64,000 bases of DNA, taken from the NCBI GenBank assembly GCA_015066625.1, contig SVOC01000008.1:1-64000 (forward strand). Direction: 5' to 3'. The translations under genes and the position numbers were made by a program. This DNA comes from Oscillospiraceae bacterium (GTDB lineage: Bacteria; Bacillota; Clostridia; Oscillospirales; Acutalibacteraceae). The notes under the pieces are model-generated. The model was given only the letters and a program-made list of their open reading frames with translations. It ran no database searches and was not told the DNA's origin. Positions within the stretch are counted from its first letter, which is position 1. Each line of letters begins with the position of its first letter. This document shows positions 1 through 64,000 of the stretch, piece by piece.

Positions 1-8
1 CGGCTAAA

Positions 9-263
9 TTATTTAGCCTTCTCAATGATTTCTACTACACGCCATCTCTTGTCCTTTGACAGGGGACGGGTTTCCATAACAAGCACTCTGTCGCCCATAC
101 CGCACTCGTTGTTTTCATCGTGTGCCTTAAGCTTATATGTGTTGTTGATGATCTTCTTATAGAGAGGATGTCTGACCTTGTCCTTAACTGAAACAACTAC
201 GGTCTTATCCATCTTGTCGCTGGTAACGATACCAACGCGGGTCTTTCTGAGGTTTCTTTCCAT
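9..263 (-). CDS. rpsQ: 30S ribosomal protein S17
   Basis: Small-subunit protein S17 binds 16S rRNA early in 30S assembly. The 84-residue product begins [13 protein letters not shown] and carries the family stretch [14 protein letters not shown], then the basic HPLYKK segment; the length is normal. It is the last complete gene of the S10 operon inside the window and lies 21 nt after rpmC. The operon (rplN next in most Firmicutes) presumably continues beyond the left edge. No terminator follows the stop codon in the 8 bases available. Confidence 0.97.
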
Positions 264-284
264 CTGATTTTAACCTCCCTTTCC

Positions 285-488
285 TTACGCCTTAGTGCCG
301 TGGAGTTCGATATCTCTCTGTACAGTCTTTATACGAGCGATATCCTTTTTAACGGCACTGATTCGCATGGGGTTGTCGAGCTGGTTGACGGCCTGCTGAA
401 AGCGCAGCTTGAACAGCTCATCCTTCAGCTCAAGAAGCTTAGCATCCAGCTCTGCGGCGGAAAGTTTTCTGATTTCACTGGCCTTCAT
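285..488 (-). CDS. rpmC: 50S ribosomal protein L29
   Basis: L29 sits near the polypeptide exit tunnel of the 50S subunit. The 67-residue protein starts [10 protein letters not shown] and has the family helical hairpin with LRFQQAVNQLDNPMRI; length is typical. Its start overlaps the last base of the rplP stop codon at 488, which suggests translational coupling within the S10 operon. Confidence 0.97.
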   Translation of the reverse strand: MKASEIRKLSAAELDAKLLELKDELFKLRFQQAVNQLDNPMRISAVKKDIARIKTVQRDIELHGTKA

Positions 489-913
489 TATTGCTCACCA
501 CCCATTTCTTCTTTAGTCATAAATTTGCACTTGATAGGAAGCTTCATAGCTGCAAGACGCATAGCCTCAGCAGCAAGTTCCTTATCAACGCCGGCGATTT
601 CAAACATTACTCTGCCGGGCTTAACAACTGCAACCCAATACTCGGGAGAACCTTTACCTGAACCCATTCGTGTTTCAGCGGGCTTCTCAGTGATGGGCTT
701 GTCGGGGAAAATCTTGATCCAAACCTGGCCGCCTCTCTTGATGTATCTTGTCATAGCGATACGGGCTGCTTCGATCTGGTTTGAGGTAATCCATGCGGGC
801 TCAAGAGCTACAAGACCGAAATCACCGTAAGTGACCTTGTTGCCTCTGGTAGCCTTACCCTTAAGTCTGCCTCTCTGCACTCTTCTGTGCTTAACGCGCT
901 TAGGTAAAAGCAT
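488..913 (-). CDS. rplP: 50S ribosomal protein L16
   Basis: L16 binds 23S rRNA near the A site and peptidyl transferase centre. The 141-residue protein starts [19 protein letters not shown], a near-invariant L16 N-terminus, and contains [18 protein letters not shown]. Length is standard. It overlaps rpsC by one base at 913 and rpmC by one base at 488, in normal S10-operon order. Confidence 0.98.
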
Positions 914-1599
914 TACTGGTTACCTCCTTCTCTGCGTCTTCTGGGGCGTGAATTTGTTCTTCTGCTTTCGTGAAGAACTTCGCCCTTATAAAGCCAAACC
1001 TTTACGCCGATACGGCCGTAGGTTGTCTTTGCTTCTGCAAAGCCGTAATCAATGTCGGCTCTGATTGTCTGGAGGGGAATTGTACCCTCGTGGTAGCTTT
1101 CGCTACGTGCGATTTCAGCACCGCCGAGACGGCCTGAAGCCTGAATTTTGATACCTCTTGCGCCAAGCTTCATAGCACGGCCGATAGCCTGCTTGAGAGC
1201 ACGACGGTAAGATACACGTCTTTCGAGCTGAGCTGCGATGCTCTCAGCAACGAGCTGTGCAACAAGGTCGGGCTGCTTGATTTCGATGATGTTCAGCGAA
1301 ACCTCTTTGCCCCCGAGCTTCTTCTCGCAAAGCTTCTTGAGCTTTTCGATTTCAGCGCCCTGTCTGCCGATAACCATACCGGGCTTTGCACAGTGGATGT
1401 TAACGTATACACGCTTTGCATCACGCTCAATCTCAACCTTGGGAACACCTGCGGGAGCAAGCTTCTCAAGAAGGTACTCACGAAGTTCGTAGTCTTCAAC
1501 GAGAGTATCACCGAACTTATTGGGAGCTGCATACCAGCGAGATTCCCAGTTCTTAATAACACCGATTCTTAAACCGGTAGGATTAATTTTCTGTCCCAT
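913..1599 (-). CDS. rpsC: 30S ribosomal protein S3
   Basis: S3 forms part of the mRNA entry channel of the 30S subunit. The 228-residue product starts [15 protein letters not shown] and has the KH-domain motif [14 protein letters not shown], followed by the C-terminal S3 domain and a basic Arg-rich tail (RPRRRREGG). Length is usual for Firmicutes. A strong GGAGG-type ribosome binding site precedes it in the 20-nt gap after rplV. Confidence 0.98.
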
Positions 1600-1619
1600 T
1601 GTTTAACCTCCTCCTTCGC

Positions 1620-1967
1620 TTATTCCATTTCCTTGAGAACAAGGGTGATATGAGATGTCTTCTTGTTTATGCGGAATGCTCTGCCCTGTGCTCTGGGTCT
1701 GATTCTCTTGAGAGTGGGACCCTGGCTAACGCTGCATTCTGCAACATAGAGCTTTGATACGTCCATGTTATTGTTGTTTTCAGCATTTGCGATTGCTGAC
1801 TTTAAAAGCTTCATCAAGGGTTCACACGCGGCCTTGGGCGTGTACTTGAGAATAGCCATTGCCTTGTCTGCAGGCTGATTGCGGATTAAATCGAGAACAA
1901 TCTGAACCTTACGAGGCGCAATACGGATATAAGTTGCTTTTGCTGTTGCAACTGCCATATCTGACAT
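1620..1967 (-). CDS. rplV: 50S ribosomal protein L22
   Basis: L22 lines the exit tunnel of the large subunit. The 115-residue protein contains [20 protein letters not shown] and ends with the tunnel-loop region [18 protein letters not shown], both diagnostic. The start at MSDMAVAT follows AAAGGAG at 10 to 11 nt; an internal Met three codons later is less well placed. It lies between rpsS and rpsC in the S10 operon. Confidence 0.97.
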
Positions 1968-1990
1968 TGTTAATACACTCCTTTCGCCGA

Positions 1991-2272
1991 TTATTTACCG
2001 TTGTTTGATGTCTTTGAACCTGCATGACCTCTGTAGGTTCTTGTAGGTGCAAACTCACCGAGCTTGTGTCCGACCATATCTTCCGTTACATAAACGGGAA
2101 CATGCTTGCGTCCGTCGTGAACTGCAAATGTGTGGCCGACAAAGTCGGGGAAGATTGTTGATGAACGGCTCCAGGTTTTAAGAACCTGCTTCTCGCCTGC
2201 TTCATTCATCTTCTGAACTCTTTCGAGCAGTTTAGGCTGCACAAAAGGTCCTTTTTTAACGCTTCTGCCCAT
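1991..2272 (-). CDS. rpsS: 30S ribosomal protein S19
   Basis: S19 forms the head of the 30S subunit with S13. The 93-residue protein starts [19 protein letters not shown] and ends with the family block [16 protein letters not shown]. Length is standard. It is 19 nt downstream of rplB in the S10 operon. Confidence 0.98.
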
Positions 2273-2291
2273 TATTATCTGCTCCTTTCAC

Positions 2292-3125
2292 TTACTTGTC
2301 GTTACGACGCTTTACGATAAGCTTGTCGGACTTCTTCTTTGTATTTCTGGTCTTGTAACCGAGAGCGGGCTTGCCCCAGGGAGTAACAGGACCGGGTCTG
2401 CCGATGGGTGACTTACCTTCACCACCACCGTGGGGGTGATCGCAGGGGTTCATAACTGAACCGCGGACTGTGGGTCTCCAGCCCATGTGACGCTTACGGC
2501 CTGCCTTACCAACCTTAACGTTTTCGTGGTCAAGGTTACCAACCTGGCCGATAGTTGCCATACATGATGCGGGAACATTTCTGAGTTCGCCTGAGGGAAG
2601 TCTGAGAAGTGCGTAAACGCCTTCCTTAGCCATGAGCTGAGCTGAGTTACCTGCTGCTCTTGCAAGCTGGCCGCCTCTGCCGGGGTAGAGCTCAATGTTG
2701 TGAACAACTGTACCAACGGGAATGCTGGTGAGGGGAAGTGCGTTACCTGCCTTGATGTCGGCGTTTTCGCCGGCAACAACGGTATCGCCAACCTTCAGAC
2801 CTGCGGGCTGAAGGATGTATCTCTTCTCGCCGTCTTCATACTGAAGAAGTGCGATGAAAGCTGATCTGTTGGGATCGTATTCAACGCTTGCTACTGTTGC
2901 GGGGATATCGAACTTATCTCTCTTGAAGTCGATGATACGATACTTTCTTCTCTGTCCGCCACCGCGATGACGAACTGTGATTCTTCCGTAGCTGTTACGA
3001 CCGCTGTTCTTCTTGAGTGAAACAAGAAGGCTTCTTTCGGGTGCAACCTTTGAAAGCTCGGAATAATCTGTAACCGACATGTCACGTCTTGCGTTGCTTG
3101 TCGGCTTATAAACCTTAATAGACAT
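2292..3125 (-). CDS. rplB: 50S ribosomal protein L2
   Basis: L2 is a primary 23S rRNA binder needed for peptidyl transferase activity. The 277-residue product has [19 protein letters not shown] near residue 45 and the conserved C-terminal block [20 protein letters not shown] with the histidine implicated in activity. Length is typical. An AAGGAG site precedes the start. The preceding gap of about 100 nt to rplW is long for this operon and contains a small GCCGATAACTTCGGC hairpin. Confidence 0.98.
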
Positions 3126-3228
3126 TTTCTTACACTCTCCTTATAGCGGCTTTGCGGAGCAATGTCATTCTCCATACCTTACCGCCGGATTTAGTTTTTA
3201 GTGCCTAGCCGAAGTTATCGGCAGCTTA

Positions 3229-3525
3229 TTACATCATTCCGTCAAAGAAATCGATGGTCTTTGAATCCTCTGTAAGAGTTACGATTGCCTTTTTGCGAGA
3301 AGCTGTGTAGCCTTCGAAGCGACCGTATCTTCTGAGTTTACCGTCAACATTAATGGTGTTTACCTTTGCAACCTTAACGCCGAAAAGCTCTTCAACCGCC
3401 TTAGCAATTTCAATCTTGTTTGCGTCCTTGGCAACTTCAAAGGTGTACTTACGATCTGCAATGCCGTCCATGCTGTTTTCGGTGATTACGGGGCGGAGGA
3501 TAATATCCTGTGCTAATCTGCTCAT
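3229..3525 (-). CDS. rplW: 50S ribosomal protein L23
   Basis: L23 docks trigger factor and SRP at the tunnel exit. The 98-residue protein has [12 protein letters not shown] and [20 protein letters not shown], typical of the bacterial family, and ends with a short acidic tail (FFDGMM). It overlaps rplD by 4 nt (ATGA), implying translational coupling. Confidence 0.97.
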
Positions 3526-4145
3526 GCGTAAACCTCCTCGATCTTGCTTACTGCATCCTTAAGAACTACAACTGTGTCGCAGTTAAGGAGATCGTAAACG
3601 TTAAGTGTGCCGACAAGTGTTGTCTTCACGCCTGCGATGTTGCGGGCTGAGCGGTAGATAACATCATTCTTCTCGGGAAGAACGAAGAGTACCTTCTTGC
3701 CGGTTTCAAGAGCGTTGACAACGTTAGCCATTGCCTTTGTCTTGATTTCTGTAAGGTTAAGTGAATCAAGAACGATAAGCTCGTTATCAGCAAGCTTTGC
3801 TGAGAGAGCTGACTTCATAGCAAGTCTTCTTACCTTCTTGTTTACTTCCTTCTTGTAGTCACGGGGCTTGGGACCGTGAGCAATACCGCCGTGATACCAC
3901 TGGGGAGCTCTGGTTGAACCCTGTCTTGCGCGGCCTGTTCCCTTCTGTCTCCAAGGCTTCTTGCCGCCGCCGCTTACTTCTGCTCTGGTAAGAGTAGACT
4001 GTGTGCCCTGACGCTGATTAGCCAGATAGCTTACTACACAGAGATGCATAGCAGGAATGCTGGGCTCAATAGCGAAAATGCTGTCAGCAACTTCCATATC
4101 GGAAAGCTTCTTACCGGCCATATCGAAAACTGATACTTTAGCCAT
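3522..4145 (-). CDS. rplD: 50S ribosomal protein L4
   Basis: L4 extends a loop into the exit tunnel and, in enterobacteria, represses its own S10 operon through the leader RNA. The 207-residue product has the conserved loop [20 protein letters not shown] and the globular domain ending in KIEEVYA. Length is standard. It is therefore a candidate ligand for the structured leader upstream of rpsJ, but nothing in the sequence shows this directly. Confidence 0.97.
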
Positions 4146-4161
4146 TATTCTCTACTCCTCC

Positions 4162-4794
4162 TTATGCTTTCTTAACTGAATCACGGATAACAACGATGCC
4201 GCCCTTGGGGCCGGGGATGGCGCCCTTGATAGCGAGAAGGTTGTTCTCTGCATCAACTTTAACTACATCAAGATTCTGGATTGTAACTCTTTCGCAGCCA
4301 AGGTGACCTGCAAGCTTCTTGCCCTTGAATACTCTTGAGGGATCGGAGCAAGCGCCAAGTGAACCGGCGTGTCTTGCAACAGGACCTGTACCGTGTGACT
4401 CTTTGAGTCTTGAGAAGTTCCATCTCTTGATTGAACCGGCAGTACCCTTACCTTTGCTTGTGCCGACTACGTCTACCTTTTCGCCTGCTGCAAAGATGTC
4501 TGCCTTGAGTGTATCGCCAACGTTAACGCTTGCGATATCGATTTTGAACTCTCTAAGTGTTTTCTTAGGAGCTACGTCAGCCTTCTTGAACTGGCCCATC
4601 ATGGGCTTGTTCACACGCTGAACCTTTACATCGCCGAAGCCGAGCTGAACTGCTTCATAACCGTCGTTTTCCATTGTCTTCTTTGTAACGACTGTGCAGG
4701 GGCCTGCTTCAACAACTGTTACGGGAATTACGTTTCCCTTTTCGTCGAAGATCTGTGTCATACCGATCTTCTTGCCGATGAGTGCTTTCTGCAT
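4162..4794 (-). CDS. rplC: 50S ribosomal protein L3
   Basis: L3 is an early 23S rRNA-binding assembly protein. The 210-residue protein starts [20 protein letters not shown] and includes the W-loop region ([13 protein letters not shown]) and [19 protein letters not shown]. Length is normal. AGGAGG stands a few bases upstream of the ATG. It lies 16 nt before rplD. Confidence 0.98.
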
Positions 4795-4860
4795 ATTGCT
4801 TTCCTCCTGTTAGGTTATTGGTTGACTCCTTTGAGCCAACATGACCTGCATTTGTTGAAA

Positions 4861-5172
4861 TTAAAGCTTGATTTCGATTTCAACGCCTGCGGGAAGCTCA
4901 AGACCTGTCAGAGCTTCAACTGTCTTAGCTGAGGGTCTGATGATGTCGATAAGCCTTTTGTGTGTTCTCTGCTCAAACTGCTCTCTGCTGTCCTTGTACT
5001 TGTGAACAGCACGGAGAATTGTTACAACTTCCTTCTCTGTGGGAAGGGGAACGGGACCTGAAACCTGAGCACCTGTTCTCTTTGCGGTCTCAACGATCTT
5101 TTCCGCTGCCTTGTCAACAAGGCTGTGGTCGTAACCTTTGAGTCTGATTCTGATTTTTCCCTTAACTGCCAT
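4861..5172 (-). CDS. rpsJ: 30S ribosomal protein S10
   Basis: S10 is a 30S head protein that also acts in transcription antitermination as NusE. The reading frame is open upstream to 5214, but the correct start is the ATG at 5170-5172: it follows AAGGAGG and gives the standard N-terminus [16 protein letters not shown] and a 103-residue protein. The block [20 protein letters not shown] is diagnostic. It is the first gene of the S10 operon, behind the structured leader and promoter at 5173-5529. Confidence 0.97.
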
Positions 5173-5494
5173 GGTGAACGCCTCCTTAGTAATTTGGCGG
5201 GCTGTGAATTGCAAATTGGTGAAAACCGACCCGGGTGTTTCAACCCGTCCGATTTAAAAACCGGAAAAACATATTTCCGGGAAAGCTTTCGCTCATTTGC
5301 ACATAGGTATCCCGCAACAAGGCTGCCCGGGAACGGCAGACCTTACGCAAGGACACAATTCGCCCGGTTTAAAATCGGACATACTCCGCAGAAATTTCCC
5401 GCTTCGGTGAGCGGCCACCTCCTGCATCAACGCATATCTGCAATGGTTTGCGGCTGATTCCGGGCATAATTGCCCCTTTGACCGAAACCCGTGC
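5173..5494 (-). promoter_or_regulatory. S10 operon structured 5' leader (candidate r-protein-controlled attenuator)
   Basis: About 320 nt of untranslated leader separate the promoter from rpsJ. On the minus-strand RNA it forms several local hairpins: CCGCT/AGCGG near 5405-5420, CCTT/AAGG at 5341-5352, and CTGCC/GGCAG near 5325-5340. It also holds a terminator-like hairpin (5256-5280). Segment 5364-5379 is almost perfectly complementary to 5248-5264, giving about 15 bp in two helices. That pairing uses the 3' arm and U-tract of the terminator hairpin, so the two folds exclude each other. Feedback by a ribosomal protein such as L4 is inference. Confidence 0.7.
5256..5280 (-). terminator. Intrinsic terminator-like hairpin inside the S10 leader
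   Basis: On the minus strand, CCGGAAA (5274-5280), a 6-nt loop and TTTCCGG (5261-5267) form a 7-bp stem followed directly by TTTTT (5256-5260). It lies between the promoter and rpsJ, so it would act as an attenuator rather than an end-of-operon terminator. Confidence 0.6.
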
Positions 5495-5500
5495 CTTAGT

Positions 5501-5529
5501 ATAATAACACAAGGTTTTTTATATGTCAA
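5501..5529 (-). promoter_or_regulatory. Sigma-A promoter of the S10 operon
   Basis: On the minus strand, TTGACA (5524-5529), a 17-bp spacer and TATTAT (5501-5506) form a near-consensus promoter. Transcription would begin near 5494. Confidence 0.85.
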
Positions 5530-5761
5530 TAGTTTTTTTCATATTTTTTTGAAATTTTCAGAGCCCTCAATCCCAATGATATCAAGGGTTTTGACGCTTT
5601 ACTGCGATGAATTGATGTCGCCGCAAAAAAGCATATATATAAAAGGTATATATAATATAATTTATGCTACAATATACTGTGGTTTTTGTTATAATCTGAC
5701 CCAAAATACAGAAAATATTTTTTCATGAATCACAACACAATGCTGTTTTTGCTCAAAAAGC
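5530..5761. other. AT-rich intergenic region with no gene seen
   Basis: This spacer divides the divergent S10 operon and the small gene at 5826. It is A/T-rich with alternating TATATA runs near 5632-5660 and no supportable reading frame, RNA gene or strong hairpin. Confidence 0.6.
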
Positions 5762-5790
5762 TTGCTATATCCGTATAATTATGGTAAAAT
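5762..5790 (+). promoter_or_regulatory. Probable promoter of the 102-codon gene
   Basis: TTGCTA (5762-5767), 17 bp, TAAAAT (5785-5790). The match is moderate; it is placed about 35 nt before the ribosome binding site. Confidence 0.5.
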
Positions 5791-5825
5791 AAGTTTAATA
5801 CCAATCTGAAAGGAGATTGACCGAA

Positions 5826-6134
5826 ATGATAGGTTTAGGCAAATGGGCGTGCAATGTTAACACAATGTTTTTCTCAGGCGAAGCAAAAATAAATGTATTT
5901 GATAACAACGGTGAATACGGCTTTGAGCTTGAAGTTCCCGGTGTAAGCGTACCCAATATCGACATCAAAAAAATAGAAGAGGATGACGACACAATCAATG
6001 CCGTTGTTCAGACAGACCTTCTTCCCGGCAAGGATATTGAGCTTTCAATCACCTTTGACGGCGACGAATTTGACGGTTTCGTAAAAATCCCCTTCCTTGG
6101 CAAAGTTAAATTCAAAGACGGCCACAGAATATAA
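5826..6134 (+). CDS. Small protein of unknown function (102 aa)
   Basis: I do not recognise this family. The start chosen is ATG 5826, ten bases after AAGGAG (5810-5815); a TTG at 5817 is too close to that site. The 102-residue product has no signal peptide or membrane segment. It is acidic and reads as mostly beta strand (GEYGFELEVPGVSVPNIDI, DIELSITFDGDEFDGFVKI). It has its own promoter and a strong terminator, so it is probably a real single-gene unit. It sits between the divergent S10 operon and the convergent aldolase gene, and context gives no function. Confidence 0.75.
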   Translation: MIGLGKWACNVNTMFFSGEAKINVFDNNGEYGFELEVPGVSVPNIDIKKIEEDDDTINAVVQTDLLPGKDIELSITFDGDEFDGFVKIPFLGKVKFKDGHRI

Positions 6135-6181
6135 TCGGTTGCCTCACAGAACAAAGAACAAAAGAAACTAAATAAACAGGT

Positions 6182-6224
6182 AAGCGGATTGCAAGGAAAT
6201 AAACCTTTGCAATCCGCTTTTTGT
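6182..6224 (+). terminator. Rho-independent terminator
   Basis: AGCGGATTGCAAGG pairs with CCTTTGCAATCCGCT with one bulge, followed by TTTTTG. It ends the small gene at 5826-6134. Confidence 0.8.
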
Positions 6225-6243
6225 TTGCCGTACAAAGAAAAAG

Positions 6244-6270
6244 CCGAGGCTGTTGGCCTCGGATTTTTCT
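6244..6270. terminator. Bidirectional terminator between convergent genes
   Basis: CCGAGGC (6244-6250), 5-nt loop, GCCTCGG (6256-6262), with a T-run on each strand. It serves the plus gene at 5826 as back-up and the minus aldolase-like gene ending at 6314. Confidence 0.8.
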
Positions 6271-6313
6271 CGTATAAAACGGGGGGGACAAAAGATGGTA
6301 GTGGTTAAATTAA

Positions 6314-7513
6314 TTATTTCTCCGCCTGCTTGGAATATTTGAGAGTATAAACAATTCTCATAAGCCAGGCTTCGACGGGGTTGATGGACTTAACCTTGCC
6401 GAAGGTCTTTGCCGCAAACAAGGTAAGTGCACTTTTGCTCATAATCATATCAACTGCCTGTGCATCGCCTTCGTTGGCACCGCAGCAGAGTGCGCCCATA
6501 TCCCTGATAAGCACAGCATTCTTATTCTTGAGTGCTTTTGCGCACTTTTCGGGAGCTGCACACTTGACGGTGGGTCCGCAAATCTGAGCAAAGTCATCAA
6601 GCAGAGGCTTCATGGTCTTGCCGAGTCTTGATACGGCAACAACCTCACTTGAAGTATTGTGAATTATATAATTGAATGCAGGGTATTTTTCATAAATATC
6701 CTTATGGGCAAGAGCAACCTTTGCAAGCTCGCCTATAGCTGCCGATGCACCGTTAAGGTTCATTGAAATCTCGGAGCCGTCTGCCTTATTGGTCAGCAGA
6801 ATCTCTCCGCTTTCTCTGTTGCAGGAACTATTATACAGCAAAGATTCATCAATTTCAACAGTTTTTTGTGAATTTGTAAGCTTGTCAGCCATTTCCGAAC
6901 AAAAATCATTCAGATTGTCTGATTTTATGCCGAACTTCTCTTTTGCGGCCGCAAGAATATGCTCTGTACAAACATTTTCAAGCATATTTGCAACCTGGAA
7001 AGCTTCTTCACTGTCCTTACCGAAGCAAAGTGCACCGTGGTGAGCCATAATAACTGCCTTTGAAGGACTCAGGCGCAGAGCGTTTGTAACACCCTTCTTA
7101 AGCTTCTTTGTGCCGGGCAGACCGTAGCCGCCCAGATGGATTACACTGCCGATAAGCTTTGCGGCTTCACCTGCAACCTTTTCAATACCCTTTGAAAGAG
7201 CACTTACTGCAGAGGCAACCTTCTGATGAGTATGGATAACGAAGTTTGCTTCGGGAAATTCCTTATAAACCTCGGCGTGAATACCCTTTTCCGATGAGGG
7301 CTTTACATTGCCGCCCCATTCAAGGGTGTTGATTGCAACCTCAACGATATCGTCGGGGGTAAGACCTATGTAGGGCTTGCCGCTGGGTGTGATAACGAAG
7401 GTTTTATCGTCAACACGGCAGCTTACATTACCCCATGTTCTTGCGATAAGACCTGTTTCAACAAGCCTTTCGCCTGCTTCTATAACAAGTTTTTTTGCTG
7501 TTAAAACGTCCAT
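6314..7513 (-). CDS. Tandem class II aldolase/adducin-like protein, second domain degenerate
   Basis: Class II aldolase-fold enzymes cleave or epimerise phosphorylated sugars at a Zn site formed by histidines. The start is the ATG at 7513, after AAGGGG; the frame is open further upstream, but that part lies in an intergenic repeat. The 399-residue protein has two such domains. Residues 1-200 keep GNVSCR, ITPSGKPY, VIHTH (His94, His96) and the third ligand motif AHHGAL. Residues 230-390 repeat the fold, but HTH is replaced by IIHNTS and HHG by RDMG, so metal binding should be lost. The upstream gene is a class III aminotransferase, probably co-transcribed. The substrate is unknown. Confidence 0.8.
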   Translation of the reverse strand: MDVLTAKKLVIEAGERLVETGLIARTWGNVSCRVDDKTFVITPSGKPYIGLTPDDIVEVAINTLEWGGNVKPSSEKGIHAEVYKEFPEANFVIHTHQKVASAVSALSKGIEKVAGEAAKLIGSVIHLGGYGLPGTKKLKKGVTNALRLSPSKAVIMAHHGALCFGKDSEEAFQVANMLENVCTEHILAAAKEKFGIKSDNLNDFCSEMADKLTNSQKTVEIDESLLYNSSCNRESGEILLTNKADGSEISMNLNGASAAIGELAKVALAHKDIYEKYPAFNYIIHNTSSEVVAVSRLGKTMKPLLDDFAQICGPTVKCAAPEKCAKALKNKNAVLIRDMGALCCGANEGDAQAVDMIMSKSALTLFAAKTFGKVKSINPVEAWLMRIVYTLKYSKQAEK

Positions 7514-7550
7514 AAATAATCCCCTTTCAAGCATCGACATTCTTCTGATT

Positions 7551-7673
7551 AAGTGAACAGTGAAGAATGAAAAGTGAAAAGTTTCGGATAGGCTCTGCCT
7601 ATGACCAAACATATAATGGGTACGGGTGAAACCCGTCATTAACTATTCACTCTTCACTATTAACTTTTCATTT
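7551..7673. repeat. Intergenic inverted-repeat element, copy A (MITE-like)
   Basis: This element of about 123 bp starts AAGTGAACAGTGAA and ends in its approximate inverted complement. Its core holds two small hairpins (ATAGGC/GCCTAT and ACGGGT/ACCCGT). A second copy lies at 63511-63635 with the same ends and the core inverted. It encodes nothing and separates the aminotransferase from the aldolase-like gene. Confidence 0.75.
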
Positions 7674-7719
7674 CAAAGGTCGGGGCGGGATATAAGAATC
7701 CCGCCACTGACCGATTGAA

Positions 7720-9198
7720 TTATTTTTCAATACAAACGATGTTCTCAAATACTTTGTCGAATCTTGCAACTGCATCGTCAATCATTTCCTCTGTGTATGC
7801 AGCGCTTGTGTAAAGACGGCTGCCTGCAAGAGTTACAAGGCCTTCTGCCATATAAGCAGCGCCCATGTGTGTCATTACCTTCTTGCGCTTTGAGGTTTCG
7901 TCAAGAACCTTGGGAATGCCCCAGGGCTTGCACCAGTTGATTGCGAAGTTCATTGTGCCAACTGTTTCAAGATGGCAGATTGAACCCTGGTTGAATGCAA
8001 CGAAGGGAAGATTTCTCTTCTTGATAATTTCCTGAAGACCTGCTGTAAGTCTGTCACCCATCTGAGCTGCCTTGTAGCAAGCATCAGCCTTTTCCATTTC
8101 TTCAAGCATTGTGTAACCTGCAATACAGCTGAGGGGGTTAGCAGTCATTGTGCCGCCGCAGAAAGCCTTCTTGACCTTCTTGCCGTCGCCGTCAAGACCT
8201 GAACCCAGGTGCTTCATATATTCCTTCTTACCGCCGAGACCGCCTGCGCCGGGGTATCCGCCTGCCATAACCTTGCCGAATACGGTAAGGTCAGGTGAAA
8301 CACCGAAGTAGCCCTGAGCACCGCTCATGCTTACGCGGAATGCCGTAACAACTTCATCGAAGATAAGAAGTGCGCCGTACTTGCGGCAAAGAGCTTCAAC
8401 GCCCTTGCAGAAGTTTTTGTCAACGGGTCTTGTACCGCTTTCGGGGCCAACGGGTTCAAGCATAACTGCTGCTGTGCCGCCCTTAAGACGGTTAGCCTTA
8501 AGCTTTCTTTCAAGGTCATTGAGGTCGCCGGGGAAGAATTCGTCTGTGTCTCTGAAACAGAACAGAGGAACACCGGGAGCCTGAGTGAACTTTGAACCGG
8601 GAACACGGATACTGTAACCGAGCTGATCTGACCAGCCGTGGTATGCACCGCCCATTTTAAGAATCTTTTTCTTACCTGTTGCAAGACGAGCAACACGGAT
8701 AGCTGTCATACAAGCTTCTGTACCTGAACCGAGCATACGGAACATATCAACAGAAGGAATAAGGTCAGCAATCTTCTTGCCGAGCTTATACTCATACTCG
8801 TGGAAAAGACCTGTTGAAGGGCCGCAGGTGTTGAGGAGTTCAATAACCTTTTCACGGACTGCGGGAGGATTGCTGCCCAGAACTGTGGGACCGCCTGCCT
8901 GAAGGAAATCATAATACTGATTACCGTCGATATCATAAAGATATGCACCGTCTGCCTTTGTGAAAACAAGGGGGAACGGATAGTTGAAAGCAAGATTGTG
9001 CTGAACGCCGCCGGGAATAACCTGCTTTGCTTCTTCAATCATTGCCTTTGACTTTGCGCACTTAACATCAAAATACTCTGCTTCGTACTTCCTGAGTGCA
9101 TCGGGGCTGATTGAATGAATAGGCTTTTTGATAAGTTCGTCAAGCTGCTTCTGCACAGCCTGCGCATCGGGGTAATTAATAATACCGTGATTTGACAT
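7720..9198 (-). CDS. Class III PLP aminotransferase, glutamate-1-semialdehyde aminomutase-like
   Basis: A PLP enzyme of the class III (omega) aminotransferase fold. The 492-residue protein has the PLP phosphate-site GSGTEACMTAIRVAR near 157-171, the metal-free Asp motif LLIFDEVVTAFR (Asp281) and the Schiff-base Lys309 in TVFGKVMAGGYPGAGG, arranged as in glutamate-1-semialdehyde aminomutase. It is longer than HemL (about 430 aa), with an N-terminal extension, and no other haem genes are nearby, so HemL is unlikely; an unassigned aminotransferase or aminomutase fits better. GGGAGG precedes the ATG. A promoter lies at 9250-9277, and the aldolase-like gene follows. Confidence 0.88.
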   Translation of the reverse strand: MSNHGIINYPDAQAVQKQLDELIKKPIHSISPDALRKYEAEYFDVKCAKSKAMIEEAKQVIPGGVQHNLAFNYPFPLVFTKADGAYLYDIDGNQYYDFLQAGGPTVLGSNPPAVREKVIELLNTCGPSTGLFHEYEYKLGKKIADLIPSVDMFRMLGSGTEACMTAIRVARLATGKKKILKMGGAYHGWSDQLGYSIRVPGSKFTQAPGVPLFCFRDTDEFFPGDLNDLERKLKANRLKGGTAAVMLEPVGPESGTRPVDKNFCKGVEALCRKYGALLIFDEVVTAFRVSMSGAQGYFGVSPDLTVFGKVMAGGYPGAGGLGGKKEYMKHLGSGLDGDGKKVKKAFCGGTMTANPLSCIAGYTMLEEMEKADACYKAAQMGDRLTAGLQEIIKKRNLPFVAFNQGSICHLETVGTMNFAINWCKPWGIPKVLDETSKRKKVMTHMGAAYMAEGLVTLAGSRLYTSAAYTEEMIDDAVARFDKVFENIVCIEK

Positions 9199-9249
9199 TT
9201 TATATCCTCCCTTTAAGCGATTTACCGCTTTGTTATAGTATACATATTA

Positions 9250-9277
9250 ATTATAACATAGTAAAAATATTTTGCAA
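9250..9277 (-). promoter_or_regulatory. Sigma-A promoter of the aminotransferase gene
   Basis: On the minus strand, TTGCAA (9272-9277), 16 bp, TATAAT (9250-9255), about 50 nt before the start codon at 9198. Confidence 0.75.
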
Positions 9278-9318
9278 GACACAGATTGCTTTATTTCAGG
9301 CACTTTTGTAACACTGTC

Positions 9319-12300
9319 TTATTCAAGACCCAGTTTTTTTGCCATTTCGGCGGTTTTCAGTTCAAGAAGCTTTGAAACACCCTTTTCCTGCATTGTTACG
9401 CCGTAAAGCATATCTGCCTCATCCATTGTGCCTCGTCTGTGGGTAATGAGAATAAACTGGGTGCTGCCCGTCATTTCTCTTACGTAAGAAGCGTAACGGC
9501 TTACGTTAACATCGTCAAGTGCCGCCTCAACCTCGTCAAAGATACAGAAGGGTGCGGGCGTGACCTTGAGAATTGCAAACAGAAGTGCAATAGCCGCAAG
9601 ACCCTTTTCACCACCCGAAAGCAGGTCAATATTCTGAACATTCTTGCCGGGGGGCTGAACCCTGATGTTGATGGCACATTCAAGCACATCCTGAGGGTCT
9701 TCAAGCACAAGCTCTGCCTTACCGCCGTCAAACAGGTCTTTGAAGGTTTCGCCGAAATGATTGTTGATTCGTCTGAACTGTTCTCTGAACCTTTCAGCCA
9801 TTTTACCTGTCAGCTCTTCAATCATCCTGATAAGCTCTTCACGGGCTTTTTCGATATCGCCTATCTGACCGCTCATATATTCGTATCTTTCGGATACTTC
9901 CTTATACTCCTCAACAGCACCTACGTTTACGCTGCCCAGAGCACGGATTTTATTCTTGATTTCCTGCAAGGTACGCTGTGCCTTGGGGATATCGTCAAGA
10001 ACTATGTTCATTTCAGCCGCCTCACGCAGAGAAAGCTGATATTCGTCATAAAGCTTGTTCTGTGCGGTTTCAAGCTCACGCTGCATTGAATCCCTGCGTT
10101 CTTCAAGCCTTGCAAGCTCGCCGCCAAGCTTTTCACGCTCGGTGGTCATTTCACGCTCTTTTGTACGCAGTGAAGTGCTCTGACCCTCACACTGAACACG
10201 CTTTTCCATAAGCTGTTCAATCTTTTCGCGGGTCTTTACGGAATTTTCACGCAGCGCCGCCGCCTGAGCTTCAAAATCTGCAATGCGTGAAAGAATTTCT
10301 TCATTCTCACGCCTGATTTCCGCAATTTCCTCGTTAAGCTTATCCGCACGGCGGTTAAAGCTCTCTTTTCGTTCAAGACAGCCTGCGATAATCTCGTTAT
10401 CCGCCTCAATATCCTTGCAGAGTGAAACGATTTCGAGGTTCAGTGCATTCTGCACCTCTGCGGAATCCTCACGGAGCTTATCCAGAGTTTCTTTTTCAGC
10501 ATTAAGTCCGCTGAGCTGAGAATTAAGCTCCTCAATCTTTGCGGTAACGGTTTCAATCTCACTCTGAGCCTTCTTTTCGGTGTCCTCGGATTCGGCAATT
10601 CTTGCCGCCGCACGCTCTTTTTCCGCTTCAAGCTCATCGATGTGACCCTTTGCGGCATTATATCTGTCCTTGATAAGATCAAGTGCACTTTCGGCACGGA
10701 TAATATCTTCCTGAGCCTTGATAAGCTCTGCCTCGCTTGCGTCAAGCTCTGCCTGAATAAGTGCAAGCTCTTCCGAAAGAGTTTTATGGGATTCTTCCTT
10801 CTGAGCAAGCTGTTTTTCAAGTGCCGCAACCTTTTCTTTGAGGGCTTCGATTTCCGTTGTTCTGCTCAGGAAGCCCGAACCCGAACCGCGGGAACCGCCG
10901 GTCATTGAACCGCCTGCGTTAAGCACCTGGCCGTCAAGGGTAACAATCTTGAAACGGTATGAATACTTCTTCGCCATGGCAATACCGTTATCAATGTTAT
11001 CAACTACTGCGGTTCTGCCCAGAAGCGAGCCGATAATTTCCGAATACTTGCTGTCGTATTCAAGAAGTCTGTCTGCCATATCAACAAAGCCTTCGCATTT
11101 TTCAAGACCGTTTTCGGTGAAGGGTCTCGATTTAACCGAAGTCAGAGGCAGGAAGGTTGCTCTGCCTGCACGGTTTTCTTTAAGGAAGTTAATGGCAAGC
11201 TTTGCGGTATTTTCGTTATCGGTAACTATATTCTGAATTGCGGCACCCAGTGCTGTTTCAACAGCAACCGCATACTCGCCGGGGGTTGAAATAAGCTGCG
11301 AAAGTGTGCCGTGAATGCCACGGAGAGCACCTCTTTTAGCCTCTTTGATAACCTTCTGAACACTGCCTGCGTAGCCGTCAAGATTCTTTTCAAGGTCATC
11401 AAGCATCTTGATTCTTGCATTCTTCTGATAAATGTCAAGGTTCAGGTTTTCAAGCTCTTTTCTTACTCTTTCAACCTTATCGGCACGTGTGCCGATAATC
11501 ATTCTGTAACCGTCAAGTGCGTTTTCGTGCTCTGCGGCAACCGCATTAAGGCGGTCAAGCTCAAGCTGTGCATCGGATTTTTCCTTTTCAAGTGCGGTAA
11601 TAACGCCGCCTCTCGACTCAACAACTCCGTTTATGTTGCTAATTCTTTCATTTAATTCATTTTTTGCGGATTCGGCAGTTGATTTTTCAACACGCAGGTC
11701 TGCAAGTTTAAGAGTAAGCGCGGTAATTTCTTCGTTGATTTCGCGCACTTTTTCGCTGTTTTCGGAATTCTGTCCCATAAGCTCCGTAAGCTTTTTCAGC
11801 TCGGCTTCAAGGGCAGCCTTCTTTTCTGCAACAGTCTTTTCCTTTTCGGTGATATCCGCCTGTGCCTGCTCAATCTGTGCATCAATTTCAGCCTTCGAAG
11901 CCTCACTGTCACCCATATCGCCGGTAATTCGCTCAACGGTCTGCTCATTATGCTCAATGGTGTTGCGTTCAACGGCAATCTTACCGTCAATGGCGGTTGC
12001 CTCTTCTTCACTTGCCGATATACTTTCACGCAGACGCTCGATTTCAAGGGTTATTGCCTGACCCTCGCTGATTGCCTGCTCAATCTGTGCAATAATATCA
12101 ACAAGTGCGTTTTCCGTCTGCTCATACTGCGAAGCGGCAACGGAAAGCTTATGCTCCTGCTCACGCAGACCGTTTTTTGATTTTTCTATTGTATGAAGCC
12201 ACAAACCGATTTCAAGGGTTTTCTTTTCATCGGCAAGGGCAAGGAATTTCATCGCTTTCTCGCTCTGGGTTTTAAGGGGTCCTATTCTGCTTTCAAGCTC

Positions 12301-12888
12301 TGCAAGAATATCACGGAGTCTTACAAGGTTTTCCTCCGCCTGATCAAGCCTGCGGTTTGCATCCGCACGTCTGTAACGGAAATGGGAGATACCGGCAGCT
12401 TCTTCAAGCATATCACGTCGCTGAGTTGAACGTGCGGAAACAAGGTCTGCAATTCTGCCCTGACCGACCATTGAATAGCCGTCTCTACCCAGACCCGTAT
12501 CCATAAACAGCTCGTGAATATCACGCAGGCGGCAGACCTCACCGTTGATTTTGTATTCACTGTCGCCGGAACGGTAGTATCTTCTTGTTACGGAAACATC
12601 GTCCTTATCGCTGTTAAGACCTCTGTCGGTGTTATCAAGGCGCAGAGTAACCTCGGCATAGCCCAGAGCCTTACGCTGGCTTGTGCCGCCGAAGATAACA
12701 TCCTCCATTTTTGCACCTCTGAGGGTTTTGGTTGACTGCTCACCCAATACCCAGCGCACGGCATCGGAAATATTACTTTTACCCGAGCCGTTGGGGCCTA
12801 CAACTGCCGTTATGCCTTTCCCGAATTCAAGCACTGTCTTGTCGGGGAAGGATTTGAAGCCTTGCATTTCAAGAGATTTTAATATCAT
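9319..12888 (-). CDS. smc: Chromosome segregation ATPase SMC
   Basis: SMC dimers load at parS through ParB and compact and separate sister chromosomes. The 1189-residue protein has the full architecture. Walker A GPNGSGKS is at 31-38. Long coiled coils flank a hinge around 510-680. The signature LSGGEKGLAAIALLFA and Walker B PFCIFDEVEAALDD lie near the C-terminus. Length is normal. It follows rnc and a radical SAM gene, as in many Clostridia. The two parS sites at the right end of the window are its expected loading sites. Confidence 0.98.
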   Translation of the reverse strand: MILKSLEMQGFKSFPDKTVLEFGKGITAVVGPNGSGKSNISDAVRWVLGEQSTKTLRGAKMEDVIFGGTSQRKALGYAEVTLRLDNTDRGLNSDKDDVSVTRRYYRSGDSEYKINGEVCRLRDIHELFMDTGLGRDGYSMVGQGRIADLVSARSTQRRDMLEEAAGISHFRYRRADANRRLDQAEENLVRLRDILAELESRIGPLKTQSEKAMKFLALADEKKTLEIGLWLHTIEKSKNGLREQEHKLSVAASQYEQTENALVDIIAQIEQAISEGQAITLEIERLRESISASEEEATAIDGKIAVERNTIEHNEQTVERITGDMGDSEASKAEIDAQIEQAQADITEKEKTVAEKKAALEAELKKLTELMGQNSENSEKVREINEEITALTLKLADLRVEKSTAESAKNELNERISNINGVVESRGGVITALEKEKSDAQLELDRLNAVAAEHENALDGYRMIIGTRADKVERVRKELENLNLDIYQKNARIKMLDDLEKNLDGYAGSVQKVIKEAKRGALRGIHGTLSQLISTPGEYAVAVETALGAAIQNIVTDNENTAKLAINFLKENRAGRATFLPLTSVKSRPFTENGLEKCEGFVDMADRLLEYDSKYSEIIGSLLGRTAVVDNIDNGIAMAKKYSYRFKIVTLDGQVLNAGGSMTGGSRGSGSGFLSRTTEIEALKEKVAALEKQLAQKEESHKTLSEELALIQAELDASEAELIKAQEDIIRAESALDLIKDRYNAAKGHIDELEAEKERAAARIAESEDTEKKAQSEIETVTAKIEELNSQLSGLNAEKETLDKLREDSAEVQNALNLEIVSLCKDIEADNEIIAGCLERKESFNRRADKLNEEIAEIRRENEEILSRIADFEAQAAALRENSVKTREKIEQLMEKRVQCEGQSTSLRTKEREMTTEREKLGGELARLEERRDSMQRELETAQNKLYDEYQLSLREAAEMNIVLDDIPKAQRTLQEIKNKIRALGSVNVGAVEEYKEVSERYEYMSGQIGDIEKAREELIRMIEELTGKMAERFREQFRRINNHFGETFKDLFDGGKAELVLEDPQDVLECAINIRVQPPGKNVQNIDLLSGGEKGLAAIALLFAILKVTPAPFCIFDEVEAALDDVNVSRYASYVREMTGSTQFILITHRRGTMDEADMLYGVTMQEKGVSKLLELKTAEMAKKLGLE

Positions 12889-12896
12889 CTGAATAC

Positions 12897-13898
12897 CTAA
12901 CCTTTATGTATTTCAACCTCGTATTTTGAAAGTCCTTCAATGCCTTTTACGGTACATTCAAAGCCTTTTTCACGAAGTCTGATAAGATTTTCTTTCTTCT
13001 GCCCTGTCATTTTGGAAATTTCTTTCGGGTTTACACCCAGAATATATCTGCCGCTTTCATAATTTTCAAGCAGCAGGGATGCGCGGTTATAATAGAGCCT
13101 GCCCTCGCAAAGCTCCCTGAGTGCGGGATGGTACGCACCGCCTGCATAACCATCTTCAACTCCGCCGCCGGAATGAAGCCCCACTCTGATAACCTTTATG
13201 CCTGCATTTTCAAACATTTCGATAAGCCTTGCACAGAGGTCAACTGTTTCGTCAACACCCTTCGGGGTAAACTCACCGCTTTTCATCAGTTCATAAAGCC
13301 GTGTGCCTTTAAGCACAACCGTGGGATAAATCCTCACTGTTGCAGGTGCAAGGTCAATTATTTTTTCTGCGGTTTCAAGGCTGTCCGAATCCTCGGAGCC
13401 GTAAAGACCCGTCATCATCTGCAAACCGACCTCAAAGCCGTATTCTTTCAGTATTCTGCAGGCGGTTTCAACCTGCTCTGCGGTGTGACCTCTCTCGTTG
13501 AGCATAAGCACTCTGTCATCAAGACTCTGTGCACCCAATTCAACTGCGGTTACGCCGTATTTCTTTAAAATTCCGCAAATTTCGCCGTCAATGCCGTCGG
13601 GTCTTGTGGAAATCCTTATACCCTTGAATATGCCTTTTTCAACATATCCGTAAGCCGCCTCAAGAAGCGAGAGCATATATTCACGCTCTACCATTGTGAA
13701 GCTTCCGCCGAAAAATGCTATTTCGCCGCCTGCCGCCTGACTTTCGCTCAGAGAGTCAACTGCAATTTGCACCGCAGAATGAACATCATCGGGGGTTATA
13801 TCTTTCTGACTGCCCGAAATGCTTCTCTGATTGCAGAATGAACACATATGAGGGCAGCCTTTATGCACAACAAAAAGTGCAACATTTACATGCTTCAT
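12897..13898 (-). CDS. Radical SAM protein, Elp3/YhcC-like
   Basis: The 333-residue protein opens with a radical SAM cluster motif CPHMCSFC (Cys15, Cys19, Cys22) followed by NQRS, then GGSFTMVERE and an SAM-binding region. The layout resembles the Elp3-type radical SAM domain found in YhcC-like and coproporphyrinogen oxidase-like proteins, without the acetyltransferase half of Elp3. Its ATG overlaps the rnc stop (ATGA), and smc starts 8 nt after it, an arrangement common in Clostridia. The substrate is unknown. Confidence 0.88.
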   Translation of the reverse strand: MKHVNVALFVVHKGCPHMCSFCNQRSISGSQKDITPDDVHSAVQIAVDSLSESQAAGGEIAFFGGSFTMVEREYMLSLLEAAYGYVEKGIFKGIRISTRPDGIDGEICGILKKYGVTAVELGAQSLDDRVLMLNERGHTAEQVETACRILKEYGFEVGLQMMTGLYGSEDSDSLETAEKIIDLAPATVRIYPTVVLKGTRLYELMKSGEFTPKGVDETVDLCARLIEMFENAGIKVIRVGLHSGGGVEDGYAGGAYHPALRELCEGRLYYNRASLLLENYESGRYILGVNPKEISKMTGQKKENLIRLREKGFECTVKGIEGLSKYEVEIHKG

Positions 13899-14572
13899 TT
13901 TATTCCCATGAGTTCAAGAGCCTCTTTTGCCGCCTGCTGCTCTGCAAGCTTTTTGCTCTTGCCCGTACCTCTTCCGATAACATTGCTGTTAAGGTGTACC
14001 TCAACGGTGAAAACCTTTGCGTGGTCGGGTCCGCTGGAATCCGTAAGCACATATTCGATATGTTCCTCACGGTTACGCTGAATAACCTCCTGCAAGGTTG
14101 TTTTGTAGTCCTTGGCTTTTTCAAGACCGTCCTGACGGGGAATAAATCTGAGCACGATTTTTGAAGCCTCGTCAAGTCCTCCGTCAAGGAATACCGCCGC
14201 AAGCACAGCCTCAAAGGCATCGGCAAGAATTGACGGTCTGTCTGCACCGCCCATTCTGACTTCGCCCTTGCCCAGACGAAGGGCAGGACCGATTTCAAGC
14301 TCTCTGGCAAAAGTGCAAAGAGCATTTTCGCATACCTTTGCCGCCCTGTGCTTTGTCAGCTCACCTTCGGGCCAATCAAAGGTGGTGTAGAAATATTTCG
14401 CGGAAACAAATCCCAGAATGGAATCTCCCAGAAATTCCAGTCTTTCGTTGCACTGTGTTCCGTCATTCTGTTCGTTTGCGTAGGATGAATGGGTAAGCGC
14501 AGTTTTGAGCAGAGAAATATCCTTGAACTCATAGCCGAGGTTTTTCTGCAACTGCACAAGATTATCGCTCAT
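13895..14572 (-). CDS. rnc: Ribonuclease III
   Basis: Cleaves double-stranded RNA in rRNA and mRNA processing. The 225-residue protein has the signature NERLEFLGDSILGF (Glu43, Asp50) and the second acidic pair in ILADAFEAVLAAVFLDGG (Asp118, Glu121), so all metal ligands are present. A C-terminal double-stranded RNA-binding domain starts near 155 and ends KLAEQQAAKEALELMG. Length is typical. It is followed by the radical SAM gene with a 4-nt overlap. Confidence 0.97.
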   Translation of the reverse strand: MSDNLVQLQKNLGYEFKDISLLKTALTHSSYANEQNDGTQCNERLEFLGDSILGFVSAKYFYTTFDWPEGELTKHRAAKVCENALCTFARELEIGPALRLGKGEVRMGGADRPSILADAFEAVLAAVFLDGGLDEASKIVLRFIPRQDGLEKAKDYKTTLQEVIQRNREEHIEYVLTDSSGPDHAKVFTVEVHLNSNVIGRGTGKSKKLAEQQAAKEALELMGIK

Positions 14573-14596
14573 TTCAAAACTCCTTTCCGATTACTT

Positions 14597-14806
14597 TTAT
14601 TCAAGCATTCCGGCAACCTGACCTATCGTCACATCGCCGCTGAGCTCTTCGCTCAGGTCAACATAAAATTCGCCTTCGATTATGCGGATAATTTCGTCAA
14701 GCTCAACTCCGTCTTCAACAAGCTCGTTAAGCTCCGTGTTTTCCGTTATAGCGTCATCATCATAGCCCAATTCTTCGCAAATCAATGAAATTATCTTTTC
14801 AATCAT
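14597..14806 (-). CDS. Acyl-carrier-protein-like small protein lacking the pantetheine serine
   Basis: This 69-residue acidic protein (start MIEKIISLICEELG) has the helix pattern and length of an acyl carrier protein. The ATG at 14804-14806 follows GGAGGA; an upstream Met at 14830 would sit before that site. At the position of the DSL motif that normally carries 4'-phosphopantetheine it reads EDGVELDEI, so the modifiable serine is missing. It lies between trmFO and rnc, where many Firmicutes keep acpP beside rnc. That supports descent from an ACP, but with a different, non-acyl-carrying role or a recent loss. Confidence 0.7.
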   Translation of the reverse strand: MIEKIISLICEELGYDDDAITENTELNELVEDGVELDEIIRIIEGEFYVDLSEELSGDVTIGQVAGMLE

Positions 14807-14826
14807 AAAATATTCCTCCGTCGGAA

Positions 14827-16131
14827 TCACTCTGTTTCAAGCTGAATTTTAAGCTGTTTAAGTCCGCGCTCCGCAAGTGCTTCATACCTGAGCTTCTTAT
14901 CCCTGATTTTCTCATCAAGGGCAGGCAAAAGCCCGAAGGATGCGCCCATAGGCTGAAAATTCTTTATGCTTGCGTCGCTGATATATCGGGCAAGCGCGCC
15001 CGTCATTGTAAGCTGTGAGGGAAGAAATTCTCCCTTGCCCAGAATTTTATTTGCGGCATTTATGCCTGCAAGAATTCCCGAAGCGGCTGATTCCATATAA
15101 CCCTCAACACCGGTTATCTGACCTGCAAAATACAGACCTTCCCTTGCCTTGAAACCGAAATCGCTGCCCAGAAGACGGGGTGAATCGATAAAAGTATTGC
15201 GGTGCATAACGCCGTAGCGCACAAACTCCGCATTCGCAAGGGCAGGTATCATTGAGAATACCCTTTTCTGCTCGGAAAATTTAAGATTTGTCTGAAATCC
15301 CACAAGATTATACATTGTGCCGTCTTTGTTTTCCTTGCGGAGCTGAAGATTTGCCCAGGGTCTGTGACCTGTTTTCGGGTTAGTAAGACCCGACGGCTTC
15401 ATAGGGCCGAAACGGATTGTGTCGTGCCCTCTTGACGCCATAACCTCAATGGGCATACAGCCCTCATAAACTCCCTTACGCTTATCAAATTCGTGAGTGG
15501 GAGCAACCTCGGCGTTAACAAGCGCCTCATAAAAAGCTTCGTACTCCTCTTTGTTAAGCGGGCAGTTTATATAATCATCGGGCTCGCCTCTGTCATACCT
15601 TGACTGCATAAAAGCGTTTTCAAGGTCAATGCTCTCTGCGGTTATGATAGGTGCCGCCGCATCAAAAAAGCTGAGGCTTCCGCCGCAAAGCTCCTTTATT
15701 TTTTCGCTGAGGGCTTCGGATGCCAGGGGACCTGCGGCAATAATCACAAATCCCTCGGGTATTTCCGTAACCTCTTCTCTGATAAGGGTTATTTCTTTGC
15801 GTGAAAGGATTTTTTCCGTTACGAGAGCGGAGAATTTATCTCTGTCCACCGCAAGAGCACCGCCTGCGGGCACAGCCGTCGCCTTTGCACACTCAACGCA
15901 AAGCGAACCCATAAGCTCCATTTCGGCTTTGAGCATACCTGCGGCACAGCCGAGACGCATTGCCTTAAACGAGTTTGAGCAAACAAGCTCCGCAAGACCC
16001 TCGCCGCTGTGTGCGGGCGAAAACTTAACGGGCTTCATTTCGTAAAGCTCAACCTCTATGCCTCTGTTTGCAAGCTGCCACGCAGCTTCCGCACCTGCAA
16101 AGCCGCCGCCGATTATTTTAACTTTATCCAT
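14827..16131 (-). CDS. trmFO: tRNA m5U54 methyltransferase, folate/FAD-dependent
   Basis: TrmFO makes ribothymidine at position 54 of tRNA from methylenetetrahydrofolate and FADH2. The protein starts MDKVKIIGGGFAGAEAAW with the FAD dinucleotide motif, and has VCSNSFKAMRLG and a GQITGVEGYMESAASG C-terminal block typical of TrmFO. The start at 16131 gives 434 residues, the family length, and overlaps the topA stop by 8 nt; the frame is open further upstream inside topA. Confidence 0.95.
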   Translation of the reverse strand: MDKVKIIGGGFAGAEAAWQLANRGIEVELYEMKPVKFSPAHSGEGLAELVCSNSFKAMRLGCAAGMLKAEMELMGSLCVECAKATAVPAGGALAVDRDKFSALVTEKILSRKEITLIREEVTEIPEGFVIIAAGPLASEALSEKIKELCGGSLSFFDAAAPIITAESIDLENAFMQSRYDRGEPDDYINCPLNKEEYEAFYEALVNAEVAPTHEFDKRKGVYEGCMPIEVMASRGHDTIRFGPMKPSGLTNPKTGHRPWANLQLRKENKDGTMYNLVGFQTNLKFSEQKRVFSMIPALANAEFVRYGVMHRNTFIDSPRLLGSDFGFKAREGLYFAGQITGVEGYMESAASGILAGINAANKILGKGEFLPSQLTMTGALARYISDASIKNFQPMGASFGLLPALDEKIRDKKLRYEALAERGLKQLKIQLETE

Positions 16132-18229
16132 TGTTCTTTTTCTTTCCGCCTGCGGATTTTTCATAGCCGCAGCCTTCCGTCATACAAACAAGCTTTCCTG
16201 TCTTCTTTCTGAACAGAGCCTTGCCGCACTGAGGACAGTTTTCGTCAGCAGGGGGATCCCAGCTCATAAAGTTACACTTGGGCCAGCTTCCGCAGCCGTA
16301 GAATACGTGACCCTTCTTGGACTTTCTTTCGATTATCTCGCCGCCGCATACGGGGCATCTTGCACCGGTGTTGATAACAAGGGGCTTTGCATTCTTGCAT
16401 TCGGGGTAACCGGGGCAGGCAAGGAATCTGCCGTATCTGCCGGTTTTGATAACCATCATTCTGCCGCACTTATCGCAGGGAATATCGGTTGTATCCTCTT
16501 CAAGCTGGATTTTGACATTCTTCATCTCAACCTTTGCCTTGTCAAGATTTTTTTCAAAATCCGTGTAGAACTCGTCAAGCATTCTTACATAGTCTTCTTC
16601 GCCGCTGCCCACACGGTCAAGATTAATTTCCATCTGTGCGGTGAACTTTGTGTTGACTATCTTGGGGAATTTATCTTTGAGCAGACCTGTTACTGCACAG
16701 CCAAGCTCTGTGGGCACAAGCTGCTTTGCCTTTCTCTGAACATAGCTCTTTTTAATAATTGTTGAAAGAATTGTTGCATATGTGCTGGGTCTGCCTACGC
16801 CGTTTTCTTCAAGCTCTTTGATGAGCGAAGCTTCGGTGTAGCGTGCGGGAGGCTGAGTGAAATGCTGATTTGAGTTAAGCTCGCGAAGCTTCAGCTTTTC
16901 CTCTGCCTTGAATTCGGGAAGTATTCCCTTTTCGGTATCGTCATCGGGAAGCTCATAAAGCTTTGTGAAGCCGTCAAACTTAACGGAATAGCCCGCTGCG
17001 GTAAAGATGCAGAATTCCTTTTCGCTGCCGCCCTTTGAAGCAAGGATTTCAGCCTTTACGGTATTCTGAACGCAGCTTGCCATAAGGCTTGCCATAAAGC
17101 GCTTCCAGATAAGATTATAAAGCTTATACTGGTCACTTGTAAGGCTTGACTTCACCTGTTCGGGTGTAAGTGACGGAATTGAAGGTCTGATTGCTTCGTG
17201 ACCGTCCTGAGCATTTGCTCTCGATTTATAATATACGGGCTTTTCGGGAATATATTCTTTGCCGAAGGTGTTTGATATATAATCCTTTGCCGCTGCTCTT
17301 GCTTCTTCCGAAATACGGAGCGAGTCGGTTCTCATATAGGTGATAAGACCAGTCATGCCCATACCCTGAACATTGACACCTTCGTAAAGCTCCTGAGCCG
17401 TCTTCATTGTTCTTTCAGCCTGGAAGCCCAGCTTTCTTGAAGCCTCCTGCTGAAGGGTTGAAGTGATGAAGGGGGGTGCGGGATTCTTTTTTCTTGTACC
17501 CTTCTTCACGGACTTTACTTCATACTCTGCACCGTCAAGTCTTGCAAGGTAATAGTTTGCCTGCTCGCCGTTTTCGATTTTGATTTTGCCCTTTTCATCG
17601 GAATAAAGGGTTGCGGTGAAGGTTCTTCTCTGTGCGGTGGCAAGCTTCGCATCGATTACCCAGTATTCTTCGGGATTGAATGCATTTATTTCTTCTTCAC
17701 GGTCAACAATGAGCCTTACCGCAACGCTCTGAACACGGCCTGCAGAAAGACCTCTTCTGATTTTCTGTGAAACAAAGGGGCTGAGTCTGTAGCCCACAAG
17801 ACGGTCAAGCACACGTCGTGCCTGCTGAGCATTTACAAGGTCAACATTGACCTTCTTGGGGTTTGCCATACCGCTTGCAATACCCGTCTTTGTAATTTCG
17901 TTGAATGTTACACGGTTTTCTTTGTTAAGGTCAAGACCGAGAACAGTTGCAAGATGCCATGAAATTGCTTCTCCTTCACGGTCAGGGTCGGCTGCGAGAT
18001 AAACTGCTTCGCTTGCCTCAACCTTTTCTTTAAGCTCCTTGACAAGCTTTTCCTTGCCCTTGATAAGTGCATATTTGGGAGCAAAGTTATTCTTTACGTC
18101 AACGCTGAGCTTTGCCGCAGGCAAATCCCTGATGTGTCCTTTTGAAGCAACAACATCAAAGTCCTTGCCCAGATATTTTTTGATTGTGTTCGCCTTTGCA
18201 GGCGACTCAACTATAATAAGCTTCGACAT
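16124..18229 (-). CDS. topA: DNA topoisomerase I
   Basis: Relaxes negative supercoils by nicking one strand. The 701-residue protein has the Toprim motifs (IVESPAKANTIKKYLG; DPDREGEAISWH) and the catalytic tyrosine Tyr298 in GLITYMRTDS. Three C-terminal four-cysteine zinc ribbons begin CDKC, CPVC and CPQC, and a Lys-rich tail follows. Length is typical for Firmicutes. It sits between dprA and trmFO, the usual order in this phylum. Confidence 0.98.
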   Translation of the reverse strand: MSKLIIVESPAKANTIKKYLGKDFDVVASKGHIRDLPAAKLSVDVKNNFAPKYALIKGKEKLVKELKEKVEASEAVYLAADPDREGEAISWHLATVLGLDLNKENRVTFNEITKTGIASGMANPKKVNVDLVNAQQARRVLDRLVGYRLSPFVSQKIRRGLSAGRVQSVAVRLIVDREEEINAFNPEEYWVIDAKLATAQRRTFTATLYSDEKGKIKIENGEQANYYLARLDGAEYEVKSVKKGTRKKNPAPPFITSTLQQEASRKLGFQAERTMKTAQELYEGVNVQGMGMTGLITYMRTDSLRISEEARAAAKDYISNTFGKEYIPEKPVYYKSRANAQDGHEAIRPSIPSLTPEQVKSSLTSDQYKLYNLIWKRFMASLMASCVQNTVKAEILASKGGSEKEFCIFTAAGYSVKFDGFTKLYELPDDDTEKGILPEFKAEEKLKLRELNSNQHFTQPPARYTEASLIKELEENGVGRPSTYATILSTIIKKSYVQRKAKQLVPTELGCAVTGLLKDKFPKIVNTKFTAQMEINLDRVGSGEEDYVRMLDEFYTDFEKNLDKAKVEMKNVKIQLEEDTTDIPCDKCGRMMVIKTGRYGRFLACPGYPECKNAKPLVINTGARCPVCGGEIIERKSKKGHVFYGCGSWPKCNFMSWDPPADENCPQCGKALFRKKTGKLVCMTEGCGYEKSAGGKKKNNG

Positions 18230-18243
18230 CGGTTTTCTCCTGT

Positions 18244-19401
18244 TTATTTCAAAATATAATTTTTACCTTCGGTTTGTTCGATATAATCGCTGATTTCAAG
18301 CTGCATAAGCACGGATATTACCTTTGATAAAGGTAATCCCGTTGCCGCGCAGATTTCGTCGGGATGCACGGGTTCTTCTCCGAAAAGACCGTAGACCGCC
18401 GCACATTCGGGGTCAAGCTCCTTGGGGCATTCCTTCCTGACCTTTACCGGCTTGCTTTTTTCGGCAGCAGAAGCCTTTATTTCTTCCTTTGCAGGTCCCG
18501 AAAGTCCGTCAAGACAAAGTCGGTCGGGATACATTACGGCGTAGGGCGTGAGAATATCCTTTGCGCTGCCCACTGCCTTTGCGCCGTCACGGATAAGGCT
18601 GTTGGCGCCCATATAAGCCGTTGAGAGCACACTGCCGGGAATTGCAAAAACTTCTTTGCCCTGCTCATTTGCGTGCTTTGCGGTAATAAGCGAGCCGCTG
18701 TGTTCGCCTGCCTCAACAACAAGAACACCCATACTCAGACCCGATATTATCCGGTTGCGCTGAGGAAAGGTTCTGCGTGATGCGGGAGTAAAGGGAGCAA
18801 ATTCACTGATAACCGCCCCGTTTTTGCCGATTTCGCGGCGCATTGCCTCGTTTGCCCTGAGATAATCCGTACCCAATCCGCAGCCCAGAACACAGACGGT
18901 TTTTCCGCCCGCTGCAAGAGCTGCTTCGTGAGCCGCACTGTCGATTCCCAGCGCACCGCCGCTTATGACCACGGCACCCGCCTTTGTAAGCTCGCCGCTG
19001 ATGTTACGCGTAATGGCAATGCTTTCGTAGCAGGGATTTCTTGTTCCCACCACACCGATTGTCACCTTATCTCTGATGCAGCCAAGGTCGCCGTCAACAT
19101 AAAGCGCAAGGGGAATATCCGTAAGTTTTTTAAGGCTTTCGGGATAATTTTCGCAATCGGGGGTTATGATTTCCCAGCCGTTCTTTTTGCAAAGGTTCAT
19201 ATAATGAATTGCCGTATCCATAGAAACGGTTCTCATTTTTTCAAGCTGACCTTTGCTCAGGACACCCGACAGCATTCTTTCGCTTTCACTTGCTTCGAAA
19301 GCCTTATGAGGCTCGGGAAAAGCACCCAGAATTTCGTCTGTCCTTACTGCAGGGCCGAGCACCGTTGCAAGCCATATCCAGTATTTACGGTAATCGTTCA
19401 T
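18244..19401 (-). CDS. dprA: DNA-processing protein DprA/Smf
   Basis: DprA loads RecA onto incoming single-stranded DNA during transformation. The ATG at 19401 overlaps the upstream methyltransferase stop (ATGA) and gives 385 residues; the frame is open further upstream but only inside that gene. The Rossmann-like core shows VGTRNPCYESI, SGGALGIDSAAHEAAL and SGSLITAKHANEQG, which are diagnostic. A C-terminal winged-helix-like region (ICAATGLPLSKVISVLMQLE) is also present. No other competence genes are in the window. Confidence 0.95.
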   Translation of the reverse strand: MNDYRKYWIWLATVLGPAVRTDEILGAFPEPHKAFEASESERMLSGVLSKGQLEKMRTVSMDTAIHYMNLCKKNGWEIITPDCENYPESLKKLTDIPLALYVDGDLGCIRDKVTIGVVGTRNPCYESIAITRNISGELTKAGAVVISGGALGIDSAAHEAALAAGGKTVCVLGCGLGTDYLRANEAMRREIGKNGAVISEFAPFTPASRRTFPQRNRIISGLSMGVLVVEAGEHSGSLITAKHANEQGKEVFAIPGSVLSTAYMGANSLIRDGAKAVGSAKDILTPYAVMYPDRLCLDGLSGPAKEEIKASAAEKSKPVKVRKECPKELDPECAAVYGLFGEEPVHPDEICAATGLPLSKVISVLMQLEISDYIEQTEGKNYILK

Positions 19402-20180
19402 CTTTTCAGCTCCCAGGCAAGAATCGCCGCCGCCGCAGATGCATTGAATGACTCCGCTCTGCCGCTCATGGGGATAACCACCTGCTTTGTGCACTGACCG
19501 ATGGTTTTTTCGGAAAGTCCGTTGCCTTCGTTACCCACGCAGCAAATCACACCGCCCTCCATTGAAACCCGGCGGATATCTGTTGCCGTATTCTTGGGCA
19601 CGGAAGCAAGTGTCTGCATTCCAAGGCTGTGCGCAAGGTCAAGAATTTCGCCAAGGTCATCGCATACCGTAACATCCATTCTCAGAGATGAGCCCATAGC
19701 CGCTCTCAGCGCCTTGGGGTTATAGATATCACAGCCGCCGCTGACGATAAGACCGTCAAGACCGATTGCCTCAACGCTTCTGCACACCGCACCCAGATTT
19801 GAGGGGTCCTGCAGATTTTCGAGGGCAATATATTTGCCGTTGGGGTTAAGACTTACCTTTTCGCTTTTCGGCTTCATTGAACAAATGCAGAATACGCCCT
19901 GAGCATTTTCAGTGTCGGAAAGCTTCTGTGAAACCTCAGCACCGATTTCATAACATTCGGCACACCTTTCGGTTATTTCTTTCACATAGTCCTCATACTT
20001 CCACATTGCCTTTGCCGTAAAAAACGCCTGCTTTATTTCAATGCCAGTCTGTGCGGCGTCAAAGCAAAGCCGTGCGCCTTCGAGAAAAAATTCCCCTGCC
20101 TCTTTTCGGAGCGAAGCACTTTCTCCAAGACGGACGGCATATTTTATTTTTTCATTACTTCTCGAGGTTATCTTTTCCAT
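19398..20180 (-). CDS. SpoU/TrmH-family RNA 2'-O-methyltransferase
   Basis: A SPOUT methyltransferase acting on 23S rRNA or tRNA ribose. The 260-residue protein starts MEKITSRSNEKIKYAVRL and has the three SpoU motifs: NLGAVCRSVEAIGLDG, CCVGNEGNGLSEK and SFNASAAAAILAWEL. The architecture is that of the TsnR/YsgA type rather than RlmB, which occurs separately at 24567. No clear ribosome binding site precedes the ATG. The stop overlaps the dprA start. Confidence 0.9.
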   Translation of the reverse strand: MEKITSRSNEKIKYAVRLGESASLRKEAGEFFLEGARLCFDAAQTGIEIKQAFFTAKAMWKYEDYVKEITERCAECYEIGAEVSQKLSDTENAQGVFCICSMKPKSEKVSLNPNGKYIALENLQDPSNLGAVCRSVEAIGLDGLIVSGGCDIYNPKALRAAMGSSLRMDVTVCDDLGEILDLAHSLGMQTLASVPKNTATDIRRVSMEGGVICCVGNEGNGLSEKTIGQCTKQVVIPMSGRAESFNASAAAAILAWELKR

Positions 20181-20306
20181 AATATTTTTACACTATATTG
20201 TTTAAATATTTGATACCTTTTATATGTTGTTTTTTGTCGAAAAAAGCGGAAAAATCCGCTGAAAAAACACAATTCACCCGTGGTGAACACAGGCTTAATA
20301 AGCACA

Positions 20307-20339
20307 ATCAGAGATGTAACAATAAGCCACATCTCTGAT
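20307..20339 (-). terminator. Hairpin after rplT, possible terminator
   Basis: An 11-bp stem (ATCAGAGATGT with ACATCTCTGAT) lies just after the rplT stop, but no clean T-run follows on the minus strand. It may end the infC-rpmI-rplT operon. Confidence 0.45.
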
Positions 20340-20353
20340 GATTTACTCTATGA

Positions 20354-20710
20354 TTAGTTGAGAGCTGCCTTTGCCTTTTCGGTAAGTGCAGTGAAAGCTG
20401 CGGGATCTGAAACTGCGATTTCAGCAAGCATCTTTCTGTTAAGGCTGATTTCTGCCTTCTTGAGACCGTTGATGAATGTTGAGTAGTTCATGCCGTTTGC
20501 CTGGCATGCAGCTGAAATACGGGTGATCCAAAGACGACGGAAATCTCTCTTCTTCTGCTTTCTGCCGATGTATGCGTAGTTACCGCTCTTCATAACAGCC
20601 TGCTTAGCTGTCTTGAAAAGTGTGCTCTTTGAGCCATAGTAGCCCTTAGCGAGTCTGAGTACCTTATTTCTTCTCTTACGAGTCATTATAGCGCCTTTAA
20701 TACGTGCCAT
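20354..20710 (-). CDS. rplT: 50S ribosomal protein L20
   Basis: L20 is an early 23S rRNA assembly protein and, in Firmicutes, the repressor of its own operon through the infC leader. The 118-residue protein starts [20 protein letters not shown] and has the family block [20 protein letters not shown]. Length is normal. It is the last gene of infC-rpmI-rplT. Confidence 0.98.
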
Positions 20711-20765
20711 TTTAAATATCCTCCGTTAAATCTTATCTGTGATGGTTGTTTGCAAAGTTCCTGAA

Positions 20766-20963
20766 TTATTTGTAAGGAACAAGACGCTTGATCTGCTTGC
20801 AGTTTGTAACGTCAGCAACAGTTGTCTTGCGAAGATTTCTCTTACGCTTTGTGTTCTTCTTGTTGAGAATGTGTGATTTGTAAGCATGGGCACGCATGGG
20901 CTTGCCGTTCTTTGAAAGCTTGAAGCGCTTCTTTGCGCCACTGTGAGTCTTGATTTTAGGCAT
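20766..20963 (-). CDS. rpmI: 50S ribosomal protein L35
   Basis: The 65-residue basic protein starts [20 protein letters not shown], the typical L35 N-terminus, and ends [10 protein letters not shown]. Length is standard. AAGGAGG precedes the ATG. It lies between infC and rplT in the conserved operon. Confidence 0.98.
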
Positions 20964-20995
20964 TGGTATTTCCTCCTTAGAAATTTAAAACATTT

Positions 20996-21514
20996 TTACT
21001 TTGAGCTTTTGGGAGCCAGGAACATCAGCATCTGTCTGCCCTCAAGTTTTGCGGGCTTTTCGATACCTGCGCAATCAGCCATGGCCTCCGCACAGCGTTT
21101 CATAATGGTAAGACCAAGCTCGGGATGAGCCATTTCACGGCCTCTGAAACGAATGGAAACCTTAACCTTGTTGCCTGCCGCAATGAACTTGCGTGCGTGG
21201 TTGATTTTTGTGTCAAAATCATGGGTATCAATGTTAAGAGAAAGTCTGATTTCTTTAATCTCGATGGTTTTCTGATTCTTCTTTGCTTCTTTCTCTTTCT
21301 TTGCCTTTTCAAATCGGAACTTGCCGTAGTCCATAATTTTGCATACGGGCGGTTTTGCCATGGGAGCAATCTTAACAAGGTCAAGATTCTTGCTTTCGGC
21401 AATTTTAAGAGCTTCTGCTGCGGACATAATGCCCAGCTGCTCGCCGTCATCTGTAACAACTCTTACTTCTTTGTCACGGATTTCCTCATTGATTTGCTGT
21501 TCTTTGCTGCTGAT
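20996..21514 (-). CDS. infC: Translation initiation factor IF-3, AUC start codon
   Basis: IF-3 binds the 30S subunit, blocks early 50S joining and proofreads the start codon. From the first in-frame ATG (21427) the protein would lack the conserved N-terminus. The frame continues upstream through INEEIRDKEVRVVTDDGEQL to an ATC at 21512-21514, nine bases after GGAGG, with no ATG, GTG or TTG in frame. That gives 172 residues, the usual length. infC is known for rare AUU/AUC-type starts that let IF-3 limit its own synthesis. The N- and C-terminal IF-3 domains are complete. Confidence 0.93.
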   Translation of the reverse strand: MSSKEQQINEEIRDKEVRVVTDDGEQLGIMSAAEALKIAESKNLDLVKIAPMAKPPVCKIMDYGKFRFEKAKKEKEAKKNQKTIEIKEIRLSLNIDTHDFDTKINHARKFIAAGNKVKVSIRFRGREMAHPELGLTIMKRCAEAMADCAGIEKPAKLEGRQMLMFLAPKSSK

Positions 21515-21678
21515 GTTAAAGCACCTCCAACATAATAATAAAAAAGCGAGGGCAGGAATCCCTGACCTCGCATAATCAACGCTTCACACGGGCGCAAAAG
21601 CCCGATTAAAAAGAAACTATTGACCGACTCAGGACATTCCCCGGAAGGTGAGAGCCAAACCTGCTCTGCTTTATTGTG
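21515..21678 (-). ncRNA. L20-type leader of the infC-rpmI-rplT operon
   Basis: The roughly 160-nt leader between the promoter and infC ends in a terminator hairpin (21546-21571) followed by a T-rich run (21531-21545). Upstream folds include GGGCTTTTGCGCCC. This matches the known Firmicute L20 leader, in which L20 binding favours the terminator. The identity is assigned by position and layout, not by a covariance search. Confidence 0.75.
21546..21571 (-). terminator. Leader terminator of infC operon
   Basis: Minus-strand GCGAGG...CCTCGC hairpin with inner CAGG/CCTG pairs, followed by TTTTTTATTATTAT. It is the regulated attenuator of the L20 leader. Confidence 0.8.
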
Positions 21679-21684
21679 CAAGCT

Positions 21685-21713
21685 ATTTTAACCTATACAC
21701 GGGGGTTTGTCAA
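21685..21713 (-). promoter_or_regulatory. Sigma-A promoter of infC-rpmI-rplT
   Basis: On the minus strand, TTGACA (21708-21713), 17 bp, TAAAAT (21685-21690). Confidence 0.85.
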
Positions 21714-21728
21714 GAGTTTTTCGAAAAT

Positions 21729-24566
21729 TTATTTTATTTTACGCAAAAACAGTATGCCTGCGGACACCGCAAATCCCAGCGCAAGGAAAATTGCCGCCGT
21801 AATTCCGTTGAAAACGGGGCCGTTTGCCGTGCAGTAAAGCACAAGACTGAGCACGAAGCCCAATGCGCTGAGAATAATCTGAAGCACGGAGCCAAGCCTT
21901 GCCTGTGAGGTTATGCTGCAAGCCGCCGCAACAGCCCTGAGCATCGAGAATGCCGTGCCGTCGTGAACAATTTTTGCAGGAAGTCTGTCACAGACCGCAT
22001 CTCTTCTGCGTTTAAAAAGCTTGCCTGCAACGGAGGAAAGAATCTTGAATGTTTCCTGAGGCAGACCGAAGCTTTTTGAAATAAGCTCCTCTGTGACATT
22101 GACATCGTTTGTCCTTACGAGCACCTGAATTCCGTTGCTTTCAAGAAGCTTGAAATAGGGTTCAAGGTTTTTATCAACCGCATAGCTGACAACGAAAAGT
22201 GCCGCCAGCTTGCCTGCAACCGCAAGGTACATAACCTTTCTGTCACTGTGAGTATACTTATCCTCCGAAATGCCTTCCGGCATTTCAACGCTGTGATTTA
22301 TAAGAAGATTTTTGTTGCCCAGAAGCACCTTCTGACCGTGAATTCTTGCGGAAATACCCAGTCTATCTTCATAAACAAGCTCCTTTACGGGAGGAAGGAG
22401 GTCGGGCTTTCCGTCAACAACCTGCTCAAAGCTTTCTCTGAGAGGTCCGCCGGATTTAATAACAAGTGCCGCCGCATAAAGAAGAACATCGTCAATTCTG
22501 ATTGTCTTGAAATCCTTCATGCCGTGCATTGTGCACTGTGAACGGTCAAATATGTCTGCACAGTCCATAACAACAGCATTTGCGCCTGCGGTTTCTTCTG
22601 CCGCCGCTATACCCGAAATCATTGTGCCCGTTGTGTTAAGCCCGTAATTTGCAATTCTTGCGATAAATGCAGGGATGATTGATGCCAGCACGGGTGAACA
22701 GATACAGAATGTGCCTGCAAATGCGGAAAACGCCGCCATAACGCTCTTTTCAACAATACCCGCAGCTATTGCCGCAACCGCCGCACCGCCCAAAGCGGCA
22801 GGAATAAGAATACGGATAAGCTTCTTATCCGTGGCATCGGCTTCGGAATTCTTCATAAACTCCGAAGGGAAGGCAACCTTTGACGAATAAAGCAAATCCG
22901 CATTACCCATCATAAGACCTCTGCCAAGCTCAAAGATTTCGGATTCATTCTCAAAAGGATGAACCGCATACATATTATGTTCGTATTTATAGACGCAGAC
23001 TTCAAAGTTTGAGAGTGTGCGCTGTGCATCCATTTTTTCGGCAATCTTGCTTATGAGCACCGCACCTACCGCCGCCGCAGAGAATACGGTTGTTGCAACC
23101 TCATTGCCGCCGATAAACGCCGCAAGCATATTTTGAACAAGAGCGATTGCAAGCGAAAGGCTTACTGCCGTATCCGCCGTGATATTCTTTTTGAATATGC
23201 CGATAAGTCCGTCAACAAAGCGCACATTGCTGATTGCCGCCGCCGCGATGATAAGCACCGCATTGATAACACACATAGGTGCTGACCCTGCAATGAAAAC
23301 CTCGGTTTCAAGGGCAAGCTTTTCGGCAAGCAGAGGGATAAGGTTAATTACGATTACAAGAAGCTCAACCGCACCCGCAATAATAAGACCCTTCGTTGCC
23401 TTGGCGCTTCTTTCGGTAAGAAGCGTATGCATTGAGGAGCGCTCCGCAGGGGATTCGTATTCCTTTGCAACGGTCTTTTCTTCTGATGCCGCACGAACCT
23501 GCTTTTTCTCCCTCTTTTTGCGCTGTTTTTCCTGCTTTTCTCTGTCTTCGGGGGGAGCTTCGAAATCACCGTCAAAATCTTCGTCAAGGTCAAGTGCATC
23601 AATTAGCTTGAAATTTTTTGCTCTCTGCTTACGCTTTTCCGAAAGCTGTACCTCAACATCGAATTCGCGGCTGTGCTCGGGTAAGGTTTCTTCGGGAATA
23701 TCCTCAAAGCCCGTCAGCATTATCTGGCCTTCAACATCGTTGCCTGCCTCGGACATCTTCTTTTCAGCTCTGCCCACAGCTTCCATTATACGGGTTTTCT
23801 CATCGTCAAGATTTTTTGCATCCTCGGCGGCAAGAATTCTGGGCATAGCTTCAAGGCCGCCCTCTGCCTGCTCATCCGACTTCTGAACAACGATACCCGA
23901 CCTGTCAACAGGACCTGTCTGCACAGGGTCTATTTCAACGGTGTTTTCAAGCTTCAGTTTTTCAAAGAAGCGGGTTCTGTAATCTATTTTGTTTTCGGGT
24001 TCCTTCTTTTCTTCTTCCTGCTTCTGAGTAAATAAATCTATAACTGCCGTTTCATCCTCATAGAACATCTTCACTTCCGAAGGCTCTTCCTCAGGCTTTT
24101 CGGGTTCTTTTTCGGGCTCCTGCCAGGCAAACATAGCGTGGGGCTGAGGAATATCCTCGGGCACGATAACCGTCTCTATTTCAAACAGCGCTTCGTCGAA
24201 TTCATCTTCCTCCGAACCGTCAAAGAAGGTTTCCTGACCGTCAACCTCATCCTCGCCTGAGGTTGAGGAAATATCCTGCATTTCGGGCTTTGAGGGCACT
24301 TCAGCCATAGGTCTTACGGTGAAGATTCCCGTATCAAACTCACGGCTGAGAATTCTTTCGAAATCCTCAGCAGGCGTGGGTGCTTTTTTGGGTGCAGGCA
24401 CATATTCCTCGCCGTTGGACTGAGCAATCAGCCTGTCAATATCATCCAGCGACCAGGTTTTGGAGGGCTCCTCCTCCGTAGTCTGATTTGAATTTCTGAC
24501 CTGAGCAAGGATATCGTCTATCTCATTGCCCGAAGTGTTGTTCAGATAATCGCTCAATTCATTCAC
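21729..24566 (-). CDS. Degenerate P-type ATPase-like membrane protein with long acidic N-terminus
   Basis: A 945-residue protein. Residues 1-380 are acidic, low-complexity and probably disordered. Residues 390-660 hold several hydrophobic helices. Residues 660-880 resemble a P1B-type ATPase catalytic region. The phosphorylation loop, normally DKTGT, reads AVVMDCADIF (Asp668 kept, the rest lost). The usual membrane CPC motif is CICSP, and the GDGxNDAP hinge is absent (VHDGTAFS at the equivalent place). Matches remain in ISARIHGQKVLLGNKNLL and QVLVRTNDVNVTEELISKSF. Two terminal helices end the protein. ATP-driven transport is therefore unlikely. It starts with GTG directly after rlmB, so the two are probably co-transcribed. 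Confidence 0.72.
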   Translation of the reverse strand: MNELSDYLNNTSGNEIDDILAQVRNSNQTTEEEPSKTWSLDDIDRLIAQSNGEEYVPAPKKAPTPAEDFERILSREFDTGIFTVRPMAEVPSKPEMQDISSTSGEDEVDGQETFFDGSEEDEFDEALFEIETVIVPEDIPQPHAMFAWQEPEKEPEKPEEEPSEVKMFYEDETAVIDLFTQKQEEEKKEPENKIDYRTRFFEKLKLENTVEIDPVQTGPVDRSGIVVQKSDEQAEGGLEAMPRILAAEDAKNLDDEKTRIMEAVGRAEKKMSEAGNDVEGQIMLTGFEDIPEETLPEHSREFDVEVQLSEKRKQRAKNFKLIDALDLDEDFDGDFEAPPEDREKQEKQRKKREKKQVRAASEEKTVAKEYESPAERSSMHTLLTERSAKATKGLIIAGAVELLVIVINLIPLLAEKLALETEVFIAGSAPMCVINAVLIIAAAAISNVRFVDGLIGIFKKNITADTAVSLSLAIALVQNMLAAFIGGNEVATTVFSAAAVGAVLISKIAEKMDAQRTLSNFEVCVYKYEHNMYAVHPFENESEIFELGRGLMMGNADLLYSSKVAFPSEFMKNSEADATDKKLIRILIPAALGGAAVAAIAAGIVEKSVMAAFSAFAGTFCICSPVLASIIPAFIARIANYGLNTTGTMISGIAAAEETAGANAVVMDCADIFDRSQCTMHGMKDFKTIRIDDVLLYAAALVIKSGGPLRESFEQVVDGKPDLLPPVKELVYEDRLGISARIHGQKVLLGNKNLLINHSVEMPEGISEDKYTHSDRKVMYLAVAGKLAALFVVSYAVDKNLEPYFKLLESNGIQVLVRTNDVNVTEELISKSFGLPQETFKILSSVAGKLFKRRRDAVCDRLPAKIVHDGTAFSMLRAVAAACSITSQARLGSVLQIILSALGFVLSLVLYCTANGPVFNGITAAIFLALGFAVSAGILFLRKIK

Positions 24567-25310
24567 CTACCTGTTTTTTGCAATTTCATACATTAAGATT
24601 CCCGCCGCCACGGAAGCGTTGAGGGAGTTTATTTTACCTTTCATAGGCAGAGAAACCACAAAATCGCATTTTTCTCTGACCAGACGGCTTACACCTTTGC
24701 CTTCCGAACCGACTACAAGAGCAACCTTGCCCGAATAATCCTGCTCATCCCAGCGTTTGCCGTCCATATCCGCACCGTAAACCCAGAATCCCTTTTCTTT
24801 GAGCTCTTCAATGGTATTGGGCAGATTTGAAACCCTTGCAACGGGCACATATTCAACCGCACCTGCAGAAACCTTGCCCACCGCATAGGTCAGGGCAACG
24901 CCTCTGCGCTTGGGGATGATTATTCCGTGTGCTCCGCAGGCATCCGCCGTTCTGATTATTGCACCAAGATTATGAGGGTCTTCAATTTCATCACATATGA
25001 TAACGAAGGGTTCTTCGCCCTTGCTTTCGGCGTTGGCAAGAATATCTTCAATTGAGGAATACTCATGCACCGCCGCCCAAGCGGCAACACCCTGATGATT
25101 TTCGCCTTCGCAGATTTTATCAAGCTTTCTTTTGTCGGTTTCTTTAACAACAATGCCTCTGTCGCGGCACTGACCGATGATCTTGCCTACGGAGCCGCCT
25201 CTTTCACCCTTGGCAACAAGCAGACAGTCGATTGCTCTGCCGCTTTTGAGCGCCTCGGCAACAGCGTTTCTTCCTATTATAAGACCCTGCTTTTCGTTTT
25301 GCATTTCCAT
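24567..25310 (-). CDS. rlmB: 23S rRNA Gm2251-type 2'-O-methyltransferase
   Basis: A SPOUT enzyme that methylates a ribose in the 23S peptidyl transferase region. The 247-residue protein has the N-terminal substrate-binding domain (IIGRNAVAEALKSGRAIDCL) and the SpoU motifs NLGAIIRTADACGAHGII, LVVGSEGKGVSRLV and LNASVAAGILMYE. Length fits RlmB. The ATG follows GGGAGGAG at 8 nt. A minus-strand TATAAT at 25347-25352 is a likely -10. It is divergent from spoIIE. Confidence 0.94.
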   Translation of the reverse strand: MEMQNEKQGLIIGRNAVAEALKSGRAIDCLLVAKGERGGSVGKIIGQCRDRGIVVKETDKRKLDKICEGENHQGVAAWAAVHEYSSIEDILANAESKGEEPFVIICDEIEDPHNLGAIIRTADACGAHGIIIPKRRGVALTYAVGKVSAGAVEYVPVARVSNLPNTIEELKEKGFWVYGADMDGKRWDEQDYSGKVALVVGSEGKGVSRLVREKCDFVVSLPMKGKINSLNASVAAGILMYEIAKNR

Positions 25311-25346
25311 TGAGCAGACTCCTCCCGATTTTACTATATTCGGTTT

Positions 25347-25352
25347 ATTATA
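25347..25352 (-). promoter_or_regulatory. Probable -10 box of the rlmB promoter
   Basis: Minus-strand TATAAT 37 nt before the rlmB start. The sequence 17 bp upstream (TGTTCA) is a weak -35. Confidence 0.5.
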
Positions 25353-25497
25353 TCATAAAAAAATAAAAATGAACAGTATTATTAATATTTTTACAGAAAA
25401 ATCCTGAAAATTTTTGCGTTTTCCGTTCAGTAACTGACAGTATTTGCTTTTCAACGAATATAAAATGTAGATATTAAAGGAAAGGACTGTAAAAACA

Positions 25498-27789
25498 ATG
25501 GAAAAACCAAAAATTATATCTGCCGATGACCCTGCCGACCTTCTCTGGGAAAGGGGAGTTAAAATACTTACCTGTGCCCTTTATTTTTTGAGCAGCTTCA
25601 TTCTTTCGGGTGCGGGGCTTTTTTCTGTCAGAATACCTCTGAGCATCGGTCTTTGCGCCGCTTGCACGGGAATTGAACTTCTCTGTGCGGCGGCAGGCGG
25701 TATTCTTGGCGGTGCTTTGCGTCTTTCTGCAGGGGAGATGCTTTGTGCAATCGTCCCCGTTGGGGCAATCACGGGCACCGTTTTTATTATGGAAAGGACA
25801 AATCTGCGTAAAAACCGACGGCTCATTCTTTCCGTTACGGTTTTGGCACTTCATTTTTTATGCTCCGTGGGGGTTATGCTTGCGGAATTGCCCAATATGG
25901 CGGATTTTATGCTTATCATCTGCACAAGCCTGCTGTGTGCCGCTTCGGTAACATTTTATTCGGGCACCGTCGACTGCATAAGAAACAGACGAAGCCCCTA
26001 TATGCTGGATAACCACAGCCTTGTATGTATCGTTGCAAGCCTGTGCACTCTGCTTCTGGGCTCATCGGAGCTTAGCCTTATGGGCTTCCGCCCTGCAAGA
26101 TTCTTCGGATGCTTTGTTATTCTTACCGCCGCCTATCTTTTCAGCCGCTCGGGAGGCAGCATTGCAGGCATTGCGGTGGGCGGATGCATTGCGGTATCGG
26201 GCACGGGAGTTGCTCTGAGCATATGCTACGGAATATGCGGTCTTCTGTCGGGAATTTTTTCAAAGCAGGGTCAGATTGTATGCGCTCTTGTATTCACACT
26301 GACATCGGGCATCGCCGCCCTGCTTGACGGCACAAACGAAGGGCTTTGCGTATTCGCGGAAGCGGCAACGGCAGCATTCATATTTGCCGTTATTCCCAAG
26401 ACAAAGCTTTCACGGGTCAGAAGCAACATTCTTAACCCAAAAGCACAGAGAATCGACTTTGAATTCGGCTCCGCGGGTGAAAGGCTTATGGAAGCCGCAA
26501 AGGCGGTGGGTTCGGTTTCGGAGTGCGTTGCAAATGTTTCAAAGGGCATTGAAGCACTTTCGCCTGCAAGCGATGTTATGGTTTGTATGCGTGTGCGGGA
26601 AAGGGTATGCTCTCAGTGCCGCCTCAAAGATACCTTCTGCCCCGAAGAAGGGGATTTTGCCGCCGTTCTCGAAAAGCTTGCGGCAGGGAGTGAAATAGGT
26701 GCAGAGGATTTTTCAGCGGACTTCAATATGAAATGTCCCTGCGTACCAAGACTCGCAGACAGCTTCAACAGAATATATGCCACAAGAAATGCGGTCAATG
26801 CCCTGCAGGCAAATTCCGCACGGAACAGAGCACTTGCCTGCGGTCAGTTTGACTGGACGGCAGCCCTTCTCCGTGAGCTTTCCGAGGATCTGAGCAAAGG
26901 TGCACAGATACTTTTCGGCAAAGAAAAATGTGCCGCAAGAGTGCTTTCGGAGCACGGCTTCACGGTAATAAAAACAAGCTGTATCCAGCCCCTTTCGGGT
27001 GCCCTTCGCCTGAGCTGCACCGTTGAAGAAATACCGCCATCCACAAGCCTTTCACAGCTTACTGCCGCACTTTCAAAGGAGCTTGAAGTGATGCTCAATC
27101 CCCCGAAAATAAAAATCCTCGCCGACGGCAAGGAGCTTATTTTTCTGCGCAGGGAGCTTTTTAAAATCCGCATAGGGTCAGCCGCCGCAAGCTGCGGCAA
27201 TCAGAAGCTTTGCGGCGATTATTTTGAATGCTTTCAGACCGATTCAAAGGCATATATCATTCTCAGCGACGGCATGGGTACAGGCGGCAGGGCAGCAATA
27301 GATTCAACAATGACCGTTGAGCTTTTTTCAAGGCTCATACGGGCAGGCGTCAGCCTTGATTCGGCCCTGAGCATAACAAATTCAGCCCTTTCCGTAAAAT
27401 CCGACGACGAATCACTTTCCACTCTCGATGTGGCGGAAATTGATCTTTTTGACGGAAATACGGTAATTTACAAAGCAGGTGCCGCACCTTCGTTTTACAC
27501 AAATTCAGGCAGAATACGCACGATTGAAATCTCATCAACTCCGTTGGGAATTCTCAGCAAGGTGAAGTTTAACAAATACAGTCTGAAGCTTCACGGCGGC
27601 GATGCCCTTGTTATGGTCAGTGACGGCATACTGGGCTGCGGAAACAGCTGGATTAAGGATGATATCAAGGCATTCGGCAAAAAGGATGCAAGCGGATTTT
27701 CTCAGGATATCGTTGACTCAGCAAGACGGCGCTGCGGCGAACGGTTTGACGATATGACCGTCATTACCGCCGTAGCGGAGGAGATATAG
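25498..27789 (+). CDS. spoIIE: Stage II sporulation protein E (PP2C phosphatase)
   Basis: SpoIIE dephosphorylates SpoIIAA to activate sigma-F in the forespore and helps place the polar septum. The 763-residue protein has an N-terminal region of about ten hydrophobic segments (residues 20-300), a central regulatory domain with Cys-rich patches, and a C-terminal PP2C domain. That domain shows YIILSDGMGTGGRAAIDS, then AGAAPSFYT and ALVMVSDGILGCGNSW, so the metal-binding aspartates are present. AAAGGAAAGG precedes the ATG. A TATAAA near 25460 may be its -10; no clear Spo0A box was identified. It shows the organism sporulates or descends from a sporulator. Confidence 0.95.
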   Translation: MEKPKIISADDPADLLWERGVKILTCALYFLSSFILSGAGLFSVRIPLSIGLCAACTGIELLCAAAGGILGGALRLSAGEMLCAIVPVGAITGTVFIMERTNLRKNRRLILSVTVLALHFLCSVGVMLAELPNMADFMLIICTSLLCAASVTFYSGTVDCIRNRRSPYMLDNHSLVCIVASLCTLLLGSSELSLMGFRPARFFGCFVILTAAYLFSRSGGSIAGIAVGGCIAVSGTGVALSICYGICGLLSGIFSKQGQIVCALVFTLTSGIAALLDGTNEGLCVFAEAATAAFIFAVIPKTKLSRVRSNILNPKAQRIDFEFGSAGERLMEAAKAVGSVSECVANVSKGIEALSPASDVMVCMRVRERVCSQCRLKDTFCPEEGDFAAVLEKLAAGSEIGAEDFSADFNMKCPCVPRLADSFNRIYATRNAVNALQANSARNRALACGQFDWTAALLRELSEDLSKGAQILFGKEKCAARVLSEHGFTVIKTSCIQPLSGALRLSCTVEEIPPSTSLSQLTAALSKELEVMLNPPKIKILADGKELIFLRRELFKIRIGSAAASCGNQKLCGDYFECFQTDSKAYIILSDGMGTGGRAAIDSTMTVELFSRLIRAGVSLDSALSITNSALSVKSDDESLSTLDVAEIDLFDGNTVIYKAGAAPSFYTNSGRIRTIEISSTPLGILSKVKFNKYSLKLHGGDALVMVSDGILGCGNSWIKDDIKAFGKKDASGFSQDIVDSARRRCGERFDDMTVITAVAEEI

Positions 27790-27804
27790 GAAACATAAAA
27801 AACG

Positions 27805-27838
27805 GGCTGTCTCACCTATGTGAAACAGCCTTCATTTT
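27805..27838. terminator. Bidirectional terminator between spoIIE and the SpoIID-domain gene
   Basis: GGCTGT and ACAGCC with inner CA/TG pairs (27805-27830). On the minus strand it is followed by CGTTTTTTA, on the plus strand by TTCATTTT. The minus-strand stop codon at 27837 is only a few bases away. Confidence 0.75.
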
Positions 27839-30110
27839 ATGCAACATATGTAACCGTAAAGCAGTGTGAACGGATTTTGTAATTCATAAGCCCTGTGCGG
27901 AATGCGTTACCCTTCATCTGAGCGTTACCTATCTTTATGGCGGTAACATAGCCGCAGCTGTCGCTTATGCATTTATCGTGCTCAACAACGGTTATCCATT
28001 GGGCAGGATTATCGCCAAGAACAATTCCGCTGTTATAGGATTCAGCAAGCTTTCTGAAATCCTCTGCAGAAATTTCGAATTCCGAAGGATTGGGATTTTC
28101 GGGGCTTGAAACGCCGCCTGCAAGGTAGGGATATGAATTTGCCGACCATACAGTGGATGCGGCTGCGGTTTTGCCTGCAGAGGTTGAGAAATAAACCGTG
28201 TTTGCAGCCGCACCGTTATAATCAACATACTTTGCAACGGGCTTGTCCTCGGCAGCTGCCATTCCCAGATATTCAAGGCACGCCTTGTGGATTTCGGTGC
28301 CTTCAAAGGCAAAGCCCGAATCATATGCATGCTGGCTTGATTTCACAACAAATTTGTTGTGCTTTGCATAAGTGTAAATCGCCGCCATCTGGGCTTTGAC
28401 CGCTTCTTTACCTGCACTGCTGTAGCCCATCTCTTTTTTTGTGGTTTTGCAGATATATTCAATCAGGGGGATATCCGTGCCGCCGTAGTTAACGGTTTCG
28501 GGCGTTGCGGTATCCTCTTTTATTGTTGTGCCGGGGAAATAATGAGTAAGAATCTGCTCATATTTGCTGCCGTTTTTCGCCATTTCAAGAGCGCCGTGCT
28601 GGCTCATACCGACACCGTGGCCGTAGCCGTAAACCTTGAAAACAAACTTGCCGCCCACTGCACCCGTCGTACCCTCTGAAGGTTTCTGAGCTGTTGTTTC
28701 CGCAGGCTTCTGCGTGGTTATTTCAGGTTTTGTTGTTGTGATATTTTCAGCGGTTGTTGCTTTTGTTGTGGTTGCAGTTACCGCCTTGGTTGTGGTGGTT
28801 GTAAGCTTTTCCGTGGTAGTCGCCTTGGTTGTTTTAACCGTTGCGGCAAGAGTGGTCAGCAGATTTGTTACTTTTTCGGTAAGTGTTACGGAAGTTGCGC
28901 TTTCGGTTGACGGGAATGTGATTTCTTCGGGGAAAATTATCAGGTCCATATCCTCGCCTTCAAGCCCGCTTCCGCCGTAATATTCCCCCTGCTGTGTAAG
29001 AGTGGATTCTTCCGCAATGTTATTATTGCCTGCATCAACATACGATGCCTTTGTATACTCACCGCCCATAATAATTGCCGCTATAAGGCAGATTACCGCC
29101 GCAAGCGCAACAGCACATACGGCTATTATGAGCGCGGTTTTTTTGCCGTCTTTCTTTTCGGGTGCACGGGGGATAACAATACCTGCACCGCCCGCCACTT
29201 CTTCAAGCATTGAACAAAGCTTTATGACTGCCGCCGCAACAAGCTGCTTACTGCCTTCGCCGGGAAGGGCAAAAACCCTTGCAGCCCTTGCACCCTTCGA
29301 ATCCGCAACGCAGACCGTCACGTAATCCTCGCCCTCGTCGGCGGCGGTAATATCGGAAATTGAAATTCCGAAATCTGCCTGAGTTGTTTCTTTCGAAAGC
29401 TTTGCACTCTGAGTTATGAAATCTTCGGCACTTTCGCCCTCGGCCGCCTCTTTCACGGTTGAATCGGGAATAAATGCCTCCTCACTTCCGGGCACTGCGG
29501 TAATTACCGAAAGAAGTGCCTTTGCGCTGCCGCAGGGAGAAACTGCAACGGTTTTGCCGCTTTTGATAACGGCATTCACGCTCTCTTTAACCTGCTCCAT
29601 AGCCGATTTTTTGGGCTTTGCAACGGGGAACGCCTTTGCGAAAAGAGCTTCAAGACCTGCGGCAAACACCGCCGCCGCTCTTTCTTCTTCAAGAGGCATA
29701 ACCGCAACAAGACCCTCTCCCAGCTCCTTTGCAAAAGCGGAATAAAGTCCGTCTGAAGAAACAAAGAGCTTTGATTTTTCGGGCACTGCACAATGAATGT
29801 CCTTTTCTTTGGAATTCTCGGGCAGATTACCCTGTAAGGCAGAAACTATTGTGCTGCTTCTGACAATTTTTGAAGAAAAAAGTTTAAGCAAACGGAGTTT
29901 TGCGGCAGAAAACATTGAAGTGGGCACAGCCGCAACAATAATGCCGCCCTCGCAGGCACATTTTGCAACAGCATCGGCAAAAGACGCAGAGTCGCCGTAA
30001 TCCGCAGCGGATGTATCGGGATAAAACTGCTTTAGTTTTTGCTCGATATATGCAGACCCGTTTTGCACCGAAGAGGCACAAAGGGTAAGCAAGCTCACCT
30101 TTCTTTTCAT
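27837..30110 (-). CDS. Membrane protein: degenerate CinA-like cytosolic half fused to a permuted SpoIID/LytB domain
   Basis: A 757-residue protein. The ATG at 30110 follows CGGAG; a TTG nine codons earlier precedes that site. Residues 1-155 resemble the CinA MoCF-like domain, and 165-305 its amidohydrolase domain (AVIKSGKTVAVSPCGSAKAL; ADFGISISDI), both without catalytic motifs. A membrane helix lies at 324-348, then a Thr/Lys-rich linker (400-480). The extracellular SpoIID/LytB part (488-757) begins with GYGHGVGMSQHGALEMA, which normally ends this domain. EMGYSSAGKEAVKAQMAAIY, FSTSAGKTAA and a final RTGLMNYKIRSHCF follow. SpoIID proteins cut or assist peptidoglycan remodelling during engulfment. 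This one may be a sporulation or cell-wall relative; its exact role is unknown. Confidence 0.75.
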   Translation of the reverse strand: MKRKVSLLTLCASSVQNGSAYIEQKLKQFYPDTSAADYGDSASFADAVAKCACEGGIIVAAVPTSMFSAAKLRLLKLFSSKIVRSSTIVSALQGNLPENSKEKDIHCAVPEKSKLFVSSDGLYSAFAKELGEGLVAVMPLEEERAAAVFAAGLEALFAKAFPVAKPKKSAMEQVKESVNAVIKSGKTVAVSPCGSAKALLSVITAVPGSEEAFIPDSTVKEAAEGESAEDFITQSAKLSKETTQADFGISISDITAADEGEDYVTVCVADSKGARAARVFALPGEGSKQLVAAAVIKLCSMLEEVAGGAGIVIPRAPEKKDGKKTALIIAVCAVALAAVICLIAAIIMGGEYTKASYVDAGNNNIAEESTLTQQGEYYGGSGLEGEDMDLIIFPEEITFPSTESATSVTLTEKVTNLLTTLAATVKTTKATTTEKLTTTTTKAVTATTTKATTAENITTTKPEITTQKPAETTAQKPSEGTTGAVGGKFVFKVYGYGHGVGMSQHGALEMAKNGSKYEQILTHYFPGTTIKEDTATPETVNYGGTDIPLIEYICKTTKKEMGYSSAGKEAVKAQMAAIYTYAKHNKFVVKSSQHAYDSGFAFEGTEIHKACLEYLGMAAAEDKPVAKYVDYNGAAANTVYFSTSAGKTAAASTVWSANSYPYLAGGVSSPENPNPSEFEISAEDFRKLAESYNSGIVLGDNPAQWITVVEHDKCISDSCGYVTAIKIGNAQMKGNAFRTGLMNYKIRSHCFTVTYVA

Positions 30111-30160
30111 ATTAAAACTCCGTTTCTTTTTCTTCAAATAAATACTCTGTAATTGCTCAG

Positions 30161-30366
30161 TTATGAAGTGCAGATTTACGTCAAGACAAGGAAACTTCTT
30201 GAAGCAATATACAGATATTGCAAAAGGAGTTGACGAAGTATCTGCGGAGATATTCTTTTGCGGTTATGAAGTGCAGATTTGCGTCAAGACAAGGAAACTT
30301 CTTGAAGCAATATACAGATATTGCGAAAGGAGTTGACGAAGTATTGGCGGAAATATGCCTTCATAA
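30161..30366. repeat. Tandem structured intergenic repeat (two units, 103-bp period)
   Basis: Unit 1 begins at 30161 and unit 2 at 30264, both TTATGAAGTGCAGATTT, with nearly identical sequence for about 80 bp. Within unit 1, GCAGAT...CGTCAA pairs with TTGACG...ATCTGC, and CAATAT/ATATTG and CTTC/GAAG form inner hairpins, so each unit can fold into a long stem. The pair ends with CTTCATAA (30359-30366), inverted relative to the start. It fills the gap between a sortase gene and the SpoIID-domain gene. Confidence 0.8.
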
Positions 30367-30370
30367 TATT

Positions 30371-32341
30371 TTACCAGCGGGCATCCTGAGCATATGGATT
30401 AACCGCTTTCTTATTTGCATCATACCATGCCTGGGGATACTTGGGGTTGGGATTTTCAATTGCCTTTGAGGTATCTACGCTGACACTTTCGCCGTCGCGT
30501 TTAAGCCTTGCAACAACAACAAGCCTTGCCTCGTTGAAGTCGTAGCAGCAGGTTGAAAGGGTCAGAATCTTATCGCTTACATTGATGTCAACACCTGTTG
30601 TATAAAGCTTACGCTTGTCGATTTCATCAATGTAGCCTTCAAACTTGGCTGTGGAAATATCAATAAAGTTATAGGGGAAAAGATATCCGTTATCATCCTT
30701 GGGATCAGAGTTTGTGATGAATACGGCATAGACAAACCAGGTATAGTCGCCGTAAATGGTATTACACTCAATAACGGGTGCGGTCTTGAAGCCGTCAACG
30801 GTACGGTAGTTTTCAAGGTTGCCGAAGATATAGTCGTCGGAACGCATGTTGTGGCCGTAGATAACATTGTTTCTGTGAAGATTACGGAAATCGGTCATTC
30901 TGTAATCAAAGAAGGGCACACCGTACATTGTATATTTGCCGTAAATATCTTTTTCAAGGTAATAATCGTTATCAACACCCTGCGCAACGGGGAAGTTGAT
31001 ATCAAGACCGTCTATTGAAACCCAGCCTCTCAGGTCTTTGTTAGCCGCGTAAAGCTGACCGTACTTTGCAAGCATACCTTCGGGGAATTCAACCCCGGGA
31101 AACTCGCTTTCAAGTCGTGAATCAACAACGGCAGTCTGATCGTGCTGGCTGATATTCTGACTCATCTGATCTGCAACCTGCTGTGCGGTTTTGCGGAACA
31201 TAAGAGGCTGAACAATGTATGTGTTAACGATAATTGCCGAACAAACAACAATGGTAATTGCGGAGATTGCAAGAACAACCTTTCTCACAATACCTGCCGC
31301 CTTGCTTTCGGGCTTTTCTTCTTTTTCTTCCTTCTTTTCTCTCTTGCGTTTCGCCTTCTTCTCAGCTTCCTTTGCCTCAAACTCCTCTTCGGTCATATAG
31401 GCAATTCCGCTGCCCATGGGTTCGGGCTCATAAAGCTTTTCGGGCTGAGCCGCAGCAGCTTCATAATCGTTGCCGTCATCGGGAATATCAATCATAAATC
31501 CTGCAGATGCCGAGGGCTTTTCTTCGGGCACTTCATCACCCAGAAGAATTGCAAGCTCTCTTTGGAAATCTTCACTGTCGGTATCCACAGCTTTTTCGGG
31601 TGCGGGGATTTCCTCTGCAGGAGCATCTGCAACAGCTTCAACTGCACTGTCGGTTTCTTCTTCGGGAAGATCCCATACGGTATCATCTGCCTCATAAGCG
31701 GCAGGGTCAGTAACAAGGCTTGCCGCAACGGAAAGCTCCGTATCAACCGTTGCAATACCTTGGTTTGCTTCAATTTCGGAAAGTATGTCTCCGAATCCCG
31801 TTTCACCGTCAGAATCCGCCTTCAGCATATCAATCATACTGAAAATATCATCCTTTGCGGCATCTGCACCCGTTTCAGGCTCTTCGGGTGTTTCTTCTTC
31901 AACAACTTGGGGCTCCGATACCTCATAAACATCGGGCTCGTCCTCATCAAGAGAAACAACGGGAATTTCTTCGTCGTAGTAATCCTCGGGGTTCATCCAC
32001 AAATCATCAAGAGATGAAGCCTCTCCGTCTTCGGGAATCTGAGGGTCTGAAAGTGCGACCTTTGCAGGCTCCGCCTCACTTGCGGTCAGCACCGACATGG
32101 GCTTTGGCACAATGACTTCGGGACCGCTGCCCACAATATCGTCGTAGAGGCTCTGCAGCTCGCTTTCAATACTCTTTTCAGTGCTTTCAATATCCTCATG
32201 GAAGCCCTCAAAAAGCGGTGCCGCTTTGGAGCTTTCTTCAAGGAAATCCGTAAGATTAATTTCGGTTATTGCCTCATCGTCTGCAATTGAGCTGAGTCCT
32301 TCGGGCAGTGATGAAGGCTTTTTTTCGTTATCGTTTGCCAT
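30371..32341 (-). CDS. Class B sortase with long acidic cytosolic N-terminus
   Basis: Sortases are membrane transpeptidases that join secreted proteins to peptidoglycan or to each other. This 656-residue protein has an unusual N-terminal region (1-325) rich in Glu/Asp/Pro, a Lys/Glu-rich charged stretch (325-347), one membrane helix (351-377) and an extracellular class B sortase domain. Its catalytic residues are His497 (NVIYGHNM), Cys598 (LTLSTC) and Arg606. The last 45 residues (PQAWYDANKKAVNPY) resemble the end of the neighbouring sortase, so the two are probably a duplicated pair. No LPxTG- or NPxTN-type substrate is encoded nearby. Confidence 0.9.
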   Translation of the reverse strand: MANDNEKKPSSLPEGLSSIADDEAITEINLTDFLEESSKAAPLFEGFHEDIESTEKSIESELQSLYDDIVGSGPEVIVPKPMSVLTASEAEPAKVALSDPQIPEDGEASSLDDLWMNPEDYYDEEIPVVSLDEDEPDVYEVSEPQVVEEETPEEPETGADAAKDDIFSMIDMLKADSDGETGFGDILSEIEANQGIATVDTELSVAASLVTDPAAYEADDTVWDLPEEETDSAVEAVADAPAEEIPAPEKAVDTDSEDFQRELAILLGDEVPEEKPSASAGFMIDIPDDGNDYEAAAAQPEKLYEPEPMGSGIAYMTEEEFEAKEAEKKAKRKREKKEEKEEKPESKAAGIVRKVVLAISAITIVVCSAIIVNTYIVQPLMFRKTAQQVADQMSQNISQHDQTAVVDSRLESEFPGVEFPEGMLAKYGQLYAANKDLRGWVSIDGLDINFPVAQGVDNDYYLEKDIYGKYTMYGVPFFDYRMTDFRNLHRNNVIYGHNMRSDDYIFGNLENYRTVDGFKTAPVIECNTIYGDYTWFVYAVFITNSDPKDDNGYLFPYNFIDISTAKFEGYIDEIDKRKLYTTGVDINVSDKILTLSTCCYDFNEARLVVVARLKRDGESVSVDTSKAIENPNPKYPQAWYDANKKAVNPYAQDARW

Positions 32342-32385
32342 AACATTTCCTCCGTATTTATACTGAATTTCAGATAATTTTCAAA

Positions 32386-33366
32386 TCAGTTGGGGCTGGG
32401 CTGCCATTTTTCCGCACCCTTGTAGGGATTTGTTTTGCCCTTTGCGTTATACCATACCTGAGGTCTGCGGTAATCGGGGTTATCCTTAACAAGAGAAGCA
32501 TCGATTGCCTCGCTTTCGCCTTCGTGAAGAAGTCTGCCCACAACAACAAGCCTTGTATCAACATTCTTGCCGTAATCGTAAATGCAGGTTGAAAGGGTGA
32601 TTACCTTATCCGTAGGTTCAAGTGATACACCGGTTTCGTAAAGCTTGCGCTGATTTACCTGCTCAATGTAGCCAACCATATTGTTTTCGCCCATATCGGG
32701 ATAAATATAGTTGAAGAAGTAGCCGTTATCGTCCTTGGGCTGAGTGTTTGAAAGGAAAACGGCACAGATTTTGTAAGTATACTCACCTGTCAATGTCTTA
32801 TATTTGATAATGGGGTTTTTAATGAAGTGGTTTTTATCTCTGTAATCATAGAGCGAACGGAACGCCTGCTTGGGGATACCGTCGGATTTACCCGTTGTGT
32901 GACCGTGAATAACCATATTTTTTGAAAGATGGTCGGGCAGACAGCGGTAATCGAGATAGATGTTGCCGTAGTTATCTGCCGATGTTTCGTAAGTAGTCTT
33001 ATTATAGAAATCCTTTTTGAGATAATAGCTGTTGTCATCGCCCAGAAGCACTGCGGTATCCATTTCCGTGCCGGGGATTGAAAGCCAGCCTGCAAGGTCA
33101 TTGTTGATTGCGTATGCCTGCTTGAGCTCCTCAAGAATACCTTCGGGATACTGAGTCTGAGCCTTCATTGCGTTTGACTTAACACTGTCAAGCTCTGCGC
33201 TTACGGTATCGTTTTCAACACCTTCGGCAAGAACAAGACCCGCCGTTTTTTCGTCAATGAAACCTTCATCGGATTTTTTTGTGAAATTCACGGCGGCAAG
33301 CACTGTGAAAAGCACGGCAACAGCCGCAAAAACCGCCGTAAGTATTACAGCAACCTTTTTATTCAT
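32386..33366 (-). CDS. Class B sortase
   Basis: A 326-residue membrane-anchored transpeptidase. It has an N-terminal signal anchor (residues 4-27, VAVILTAVFAAVAVLFTVLA) and a class B sortase domain with His156 (MVIHGHTTG), Cys261 (VITLSTC) and Arg272. The C-terminal segment PQVWYNAKGKTNPYKG matches that of the larger sortase encoded next. It starts 2 nt after the cinA stop behind TTGGAGG, so it belongs to the nifS-thiI-cinA transcription unit. Its substrate is not in the window. Confidence 0.93.
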   Translation of the reverse strand: MNKKVAVILTAVFAAVAVLFTVLAAVNFTKKSDEGFIDEKTAGLVLAEGVENDTVSAELDSVKSNAMKAQTQYPEGILEELKQAYAINNDLAGWLSIPGTEMDTAVLLGDDNSYYLKKDFYNKTTYETSADNYGNIYLDYRCLPDHLSKNMVIHGHTTGKSDGIPKQAFRSLYDYRDKNHFIKNPIIKYKTLTGEYTYKICAVFLSNTQPKDDNGYFFNYIYPDMGENNMVGYIEQVNQRKLYETGVSLEPTDKVITLSTCIYDYGKNVDTRLVVVGRLLHEGESEAIDASLVKDNPDYRRPQVWYNAKGKTNPYKGAEKWQPSPN

Positions 33367-33368
33367 TC

Positions 33369-34607
33369 TTATTTATCCTCCAAATATTTTCTCGCCAGAT
33401 TCAGGGCACGGGACCCCGTAACGTAGCGGTTATATTCTCTGTCATTTCTGCCGGTTTCGACTTTTTCGCAAATCTGCACGCCCTCCGCATCGAGAGCAAC
33501 ATAGCTTAAACCCACGGGCTTGCTTGTGCCGTCACTGCCGGGGCCTGCTATGCCCGTTACGGCAATGCCGATATCCGCACCGGATACACGGCGTATGCCT
33601 GCCGCCATTTCTCTTGCGGTCTGCTCGCTGACAGCACCGTATGCTTCAAGGGTTTCTGCTTTTACGCCAAGCAGCTTCTGTTTGATTTCGTTGGAATAAG
33701 TTACCGCGCCGCAGCCGAAAACATTACTTGTCCCCGGGAAATCGGTTATTCTTTTTGAAATATAGCCTGCGGTACAGCTTTCTGCCGTGGCAACAGTCAG
33801 CTTTTTCTCTTTGAGAAGCTGAACAACTCTTTCTTCAATGCTTTCGCTGTCAATTCCGTATACATAGCCGCCAAGCCTTGATTTGATTTCATCAATGACG
33901 GGTTCGCAAAGCTTTTCAGCTTCGTCGGTATTCTCCGCCTTCGCGGTCACACGGAGAAGCGCCTCGCCTTTTTTTGCATAGGGTGCAACGGTAGGATTTT
34001 CTTTTTCAAGCAAATCGGCACAGATTTCAGCCATTGAGCTTTCGCCGATTCCCATTGTTCTTACGGTATGTGACACAATAGAACCTTCGGAATATTCGCT
34101 GAGAAACGGCACAACGCTTTCCTGATACATAGGTGCCATTTCGTAAGGCGGACCGGGAAGGATAACAACACATTTGCCGTTTTTCTTTATGCCTATGCCC
34201 GGTGCGGTGCCGTTATTGTTCTCAAAAACCGTCTGACCCTTGGGCACATAAGCCTGCCTTAGATTGCTTTCGGGCATCTCAATATTTTTTGAATCAAAAT
34301 AAGCTTTGATTTTCTCTGCAATTTCGGAGTCAAGCTCCGTTTCACAGCCCATAACCTGACAGCACACATCCCTTGTGATATCATCCTGAGTAGGGCCCAG
34401 ACCGCCTGTTGCGATAACGATATCGCTTCTTTCGAGTGCGGTTTTCAGTGCGGCGGCAAGCCTTTCGGCATTATCGCCCACGGTTGTATGTCTGAGAACG
34501 GAAATGCCAAGCTTTGCAAGCTCAAGGGAAAGATATCTTGAATTTGTGTTAAGAATATCGCCAAGAAGTATTTCCGTACCTACGGAAAGTATTTCGCAAA
34601 CCGACAT
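33369..34607 (-). CDS. cinA: CinA family protein (nicotinamide-nucleotide amidase / competence-damage protein)
   Basis: CinA proteins recycle NMN through a C-terminal amidohydrolase, with an N-terminal MoCF-like domain that handles ADP-ribose or NAD by-products. The start chosen is MSVCEILSVGTEIL at 34607, 8 nt after GGAG; two upstream ATGs overlap or abut that site. The 412-residue protein has an intact GGLGPTQDDITRD in the first domain and TVATAESCTAG and ADIGIAVTGIAGPGSDG in the second. Length is normal. It is complete, unlike the CinA-like half of the protein at 27837-30110. Confidence 0.95.
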   Translation of the reverse strand: MSVCEILSVGTEILLGDILNTNSRYLSLELAKLGISVLRHTTVGDNAERLAAALKTALERSDIVIATGGLGPTQDDITRDVCCQVMGCETELDSEIAEKIKAYFDSKNIEMPESNLRQAYVPKGQTVFENNNGTAPGIGIKKNGKCVVILPGPPYEMAPMYQESVVPFLSEYSEGSIVSHTVRTMGIGESSMAEICADLLEKENPTVAPYAKKGEALLRVTAKAENTDEAEKLCEPVIDEIKSRLGGYVYGIDSESIEERVVQLLKEKKLTVATAESCTAGYISKRITDFPGTSNVFGCGAVTYSNEIKQKLLGVKAETLEAYGAVSEQTAREMAAGIRRVSGADIGIAVTGIAGPGSDGTSKPVGLSYVALDAEGVQICEKVETGRNDREYNRYVTGSRALNLARKYLEDK

Positions 34608-34625
34608 TTCCATATCTCCTTTCAC

Positions 34626-35801
34626 TTAATATGCGCTTATGGGTACAAACCTTGCGTTCTTTGCCGCTTCCTCAACAAGTCTCTCAACATCAAGTGCCTT
34701 TTCGCACTCCTCAACATAGTCAAGTGTGGGCTTTGTTTTGGGATGCTTGGGTGTGAATACCGTACAACAATCCTCATAGGGAAGAATCGATATATCAAAG
34801 GTTTCGATTTTTCTTGAAATTGCAACAACCTCGTCCTTATCCATACCGATAAGAGGACGGAAAACAGGCATTTCGCAAACGGCATCGGTGCAGGCAATTG
34901 CAGGCATTGTCTGGCTTGCAACCTGACCTACGCTTTCGCCTGTAATAAGTGCTCCTGCCTTATCCCTCGTTGCGATAATCTGAGATACTCTCATCATCAT
35001 ACGGCGCATAATGACGGTAAATATATCCTCGGGACAGTTATCCTTGATAAGCTCCTGAATTTCCGTGAAGGGTACAACCCAGAGAGTTATTCTGCCCGAA
35101 TATTTGCTGACCTGTTTAAGAAGCGAATGAACCTTCTGCTCGGCTCTTTCGCTGGTGTAGGGGGGTGATGCAAAATGAACGGCAATGAGTTCAAGACCTC
35201 TCTTTGCCATCATATATGCGGCAACGGGGCTGTCGATACCGCCTGAAATAAGCACGGCTGCTCTGCCTGCGGAGCCTGTGGGCATACCGCCTGCACCCTT
35301 TATCTGATTGCCGTGAATATATGCGTGGGTATCTCTGATTTCAACGGTAACAACCATATCGGGGTTGTGAACATCAACAATAAGATGAGGGAATTTACGG
35401 AGAAGATATCCGCCTGTTTCCCTGCAGATTTCGGGTGATGTAAGGGGGAATTTTTTATCGGAACGCTTTGCTTCAACCTTGAAGCTTCTGATACCGAGAA
35501 GCTGGGGAGCCAGATATTCTTCGGCGCTTCTCAGTATGGTTTCCATATCCTTTTCAACCGCAGCGGCTCTTGAAAAGCCTGCAATTCCGAAAACCTTCCC
35601 CACACGCTCAATCGCTTCGTCCATATCAACATTTTCGTTTTCGGGCTCTGCAATAATGGTTGACTGAGCAATGGTGAATTTGAATTTGCCTGCGCTTTCA
35701 AGTCTGCGGCGCATATTTTTTACAAGCATATCCTCAAAAGTTCTTCTGTTAAGACCTTTAAGGGCAAGCTCTCCGTTTTTGATAAGAATTATTTCCTTCA
35801 T
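34626..35801 (-). CDS. thiI: tRNA 4-thiouridine synthetase ThiI
   Basis: ThiI adenylates U8 of tRNA and transfers sulfur supplied by a cysteine desulfurase; it can also serve thiamine thiazole synthesis. The 391-residue protein has a THUMP domain (about 60-165) and the PP-loop SGGIDSPVAAYMMAKRG. There is no C-terminal rhodanese domain, as in most Firmicutes. The nifS-type desulfurase encoded 18 nt upstream is its likely sulfur donor. Confidence 0.96.
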   Translation of the reverse strand: MKEIILIKNGELALKGLNRRTFEDMLVKNMRRRLESAGKFKFTIAQSTIIAEPENENVDMDEAIERVGKVFGIAGFSRAAAVEKDMETILRSAEEYLAPQLLGIRSFKVEAKRSDKKFPLTSPEICRETGGYLLRKFPHLIVDVHNPDMVVTVEIRDTHAYIHGNQIKGAGGMPTGSAGRAAVLISGGIDSPVAAYMMAKRGLELIAVHFASPPYTSERAEQKVHSLLKQVSKYSGRITLWVVPFTEIQELIKDNCPEDIFTVIMRRMMMRVSQIIATRDKAGALITGESVGQVASQTMPAIACTDAVCEMPVFRPLIGMDKDEVVAISRKIETFDISILPYEDCCTVFTPKHPKTKPTLDYVEECEKALDVERLVEEAAKNARFVPISAY

Positions 35802-35819
35802 TTTTCTCTCCGTTTATTC

Positions 35820-36956
35820 TCAGTCTGCCGACCTGATTATCTTTTTGCCCTCTGCTATACCAAGCAGAAGTGCATCGATTTCCTGAATTGTGGTGAATCT
35901 TGAAAAGCTGATGCGCAGAGGACTGTCAAGCCTTCTGCGGTCAAGACCCATCTGCATAAGCACATGGCTTTTCTTTCCCTTTGAACAAGCCGAGCCGCTT
36001 GAAACACATATGCCCTTTTCCGAAAGGAAGTTGAGCATAGGCTCGGATTTTATGCCCAGCACCGAAATATTTGTCACATAGGGAAGTGCGTCGGGAGGGG
36101 AGTTGATAACGATATCCCCCATAGCCTCAAGCTTTGAAACCATATAGTCCCTGAGCATTCTGATATGCTCAAGCTCCTTCTGAGGGTCGGGCAAAGCTCT
36201 TGCCGCCGCCGCAAAACCTGCGATTGCAGGCATGGCTTCCGTACCGGGTCTGATTTTCATTTCCTGCTCGCCACCGAAGGTGCGGGGCTTGATTTTTATG
36301 CCCTTGCGTATATAAATTGCGCCTACACCCTTGGGTCCGTGGATTTTATGGGAGCTTACCGTCATAAGGTCAACGCCCAGTGCCGCAGGCTTGACGGGCA
36401 TTTTGCCGAATGCCTGCACCGCATCACAGTGAATAAGAGCAGGTGAGCGCACCATCATTGCCGCACGCTTTGCCGCCTGCACGGGCATTACCGTGCCCAC
36501 CTCATTATTAACGAGCATCATTGAAATAAGAATTGTATTTGAATTAACCGCAGAATAAAGATCCTTTTCGTTTATTCTGCCGTAGCTGTCAACTTTAAGT
36601 CTGATAACCTCAAAGCCCTCGGCTTCAAGGCGGCTGAGGGTGTCGTCAATGCTGGAGTGCTCAATGCTTGTCGAAACAATTCTTCTGCCCATACGCCTCA
36701 TCTGATATGCGGCACCGAAAAGGGCAAGGTTATTGCTCTCCGTACCGCCCGATGTGAAGTAGATTTCTTCGCTCTTGCAGGAAAGCTTTGAGGCGATTGC
36801 TTCCCTTGATTCATCAAGCAAAGCCTTGGCTTCGTTGCCTACTCTGTGGAGGGATGACGGGTTGCCCCAGCATTTTGTCATTGCATCCGCAACGGCACTG
36901 ACCGCCTCACAGCAAGGCGCCGTTGTTGCGCTGTTATCAAAATAGGCACACATCAT
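35820..36956 (-). CDS. Cysteine desulfurase (NifS/IscS type), partner of ThiI
   Basis: A PLP enzyme that takes sulfur from cysteine as a persulfide. The 378-residue protein has YFDNSATT, the PLP lysine Lys204 in SSHKIHGPKGVG and the catalytic Cys324 in SSGSACSKGKKS, the long-loop IscS/NifS type. RBS AGAGGAG is 8 nt from the ATG. It is first in the run with thiI, so it probably supplies tRNA thiolation rather than general Fe-S assembly (no IscU here). The promoter is at 37007-37035. Confidence 0.95.
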   Translation of the reverse strand: MMCAYFDNSATTAPCCEAVSAVADAMTKCWGNPSSLHRVGNEAKALLDESREAIASKLSCKSEEIYFTSGGTESNNLALFGAAYQMRRMGRRIVSTSIEHSSIDDTLSRLEAEGFEVIRLKVDSYGRINEKDLYSAVNSNTILISMMLVNNEVGTVMPVQAAKRAAMMVRSPALIHCDAVQAFGKMPVKPAALGVDLMTVSSHKIHGPKGVGAIYIRKGIKIKPRTFGGEQEMKIRPGTEAMPAIAGFAAAARALPDPQKELEHIRMLRDYMVSKLEAMGDIVINSPPDALPYVTNISVLGIKSEPMLNFLSEKGICVSSGSACSKGKKSHVLMQMGLDRRRLDSPLRISFSRFTTIQEIDALLLGIAEGKKIIRSAD

Positions 36957-37006
36957 CTGAATTTCTCCTCTGTCGGCACTACACCCATTATAATCATATT
37001 TAAAAC

Positions 37007-37035
37007 ATTATACACTATTTTTCCCCCACTTGCAA
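37007..37035 (-). promoter_or_regulatory. Sigma-A promoter of nifS-thiI-cinA-sortase run
   Basis: On the minus strand, TTGCAA (37030-37035), 17 bp, TATAAT (37007-37012), about 50 nt before the start codon. Confidence 0.8.
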
Positions 37036-37221
37036 TATATTTTTTCGCACGGAGGTTTTTGCCTTTTCATAAACATTATATGCCGAAAAATTTGAAGCGG
37101 ATATAGCAATCATATAGGATAAAATTTAACAAAATTATAGCTGATTGTTAACAGATTTGAAAATCTGCATTTTATCAAAAAGCAATTCCGATGCATAAAA
37201 TGAATTCAAAGGAGAGATTTT

Positions 37222-37686
37222 ATGTATACTTACAATTGCCGTTCAAGGCGGATTCTGGATTTTCTTGCCCGTTCTTCACCCTCTGCGGTTGCCCGGATAT
37301 GCGGATGCGAAAAATACCCGTCAATCCAAGGCACTCTTTTGCTGTATTCCTCACAGGCAGGAGTTTTTGCCGTTGTTTCCGTTGACGGAATTCCCGATGA
37401 ATTGGGCTGCGGAAATATTCTTGCCATGCATATTCACGACCCTGAAACGGGTGCACACTATAACCCTGCAAACACCCCACATCCACACCACGCAGGAGAT
37501 ATGCCCCCGATTTTTGTTGAAAGAAACAGCGGCTGGGCTGCTTTTCTGACGGAACGGTTTGATGTGCGTGAGGTTATGGGCAAAGAAATTGTGCTGCACC
37601 GCAGGCGTGACGATTTTACAACCCAACCATCGGGGGATGCGGGCGAAAAAATAGCCTGCGGAAAAATCGCAGGCTTCATAAGATAG
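37222..37686 (+). CDS. Cu/Zn superoxide dismutase-like protein
   Basis: Cu/Zn SOD dismutates superoxide, normally outside the cytoplasm. This 154-residue protein has ordered matches to the metal ligands: MHIH (His70, His72) and AHYNP (bridging His79). TPH (His87) and HAGD (His90, Asp93) give the Zn site, and VLH (His126) the fourth Cu ligand. The loop between the first histidines and His79 is shortened and lacks the cysteine of the usual disulfide, and the active-site arginine position is Lys143 (AGEKIACG). No signal peptide is present, which is unusual. RBS AAAGGAGAG and a downstream hairpin make it a single-gene unit. Confidence 0.8.
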   Translation: MYTYNCRSRRILDFLARSSPSAVARICGCEKYPSIQGTLLLYSSQAGVFAVVSVDGIPDELGCGNILAMHIHDPETGAHYNPANTPHPHHAGDMPPIFVERNSGWAAFLTERFDVREVMGKEIVLHRRRDDFTTQPSGDAGEKIACGKIAGFIR

Positions 37687-37689
37687 AGA

Positions 37690-37715
37690 AAAGGCAGACC
37701 CGAAGGTCTGCCTTT
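37690..37715. terminator. Bidirectional terminator between SOD-like gene and pduL
   Basis: A perfect 11-bp stem AAAGGCAGACC/GGTCTGCCTTT with a CGAA loop. The T-run is better on the minus strand (TTTTCT). Confidence 0.75.
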
Positions 37716-37727
37716 GGTTATGTTCGA

Positions 37728-38300
37728 TTAAAGGATTTCACCCATCATGCCGGGCTTTGCGCCTGCGGCATTGGATTCGTCTGTATCAATGTGCATTGCA
37801 AGTGCAAAGTTGGGGTTAACTCTTACAACAACATCGTCAAAGATAAGGCTTCTGCCGTCTGACTCAACCTTAACGCAAACAATCTGCTTGTCTTCAAGGC
37901 CGTATTTCTCTGCATCTGCGGGAGTTGCGTGGATGTGTCTCTTTGCGGAGATAACACCGCAAGCGATTTCAACCTCACCCTTGGGGCCCACAAGCTTGCA
38001 GGCGCCTGACTCTGCGATGTCGCCGCTTTCTCTTACGGGAGCAACAACACCGATGCTTCTTGCATCTGTGAGTGAAAGCTCAACCTGAGTTGAGGGACGA
38101 ACAGGTCCGAGGATTGAAACGCCGGGGAAGCTGCCCTTTGCGCCTACAACTGCTACTCTTTCTTCGCAGGCATACTGACCGGGCTGTGAAAGGTCTTTTT
38201 TGTGGGTAAGCTCATAGCCTTCACCGAAAAGAATGTCAAGGTCTGCGCGGCTCACGTGTACGTGACGGGCTGAAGTTTCAACAAGAACTTCCTTTTTCAT
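37728..38300 (-). CDS. pduL: Phosphate propanoyltransferase PduL-type
   Basis: PduL interconverts acyl-CoA and acyl-phosphate (propionyl or acetyl) with a two-metal site unrelated to Pta. The 190-residue protein carries the two PduL domains with the metal motifs RHVHVS (His13, His15), RHIHATP and AMHIDTDESNAA. No N-terminal encapsulation peptide precedes the domain and no microcompartment shell genes are nearby. It is therefore more likely a cytosolic phosphotransacylase for acetate or propionate formation. RBS AAAGGTG precedes the ATG. Confidence 0.93.
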   Translation of the reverse strand: MKKEVLVETSARHVHVSRADLDILFGEGYELTHKKDLSQPGQYACEERVAVVGAKGSFPGVSILGPVRPSTQVELSLTDARSIGVVAPVRESGDIAESGACKLVGPKGEVEIACGVISAKRHIHATPADAEKYGLEDKQIVCVKVESDGRSLIFDDVVVRVNPNFALAMHIDTDESNAAGAKPGMMGEIL

Positions 38301-38333
38301 AATAAATCACCTTTGTTTTATCAGATTTGTTTC

Positions 38334-38403
38334 GGGCGATTCGTGAATCGCCCCTACGCCAATATTTTTACGCAAGAATGGTGACCGCCTCGCGGCGGTC
38401 ACC
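38334..38403. repeat. Two palindromic intergenic units
   Basis: GGGCGATTC/GAATCGCCC (38334-38353, 2-nt loop) and GGTGACCGCC/GGCGGTCACC (38380-38403, 4-nt loop) lie 26 nt apart, between the lipoprotein stop and pduL. They are GC-rich against the surroundings and lack a T-run. Similar palindromes are, to my recollection, dispersed in Clostridia genomes. Confidence 0.6.
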
Positions 38404-38418
38404 CCGGATTATGTTTGA

Positions 38419-39312
38419 TTACCAATTGATGGTGTAAAGGTCGTGTGTTGTGAAGGGAAGAACGATGTTATCGCCGAAATTAATTGTCCAGTTTACGAAA
38501 TATTCAGCATTAACAACGTTACCTGTTGCGGGGTCGATTGTTGCGATAACCTTGCAAGCAGGGTAGTTCATTTCAGCTTCACCGCCGAGCATGCCTGCAA
38601 CAGGACCGGGAACGTTATCGTTAACAACGCCGGGAAGAACAACATTGAAAGCCTTGGGAGCGTGGCCCTGACCGTGCTTAACGGTTGAGCTCTTTGCATC
38701 GCTGACAAGAACAAGAGTAACAACGTACTTGCCGTCCTTTTCAACAACTTTTGCTGTGTTAACGTCTGCAGCAGTGAGCTTGCTTGCGTAGCTTTCTGTT
38801 TCAACGGGGAACTTTTCCTTGATGGTTGCACCTGTGTAAGTCTGTTCACCCTTGCTCTGCTTTGCAAGCTGATCATTGATGAAATTATCGGCACCGCCGA
38901 GGAGCTTCATAGCTGCATCAATAAAGCCGGGGAACTTTGTCTCGCCGCTGATTGTAATCTTTGAATACTGATGATTAACACTCTTTGCACCTGTCTTAAC
39001 GCCGTTAATAGCTGTGTTGAAATATTCAACAATAGCTTCCTTGCCTTCGGGCATAGCGTTGGTAGCTTCTGTTGTTGACTCTGCTTCTGAGGGGTCAGCT
39101 GTTGAGGGGTCTTCTGCTGAGGGCTCTTCTGCTGATACATCTGATGTGTCAACTGCGGGAGCATCTGTTGACTCTTCAACGGGAGCTTCGTCTGTTACAT
39201 CTTCTGCTGCTGTTGTTGTGGTTGTTGTTTCGCCTGTTGTGTCGTCGCCGCAGGCTGCGAATGCAAAGAGCATTGCTGCTGCGAGGAGAATTGCAAGAAT
39301 TTTCTTTGACAT
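38419..39312 (-). CDS. Putative lipoprotein of unknown function
   Basis: The 297-residue protein starts MSKKILAILLAAAMLFAFAAC, a signal peptide with a lipobox (FAAC), so it is probably attached to the outer face of the membrane. Residues 25-92 are a Thr/Ser/Glu/Asp/Pro linker with repeated EPSAEDPSTADPSEAES-like units. Residues 93-297 form a globular domain I do not recognise (ends FTTHDLYTINW). It has its own promoter and a good AGGAGG site. It may be a ligand-binding or wall-associated protein, but nothing specific can be claimed. Confidence 0.8.
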   Translation of the reverse strand: MSKKILAILLAAAMLFAFAACGDDTTGETTTTTTAAEDVTDEAPVEESTDAPAVDTSDVSAEEPSAEDPSTADPSEAESTTEATNAMPEGKEAIVEYFNTAINGVKTGAKSVNHQYSKITISGETKFPGFIDAAMKLLGGADNFINDQLAKQSKGEQTYTGATIKEKFPVETESYASKLTAADVNTAKVVEKDGKYVVTLVLVSDAKSSTVKHGQGHAPKAFNVVLPGVVNDNVPGPVAGMLGGEAEMNYPACKVIATIDPATGNVVNAEYFVNWTINFGDNIVLPFTTHDLYTINW

Positions 39313-39390
39313 AATGTTTCCTCCTAAAATGTCGTATGTATTGCCGCACCGAAAAATTTATCGTATTTTGGTGCAACGTCGTACAGGATA

Positions 39391-39419
39391 AGTATAGTAT
39401 AAAACTATTTCAAATGCAA
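39391..39419 (-). promoter_or_regulatory. Promoter of the lipoprotein gene
   Basis: On the minus strand, TTGCAT (39414-39419), 17 bp, TATACT (39391-39396), about 80 nt before the ATG. Confidence 0.7.
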
Positions 39420-39539
39420 GCAAAAAATTATCTTTGCAAGGACAAAATTCCTTTGATTTGATATGATTTTTTTGCTCACTTATTCCGTATTCGTCAAGTG
39501 TTACAAATGCCGCAGTTGTGTTTTGTGCACAATCACTAC

Positions 39540-40532
39540 TCAATAAAAAATACCGTCATCGGGAATTGCGCCGCCCAATGTCACAGGATCAATACCGTAA
39601 AATACATCAAACACGCTCTTTGAGCCGGGTTTCATATCCTCGCCTTTCATAAATACAAGATTGCAGGCAGGGATAGTTGCCTGTGCAAGCTCAAAGGATG
39701 AAAAATAACCGTTCTCGTAAAGGAAATTTATACCCTGATTATCTTCCGAACTGAGGTAATTAAGCGCAACCTCGTTATGGAAAAGGAAGGTTTCGATATA
39801 TTCGGGATTCTGCTCAATATATTCCGTTCTTGCAATCACAACTCCCTGAACGGGCTTTGTTCCTGCTGACTTCTCCCATAAACCGTTAAGGTCAACAAGT
39901 CGTTTCATCTCTTTGTTTTCGGTGATAACCTTTGTTGCGTAGGGTTCGGGAATAAAGCAAAGCTTTGCGGTGCCGTCAAGAGCAAGGGCTGTAAGCTCAT
40001 CCTGCTCTTTATATTCGATTGTTACATCCTTTTCGGGGTCAATTCCGTTCTGCGTTAGGATATAATTGATGAAATATTCGCAGAAACCGCCCTTGCCCGT
40101 TGCATAAACGGTTTTGCCTTTGATATCCGCAAAGCTTGTTACGCTGGTGTCGCCTGTAAGAATATAAAGTGTACCGAGAGTATTCACGGCAATAATCTTT
40201 ACTCCGCCGTTTGTGGTGTTATAAAGCTTTGCCGCAAGGTCAAGGGGAAGCGCCGCAAGGTCTGCCTTGCCCTCTGTAACCATATTCATAATCTCCTCTG
40301 CACTTTTGCAGGATGTTACGGTGTAAGCATAATCACGGCTGACCTTGATTTTTGCAGTACCGAGAACATCTATGCCTTCAAGCACGGCAATGCGGGTTTT
40401 GTTTTCTCTCACATAGCTTGTGGTTTCTTCGGGATTTGTTCCGCCGTTATCGGTGTTATCCTTGCAGGAAGCAAAAGAAAACAGCATAACCGCCGCCATA
40501 AGAACGGCAAAAATTCTTTTGAAAATTTTCAT
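39540..40532 (-). CDS. ABC transporter substrate-binding lipoprotein, SsuA/NMT1-like
   Basis: A periplasmic-binding-type lipoprotein for an ABC importer. The start at MKIFKRIF (40532) is 9 nt after AGGGG; an ATG three codons earlier abuts that site. The 330-residue protein has a signal peptide and lipobox (FASC), then a NrtA/SsuA/TauA-type fold with KTVYATGKGGFCEYF and ALPLDLAAKLYN. The ligand could be a sulfonate, thiamine precursor or similar small molecule. No permease or ATPase gene lies beside it, so it is an orphan or works with a distant transporter. It has a consensus promoter divergent from the FtsW-type gene. Confidence 0.85.
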   Translation of the reverse strand: MKIFKRIFAVLMAAVMLFSFASCKDNTDNGGTNPEETTSYVRENKTRIAVLEGIDVLGTAKIKVSRDYAYTVTSCKSAEEIMNMVTEGKADLAALPLDLAAKLYNTTNGGVKIIAVNTLGTLYILTGDTSVTSFADIKGKTVYATGKGGFCEYFINYILTQNGIDPEKDVTIEYKEQDELTALALDGTAKLCFIPEPYATKVITENKEMKRLVDLNGLWEKSAGTKPVQGVVIARTEYIEQNPEYIETFLFHNEVALNYLSSEDNQGINFLYENGYFSSFELAQATIPACNLVFMKGEDMKPGSKSVFDVFYGIDPVTLGGAIPDDGIFY

Positions 40533-40583
40533 TTTGTTCATCCCCTGTTATCATTTAGAATATATTTTCAAGTTGATACGATT

Positions 40584-40612
40584 ATTATACATTCAGCATA
40601 TTGCATTGTCAA
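40584..40612 (-). promoter_or_regulatory. Consensus promoter of the substrate-binding protein gene
   Basis: On the minus strand, TTGACA (40607-40612), 17 bp, TATAAT (40584-40589): a perfect sigma-A promoter, back to back with the plus-strand promoter at 40621. Confidence 0.88.
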
Positions 40613-40620
40613 CAAACATC

Positions 40621-40649
40621 TTGAACACCCGAAAAATATGAGGTATAAT
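40621..40649 (+). promoter_or_regulatory. Promoter of the FtsW/RodA-PBP pair
   Basis: TTGAAC (40621-40626), 17 bp, TATAAT (40644-40649). The predicted start near 40656 excludes an upstream ATG at 40655 and supports the TTG start of the next gene. Confidence 0.82.
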
Positions 40650-40681
40650 AAATCATGCATCACTCACAAGGAGGTGAGCCC

Positions 40682-41974
40682 TTGGCTAAAAAAGCAACAC
40701 GTTTCAACCAGGTGACCGTGCTTTTTCTTATGACGGCATTTCAGCTTATCTGCGCCGCCTGCGTACTTTGCAGGCAGGAAGAGCCCGGCCTGACAACAAT
40801 TTATATTTTCTTCGGCTACATTGCCGCCGAATGGCTTTATATGCTCATCGGCAACCTTGTGACGGATAACGACTACTTCGAGCTTGAAGCAATAGCGTTC
40901 TTCCTTTCGGGAATAGGCCTTACGGTATGTGCAAGCTTCAGCGAAAGCTATGCAATAAAACAGCTTATCGCCATAGGTCTTGGCCTTGCGGTTTACCTCA
41001 TAATGCTTTTGCTGATAAAGGATGTTCACTTCGCAGGTATGCTCCGTTACCCTGCCGCCGTAGGCTCGGTTGCGGTGCTTGCGGCAAATCTTGTGCTGGC
41101 GGAAACGGTTAACGGCACTCTTAACTGGATTGACCTGGGATTTTTCTCAATTCAGCCCTCGGAGCTTGTTAAAATCGCATTTATCCTCGTAGGCGCGGTT
41201 TCGCTGGATAAACTCCTTTCAATAACAAGCCTTACGAAATATGTTGTATTTTCACTGGGCTGTGTAGGTGCACTTTTCCTTATGAAGGACTTCGGCACCG
41301 CACTGATTTTCTTTTTCACTTTCATACTTATAGCATTTATGAGGTCGGGTAACATACGCACAATTGTGCTTATCTGCGCCGTTGCTCTTATGGGTGCAAT
41401 GCTTGTCATTTATTTCAAGCCCTATGTTGCAAACAGATTTGCCGCTTACCGCCATGTGTGGGATTTCATCGATACAACGGGCTATCAGCAGGCGAGAGTG
41501 CTTATTTACACATCAAGCGGCGGTCTTTTCGGTTTGGGATTGGGTGAAGGCAGGCTCCGTGATGTATATGCGGCATCAACCGACCTTGTTTTCGGACTTA
41601 TCTGCGAGGAAATGGGTCTTATTCTGGGCATTGCAGTGCTTCTCAGCTTTGCAGGCATTGCTCTTTTTGCCATAAAATCCGCAAAATCCTCGGCTTCAAC
41701 CTTCTATGCAATCGCCGCCGTTGCTTCGGCTGGCATGCTGCTTTTCCAGCTTTCACTGAATGTTTTCGGCATAACGGATTTGCTCCCCCTGACGGGCGTA
41801 ACCCTGCCTTTTGTCAGCCGAGGCGGTTCAAGTATGCTTTGCTCCTGGGGACTGCTTGCGTATATCCGCGCGGCAGGTGCACCTTTCTCACCGCCAAAGC
41901 CCGATATTGCAGTCAAAAAAACTGCTCCGAGGAAGGTTAATCCTCCCACAGTGAAAGGAGGCGGTGCAAAATGA
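40682..41974 (+). CDS. FtsW/RodA/SpoVE-family peptidoglycan glycosyltransferase (SEDS)
   Basis: SEDS proteins polymerise lipid II together with a class B PBP. The start is TTG at 40682, seven bases after AAGGAGG; an ATG 27 nt upstream lies before that site. The 430-residue protein has about ten hydrophobic segments. It carries SEDS signatures: GTLNWIDLGFFSIQPSELVK, KDFGTALIFFF, FGLICEEMGL and PFVSRGGSSML. It ends with a basic tail and overlaps the next gene, a class B PBP, by 4 nt (ATGA). The pair resembles RodA-PbpA units. A second PBP2 is encoded with mreBCD at 55427, so this pair may serve division or sporulation. Confidence 0.93.
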   Translation: MAKKATRFNQVTVLFLMTAFQLICAACVLCRQEEPGLTTIYIFFGYIAAEWLYMLIGNLVTDNDYFELEAIAFFLSGIGLTVCASFSESYAIKQLIAIGLGLAVYLIMLLLIKDVHFAGMLRYPAAVGSVAVLAANLVLAETVNGTLNWIDLGFFSIQPSELVKIAFILVGAVSLDKLLSITSLTKYVVFSLGCVGALFLMKDFGTALIFFFTFILIAFMRSGNIRTIVLICAVALMGAMLVIYFKPYVANRFAAYRHVWDFIDTTGYQQARVLIYTSSGGLFGLGLGEGRLRDVYAASTDLVFGLICEEMGLILGIAVLLSFAGIALFAIKSAKSSASTFYAIAAVASAGMLLFQLSLNVFGITDLLPLTGVTLPFVSRGGSSMLCSWGLLAYIRAAGAPFSPPKPDIAVKKTAPRKVNPPTVKGGGAK

Positions 41975-43335
41975 GAATAACAGCAAGGCGTGCCGCCATA
42001 ATTTACGCACTTATCATTGCCTTTATCGCAGGCGTTACCGTACTTGTTGTAAGCATTATGCTCAACGGCGCCGAATGGGCATCAAACAAGGCAAACCGCC
42101 ATATTTACAGCGGCGGTACAATCGTCAACGCCGGCACTATTTATGACAGAAACGGCATAACCCTTGCAGCAAGCAGTGACAATGAGCGTATTTTTGCTCA
42201 GAATTCAACCGTACGCAAGGCAACCCTTCATGTTGTGGGCGATACCGCAGGCTATATTTCAACGGGCACACATTTTCTTTACCGTGACACGCTTTCGGGC
42301 TACAGCCGTATTGAAGGCATTTATTACCTGAAACAGACAGGTACGGGCACAAACATAAACCTCAATATTGACAGCGAGGCAAACAAAATCGCCTATAACG
42401 CTTTGGGGGATTATAACGGCGCCGTTGCCGTCTGTAACTACAAAACGGGTGAGCTTCTTTGCAGTGTTTCAAAGCCCACATACGATATTGAAAACAAACC
42501 TGAGGACCTGCTGACAAACGAAAAATACAGCGGCGTTTTTCTTGATAAAGTTATTTCGGGTATCTATACCCCCGGTTCGATTATGAAAATCGTCACAGCC
42601 GCCTGCGCCATCGAAAATATTCCCGATATTTACACACGCACCTTTGTATGTGACGGCGAATACGAAACCGATGACGGCAAGGTTATCTGCAACGGAGTTC
42701 ACGGCAAGGTGAATTTTGAAAAGGCAATGAACGAATCCTGCAACTGTGCTTTTGCGGAAATTTCCGTTGAGCTTGGTGCGGCAAAGCTTAAAGCAACCGC
42801 CGAAGCAATGGGCTTCAACAACCAGCTTTATGCCAAGGAAATCCGCCTTACCAAAAGCCGCTTTGAGCCCGATACAAAGAGCAAAGCCGAGCTGGGCTGG
42901 GCAGGCATCGGTCAGAGCACAACCCTTGTCAATCCCTGCCATTTTCTGAGCATTATGGGTGCAATCGCAAACGGCGGCAACGGTTTTGCACCCGACAGAA
43001 TAAAATCTCTGGGCACGGTTTCCGAAATAATCGGCAGAGTACCTGCCGTAACTGTTAAAATCCTTCCCGAAACTGCGCAGAAGCTGAATGACCTGCTCCG
43101 CTCAAATGTTGAAAACAAATACGGCGATTGGAAATTTGAGAATTTGCAGATGTGCGGCAAAACGGGTACGGCACAGGTTGACGGCGCAAAAAGCCACTCC
43201 TGGTTTGTGGGATATTCGCAAAGAAGCGACCTGCCTTTGGCGGTTGTGTGTATTGTTGAGCACGGCGGCTACGGCTCGGGCATTGCATCAACGGTAAGCA
43301 ATAAGGTGTTGCAGTATTTTTTGAAAAACAACTAA
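41971..43335 (+). CDS. Class B penicillin-binding protein (PbpA/FtsI-like)
   Basis: A peptidoglycan transpeptidase that cross-links glycan made by its SEDS partner encoded directly upstream. The 454-residue protein has an N-terminal membrane anchor (8-30), a short dimerisation region, and a transpeptidase domain with Ser203 and Lys206 in PGSIMK, the SxN motif SCN (256-258) and KTGT (397-400). It is shorter than typical PBP2 (over 600 aa) and close to the Mycobacterium/Clostridium PbpA length. A strong terminator follows at 43351-43391. Confidence 0.93.
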   Translation: MRITARRAAIIYALIIAFIAGVTVLVVSIMLNGAEWASNKANRHIYSGGTIVNAGTIYDRNGITLAASSDNERIFAQNSTVRKATLHVVGDTAGYISTGTHFLYRDTLSGYSRIEGIYYLKQTGTGTNINLNIDSEANKIAYNALGDYNGAVAVCNYKTGELLCSVSKPTYDIENKPEDLLTNEKYSGVFLDKVISGIYTPGSIMKIVTAACAIENIPDIYTRTFVCDGEYETDDGKVICNGVHGKVNFEKAMNESCNCAFAEISVELGAAKLKATAEAMGFNNQLYAKEIRLTKSRFEPDTKSKAELGWAGIGQSTTLVNPCHFLSIMGAIANGGNGFAPDRIKSLGTVSEIIGRVPAVTVKILPETAQKLNDLLRSNVENKYGDWKFENLQMCGKTGTAQVDGAKSHSWFVGYSQRSDLPLAVVCIVEHGGYGSGIASTVSNKVLQYFLKNN

Positions 43336-43350
43336 AATACACTACAAGCA

Positions 43351-43391
43351 AACGGCTTGCAGAGGTAAACTCCTTTGCAAGCCGTTTTTTG
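43351..43391 (+). terminator. Rho-independent terminator of the SEDS-PBP pair
   Basis: AACGGCTTGCA (43351-43361) pairs with TGCAAGCCGTT (43376-43386), followed by TTTTG. Confidence 0.85.
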
Positions 43392-43551
43392 TTGCCTTAA
43401 TGCACAAAAACAGGCAATTCAATTTATACAAAAGGGAGAATAAGACAATTTCTTGTAATTTTTCCCGTGATAAAATGAATATTTCTTCATATATGTATAG
43501 GAGAAAAAACGCGGAAGGAAGTGAGCCCCATGTTTTGAAAAGTTACAAAAC

Positions 43552-43608
43552 GGTGTCAAATAATGACAAAACTGTAATTTGACACCCGACGGTACACGAT
43601 GTTAAAAT
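43552..43608 (+). promoter_or_regulatory. Promoter with overlapping inverted-repeat operator
   Basis: GGTGTCAAAT (43552-43561) and ATTTGACACC (43577-43586) form a perfect 10-bp inverted repeat with 15-nt spacing. The right arm contains the -35 TTGACA (43579-43584); 18 bp later is TAAAAT (43603-43608). A regulator bound here would cover the -35 box. The rest of the gap between 43392 and 43551 shows no gene or strong structure. Confidence 0.7.
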
Positions 43609-43644
43609 AAGGTTGCTATAAAATGTCAAGAGGAGTTGGATAAT

Positions 43645-44862
43645 ATGAAAAAATTTTTCAAAAAAGCAGTATCGGTTATTTTGACTTTCATTACGATTCT
43701 TGCTGTGTGTCCGAGCGTTTTTGCCACAGATTCATACGTGTCAGACGAAACCGTTTATGAATATTACGGAGAACTGACATTGGGTTGGAATAATGTCTGG
43801 GAAGACAACAACCTGGTTGACGGTACTTATTGCGTTGACGATTTGTATGTTTATTATTCTTTCAGTGTTCCCGAATCCGGATATTATTGCTTGCATTACG
43901 GAACACCACACACAGATATGAACGCCGATATAGACGGTGCAATTTATTTTAACAAAAGGAATCCTTTCGATTACTCAACCAAGAAATTATTCTACTTAGA
44001 GAAAGGTGACTATAAGTTACTGATTGACGTTTACTGTTCGGGTGTTGATGTCAATTTCTATTTTGATTTTCTGGGCGAGAGTGTAACCGATATTTCCTTT
44101 AACCACGACCTGCTGTTGGATTGCGATTTTTATTACAGTTATGACTCTTTTGACAATAAACACTATATCAACACGGAAGCAGATGCTGCTATCACTTTTT
44201 CGTCAGGCAAAATTTATGGTTTTGAAAACGGATCTCTTTTTGGAACAATGAAAAACAGCCTTGTTGAAGGCTCAAACGATATGATAATTGATTTTCATAA
44301 CCGTTCCTTTAATGTAACGGCAAATGTACATTCGGTATCACACTATATCAAGGATGTGGAAATAAGTAATATCGAAAACTATTACAGCAATGTTCTGAAG
44401 TACTACAATGATGTAAAACCTGATTTTCCTTACGGAGAAGAAGTAACAATAACATTTAAAGACGGTACAACACAAAGTTTTGAATACAGTTACACCTATT
44501 TAACAGTAACAATGCCTAACGGACAGGACTATCCCTTTGATATTCTTTTTGACTACGACCCATACTCTGACTCTTTCGAAGACGGAGCCTGTTCATATCA
44601 AGTAACAATAGGCTATGCAACCGTAAAAGAATACCGTTTTGACGGCAAACCCGCCTCCTTCACCGAAAACCTGAACTTTCTGAGAGAACGGTGCGACTAC
44701 TACACATCGGAATTTACATATTACCTCAAAGAAGCAGTTGAAGCTTTCGGTAACCCCGAAAAATCTATTGTGTGTTTTGCAGAATGTGCATTATGCGTTT
44801 TGAATATGTTAATTGAATTTTATGTCTTCTTTTGCTACTGCGCAATATTTAGATTTCTGTAA
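43645..44862 (+). CDS. Secreted or membrane protein of unknown function, AT-rich
   Basis: I do not recognise this protein. The ATG at 43645 follows GAGGAG at 9 nt. The 405-residue product has a signal peptide (ends near SVFAT), a Tyr/Asp/Phe-rich beta-type ectodomain that may include bacterial pre-peptidase-like or Ig-like folds (YYSFSVPESGYYCLHYG; EVTITFKDGTTQSFEY), and a hydrophobic C-terminal helix of about 28 residues. Base and codon use are more AT-rich than in flanking genes, suggesting recent acquisition or fast evolution. It is a single gene with its own promoter/operator and terminator. Confidence 0.75.
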   Translation: MKKFFKKAVSVILTFITILAVCPSVFATDSYVSDETVYEYYGELTLGWNNVWEDNNLVDGTYCVDDLYVYYSFSVPESGYYCLHYGTPHTDMNADIDGAIYFNKRNPFDYSTKKLFYLEKGDYKLLIDVYCSGVDVNFYFDFLGESVTDISFNHDLLLDCDFYYSYDSFDNKHYINTEADAAITFSSGKIYGFENGSLFGTMKNSLVEGSNDMIIDFHNRSFNVTANVHSVSHYIKDVEISNIENYYSNVLKYYNDVKPDFPYGEEVTITFKDGTTQSFEYSYTYLTVTMPNGQDYPFDILFDYDPYSDSFEDGACSYQVTIGYATVKEYRFDGKPASFTENLNFLRERCDYYTSEFTYYLKEAVEAFGNPEKSIVCFAECALCVLNMLIEFYVFFCYCAIFRFL

Positions 44863-44903
44863 TCACCTTCTGTTCACCGAGAAAATATAATCTGTCATTG
44901 AAA

Positions 44904-44940
44904 AAAGGCTTGTTTCACCAATGAAACAAGCCTTTCATTT
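44904..44940. terminator. Bidirectional terminator
   Basis: AAAGGCTTGTTTCA with TGAAACAAGCCTTT (14-bp stem, CCAA loop), T-runs on both strands; it lies between the convergent genes ending at 44862 and 44941. Confidence 0.85.
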
Positions 44941-46884
44941 TTAATCTTTGATTTCAACCATCTGATGAATGTCAACCTTGGGTACGGTGAAATATGCTCT
45001 GCCGTCGGCATATTCAAAATCAAGCTTTTCGCCTGAGGGCACAAGCTTTATTTCCGAGGGCTTTTTACTGCATTTCACACTGCATTCAACACCGTAAAGA
45101 GGCACGGTATCCTCAATAACCTCGGTGTTTTCGCCTCTGACGGTGGTGTGTGCATAAAGCAGGTGCAGAATGTTTCTGCCTTCCTTTTCCTGCCTTGTGT
45201 ATGTCATGACAGCTCTGTCGGGCATATCGGCGCAAGCGGTTGCTTCACCGCCCAGCATTTCACCGACTATGTATGCAAAAATCTCCTTGAAGCAAAGGTG
45301 TCCCAGGCGTGCATAGGCACTGAAAATATCCCAGCCGATGTAGGCAACGTTGCCCTTGATTACCGCACCGGGGCAGGTTGAACCGGGGTTGTTGGGTGCG
45401 TGCATATGGGAGCAGAAATGTTCAAGCGTTCTGTTGAAATAGGGATTCTGCATATTTGCAAAAGCCTTGCCGTCGGTTACATTGAACTTATACGAATTGC
45501 ATCGCATAACATATTCTGTCACACCGTTTGCGGTTTCATAGCAGGGGACAAGGTAGGTGGGAGCAAGTTCGTTTTTTCCTGCATATTCCGCACCGGGGTC
45601 AAGGAAAAATTTTCCGTCTTTTACCAGTGCGTCGCCGCTTGCGATAACCTTACCGCCCTTTGCGGCAAAGGCTTTGATTTTTTCAATCATTTCATCGGAA
45701 ATTCCTGCAACATCGGGAAGAACAAGCATTTTATAGCCCGAAATATCGGTTTTCATATCAACAAAATTATAGAGATATCCTTTTTCAAGAAGCATACGGT
45801 TTGCACCGATATCCGCCCTGCTGTCACGGTTGCCCGTAACCGATTCTTCACTGAGTACAGCAATATCCGCAACATTCACCGCACCGTCAAGCCAGGGCTC
45901 TTTTTCTTCAATAAGCGAATATGCTTTGCCGATAAGCCCGTAGGTTGCTTCGTTCATTTCGCCCAGAGGATGCATCTGGTCGCCGATTGAACAGCCTGCA
46001 CCGTTGGCAACGCTGAGTGAGGTTTCGTATATCAATGCATTGGGATGCTTGAAGCCGCCGAATTCACCCCAGCTCTGGTGAAATTTACCCGTCATTCCAA
46101 GGTATTCCGCACCTTCAAGGGTACGCACATATGCCGCCGAAAGAGGGAAGTGGTCGTAACCCCATCCGCCTGTGGGAAGGCTTTCAAGCTCAAGGTGAGT
46201 ATTGGCTTCGATAAATTTATAATTACCCTTGGGAATGTGACCCGAATTGTGGAAAATTGTTGCGGTATCGCTGTGTTTTCTCACGGCGGCATTGGTTGCG
46301 GCAAGATATTTATCAAGTGTCATTACCGCAAACTTCTGTCTGTCATCTTCATTTTCAATATTCAATCCCAGCGCTTTCATATCCGCAACACACTTATCAC
46401 AGTAGCAGACTCTGGGGGCAATAATATCAAGGAAAATTCCGCAGGGATTATATTTCTGCATAACCTCCTCAATGTGGCTGCAAAGAAAATCAAGGTATCC
46501 CGTATTGAAGCAAAGAACATGGAAATGAACCTCGTTTTCATATTCCTCACACTCTTTTTTATCCGGCGAATGACGCCAGCGCCATTCGGGGCGTTTCATA
46601 TACTCTTTTTCGTCAAAGCCTGCGGAAATGTATACGGGTGCGTTGACATCAATCTCCTTGCAGGCTTCAAGCTGTGCACCCAGAAGATCAAAATCAAGAC
46701 CGGGGTGCATTTCGTTTGCCTCGGTGGGGTGATAAGACCAGCCGTGATGGCACTTTGAAAATACGGTTATGGAGTCAACATGGCCTGCCTTCAATGCCGC
46801 CTGAAACTGCTCCTTTGAAAAATTCTTACCCACGGGCAGAGTGCCGTTTGTGTGAAAATCAAGGTGTACCTGTCTTTTTCTCAT
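44941..46884 (-). CDS. Putative glycoside hydrolase (GHL6-like barrel with beta-galactosidase-type trimerisation domain)
   Basis: The 647-residue protein has no signal peptide and should be cytosolic. Residues 1-330 look like a TIM barrel of the hypothetical GHL6 family (SITVFSKCHHGWSYHPTEA, HPGLDFDLLGAQLEACKE, CGIFLDIIAPRVCYCDKC). Residues 345-530 resemble the glutamine-amidotransferase-like trimerisation domain of beta-galactosidases (KMLVLPDVAGISDEMIEKIK, FAAKGGKVIASGDALVKDG). A beta-rich C-terminus follows. It may cleave imported oligosaccharides; alpha-L-fucosidase-like annotations exist for relatives, but the substrate cannot be told. It follows the SanA-like gene by 16 nt. Confidence 0.7.
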   Translation of the reverse strand: MRKRQVHLDFHTNGTLPVGKNFSKEQFQAALKAGHVDSITVFSKCHHGWSYHPTEANEMHPGLDFDLLGAQLEACKEIDVNAPVYISAGFDEKEYMKRPEWRWRHSPDKKECEEYENEVHFHVLCFNTGYLDFLCSHIEEVMQKYNPCGIFLDIIAPRVCYCDKCVADMKALGLNIENEDDRQKFAVMTLDKYLAATNAAVRKHSDTATIFHNSGHIPKGNYKFIEANTHLELESLPTGGWGYDHFPLSAAYVRTLEGAEYLGMTGKFHQSWGEFGGFKHPNALIYETSLSVANGAGCSIGDQMHPLGEMNEATYGLIGKAYSLIEEKEPWLDGAVNVADIAVLSEESVTGNRDSRADIGANRMLLEKGYLYNFVDMKTDISGYKMLVLPDVAGISDEMIEKIKAFAAKGGKVIASGDALVKDGKFFLDPGAEYAGKNELAPTYLVPCYETANGVTEYVMRCNSYKFNVTDGKAFANMQNPYFNRTLEHFCSHMHAPNNPGSTCPGAVIKGNVAYIGWDIFSAYARLGHLCFKEIFAYIVGEMLGGEATACADMPDRAVMTYTRQEKEGRNILHLLYAHTTVRGENTEVIEDTVPLYGVECSVKCSKKPSEIKLVPSGEKLDFEYADGRAYFTVPKVDIHQMVEIKD

Positions 46885-46900
46885 AATATAATCTCCTAAC

Positions 46901-47563
46901 CTATTTGTCGTTGGTTACATTTCCGTTGCCCTGAACGGGAATTTCATCACCCAGATAAGTGGGCTCGGGTTTGATAATACAGTAAATAAAATCCTTGTTC
47001 CTTGCAAGAATTTCTCTGATATCCCTGTAAAGCTGGCCTGCATATGTTCTGGGGTTTGATGCAACGCCGTATGCCTCAATACCCATTGCACGGGCATCGT
47101 AAATTGCTCTGTGCAGGTGATAATCCTGAGTTACGATAAGGATTTTTTCCGCAGTGAAAATCTCCTTTGCACGGTACATGCTTTCGTATGTGGAAAAACC
47201 TGCGTGGTCCATAAAGATGTTTTCGGCACTGACACCTCTTTGGGCGGCAAAATCCTTCATAACATTAACTTCGTCGTAGTTTTCTTTTCCGTGGTCGCCG
47301 CTCATAAGCATTTTTTCGCTTGCACCGTTTCTATAAAGCTCAATGCCCTGCAGAAGTCTGTCTTCAAGCATATGGCTGGGGGTATCGCCGTGAACTCCGC
47401 AGCCCAGAACAAGTATGCAGTCATAGCCTTCGCCTGCATTTTCGGGTGTAAGAATATATTTTTCCGTGCTTTTTACAACATAATAATCAATGCCCAGTGC
47501 ACCGATTCCGCACAGAAGAACGGCACAAATCATAAGGACAAAAATTTTCTTTATAATTTTCAT
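46901..47563 (-). CDS. SanA/YdcF-like DUF218 membrane protein
   Basis: Members of this family act in envelope integrity. The 220-residue protein has an N-terminal membrane helix (6-26) and the DUF218 fold with CILVLGCGVHGDTPSHMLED, MLMSGDHG, NIFMDHAGFSTYES and VTQDYHLHRAIYDARAMGIE, close to SanA. The catalytic status is unknown. It is directly after the metallophosphoesterase (1-nt gap) and before the glycosidase-like gene, so the three are likely co-transcribed. Confidence 0.88.
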   Translation of the reverse strand: MKIIKKIFVLMICAVLLCGIGALGIDYYVVKSTEKYILTPENAGEGYDCILVLGCGVHGDTPSHMLEDRLLQGIELYRNGASEKMLMSGDHGKENYDEVNVMKDFAAQRGVSAENIFMDHAGFSTYESMYRAKEIFTAEKILIVTQDYHLHRAIYDARAMGIEAYGVASNPRTYAGQLYRDIREILARNKDFIYCIIKPEPTYLGDEIPVQGNGNVTNDK

Positions 47564-47564
47564 T

Positions 47565-48401
47565 TTATTTCTCCTTAACTAAATCACAGATAACTATTTC
47601 GGGACGGTTGCCGATACGGAACGGGAAAATACTGTTGCCCAGACCTCTTGAAATTATCATAGTTGTATTTCCTTTTCGGAACATTCCCGCATCATATTCG
47701 GGAAAGAAGCCCTGATTCGGGGTCAGAATTCCGCCCACAAAAGGCAGGCGAATCTGTCCGCCGTGAGCGTGCCCCGTAAAAACAAGCTCAAAACCGCTTT
47801 CAACATACAAATCAAAAATTTCAGGTCTGTGAGAAAGAAGAATTCCCGTTCTTTCGCCTTTTTCATCAGCAAGTGCATTGAGATTTTCGGTAAATCCCAC
47901 GGTTTTTTCATTAAGAACCGTGCCGCCGAAAAAGGTCAGCTCTTCCATTCCCGCAAGAAAGATTTCTCCGCCGTCTTTTTCAAGAGTTACTCCCTTGCAA
48001 TCAAGCACCGTAACCCCAAGATTTTCAAGGGATTTACGGAATTCGGGATAAATTTCGAGCCTGCTTTCGTGGTTGCCCGTAACATAATAAACCGGTGCAA
48101 TTTCAGCCGTCGCTTCGGCAAAATTCAGTGCTGCATCGGGCTTCGTATGATAGCTGTCGATAATATCGCCGGTAATCACAATTATGTCGGGAGCAAAACT
48201 GCGGATTTTCTTTATCAGTCTGCCGCCGAAGCTTTTGTTGTGAAGGTCGGAAATCTGCAGAATCCTGTAACCGTCAAAGCTTTGGGGCAGATTTTGGGGT
48301 GAAACCGTGTATTCTCCCACAGAAAGACTGTTGTTACCCCAGAGAAGATACACGGAAGCAAATATTATGAAAACCGCAGCAATCAGAATAAATTTTTTCA
48401 T
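47565..48401 (-). CDS. Membrane-anchored metallophosphoesterase (YkuE-like)
   Basis: A calcineurin-like phosphoesterase. The 278-residue protein has an N-terminal membrane helix (3-20) and the metal-ligand motifs in order: ISDLHN, ITGDIID, TGNHES, LSHRPEI and FTGHAHGGQ. The end of the sequence (RLPFVGGILTPNQGFFPEYDAG) is typical of YkuE-like enzymes, which may act on envelope lipids or UDP-sugars. It heads the short minus-strand run with the SanA-like and glycosidase-like genes. Confidence 0.92.
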   Translation of the reverse strand: MKKFILIAAVFIIFASVYLLWGNNSLSVGEYTVSPQNLPQSFDGYRILQISDLHNKSFGGRLIKKIRSFAPDIIVITGDIIDSYHTKPDAALNFAEATAEIAPVYYVTGNHESRLEIYPEFRKSLENLGVTVLDCKGVTLEKDGGEIFLAGMEELTFFGGTVLNEKTVGFTENLNALADEKGERTGILLSHRPEIFDLYVESGFELVFTGHAHGGQIRLPFVGGILTPNQGFFPEYDAGMFRKGNTTMIISRGLGNSIFPFRIGNRPEIVICDLVKEK

Positions 48402-48420
48402 ATAATTTCCTCATAAAGAT

Positions 48421-48455
48421 AAAAGACGGAGAACGTATACCGTTCTCCGTCTTTT
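48421..48455 (-). terminator. Rho-independent terminator after the WG/SH3 gene
   Basis: A perfect 15-bp stem AAAAGACGGAGAACG/CGTTCTCCGTCTTTT with a 5-nt loop; T-rich flank on both strands. It lies between the WG-repeat gene and the metallophosphoesterase gene. Confidence 0.8.
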
Positions 48456-48587
48456 ATCGGATGGCTCTGACATTGTTGCTCACAAATGCAGATATGTGAT
48501 ATCAATACCACACTTCAACAGTATAAACCATATTTTTCTTTAAGTCAACAAAAAAACGAAATAAATTATTAAGAAATCATTAAGATT

Positions 48588-49877
48588 TTAGACATTTGCC
48601 GTTGTGTTTGACAGAGTTTGGGATGAATTTGCGGTTGTTGCCGCTGTTGAGGGTGCGATAGTCACGGGCTCTTTGTATTCAACAAGGAAATCCGCGCTTA
48701 CCCAGCCTGAAAATGAGTTGTATTTTGCATAAGCCCAGCCCGTTACGGATTTTGTGACCGTAATCACGGTGCCGTTGGGAATCTTTGCGACAACAGAAGA
48801 ATTGGGGTCTGCGGCAGACCTCATATTAAGCACGCTGCCCGATGTTTTAATCATATATGTACCCTTTGCAAGTGCAGGCTCATTCGAGATGTTTGTTGCC
48901 GCAGTTGAGGGCGCGGTGGTGTGTGCGGCAAGAAGCTTTTCATCAAGGGTCAGTATGCCCCACACACCGTTTTTGCAGGCTATGTATGAACCGTTTTCAC
49001 CCGGAAGAATGGCGTCAAACTCAAAATTCACGACAGTTTCGGCTTTCTTGTTGATAACTCCGAATTTACCGCCCTTGCATACGGGTGCAAGACCGCCTCT
49101 GAAACTGAACGAGCAGTCCCTGCCCGTTGCATCAGCCGCAGCGCAGGATTCAAAATCAAAGGGAATAACCGTAACGCCGCCTTCGTTTATGTAGCCCCAT
49201 TTGCCGTCCTTTTTAACCGCCGCCATGCCGTCGGAAAAATCAGCCGCATTTTCGTAAAGCAAGGCGATTTCAAGACGCAGATTCCGTCCGATATAACCGT
49301 ATTTTGCACCGTCTTTGAGTGAATTTGCAACGGGATAAAGACCGTTTTCAAGCTTCAGTTCACTTGTTTTTACTTCACCTGCATAGCCTGCACCGTCGGT
49401 CCAGGCAAGATGCTTCGCCGTTTCGTTCCAGCAGGGGATACGCTCGGGAGTCTGCAAGCCGTGATACTGCCTTGAAGTAACCGTTCCCGTTTCAACATCC
49501 GCAAGCAGAAGGTATTCCGAACGGGGGCTTTCAACAATGTAGCGGTAATTACGCCATACATCGCTGCATACGGAAAAGCTGTTGTGCTCTGCATTTTCGG
49601 TAACCTTGCCGCCAAAGGTCATCAGTCCCTTTTTGCCTGTCTGTCCGTCGGTAAAAACCGCCATCGCTTCGTTAAGGCTTTTTACCTCGGTGATATTCTC
49701 AAGCCCTTTGGTTTCAAAGGTGTAATTTTTGTTTTCTTCGGGCTTATCGTCTTTATTCATCAGTTTATCCGCAATAAGAAAGCCTGCCGCAACAATAACA
49801 GCCGTCACAACAACGCATACTGCGGCAACCAGTGCCTTGGGCACTCTTTTTCTCTTTTTGAATTTGATGTTTTTCAT
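48588..49877 (-). CDS. Membrane-anchored WG-repeat and SH3-domain protein
   Basis: The ATG at 49877 follows AAGGGG at 9 nt; a TTG two codons earlier is less likely. The 429-residue protein has a basic N-terminus, a membrane helix (15-37), an extracellular region with WG repeats (GKWGYINEGGVTVIPFDF; GKFGVINKKAETVVNFEF; NGVWGIL) and a bacterial SH3 domain (VLNMRSAADPNSSVVAKI, GWVSADFLVEY). Such SH3 domains usually bind cell-wall peptides, so a surface role is likely. A promoter lies at 49912-49940. Confidence 0.85.
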   Translation of the reverse strand: MKNIKFKKRKRVPKALVAAVCVVVTAVIVAAGFLIADKLMNKDDKPEENKNYTFETKGLENITEVKSLNEAMAVFTDGQTGKKGLMTFGGKVTENAEHNSFSVCSDVWRNYRYIVESPRSEYLLLADVETGTVTSRQYHGLQTPERIPCWNETAKHLAWTDGAGYAGEVKTSELKLENGLYPVANSLKDGAKYGYIGRNLRLEIALLYENAADFSDGMAAVKKDGKWGYINEGGVTVIPFDFESCAAADATGRDCSFSFRGGLAPVCKGGKFGVINKKAETVVNFEFDAILPGENGSYIACKNGVWGILTLDEKLLAAHTTAPSTAATNISNEPALAKGTYMIKTSGSVLNMRSAADPNSSVVAKIPNGTVITVTKSVTGWAYAKYNSFSGWVSADFLVEYKEPVTIAPSTAATTANSSQTLSNTTANV

Positions 49878-49911
49878 CCGCAAACACCCCTTGAATTAAC
49901 TTTGTGTTTTG

Positions 49912-49940
49912 AGTATACCACAAAATTCCTTAGGTATCAA
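49912..49940 (-). promoter_or_regulatory. Promoter of the WG/SH3 gene
   Basis: On the minus strand, TTGATA (49935-49940), 17 bp, TATACT (49912-49917). Confidence 0.78.
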
Positions 49941-49993
49941 TTACAAAAGTGTGACAATAGTGTAACAAATTTGTATTTTATTATAAATTTCTC

Positions 49994-50022
49994 TTGTATT
50001 TCGGATAAAAAGTAATTATAAT
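49994..50022 (+). promoter_or_regulatory. Promoter of the YbaK-type gene
   Basis: TTGTAT (49994-49999), 17 bp, TATAAT (50017-50022); a second TATAAT at 50028 lacks a matching -35. Confidence 0.7.
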
Positions 50023-50079
50023 ATCTTTATAATAGGGTAGTAGTGTATACTTGTGCCCAAAAAGAAAGGTCGTGAAAGA

Positions 50080-50553
50080 ATGTCGGTTGAATCCGTGCGT
50101 GAACATCTCCGCGGCTTCGGTCTGGAGGGCAGGGTAGCCGAATTCTCGGAATCCTCGGCAACGGTTGAGCTTGCGGCGGCGGTTGTGGGAGTTATTCCTG
50201 CAAGAATCGCAAAAACGCTGTCATTCAAAACACCCGAAGGCTCGGCTTTTCTGATTGTTATGGCAGGGGATGCAAAAATCGACAACCGCAAGTTCAAGGA
50301 TAAATTCGGCTTCAAAGCAAAAATGCTGACTCCCGACGAAGCCGTTGAGCTTGTAGGCCACGCGGTAGGCGGCGTTTGTCCCTTTGCAATCAAAGAAAAC
50401 GTTGATGTTTACCTTGACTGCTCAATGCAGAGGTTTTCATCGGTTTTCCCCGCAGCAGGCAGTGCGAGCAGTGCGGTTGAGCTGAGCTGTGACGAGCTTT
50501 TCACCGCTTCAAAAGCAAAGGAATGGGTTGACACCTGCAAATTACCCGAATAA
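50080..50553 (+). CDS. YbaK/EbsC-family aminoacyl-tRNA deacylase
   Basis: This family hydrolyses mischarged tRNAs such as Cys-tRNA(Pro). The ATG at 50080 gives a 157-residue protein of family length (start MSVESVREHL); a GTG at 50053 is possible but lacks a site. Signatures are ARIAKTLSFK, IDNRKFKDKFG, VGHAVGGVCPFAI and the C-terminal FPAAGSASSAVELSCDELF. The group fits EbsC/YbaK rather than the ProX or ProRS-insert types. It is a single gene. Confidence 0.9.
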   Translation: MSVESVREHLRGFGLEGRVAEFSESSATVELAAAVVGVIPARIAKTLSFKTPEGSAFLIVMAGDAKIDNRKFKDKFGFKAKMLTPDEAVELVGHAVGGVCPFAIKENVDVYLDCSMQRFSSVFPAAGSASSAVELSCDELFTASKAKEWVDTCKLPE

Positions 50554-50602
50554 AAGTTACTTTTCCGTCACATTTTTTTAAAAATTAATTTCCCCGATGG
50601 GC

Positions 50603-50628
50603 TATAATTATAATGATGCAATGCATCA
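50603..50628 (+). promoter_or_regulatory. -10 region and palindromic operator before the FGGY kinase
   Basis: Two overlapping TATAAT boxes (50603-50608 and 50609-50614) lack a good -35. Immediately downstream, TGATGCAATGCATCA (50614-50628) is a perfect 7+1+7 palindrome that would cover the transcription start. The layout suggests regulated sugar-kinase expression. Confidence 0.55.
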
Positions 50629-50646
50629 GGGTTTCAGGAGGAAGAA

Positions 50647-52245
50647 ATGGGCAAAAAATATGTTATCGCTTACGATATCGGAACCACCGGCGTCAAAACC
50701 TGCCTTTTCGAGATTGAAAATGAGATTAAGCTGATTGCGGCGGCAATGGAAGGCTATAATCTTTATATTCTGCCGGGCGGCGGTGCAGAGCAGGACCCCG
50801 ACGAATGGTGGCAGGCAATCTGCAACACAACAAAAACAGTGTTCTCAAAATGCGATATACTTCCCGAACAGATTGAAGGTATCTCCTTCTGCTCACAGAT
50901 GCAGGGACTTGTTCTTGTTGACAAGGACCTCAGACCTGTTCACAGAGCATTCAGCTATATGGACCAGCGTGCAAAGAAACAGATTAAGGACGGCATTGCA
51001 TACGGCATAAAGATTGCAGGTGCAAACATATTCAAGCTTATTCCTTCTCTGATTATCACGGGTGCTGTTTCCGCCAGCGTAAAGGACCCCGTATGGAAAT
51101 ACAACTGGGTCAAAGAAAATGAGCCCGAAAACTTCAAGCGTGTTTACAAGTGGCTTGACGTCAAGGAATACATAATCTGCCGTATGACCGACAGATGTGT
51201 TATGACAAGAGACTCCGCCTTCGGCACTCTTCTCTACGATATCCGCAAGGGCAAGGAAGGTTTCAGCAAAACCATATGCAAGCTTCTGGGTGTTGATATC
51301 AACCATATGCCCGAAATTGTTGAATCAACGGATTGGGTCGGCGGTCTTACAGAGAAAGCGGCGGCTGAGCTCGGACTTAAACCCGGCACCGCAGTATTCG
51401 GCGGCGGCGGCGACGCATCGCTTATCGGCGTGGGTGCAGGCAGTGTTGAGCTTGGTGAAACCCATGTTTATAACGGCACATCAGGCTGGGTTTCAACCGT
51501 TGTTGACAAAAGCATTGTTGACGCATCCGCAATGATTGCCGCAATCATCGGCGCACAGAAGGACAGCTTCAACTACTTTGCAGAGCTTGAAACCGCAGGC
51601 AAGTGCCTGGAGTGGGTAAAAGACCACCTTGCACTTGACGAAATCGGTATTTTTCTTGATAAAACCGACGTTGTTCAGTCGAAAGAAACCGTATACACAA
51701 GCCTTTACGACTACCTTTCAAAGGTTGTTAACGAAATCCCCGCAGGCAGTCAGGGTGTTATATTCACCCCCTGGCTTCACGGCAACCGCTGTCCCTTTGA
51801 GGACCCCAATGCAAGAGGAATGTTCTTCAACATCAGCCTTGATGTAGGTAAGACGGAGCTTATCCGTTCTGTGCTTGAAGGTGTGTGTATGCACATGAGA
51901 TGGTTCCTTGAAACTCAGGATAAGAAAATCAAGACCTCAAAAGTTATCCGCTTTGTAGGCGGCGGCGCACTTTCCGACGTAACCTGCCAGATTCTTGCGG
52001 ATATTACGGACAGAACCGTTGAAACCGTTGACAGCCCTCAGAATGTAGGTGCTGTGGGTGCGGCGGTTATTATGGCGGTAGGCCTCGGCGTTATTGATGA
52101 TGTTTCACACGCAAAACGACTTATCCCCGTAAAGAAAACCTTTATTCCCAACCCCAAAAACAAAGAGGTTTATGACCGCAACTATGAGGTCTACAAAACT
52201 CTTTATAAAAATAATAAAAACGCTTTCAAGGCTCTTAACGGCTGA
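50647..52245 (+). CDS. FGGY-family carbohydrate kinase
   Basis: Phosphorylates a sugar or polyol with ATP. The 532-residue protein has the N-terminal phosphate motif YDIGTTGVKTCLFE, the EWWQA segment of the FGGY N-domain, FGGGGDASLIGVGAG and the C-terminal signature VRFVGGGALSDVTCQILAD-like block before DSPQNVGAVGAA. It is closest to xylulokinase-type members, but the substrate cannot be fixed: no isomerase, permease or regulator gene lies beside it. AGGAGGAAG precedes the ATG. Confidence 0.9.
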   Translation: MGKKYVIAYDIGTTGVKTCLFEIENEIKLIAAAMEGYNLYILPGGGAEQDPDEWWQAICNTTKTVFSKCDILPEQIEGISFCSQMQGLVLVDKDLRPVHRAFSYMDQRAKKQIKDGIAYGIKIAGANIFKLIPSLIITGAVSASVKDPVWKYNWVKENEPENFKRVYKWLDVKEYIICRMTDRCVMTRDSAFGTLLYDIRKGKEGFSKTICKLLGVDINHMPEIVESTDWVGGLTEKAAAELGLKPGTAVFGGGGDASLIGVGAGSVELGETHVYNGTSGWVSTVVDKSIVDASAMIAAIIGAQKDSFNYFAELETAGKCLEWVKDHLALDEIGIFLDKTDVVQSKETVYTSLYDYLSKVVNEIPAGSQGVIFTPWLHGNRCPFEDPNARGMFFNISLDVGKTELIRSVLEGVCMHMRWFLETQDKKIKTSKVIRFVGGGALSDVTCQILADITDRTVETVDSPQNVGAVGAAVIMAVGLGVIDDVSHAKRLIPVKKTFIPNPKNKEVYDRNYEVYKTLYKNNKNAFKALNG

Positions 52246-52274
52246 GAAGCAAACCAAAGAAAGGACCAAAACCT

Positions 52275-52988
52275 ATGAAAAAATATTTTGCACTGATTAT
52301 TACGGCAATAATCGTTCTTACCTGCTTCACAGCCTGTAAGCCCAAAATCAAGGGCGGCGGAATCGTCTCCGATGCCGCAAGCAACAATTATGCCGCAGTT
52401 ACCAAAGAAGACGGCGGTATCGTAAGAGATGATGCAGGCAACCTTGTTGTTCTTGTTACCGATGCAAACGGCAGAAATGTCAAGGACGACAGCGGCGAAT
52501 ACGAAACAAAGGCAGTTGCTATTGAACACGCACTTGTTATCGGCAACAGAATCGAATGCCCCAAATATTCACTTGTTATCCCCAACGGCTGGTCAGACAA
52601 AACAAGCTTTGCAGACCTTATCATCAGCCGTGACGGAACAAAGGATATTGTCAAGATTTCATCAACAGAAGAAAAAACTCCCGATGAGCTTACAAACGAA
52701 AAAATAAAGGCTCTCAACAACATCAAATCACTTTATCCCGGTTCGGAATCCGGTGCCCGGGAAGTAAGCATCAGAGATGATATAAAAGGCGAGTTCTCAT
52801 ATGTATATGTTGCAGATACCGGTGCAAGAGATGAAAACCTCAATATTCTCAGCTCTTATGTAGGTTTCATCATTTTCAGAAACGGAGCAACTGTTTACTC
52901 CTGTATGATTACATCAGACAGAGATATGTCGGCTCATATTGATGAAATTGTTGAAATCCTCGGCACAATGGACTTTATCGGCGAATAA
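52275..52988 (+). CDS. Putative lipoprotein upstream of mreB
   Basis: The 237-residue protein has a signal peptide with lipobox (FTAC, residues 18-21). After the cysteine, two tandem repeats of about 18 residues (TKEDGGIVRDDAGNLV; TDANGRNVKDDSGEYE) precede a globular domain (residues 90-237, SLVIPNGWSDKTSFADLII) similar in feel to lipoproteins of the PsbP/DUF1795 type, though not firmly assigned. It is 21 nt before mreB and 29 nt after the kinase. It may be co-transcribed with mreBCD. Confidence 0.75.
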   Translation: MKKYFALIITAIIVLTCFTACKPKIKGGGIVSDAASNNYAAVTKEDGGIVRDDAGNLVVLVTDANGRNVKDDSGEYETKAVAIEHALVIGNRIECPKYSLVIPNGWSDKTSFADLIISRDGTKDIVKISSTEEKTPDELTNEKIKALNNIKSLYPGSESGAREVSIRDDIKGEFSYVYVADTGARDENLNILSSYVGFIIFRNGATVYSCMITSDRDMSAHIDEIVEILGTMDFIGE

Positions 52989-53009
52989 TTATTAAAGGAG
53001 AGAATTAAA

Positions 53010-54026
53010 ATGCTGTTTACACAAGATATCGGTATAGATCTGGGTACCGCCAATACCCTGGTTTTTGTTAAGGGCAAGGGTATTGTTATCAGAGAGCCTT
53101 CGGTTGTTGCCGTTGACCAGAAAAGCAACCCTCCCAGAGTTGTTGCGGTCGGTATGGAAGCAAAGGAAATGATAGGCAGAACTCCCGGCTCAATCACTGC
53201 CGTACGTCCTCTTAAAGACGGCGTTATTGCAGACTTTGAAATCACAGCGGAAATGATTGCCGCTTTCATCAAGAGAACAACAAAAAGGACTCCTTTCTCA
53301 AGAATCAGAGTTCTTATCTGCATCCCTTCAGGTGTTACCGAGGTTGAAAGAAAGGCTGTTTACGATGCTGCAAAGAGTGCAGGTGCAAAGTATGTAAGCC
53401 TTATCGAAGAGCCTATGGCTGCTGCTATCGGTTCAGGTCTTCCCGTAAGCGAAGCAACAGGCAGCATGGTTGTTGATATCGGCGGCGGTACCGCAGAGGT
53501 TGCGGTTATTTCTCTGGGTGACGTTGTTACCGCAAACTCCGCAAGAGTTGCAGGCGATAACTTCGACGAAGCCATTATCTCCTATATCAAGAAAAAATAT
53601 AACCTGCTTATCGGTGAAAGAACCGCAGAAGATATCAAAATCAAAATCGGCTCAGCTTATCCTTATGAAGGTGAAGGCACAATCAACATCAAGGGCAGAA
53701 ACCTTATGGACGGTCTTCCCAAGAATGTTGACGTTACAAGCGAAGAAATCCGTGAAGCACTTGCAGACCCCGTTTCACAGATTGTTGATGCCGTTAAGTC
53801 AACCCTTGAAAAGACTCCTCCCGAGCTTGCCGCAGATATCATTGACCACGGCATTATGCTCACCGGCGGCGGTGCTCTTCTCAGAGGTCTTGATAAGCTT
53901 ATTTCCGCCGAAACAAAAATTCCCGTTATCATTGCACAGAATCCTCTCGACTGCGTTGCAGACGGAACAGGTCTTTGCCTTGAAAACGATTCTCTCAGCA
54001 TAACAAGCAATAAGAAATATATCTGA
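53010..54026 (+). CDS. mreB: Rod-shape determining actin homologue MreB
   Basis: MreB filaments direct lateral wall synthesis. The 338-residue protein has the actin-fold motifs [19 protein letters not shown], the connector [17 protein letters not shown] and the adenosine motif [15 protein letters not shown]. Length is normal. AAAGGAG precedes the ATG. It heads mreB-mreC-mreD-PBP2, so the organism probably builds a rod or ovoid cell. Confidence 0.98.
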
Positions 54027-54044
54027 TTTAAAGGAGATTAACCG

Positions 54045-54887
54045 ATGATCCGCTTCCTGAAAAGCTCTGCATTCAAAATGTTTGCAATCATAGCCGCCGC
54101 TTTGCTGGCAGGCTCTGTGTTTGCCGTTGCTTCAAGAAGCGGTTCATCGCCTCTGACAAGCGTTATCAGCGTGGTTTTCGGCCCTCTTTCAAGGCTTTCG
54201 TCCTATGTTGCGGCTGAATTTGCAGATATCCCCATTTCCTTCAAATCCTCATCGGAGCTTCTTGAAGAGAATGAAGAGCTCCGGAAAAAAATTGATAATC
54301 TCACCGATCAGCTTGTTGATTACGAACAGCTCAGGCATAAAAACGAGTTTTATCAGCAGTTCCTCGAAATAAGGGAGGAACATTCGGATTATACCTTTGC
54401 GGAAGCGGCAATCATCGGCAGAGATGCGGCGGATAATATGGGCTCATTTACTCTGAACAAAGGCTCTGCCCACGGCATCAAGGTAAACGACCCTGTTATC
54501 TACGGCAAATACCTTGTGGGTGTTGTAGCTTCCGTAACTCCCACACAGTGCACGGTAAATACAATCCTGAATCCCAAGGTAAATGTCAGTGCGTATGAAG
54601 TGCGTACAAGAGATCTGGGATATGTTACCTCAACGGTTGCCCTTGCTCAGGAGGGCCACTGCCATATGCCCGGCCTTTCATCCTCAACTGCTGTTACGGC
54701 AGGCGGTATTGTCTGCACCTCGGGCGTAGGCGGAATCTTCCCCCGTGACCTTATAATCGGTAACATAGTTGATGTTGTTGACGGCACCGTTGATATTTCT
54801 GCCAGTGCAATCATTGAGCCCGGTATGGATTTTGCCGAAATCACAGACGTTTTTATCATCACATCCTTTGACGGACAGAATCAATGA
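54045..54887 (+). CDS. mreC: Rod-shape determining protein MreC
   Basis: MreC links MreB to PBP2 in the elongasome. The 280-residue protein has a membrane helix (10-30), a coiled coil (about 68-105, SSELLEENEELRKKIDNL) and the C-terminal beta-barrel region (IIGRDAADNMGSFTLNKG; GVGGIFPRDLIIGNI). Length is standard. It overlaps mreD by 4 nt. Confidence 0.95.
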   Translation: MIRFLKSSAFKMFAIIAAALLAGSVFAVASRSGSSPLTSVISVVFGPLSRLSSYVAAEFADIPISFKSSSELLEENEELRKKIDNLTDQLVDYEQLRHKNEFYQQFLEIREEHSDYTFAEAAIIGRDAADNMGSFTLNKGSAHGIKVNDPVIYGKYLVGVVASVTPTQCTVNTILNPKVNVSAYEVRTRDLGYVTSTVALAQEGHCHMPGLSSSTAVTAGGIVCTSGVGGIFPRDLIIGNIVDVVDGTVDISASAIIEPGMDFAEITDVFIITSFDGQNQ

Positions 54888-55405
54888 CAATTGAAACACA
54901 GAATAAAAAGTTAATAATCCGCAGGATATGCCTTGCCCTGATTTTACTGCTGTTGTCCGTACTGCAAAACAGTAACGGTCTGTTCCCGCAGTTCTTCGGT
55001 GTCAGGGCTTTGTTGCTTATTCCCTGCGTTGTGTGCATTGCCATGTATGAGCGTGATGTGTGGGGGATGCTTTTCGGTCTGTTTGCGGGTGCACTGTGGG
55101 ATGTTTTTGCATCCGGTGCAAGCTTCAATGCTCTGTTCCTGCTTGCCGTCGGCTTCGGGTGCGGCTCGCTGATTAACACGGTTATGCGAAGCAACATAGT
55201 CACCGCAACCCTGCTTTCCTTTATTTCATCATTACTATATAATGTAATATACTGGATTTTCCATTTCGTTATCCCTCAGACGGACAGCACCGCATTTATG
55301 CTTTTGCGTTATTATCTGCCCTGCGTACTTTACACAACTGTTTTAACTCCCATACTTTTCCTGATTGTAAGAGCAATCGAAAAGAAATTTACCGAAGAAT
55401 ATTAA
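54884..55405 (+). CDS. mreD: Rod-shape determining protein MreD
   Basis: A polytopic membrane protein of the elongasome. The 173-residue product has about five hydrophobic segments, including WGMLFGLFAGALWDVFASG, the most conserved MreD region. ATGA overlap with mreC and a 21-nt gap to PBP2 support one operon. Confidence 0.93.
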   Translation: MTIETQNKKLIIRRICLALILLLLSVLQNSNGLFPQFFGVRALLLIPCVVCIAMYERDVWGMLFGLFAGALWDVFASGASFNALFLLAVGFGCGSLINTVMRSNIVTATLLSFISSLLYNVIYWIFHFVIPQTDSTAFMLLRYYLPCVLYTTVLTPILFLIVRAIEKKFTEEY

Positions 55406-55426
55406 TCACTAAAAGGAGGTCGGCAT

Positions 55427-57478
55427 ATGCACGTTAAAATCACACCGAAAAGACGCATAATATCCGTTTGCATAATGCTTGCCTTTCTTGTATTCTTTGC
55501 TTTTGACCTTGTTAAGGTTCAGCTTATCGAGGGTGAGCAATATGATGCCGCAAGCTCATCCGTTTCTTCAAAAACCGCAACAATCTCTGCCGCCAGAGGC
55601 GAAATTGTTGACTGCTACGGCAAGCCCCTTGTCTATAACGACCAGGGTTATTCCATTATTTTTGACGCGGCATATTTCCCCACAACCAAAGAGCAGACAA
55701 GGCGCAACGAAATTATAATCAGCCTTATCCGTCTTTTTGAAAGCAACTCACTTGTATGGGAGGATAACCTTCCCCTTGTTATTGACTCAAACGGAAATAT
55801 TTCATATAAGGAAGACAGCGAAAAACTTATTGAACAAATGAAGAGTCCCGATATGCTGGACCTTAATGAATACGCTACTGCGGAAAACTGTTTTCTTGAA
55901 CTTGTGAACGATTATTCGCTTCAGGAATATTCCCGTGATGATGCACGAAAAATTGCCTCGGTCTGCTACGAAATGAGGCGTATCTATTTTAAAATCGGCA
56001 CTCCCTATACCTTTGCACAGGATGTGCCCGATGAAATTGTTGCAAAAATAAAAGAAAACAGCGACTTCTATAAGGGTGTTGACGTGCGTGTTGACCCCGT
56101 AAGAAAATATACAAACGGCACTCTTGCTCCCCACATTCTGGGCAGAATCGGTGCCATTGATGCTGATGAATATAAAGAAAAGAAAAGCGAGGGCTATAAA
56201 ATCACCGATTTTATCGGCAAAAGCGGTATTGAGCTTGCAATGGAAGAATATCTTAAAGGTATTGACGGCGAGGCAACCGTTTATACCGATGAAAACGGCA
56301 ACAATACCACTGAAATAACAACTCCTCCCTCTCAGGGCAACACCGTTGTGCTTACCATTGATTCAGGTATGCAGGAGGTGGCCCAGAAGGGTCTTGAAAA
56401 AGCTCTGCTTGATTACGCAGGCAAAAAGGGCAATATGGTTGAAAATGCAGGTGCGGTTGTTGTTCTTAACTGCAAGGACAGCGCCATTCTTGCCAGTGCA
56501 TCCTATCCGACCTACGATATTTCAACCTACAGCGAAAATGCCGCCGCACTTAATACCGCCGCAGGCTCGCCCCTCTGGAACAGAGCACTGCTTTCAACCT
56601 ATGCGACAGGCTCAACAATGAAACCCTCCGTTGCAATTGCCGCCCTCGAAGAAGGGCTTATTGACGAAGATTACACCGTTTATTGCAGTGGTATGTATAA
56701 CTACCTGGGTCAGGAATTCAAATGCGAGCAGTCCCATATGACAAGATATGTTAACGTTGTCAATGCCATTGACGAATCCTGCAACACCTTCTTCTATGAA
56801 GTCGGTAAGAATATAGGCATCGAAAAGATGAATGAATACCGTACCCTTTTCGGTCTGGGTGCAAAAACGGGCTGTGAGCTGGGCGAAGCATCCGGTGTTC
56901 TTGACAGCCCCGAATACCGTGCATCCCTTAACCAGAAATGGCTTCCCGGTTACACCGTACAGTCTGCCATCGGTCAGGCAGGCAACCTTTTCTCTCCCAT
57001 CCAGCTTGCAAACTACTGCGCAACCGTTGCAAACGGCGGCACAAGATACAGAACCCACTTTGTAAAATCGGTTAAAAGCTACGATTACTCCGAAACCGTT
57101 TTTGAAAATGAGGCTGAAATCGTTGCGGAAACCGGTGTTTCCGAAAAAACACTTGAAACCGTACGCCGAGGTATGCTCGAAGTAGGTACAACGGGCTACT
57201 GTTCATCATATTTTGCACATCTGCCCGTCAAAGTTGCCGCAAAAACAGGTACTTCTCAGGAAATACGTAAGCTTAACAACATTTCCGTTAAGATAAACAA
57301 CGGTTTCCTTATTGCATTCGCACCCTATGAAAATCCCGAAATTGCCGTTGCCGTTGTAGGCGAAGGTATGACCTCGGGCGCATTCCTTGCTCCCGTTGTT
57401 GCGGATATCGTTGAATATTACTACGGTCAAAGCGATACTCTTGATTCATATCAGCAGGAAAATGTGCTTATACCCTAA
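55427..57478 (+). CDS. mrdA: Penicillin-binding protein 2 (elongasome transpeptidase)
   Basis: Class B transpeptidase of lateral wall growth. The 683-residue protein has a membrane anchor (11-29), the PBP dimer domain (ISAARGEIVDCYGKPLVYND), and the transpeptidase domain with Ser396/Lys399 in TGSTMKP, SCN (451-453) and KTGT (606-609). An insertion of about 120 residues follows the first dimer motif. It lies in the mre operon, AAAAGGAGGT before the ATG, and ends just before the MinD-like gene. Confidence 0.95.
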   Translation: MHVKITPKRRIISVCIMLAFLVFFAFDLVKVQLIEGEQYDAASSSVSSKTATISAARGEIVDCYGKPLVYNDQGYSIIFDAAYFPTTKEQTRRNEIIISLIRLFESNSLVWEDNLPLVIDSNGNISYKEDSEKLIEQMKSPDMLDLNEYATAENCFLELVNDYSLQEYSRDDARKIASVCYEMRRIYFKIGTPYTFAQDVPDEIVAKIKENSDFYKGVDVRVDPVRKYTNGTLAPHILGRIGAIDADEYKEKKSEGYKITDFIGKSGIELAMEEYLKGIDGEATVYTDENGNNTTEITTPPSQGNTVVLTIDSGMQEVAQKGLEKALLDYAGKKGNMVENAGAVVVLNCKDSAILASASYPTYDISTYSENAAALNTAAGSPLWNRALLSTYATGSTMKPSVAIAALEEGLIDEDYTVYCSGMYNYLGQEFKCEQSHMTRYVNVVNAIDESCNTFFYEVGKNIGIEKMNEYRTLFGLGAKTGCELGEASGVLDSPEYRASLNQKWLPGYTVQSAIGQAGNLFSPIQLANYCATVANGGTRYRTHFVKSVKSYDYSETVFENEAEIVAETGVSEKTLETVRRGMLEVGTTGYCSSYFAHLPVKVAAKTGTSQEIRKLNNISVKINNGFLIAFAPYENPEIAVAVVGEGMTSGAFLAPVVADIVEYYYGQSDTLDSYQQENVLIP

Positions 57479-57491
57479 AAGGAGATTAACT

Positions 57492-58214
57492 ATGTCACAA
57501 ATCATACTCGTTGCCTCGGGAAAAGGCGGCTCAGGCAAATCCTCGTTTGTAACGGGAGTCAGCAGGGCTTTGACCTCTTTGGGCAAAAAGGTGCTTGCAG
57601 TTGATTGCGACATCGGACTGCGCTCCCTTGATATTATGTTTGACGTTACGGAAAAGGTGGTTTTCGATTGGGGCGACCTTCTTATGGAACGTTGCACTGC
57701 GGAGCAAGCCGTTATCAAAGGTGAGATTGACCTTCTTGCCGCACCCAGAAGCTTCAGCGATGAATTCACTCCCGAAAAAACCGCAGAGCTTTTCAAATCC
57801 TTTGCGGATGATTACGATTATATTCTGCTTGACGCACCTGCGGGCATTGACAGAGGCTTTATCCTTGCCGCTTCCGCCGCAGACAGAGCAGTTGTTATTT
57901 CAACGCCGGATTACGTTTGCGTAAGAAGCTGCGGCAGAGCCTTTGATGAGCTTCGCCGTATGGGCAAAGAGGATGTCAGGCTTGTCATAAATATGTTTGA
58001 AGTCAAACCCGTATGCAAACGCAGACTTCTCAACATTGACCAGTGTATCGACGAAACAGGCGTGCAGCTTTTGGGAGTTGTGCCCCGTGACTATAACATA
58101 TCATTCAGCACCGTAACGGGCAAAAAGCCTCCCTCGGATTCAACCTCTACCCTTGCATTTTCACGAATTGCAAGGCGAATAACCGGTCAGAGAATACCTC
58201 TTATCTGCGAATAA
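57492..58214 (+). CDS. MinD/ParA-type ATPase
   Basis: A deviant-Walker ATPase of the MinD/ParA family, which places the division site or carries cargo on membranes. The ATG at 57492 follows AAAGGAG. The 240-residue protein has GKGGSGKSSFVTG (signature lysine Lys11, Walker lysine Lys16), DCDIGLRSLD and LLDAPAGID, all MinD-like. It sits in the mre operon as minD often does, but no minC or minE is present. The C-terminus (ARRITGQRIPLICE) lacks a clear amphipathic membrane-targeting helix. MinD is the best guess, with reduced certainty. Confidence 0.8.
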   Translation: MSQIILVASGKGGSGKSSFVTGVSRALTSLGKKVLAVDCDIGLRSLDIMFDVTEKVVFDWGDLLMERCTAEQAVIKGEIDLLAAPRSFSDEFTPEKTAELFKSFADDYDYILLDAPAGIDRGFILAASAADRAVVISTPDYVCVRSCGRAFDELRRMGKEDVRLVINMFEVKPVCKRRLLNIDQCIDETGVQLLGVVPRDYNISFSTVTGKKPPSDSTSTLAFSRIARRITGQRIPLICE

Positions 58215-58223
58215 GGTGAACTT

Positions 58224-59591
58224 ATGAATAACAGCACAATCGCCGCCATTGCAACTCCCAATGCACCCGGCGGTATAGGAATAGTCCGTATTTCGGGTGA
58301 AAATGCCCTTGATGTTGCGGCTGAGATTTTTAAAACCGTAAGCGGTAAATCCGTTGCCGACAGCAAGGGGTATTGTGCCCACTTCGGCAATGTTTATGAC
58401 AATAACGAAAGGCTTGACGAGGCGGTATGCCTCGTTTTTCGTGCACCCAGAAGCTATACCGGTGAGGATGTTGCCGAAATTTCCTGCCATGGCGGTCTTT
58501 ATATCACAAAACGGGTGCTCCGTGCCGCACTTAATGCAGGTGCCGTGCCTGCCGAAGCAGGAGAATTCACAAAGCGTGCCTTTCTTAACGGCAAAATCGA
58601 CCTTGCTGCCGCCGAAAGTGTTATGTCACTCATCGGTGCATCGGGCAAGCAGGCTGCCGCCGCCGCACTCAACACCCTTGAAGGCAATCTGAGCCGTGAA
58701 ATCAAAGGGGTTGCACAATCACTTGTTTCCGTCTGTGCTTCGCTTGCCGCCTGGGTTGACTATCCCGACGAGGATATTGAAGATACAAGTGCAGAGGATA
58801 TGCTGCCCGTATTTGAAAATGCGAAAAAAAAATTATCCGATATTATCCGCCACTACGATTGCGGCAGAGCAGTTACCGACGGCATTGACGCCGTTATAGT
58901 CGGCAAGCCCAATGTGGGCAAATCCACGCTGATGAACCTGCTTACGGGCTTTGAACGCTCCATTGTTACCGACATCGCAGGCACAACCCGTGATGTGGTT
59001 GAAGAAAAGATCGTTCTCGGTGAAATCATTATGCGTGTTGCGGATACCGCAGGCATAAGAGAAACGGAAAATGTGGTTGAAAATATCGGTGTCAGTCTTG
59101 CACGCCGCCGACTTGAAAGAGCCGAACTTGTGCTTGCGGTTTTTGACGGCAGTGAGCCTCTCACCGACGACGACCTTGACATTATTAATCAGAGTAAGGG
59201 CAAAAAAGCCGTTGCACTTCTCAATAAGGCAGACCTTCCCCTGACTGCTGACAGAAAAATTATTTCCGATGCCTTTGAGTATGTGGTTGAGCTTTCCGCC
59301 TCAACGGGCGAAGGCAGAGATGAGCTTGAAAAGGCGGTTGCAAAAATCTGCTCCACGGATGAATTCAATCCCAACGCCGCCTGCCTTACCAGTGAAAGGC
59401 AGAGACAGTGCTGCGTGAATGCACTGAACTCAATCGAGGATGCCGTTGCCGCAATTCACGGCGGAATGACTCTTGATGCGGTAAATGTGTGTGCCGACTG
59501 CGCAATTGATGCACTTCTTGAACTCACGGGCGAAAAGGCAACCTCCGCAGTTGTTGACGAAGTTTTTTCAAGATTCTGCGTCGGAAAGTAA
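58224..59591 (+). CDS. mnmE: tRNA modification GTPase MnmE
   Basis: MnmE with MnmG installs cmnm5 groups on wobble uridine. The 455-residue protein has the folate-binding N-domain (TIAAIATPNAPGGIGIVRIS), the G domain with GKPNVGKSTLMN, DTAGIRETE and NKADL, and the C-terminal catalytic cysteine in FCVGK (Cys452). Length is normal. It starts 9 nt after the MinD-like gene and is followed, after a hairpin, by mnmG. Confidence 0.97.
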   Translation: MNNSTIAAIATPNAPGGIGIVRISGENALDVAAEIFKTVSGKSVADSKGYCAHFGNVYDNNERLDEAVCLVFRAPRSYTGEDVAEISCHGGLYITKRVLRAALNAGAVPAEAGEFTKRAFLNGKIDLAAAESVMSLIGASGKQAAAAALNTLEGNLSREIKGVAQSLVSVCASLAAWVDYPDEDIEDTSAEDMLPVFENAKKKLSDIIRHYDCGRAVTDGIDAVIVGKPNVGKSTLMNLLTGFERSIVTDIAGTTRDVVEEKIVLGEIIMRVADTAGIRETENVVENIGVSLARRRLERAELVLAVFDGSEPLTDDDLDIINQSKGKKAVALLNKADLPLTADRKIISDAFEYVVELSASTGEGRDELEKAVAKICSTDEFNPNAACLTSERQRQCCVNALNSIEDAVAAIHGGMTLDAVNVCADCAIDALLELTGEKATSAVVDEVFSRFCVGK

Positions 59592-59625
59592 GATTATTAT
59601 TCTTTATCAGAATAATAATCCCTGT
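59592..59625 (+). terminator. Hairpin after mnmE, possible terminator
   Basis: GATTATTATTCT and AGAATAATAATC form a 12-bp AT-rich stem (59592-59620), followed by CCTGTTTTT. The remaining gap to mnmG (about 180 nt) shows no gene. Confidence 0.5.
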
Positions 59626-59806
59626 TTTTAATGCTTCTTTGGAATAATAAAGCCGATTTTCGGATACAGACGATTACGCAAACCAAAACGACCTGAGCAT
59701 CGTTTCAAAAATTTCTATCGGCTACAAAGCAGAGGTTCATTTTTCTAAATTAGAAATAATTACGGATTGTGTATTAAGAATTCATAATTATTAAAGTGGT
59801 GTTATT

Positions 59807-61681
59807 ATGGAATACATTTCAGAAAATTTTGATATTGCCGTTATCGGCGCAGGGCACGCAGGAATTGAAGCGGGTCTTGCTGCCGCACGTCTCGGATGCA
59901 AAACGGCGGTTTTTACAATCAATCTGGACTGGGTAGGCAATATGCCCTGCAACCCTTCAATCGGCGGTACATCTAAGGGACACCTTGTCCGTGAGATTGA
60001 TGCTCTCGGCGGTGAAATGGGCGTTGCCGCCGACCTTAACACCCTGCAAAACAGAATGCTTAATCTGGGCAAAGGTCCTGCCGTACACAGCCTTCGTGCA
60101 CAGATTGACCGCCGTGCATATTCCGATTATATGAAATCCGTTATGGAAAAGCAGGAAAATCTTTATCTTCGTCAAGCTGAAATCATTGATATCCGCAAAG
60201 ACGGCGATGAGTGGATTCTCAAAACACGGCTTGAAGCCCTTCACAAGGTAAAGGCTGTTATTATCGCAACAGGCACCTTTCTTGCAGGCAAGGTTTTTAT
60301 CGGCGATGTTTCATATGACAGCGGTCCCGACGGAATGTTTCCTTCCGTTGAGCTTGCAACGGCACTTAAAAACCTTGGCGTTATGACCCGCCGCTTCAAA
60401 ACCGGCACTCCCCCCAGAATCAACCGCCGCAGTGTTGATACCCAAAACCTTGAGCCTCAGTACGGCGACGAGAAAATAACTCATTTTTCATACAGAAAAG
60501 ATATTGAGGTTTGCAACACCGAGCCTTGTTATATTACATATACCGGCGAAGAAACCAAGCGTATTATTCTTGAAAATCTTCACCGTTCACCCCTTTATTC
60601 AGGCAAAATCGACGGCGTCGGTCCCCGATACTGCCCCAGTATTGAAGATAAAATCGTGCGTTTTTCCGAAAAAGAACGCCATCAGATATTTGTTGAACCC
60701 TGCGGAGCAAATACGGATGAGATGTATTTGCAGGGTCTTTCATCCTCTCTCCCCGAGGATGTTCAGCTTAAAATAGTCCGCAGTATACCCGGTCTTGAAA
60801 AAGCAGAATTTCTCCGCACCGCCTATGCCATTGAATATGACTGCGTTGACCCTCTTTCGCTCAGACAGACCCTTGAATTCAAGGATTTTGAAGGTCTTTA
60901 CGGCGCAGGACAGTTCAACGGTTCAAGCGGATATGAAGAAGCTGCGGCTCAGGGTCTTGTGGCAGGCATGAACGCCGCACTTAAAATTCAGGGCAAAGAA
61001 CCCGTTATTCTTGACCGCACAACCTCATATATCGGTACTCTCATTGATGACCTTGTCACAAAAGGCTGCTCCGACCCTTACAGAATGATGACCTCACGCT
61101 CCGAATACCGACTCATTCTCAGGCAGGATAACGCAGACCGCCGACTTACCGAAATCGGATATAAAGCAGGTCTTATCAGCGAGGAAAGGTATTCAGATTT
61201 CCTTAATAAGCTTGAACTTATTGCCGCCGAGCGTGAAAGAGTTGCCAATCTTTCAATCCCCAAAACCCCCGAAATTGATGCCATGCTTGTTTCACGTGAA
61301 ACATCTGCACTTGAAAAGGGTCTTAAAATGATTGAGCTTCTCCGCAGACCTCAGATAGGCTATAAGGATTTAACCCCCTTTGACACAACAAGACCCGACC
61401 TGCCCGACGATATTTTTGAGCAGGTTGAAATTGACATCAAGTACGAAGGCTATATAAAACGCCAGCAAATGCAGATAAATGAACTGCGCCGACTTGAAGT
61501 CAAGCGACTTCCCGAGGATCTTGATTATAAATTGATTACGGGTCTGCGCCTTGAAGCCATTGAAAAGCTTTGCAAAATACGACCCGAAACCGTGGGTCAG
61601 GCTTCAAGAATTTCAGGCGTTTCTCCTGCCGATATCTCGGTTTTACTTATTTACCTTGAAAGGAACGGAATAAATGTATAA
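59807..61681 (+). CDS. mnmG: tRNA uridine modification enzyme MnmG (GidA)
   Basis: FAD-dependent partner of MnmE. The 624-residue protein has the FAD motif [39 protein letters not shown] and the family block [15 protein letters not shown], with the C-terminal MnmE-binding domain. Length is normal. A perfect parS site is embedded in its reading frame at 61288-61303. It overlaps rsmG by 8 nt. Confidence 0.98.
61288..61303. other. parS centromere site (inside mnmG)
   Basis: TGTTTCACGTGAAACA, identical to the consensus ParB-binding palindrome, lies within the mnmG coding sequence (encoding LVSRET). It is a loading site for ParB and SMC. Confidence 0.92.
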
Positions 61682-62384
61682 TTCCTCACTGCTGATTTCC
61701 GATGCGGAAAGACTCGGAATTTCACTGACCGATGAGCAGTTAAGCCGATTTGAAACCCTTTCCGATTTGCTCGTCGAGCAGAATAAAACAATGAATTTAA
61801 CTGCCATAACCGACCCCGACGGTATTGCCGTCAAGCATTTTGCAGACAGCATATCCGTGCTGACCGCCGCAGAATTGCCCCAAGGTGCAAAGGTGCTTGA
61901 TGTGGGTACCGGTGCAGGCTTCCCCGGTATTCCCCTGCTGATTATGCGTCCCGACCTTGACCTGACCATGATTGACAGCACCGCAAAAAAGCTGAAATAT
62001 GTTGAAAACACGGTGAATGAGCTGGGTCTTATGGCAACAACCCTGCATACAAGGGCCGAAGAAGCAGGTCAGAGCAAGGAATACAGAGAAAAATTTGATT
62101 TTGTCTGTTCCCGTGCGGTTGCGGCTCTGAATGTGCTTTGTGAATACTGCCTGCCTTTTGTCAGGCAGAACGGTCTGTTTATTGCAATGAAAGGTGCAAA
62201 GGCACAGGAAGAAATCGACGGTGCAAAGTCCGCCATAAAGCTTCTCGGCGGCAAGATTATTGCGGAAAAATCTTTTTCTCTTTCCGACGGCGGCGAAAGA
62301 ACCCTTGTTGTTATCAAAAAGATTTCGCAAATTCCGCCCAAATACCCCAGACCCTCTGCACAGATAGCCAAAAAGCCTCTTTAA
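61674..62384 (+). CDS. rsmG: 16S rRNA m7G527 methyltransferase RsmG (GidB)
   Basis: Methylates G527 of 16S rRNA. The 236-residue protein has the RsmG fold: [28 protein letters not shown] and the SAM motif [18 protein letters not shown]. Length is normal. Its ATG lies inside the end of mnmG, the conserved mnmG-rsmG coupling. The stop is followed by a 110-nt gap with the noc promoter. Confidence 0.97.
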
Positions 62385-62433
62385 ATTTAATATGAATTGT
62401 CGGTTTGCCTCATTTACGGGCGAACGGTTATGC

Positions 62434-62462
62434 TGGACAATCCCCTCTTTCGGTGTTATGAT
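62434..62462 (+). promoter_or_regulatory. Promoter of noc
   Basis: TGGACA (62434-62439), 17 bp, TATGAT (62457-62462), about 35 nt before the TTG start. Confidence 0.75.
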
Positions 62463-62496
62463 TTAGTCAACGAAACCGAACGGGGGGATTTACTGT

Positions 62497-63327
62497 TTGA
62501 AAAACAATAAGTATAAAATCGGCGGTCAGATAATTCTTGTGCCGCAGGAAGAAATATTTCCGAACCCCAATCAGCCCCGTAAACGGTTTGATTTTGATGA
62601 GCTTGAAGGGCTTGCGCAAAGCATCCGTCAGAACGGAATAATTCAGCCCATTGCAGTAAGAGTTAATGAGAAAGGTCAGTATGAACTGATTTCAGGCGAA
62701 AGGCGGCTTCGGGCTTCAAGGCTTGTAGGCATAACCCGTATACCCTGCATCATAATGGAGGCAAATGACAGTAAATCTGCGCTTTTTGCCCTTATTGAGA
62801 ACATACAGCGTACCGACCTGAGCTTTTTTGAAGAAGCTGTTGCTATAGATAAACTGATTAACGAATACGGTATGAGCCGCGACGAAGTATGCAAAAAGCT
62901 TGGCAAAGCCCCCCCTACCGTATCAAATAAACTCCGTTTGCTTCGACTTCCCGAAGAAATCAGGCTCAAAATCGTTCAAGAAAATCTGACGGAGCGCCAT
63001 GCAAGGGCTTTGCTCAAAATGAATAACCTCAGCCAAATTCAGCGCGCTCTTTCAATAATATCGGAAAAAAGACTTAATGTTGAAGAATCAGAAAAGCTTA
63101 TTGACCAGATTATGAATAACGACAGCCGCCGCAGACAGCCGCCTGTCAAGCTTTTCAAGGATGTACGCATTTTTGTGAATACCCTTAACCATGCCGTTGA
63201 TACCATGCGCAGAGCAGGAATTGAAGCAGATTCAGCCAAAAGTGAAACGGATGAATATATTGAATATATTGTCCGTATTCCCAAAACAGGCAACTGCGTA
63301 ATAAAGGCAAGGCGTACATCAGCTTAA
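62497..63327 (+). CDS. noc: ParB-family nucleoid occlusion protein Noc
   Basis: Noc is a CTP-dependent ParB relative that keeps the septum off the nucleoid. The 276-residue protein starts with TTG after a G-rich site. It has the ParB N-domain (PNPNQPRKRF, GERRLRASRLVG, ENIQRTDLSFFEEA), a helix-turn-helix around 135-160 (SRDEVCKKLGKAPPTVSNKL) and the C-domain. It is called Noc rather than ParB because the order mnmG-rsmG-this gene-parA matches mnmG-rsmG-noc-soj of Bacillus; a true ParB would follow parA. No Noc-binding site (TATTTCCCGGGAAATA) was found. Confidence 0.85.
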   Translation: MKNNKYKIGGQIILVPQEEIFPNPNQPRKRFDFDELEGLAQSIRQNGIIQPIAVRVNEKGQYELISGERRLRASRLVGITRIPCIIMEANDSKSALFALIENIQRTDLSFFEEAVAIDKLINEYGMSRDEVCKKLGKAPPTVSNKLRLLRLPEEIRLKIVQENLTERHARALLKMNNLSQIQRALSIISEKRLNVEESEKLIDQIMNNDSRRRQPPVKLFKDVRIFVNTLNHAVDTMRRAGIEADSAKSETDEYIEYIVRIPKTGNCVIKARRTSA

Positions 63328-63379
63328 TTCGGACAACTTCTTACCATATCTTTCTCTTTCACACCCACATCCACAGCGG

Positions 63380-63405
63380 GAGGGGCAGGTTAATTCCTGC
63401 CCCTC
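63380..63405 (+). terminator. Hairpin terminator after noc
   Basis: GAGGGGCAGG, 6-nt loop, CCTGCCCCTC; only a short T-rich stretch (TTGCTGTTT) follows. The parS site starts 5 nt downstream. Confidence 0.65.
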
Positions 63406-63409
63406 TTGC

Positions 63410-63425
63410 TGTTTCACGTGAAACA
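63410..63425. other. parS centromere site (intergenic noc-parA)
   Basis: A second perfect TGTTTCACGTGAAACA. With the copy in mnmG this marks the origin-proximal partition region. Confidence 0.95.
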
Positions 63426-63482
63426 ATATTTAATTTTTGTCTTTTCTTTTCAAAATATATATGTTATACTAAATAAAAGCTT

Positions 63483-63497
63483 ATTACATTATGTAAT
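63483..63497. promoter_or_regulatory. Palindrome in the parA upstream region
   Basis: ATTACATTATGTAAT is a perfect 7+1+7 palindrome 12 nt after a TATACT box (63465-63470). It may be an operator for parA, but the promoter has no good -35. Confidence 0.4.
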
Positions 63498-63510
63498 ATG
63501 TCTTTATGAC

Positions 63511-63635
63511 AAGTGAACAGTGAATAATGAAAAGTGAATAGTTATGGAAGGGCTTCGCCCTTACCCATTTATATAATCGGTCATAGGCGGAGCCTATCCG
63601 AAACTTTTCACTTTTTACTCTTAACTTTTCACTTT
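63511..63635. repeat. Intergenic inverted-repeat element, copy B (MITE-like)
   Basis: About 125 bp with the same ends as copy A at 7551-7673. The core (AAGGGC/GCCCTT and ATAGGC/GCCTAT hairpins) is in the opposite orientation to copy A. It occupies the space just before parA, ending about 10 nt before its ribosome binding site. Confidence 0.75.
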
Positions 63636-63660
63636 AACAATACATTCGGGAGAGATTATT

Positions 63661-64000
63661 TTGGGAAAAACCGTTGCAATAGTCAATCAAAAAGGCGGCG
63701 TAGGTAAAACAACCTCTGCCGTTAACCTTACTGCCGCATTGGGCAGCAAAGGATATAAGGTGCTGCTTGTTGATATCGACCCTCAGGGTAACTCCACAAG
63801 CGGTCTCGGTGTTAACAAAAGAGGACTTGAAAAATCATCATACAGCGTGCTTATCGGCGGATGTCCCGCAGAAGAAGCAATTGTTGAAACGCCCTATGCC
63901 AATGTTTTTGTTATGCCTTCAAGCATGGACCTTGCAGGTGCAGAGCTTGAACTTGTTGAAACTCAGAAAAGAGAATCAAGGCTTAAAAATTCGCTTACAC
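63661..64000 (+). CDS. parA: ParA/Soj chromosome partition ATPase, 5' part only
   Basis: ParA (Soj) positions the origin with ParB and influences DnaA. The gene starts with TTG at 63661 after GGGAGAG and runs off the right edge after 113 codons. The visible part has [20 protein letters not shown] (deviant Walker A) and [17 protein letters not shown], both intact. The neighbourhood (noc upstream, parS sites) supports the chromosomal partition type. parB is expected just beyond the window. Confidence 0.95.

Follow-up and report, generated by a model that had tools for sequence, protein, structure and literature searches.

A predicted membrane protein couples a degenerate CinA to a circularly permuted SpoIID domain in a sortase locus

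A dead-CinA gene beside two sortases

We analyzed a 64,000-nucleotide stretch of an Oscillospiraceae genome (contig SVOC01000008.1), referred to below as the window. A gene at 27837..30110 of its minus strand, the strand of all features given here with coordinates, encodes a protein of 757 aa that is predicted to comprise a dead CinA, a membrane helix, a Thr-rich linker and a circularly permuted SpoIID domain. The ORF call and translation place its ATG at 30110 and its stop codon at 27837-27839, the plus-strand reading of 27837-30110 contains many stops, and full-length relatives are found in the same genus.

Profile alignment with hhalign and a table of functional residues divide the CinA-like part into a MoCF/COG1058-like half (aa 1-160; 29631..30110), which has no GGLGPTxDD motif, and a PncC/CinA-C-like half (aa 165-318; 29157..29618), in which the positions of the deamidase Lys and Arg are absent. 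The membrane helix (aa 329-347; 29070..29126) was identified by hydropathy and is preceded by a Lys-rich stretch; by the positive-inside rule, the N-terminus of the protein would lie inside the cell. The linker (aa 351-484; 28659..29060) has 37 Thr among its 134 residues. The SpoIID domain follows as two segments, a C-terminal module placed first (YGYGHGVGMSQ...HYFPGTTIK; aa 486-532; 28515..28655) and the core placed second (aa 545-757; 27840..28478), with the putative catalytic Glu at aa 560 (28431-28433). Directly past the stop codon lies a terminator-like hairpin with an 11-pair stem and a T run (27805..27830), found by a consensus scan that returned 9 such sites in all against 4.8 expected.

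Upstream on the same strand are two class B-type sortase genes, cinA, thiI and nifS, and spoIIE is convergent with the dead-CinA gene past the hairpin. The sortase at 30371..32341 (Pfam Sortase, 5.1e-10) has a long acidic N-terminal tail, presumed cytosolic, and its best NCBIfam match is TIGR03064 at 130 bits, below the 153.75 cut-off of that model; the second sortase (32386..33366; Pfam Sortase, 3.5e-9) has the same best match at 109 bits, also below the cut-off. The true CinA (33369..34607) has the MoCF, KH and CinA domains with intact motifs (Pfam and NCBIfam). This gene and the two sortases are closely packed, with gaps of 2 and 44 bp, and 260 bp separate them from the dead-CinA gene. Altogether, the anatomy of this gut bacterium's predicted single-pass membrane protein, with the dead CinA inside and the permuted SpoIID outside, is secure from its sequence.

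Homology and degeneration of the CinA half

The original prediction held that the cytosolic 310 residues follow CinA end to end, with short stretches that line up with the neighboring CinA. Profile alignment pairs these stretches as claimed, AVIKSGKTVAVSPCGSAKAL with LLKEKKLTVATAESCTAGYI and ADFGISISDI with ADIGIAVTGI. BLASTP of the protein against the neighboring CinA finds no more than chance similarity (E 0.23), and neither Pfam nor NCBIfam matches the 757-aa protein to CinA, even at E 10. As the homology is visible only by profiles, a motif line-up alone would have been insufficient.

With a first profile of residues 1-318, built from full-length relatives of the same genus (26 sequences), hhalign reached 94.6% (E 6.5e-8) against a CinA profile of 30 rows, with a colinear alignment across both catalytic domains. 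A more diverse set of 39 rows (the window protein and 38 others) raised this to 98.4% (E 9.6e-15) over 306 columns, confirming a CinA-like cytosolic part. Controls were run on the first profile (93-95%): its reversal scored 0.6% against CinA, no column shuffle of 100 exceeded 0.7% and no block shuffle of 100 exceeded 9.7%. Each half alone found its own domain, the N half the MoCF part of CinA (73%, E 3e-5) and the C half the CinA-C part (91.5%, E 8e-7), with crosswise pairings at 0.1-0.2%. When the 30 ORFs of at least 280 aa in the window were compared with the profile, only the dead-CinA gene and CinA exceeded 1.5% (CinA 96.6%, the next 1.4%); five further profiles, built for other families in the locus, reached at most 2.6%. 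From these scores, controls, domain-specific halves and the ORF comparison, we take the homology of residues 1-318 to be real as a profile-level relationship. The best match among 177,635 PDB sequences was 6mr3, a "putative competence-damage inducible protein", at a weak E of 0.051. Across a sample of 295 genomes from the order, the weaker matches listed for the dead-CinA profile are mostly in ORFs of about CinA length (410-480 aa).

The description "end to end" held for the two colinear catalytic domains and failed for the KH domain and the segment bearing the catalytic Lys, both of which are absent: most of the KH stretch of CinA is unpaired in the profile alignment, and Pfam gives no CinA_KH match. 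AlphaFold models the CinA half with confidence at the domain level (pLDDT 93.7), although the packing is uncertain (pTM 0.60), and the modeled order of helices and strands, compared by eye, appears to match CinA-C minus the Lys63-bearing segment. The protein thus shares with CinA (COG1058 ADP-ribose pyrophosphatase, KH, PncC NMN deamidase) two of three domains in the same order, but differs in having no KH domain, in the destruction of both active sites, in its membrane attachment and in being joined to a wall enzyme.

Loss of the catalytic motifs, also part of the original prediction, extends across the relatives at both sites. We tabulated functional residues of the Agrobacterium tumefaciens CinA (PMC5384747) in 39 rows on the columns of the window protein, using motifs to transfer the A. 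tumefaciens numbering. The alignment gives the window protein no counterpart of Lys63, Gly120 or Arg145. GGLGPTxDD is kept in 0/39 rows, its first Gly and first Asp likewise in 0/39, and single positions occur by chance in a few rows (second Gly in 5, Pro in 5). At the Ser31 position 17 of the 39 rows have Thr, 9 have Cys and 3 have Ser; at the Thr105 position 38 have Ser and one has Thr. Conservation has appeared elsewhere: K71, an aromatic residue (F/Y) at 67 and S/T at 252 are each present in 39/39 rows.

Thr, Cys or Ser at the deamidase Ser position in 29 of 39 rows, together with the retained Ser/Thr 252, would fit a new enzymatic activity of the CinA half. However, neither the Lys that serves as general base nor the Arg that binds phosphate has an aligned position, and Ala mutants of these residues in A. 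tumefaciens CinA had no detectable activity (PMC5384747), so that we consider a new activity very improbable. The new conserved positions lie around the former ADP-ribose motif and deamidase site, and the true ligands of CinA are NAD derivatives (PMC4246079). The dead CinA might therefore be a metabolite sensor that binds a nucleotide or small molecule at a remodeled site and switches the outer SpoIID through the helix, with no protein partner; purifying selection on the CinA half (below) also suits such a role. Against it, absence of the Arg and Lys positions makes CinA's own deamidase ligand unlikely, and a linker of more than 130 residues would pass on a shape change poorly. Sensing of this kind is unlikely, if not negligibly so.

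The CinA half is under purifying selection (dN/dS 0.13-0.17). Comparison of the window with L084, the relative closest to it, gives dN/dS values of 0.126 (CinA half), 0.193 (helix and linker), 0.07 (SpoIID) and 0.047 (true CinA); against L085, at high dS, the values are 0.171, 0.48 and 0.173 for the first three. Helix and linker evolve fastest in both comparisons. With both sites lost and dN/dS low, the CinA half seems to have been kept, but not as a CinA. Poor sequence conservation (mean column identity 31%) and the lack of the domain in five Ruminococcus genomes would suit a relic of cinA duplication, a mere anchor with no function of its own. The dN/dS values of 0.126 and 0.171, the latter equal to that of SpoIID and both below those of helix and linker, disfavor this reading, as does the retention of dead CinA as a separate gene in several genomes, and we regard it as scarcely credible.

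A circularly permuted SpoIID domain

The membrane helix and Thr-rich linker lead, as anticipated, to a SpoIID/LytB domain: TIGR02669 matches at 111.1 bits (cut-off 83.3, NCBIfam), and PF08486 scores 20.1 bits on the protein, below its cut-off of 23, and 25.4 bits, above it, in the genome search. What the original prediction overlooked is the order of its parts. Residues 488-532 match the end of 5i1t (284-328; 283-327 by profile), and residues 550-748 match its earlier part (67-273; 53-280 by profile). A 60-row profile aligned to 5i1t at E 7e-41 in two swapped stretches. By these alignments the SpoIID domain is circularly permuted, with the GHGVGMSQ module before the core. E560 aligns with residue 101 of chain 5txu and is invariant in 60/60 rows (the window protein and 59 of 80 loci); mutation identified E101 as the catalytic Glu of Clostridioides difficile SpoIID (PMC6221140). 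AlphaFold modeled the permuted domain with a pLDDT of 96.4 and a pTM of 0.92. The domain thus resembles known SpoIID structures (5i1t, 5txu, 4rwr) in its profile match and in the alignment of E101 with E560, and differs from them in its permuted segments, its fusion to a dead CinA and its place beside sortases. We found no description of a circularly permuted SpoIID in open-licence PMC full text.

The permuted order is present in 80/80 loci, the best 80 of at least 549 confirmed relatives, which were chosen by similarity to the permuted query. In a class-wide sample, 156 of 391 genomes have a SpoIID match at E 1e-20; among the matches listed, two cover the two segments in permuted order, one in the window's genome and one in G697, of another order, and that of G669 begins inside the first segment. 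The permuted domain also occurs without dead CinA, in proteins of about 330 aa, with an M23 peptidase, with both M23 and C39 peptidases, or with dockerin and SH3 domains.

In a tree of SpoIID cores built from 62 of 106 rows (24 canonical, 38 permuted), the permuted cores cluster with three of canonical order (L181, L182 and L197), apart from the 21 other canonical ones (98 SH-aLRT, by a quick method). These three all lie in cinA-sortase loci, and L181 and L182 are fused to dead CinA. In another locus (L251), a canonical-order SpoIID follows cinA and three sortases, and two more (L177 and L178) follow the CinA-sortase fusions described below and group in the tree among the other canonical ones. 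Since canonical-order SpoIID occurs in cinA-sortase loci, the association of SpoIID with sortases may be older than the permutation. The tree implies three changes of order, one of them forced by strong branches, and fits gain or reversal.

Sortase loci and a possible docking module

A full dead CinA was found in 38 loci among the best 80 of at least 549 relatives. In 32 of them it is fused to the permuted SpoIID, with a membrane helix between the halves in 32/32 fused proteins; in the other six (L136, L139, L142, L144, L145 and L146) the two are separate genes, with that of dead CinA directly upstream. Two loci whose open frame has only the second CinA half (L094 and L111) were left out of the 38. 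A sortase is present in 36/38 and cinA in 33/38. Three of the five loci without cinA (L088, L104 and L108) are on short contigs or at contig ends; this is not the case for L144 and L145, where cinA was not found within ~8.9 kb upstream. The other 42 permuted-SpoIID loci include 19 with a sortase and 15 with cinA. In three further genomes (G013, G029 and G030; loci L064-L066), dead CinA is followed by a helix, read by eye, and a tail without SpoIID.

Dead CinA is rare, with five strong matches among 295 genomes of the order, and in the class-wide sample it was found in one genome of 391, the window's own. None of five Ruminococcus genomes has it; sortases and permuted SpoIID are kept there, so that dead CinA is not essential to the module. 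Both are present in Ruminococcus flavefaciens. In a tree of 45 rows and three CinA sequences, in which some long branches are of unsure place, the dead-CinA family forms one branch apart from true CinA (support 100), with three changes between fused and separate states, one of them forced by strong branches.

The fusion and the loss of its active sites recur as expected (32/38 loci and 39 rows, respectively), but the expected proximity to spoIIE does not, as spoIIE is near in only 2/38 loci. The spoIIE neighborhood was accordingly ruled out as a clue to sporulation. A role in sporulation, with the protein as an additional SpoIID-type enzyme acting in engulfment or at a different step, would draw on the convergent spoIIE gene of the window and on SpoIVA, found in 22/23 genomes with the permuted domain or its sortase-linked relatives; SpoIVA is nearly everywhere in the genome set and thus uninformative. 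The locus context argues against engulfment, the genus also has canonical SpoIID genes, in the window's genome and in six or more others, and canonical SpoIIDs lie apart from the sortase-linked group in the tree. A sporulation protein is improbable.

At least seven of the 295 genomes, from five families, carry a long CinA-bearing open frame in which CinA, a membrane helix and a sortase are fused (L174-L180). Six of the seven were run in Pfam, with a Sortase match in 6/6 and the CinA domain in 5/6; in L175, only the MoCF and KH models of CinA matched. L174, the one fusion run in NCBIfam, is a class B sortase (176 bits, above the cut-off). Of the six fusions tabulated (all but L180), L174, L176, L177 and L178 keep every NMN-deamidase residue listed; L178 has no N-terminal domain, L179 has one deamidase-residue change (Asp replacing Pro110) and another change in the ADP-ribose motif, and L175 has lost most of the listed residues. 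In other long CinA ORFs of 535-544 aa (G094, G122, G292 and G209), no sortase was found.

A motif, DFxxELxxLLG(D/E), recurs before the sortase domain in 13 of 63 sortases against 0.01 expected by shuffling, a comparison uncorrected for kinship. These 63 have more than 200 residues before the domain, and seven of them are CinA fusions. The motif occurs three times in each of two tails (L093 and L096) and is absent from 50/63; a looser pattern is found in 15/56 long and 0/58 short tails. It is a possible docking motif.

A general cinA-sortase linkage was rejected: among the matches listed across the order, only 3/40 CinA neighborhoods have a sortase, compared with 36/38 of the dead-CinA loci (SpoIID 1/40, thiI 30/40 in these neighborhoods), counting full-length CinA only and excluding the known fusions, with some neighborhoods ended by contig ends. 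The link holds for particular lineages. A mobile origin was likewise rejected, as plasmids gave no long match (a single record covering 6% of the query) and gut phages only partial ones, in three records. Like the permutation, the sortase and cinA neighborhood, the unfused pairs, the absent KH domain and the CinA-sortase fusions had all been missed.

The simplest reading under which the two kinds of fusion both find a place takes dead CinA as a cytosolic docking module of a sortase/wall-hydrolase complex, and we assign it a probability of about 0.5. In the mechanism that we infer, dead CinA would form a mixed oligomer with true CinA, bind the neighboring sortase by its long acidic tail, or do both. 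CinA is a dimer (PMC4246079), and if the dead paralogue has kept the fold, a pairing of the two is conceivable. The glycan-cutting SpoIID, on its flexible Thr-rich arm in the wall, would thus be held at the anchoring site of the sortase, and the wall would be opened where the sortase attaches surface proteins. In other genera, the intact-looking CinA fused straight to a sortase would make the same connection. The earlier notion of a sensor or scaffold in the cytosol that serves a wall enzyme remains the best class of explanation; its link to spoIIE is not supported, and the CinA-sortase fusions together with the sortase and cinA neighborhood point to a sortase-linked machine and away from sporulation.

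Several observations count against docking, among them that dead CinA is missing from the five Ruminococcus genomes, that cinA was not found upstream in L144 and L145, and that 50/63 tails have no copy of the motif. In four of the six genomes with separate genes, a membrane helix is not seen in dead CinA beyond the CinA-like part, and the partner's sole hydrophobic segment is N-terminal (signal peptide or anchor), which would leave little or no direct contact between them; switching through the helix, as a metabolite sensor would need, meets the same objection. Moreover, 37/40 CinA genes sampled from the order have no sortase nearby, among the matches listed. A wider form of the docking reading is speculative and, in our view, rather unlikely. 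In several Clostridia families, CinA would be the cytosolic half of a trans-envelope machine, with intact CinA wired to a sortase, the dead copy to a permuted lytic transglycosylase, and mixed oligomers joining both, so that the NAD or DNA-repair state gates surface-protein anchoring and local wall opening.

To our knowledge, the role of CinA outside NAD salvage is unclear. A 2024 study excluded a contribution of CinA to transformation and stress tolerance in pneumococci (PMC11708029). CinA is "occasionally fused with other domains" (PMC3855486). The E. coli CinA homologues YfaY and YdeJ resemble the dead CinA in having no NMN deamidase activity, but differ in that the account of them there, on which this comparison by description is based, mentions no membrane helix or wall enzyme (PMC3855486). 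Known loci of class B sortases are comparable in that two class B-type sortases adjoin the dead-CinA gene; they differ in that a SpoIID-type enzyme and CinA are present here, and CinA is fused to sortase in other genera. Open-licence PMC full text held no description of a CinA-transmembrane-SpoIID fusion, nothing relevant by listing for SpoIID with sortase or dockerin, and, among the matches listed, nothing relevant by title for CinA with sortase. We judge the parts to be known, inactive CinA paralogues included, and the coupling of CinA with a wall enzyme to be new.

The permuted SpoIID family offers a natural view of the SpoIID fold, apparently cut and rejoined with its catalytic residue kept. 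CinA, both intact and dead, is tied by gene fusion to a sortase and a wall hydrolase, which yields a testable prediction on the binding partners that CinA may have.

CinA forms in genomes with a dead CinA

The dead CinA, a homologue that lacks the KH domain and both catalytic sites, is encoded by a separate gene directly upstream of the permuted-SpoIID gene at several loci of relatives (L numbers). At L136, L142 and L144 these separate proteins end in a common short motif, (D/S)DF(D/E)xF, and at L139 the protein ends without it. In several of the sampled genomes with a dead CinA (G013, G029, G030, L097 and L181-L183), the true CinA takes a short form of about 160-190 aa that comprises the deamidase domain only; in G030, stops fall inside the match to this short form.

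Sortases: fusion to CinA and long tails

CinA, a membrane helix and a sortase are joined in one protein at L174-L180 (G193, G275, G088, G073, G050, G039 and G101). The listed deamidase residues are intact in four of the six fusions tabulated by residue, with one change in L179 and most of them lost in L175, whose genome carries a second, true CinA. Very long acidic tails are found on the sortases of the window (30371-32341, minus strand), L093 and L096. The window sortase and that of L093 share, by eye, an N-terminal stretch, APxFEGFHEDIE. The long-tailed sortases carry a DFxxELxxLLG motif, which is repeated in L093 and L096.

Distribution and partner domains of permuted SpoIID

The permuted SpoIID domain, in which the GHGVGMSQ module precedes the core, also occurs in a genome of another order (L250, G697), where no sortase, cinA or dead CinA was found in the 16 kb examined. 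SpoIID-like stretches, whose segments may be in either order, are present in unannotated gut phage records (MT835515.1, MT835786.1 and MT839758.1).

An M23 peptidase is joined to permuted SpoIID in L116 and L118 (Pfam) and in L033, L071, L072 and L079-L081 (by eye), and the L116 protein also contains a C39 peptidase. These fusions are possibly wall hydrolases of two or three activities. Dockerin repeats in the permuted SpoIID proteins of L128 (Pfam), L136 and L144 (both by eye) suggest that a cohesin-bearing scaffold may be a docking site for the wall hydrolase.
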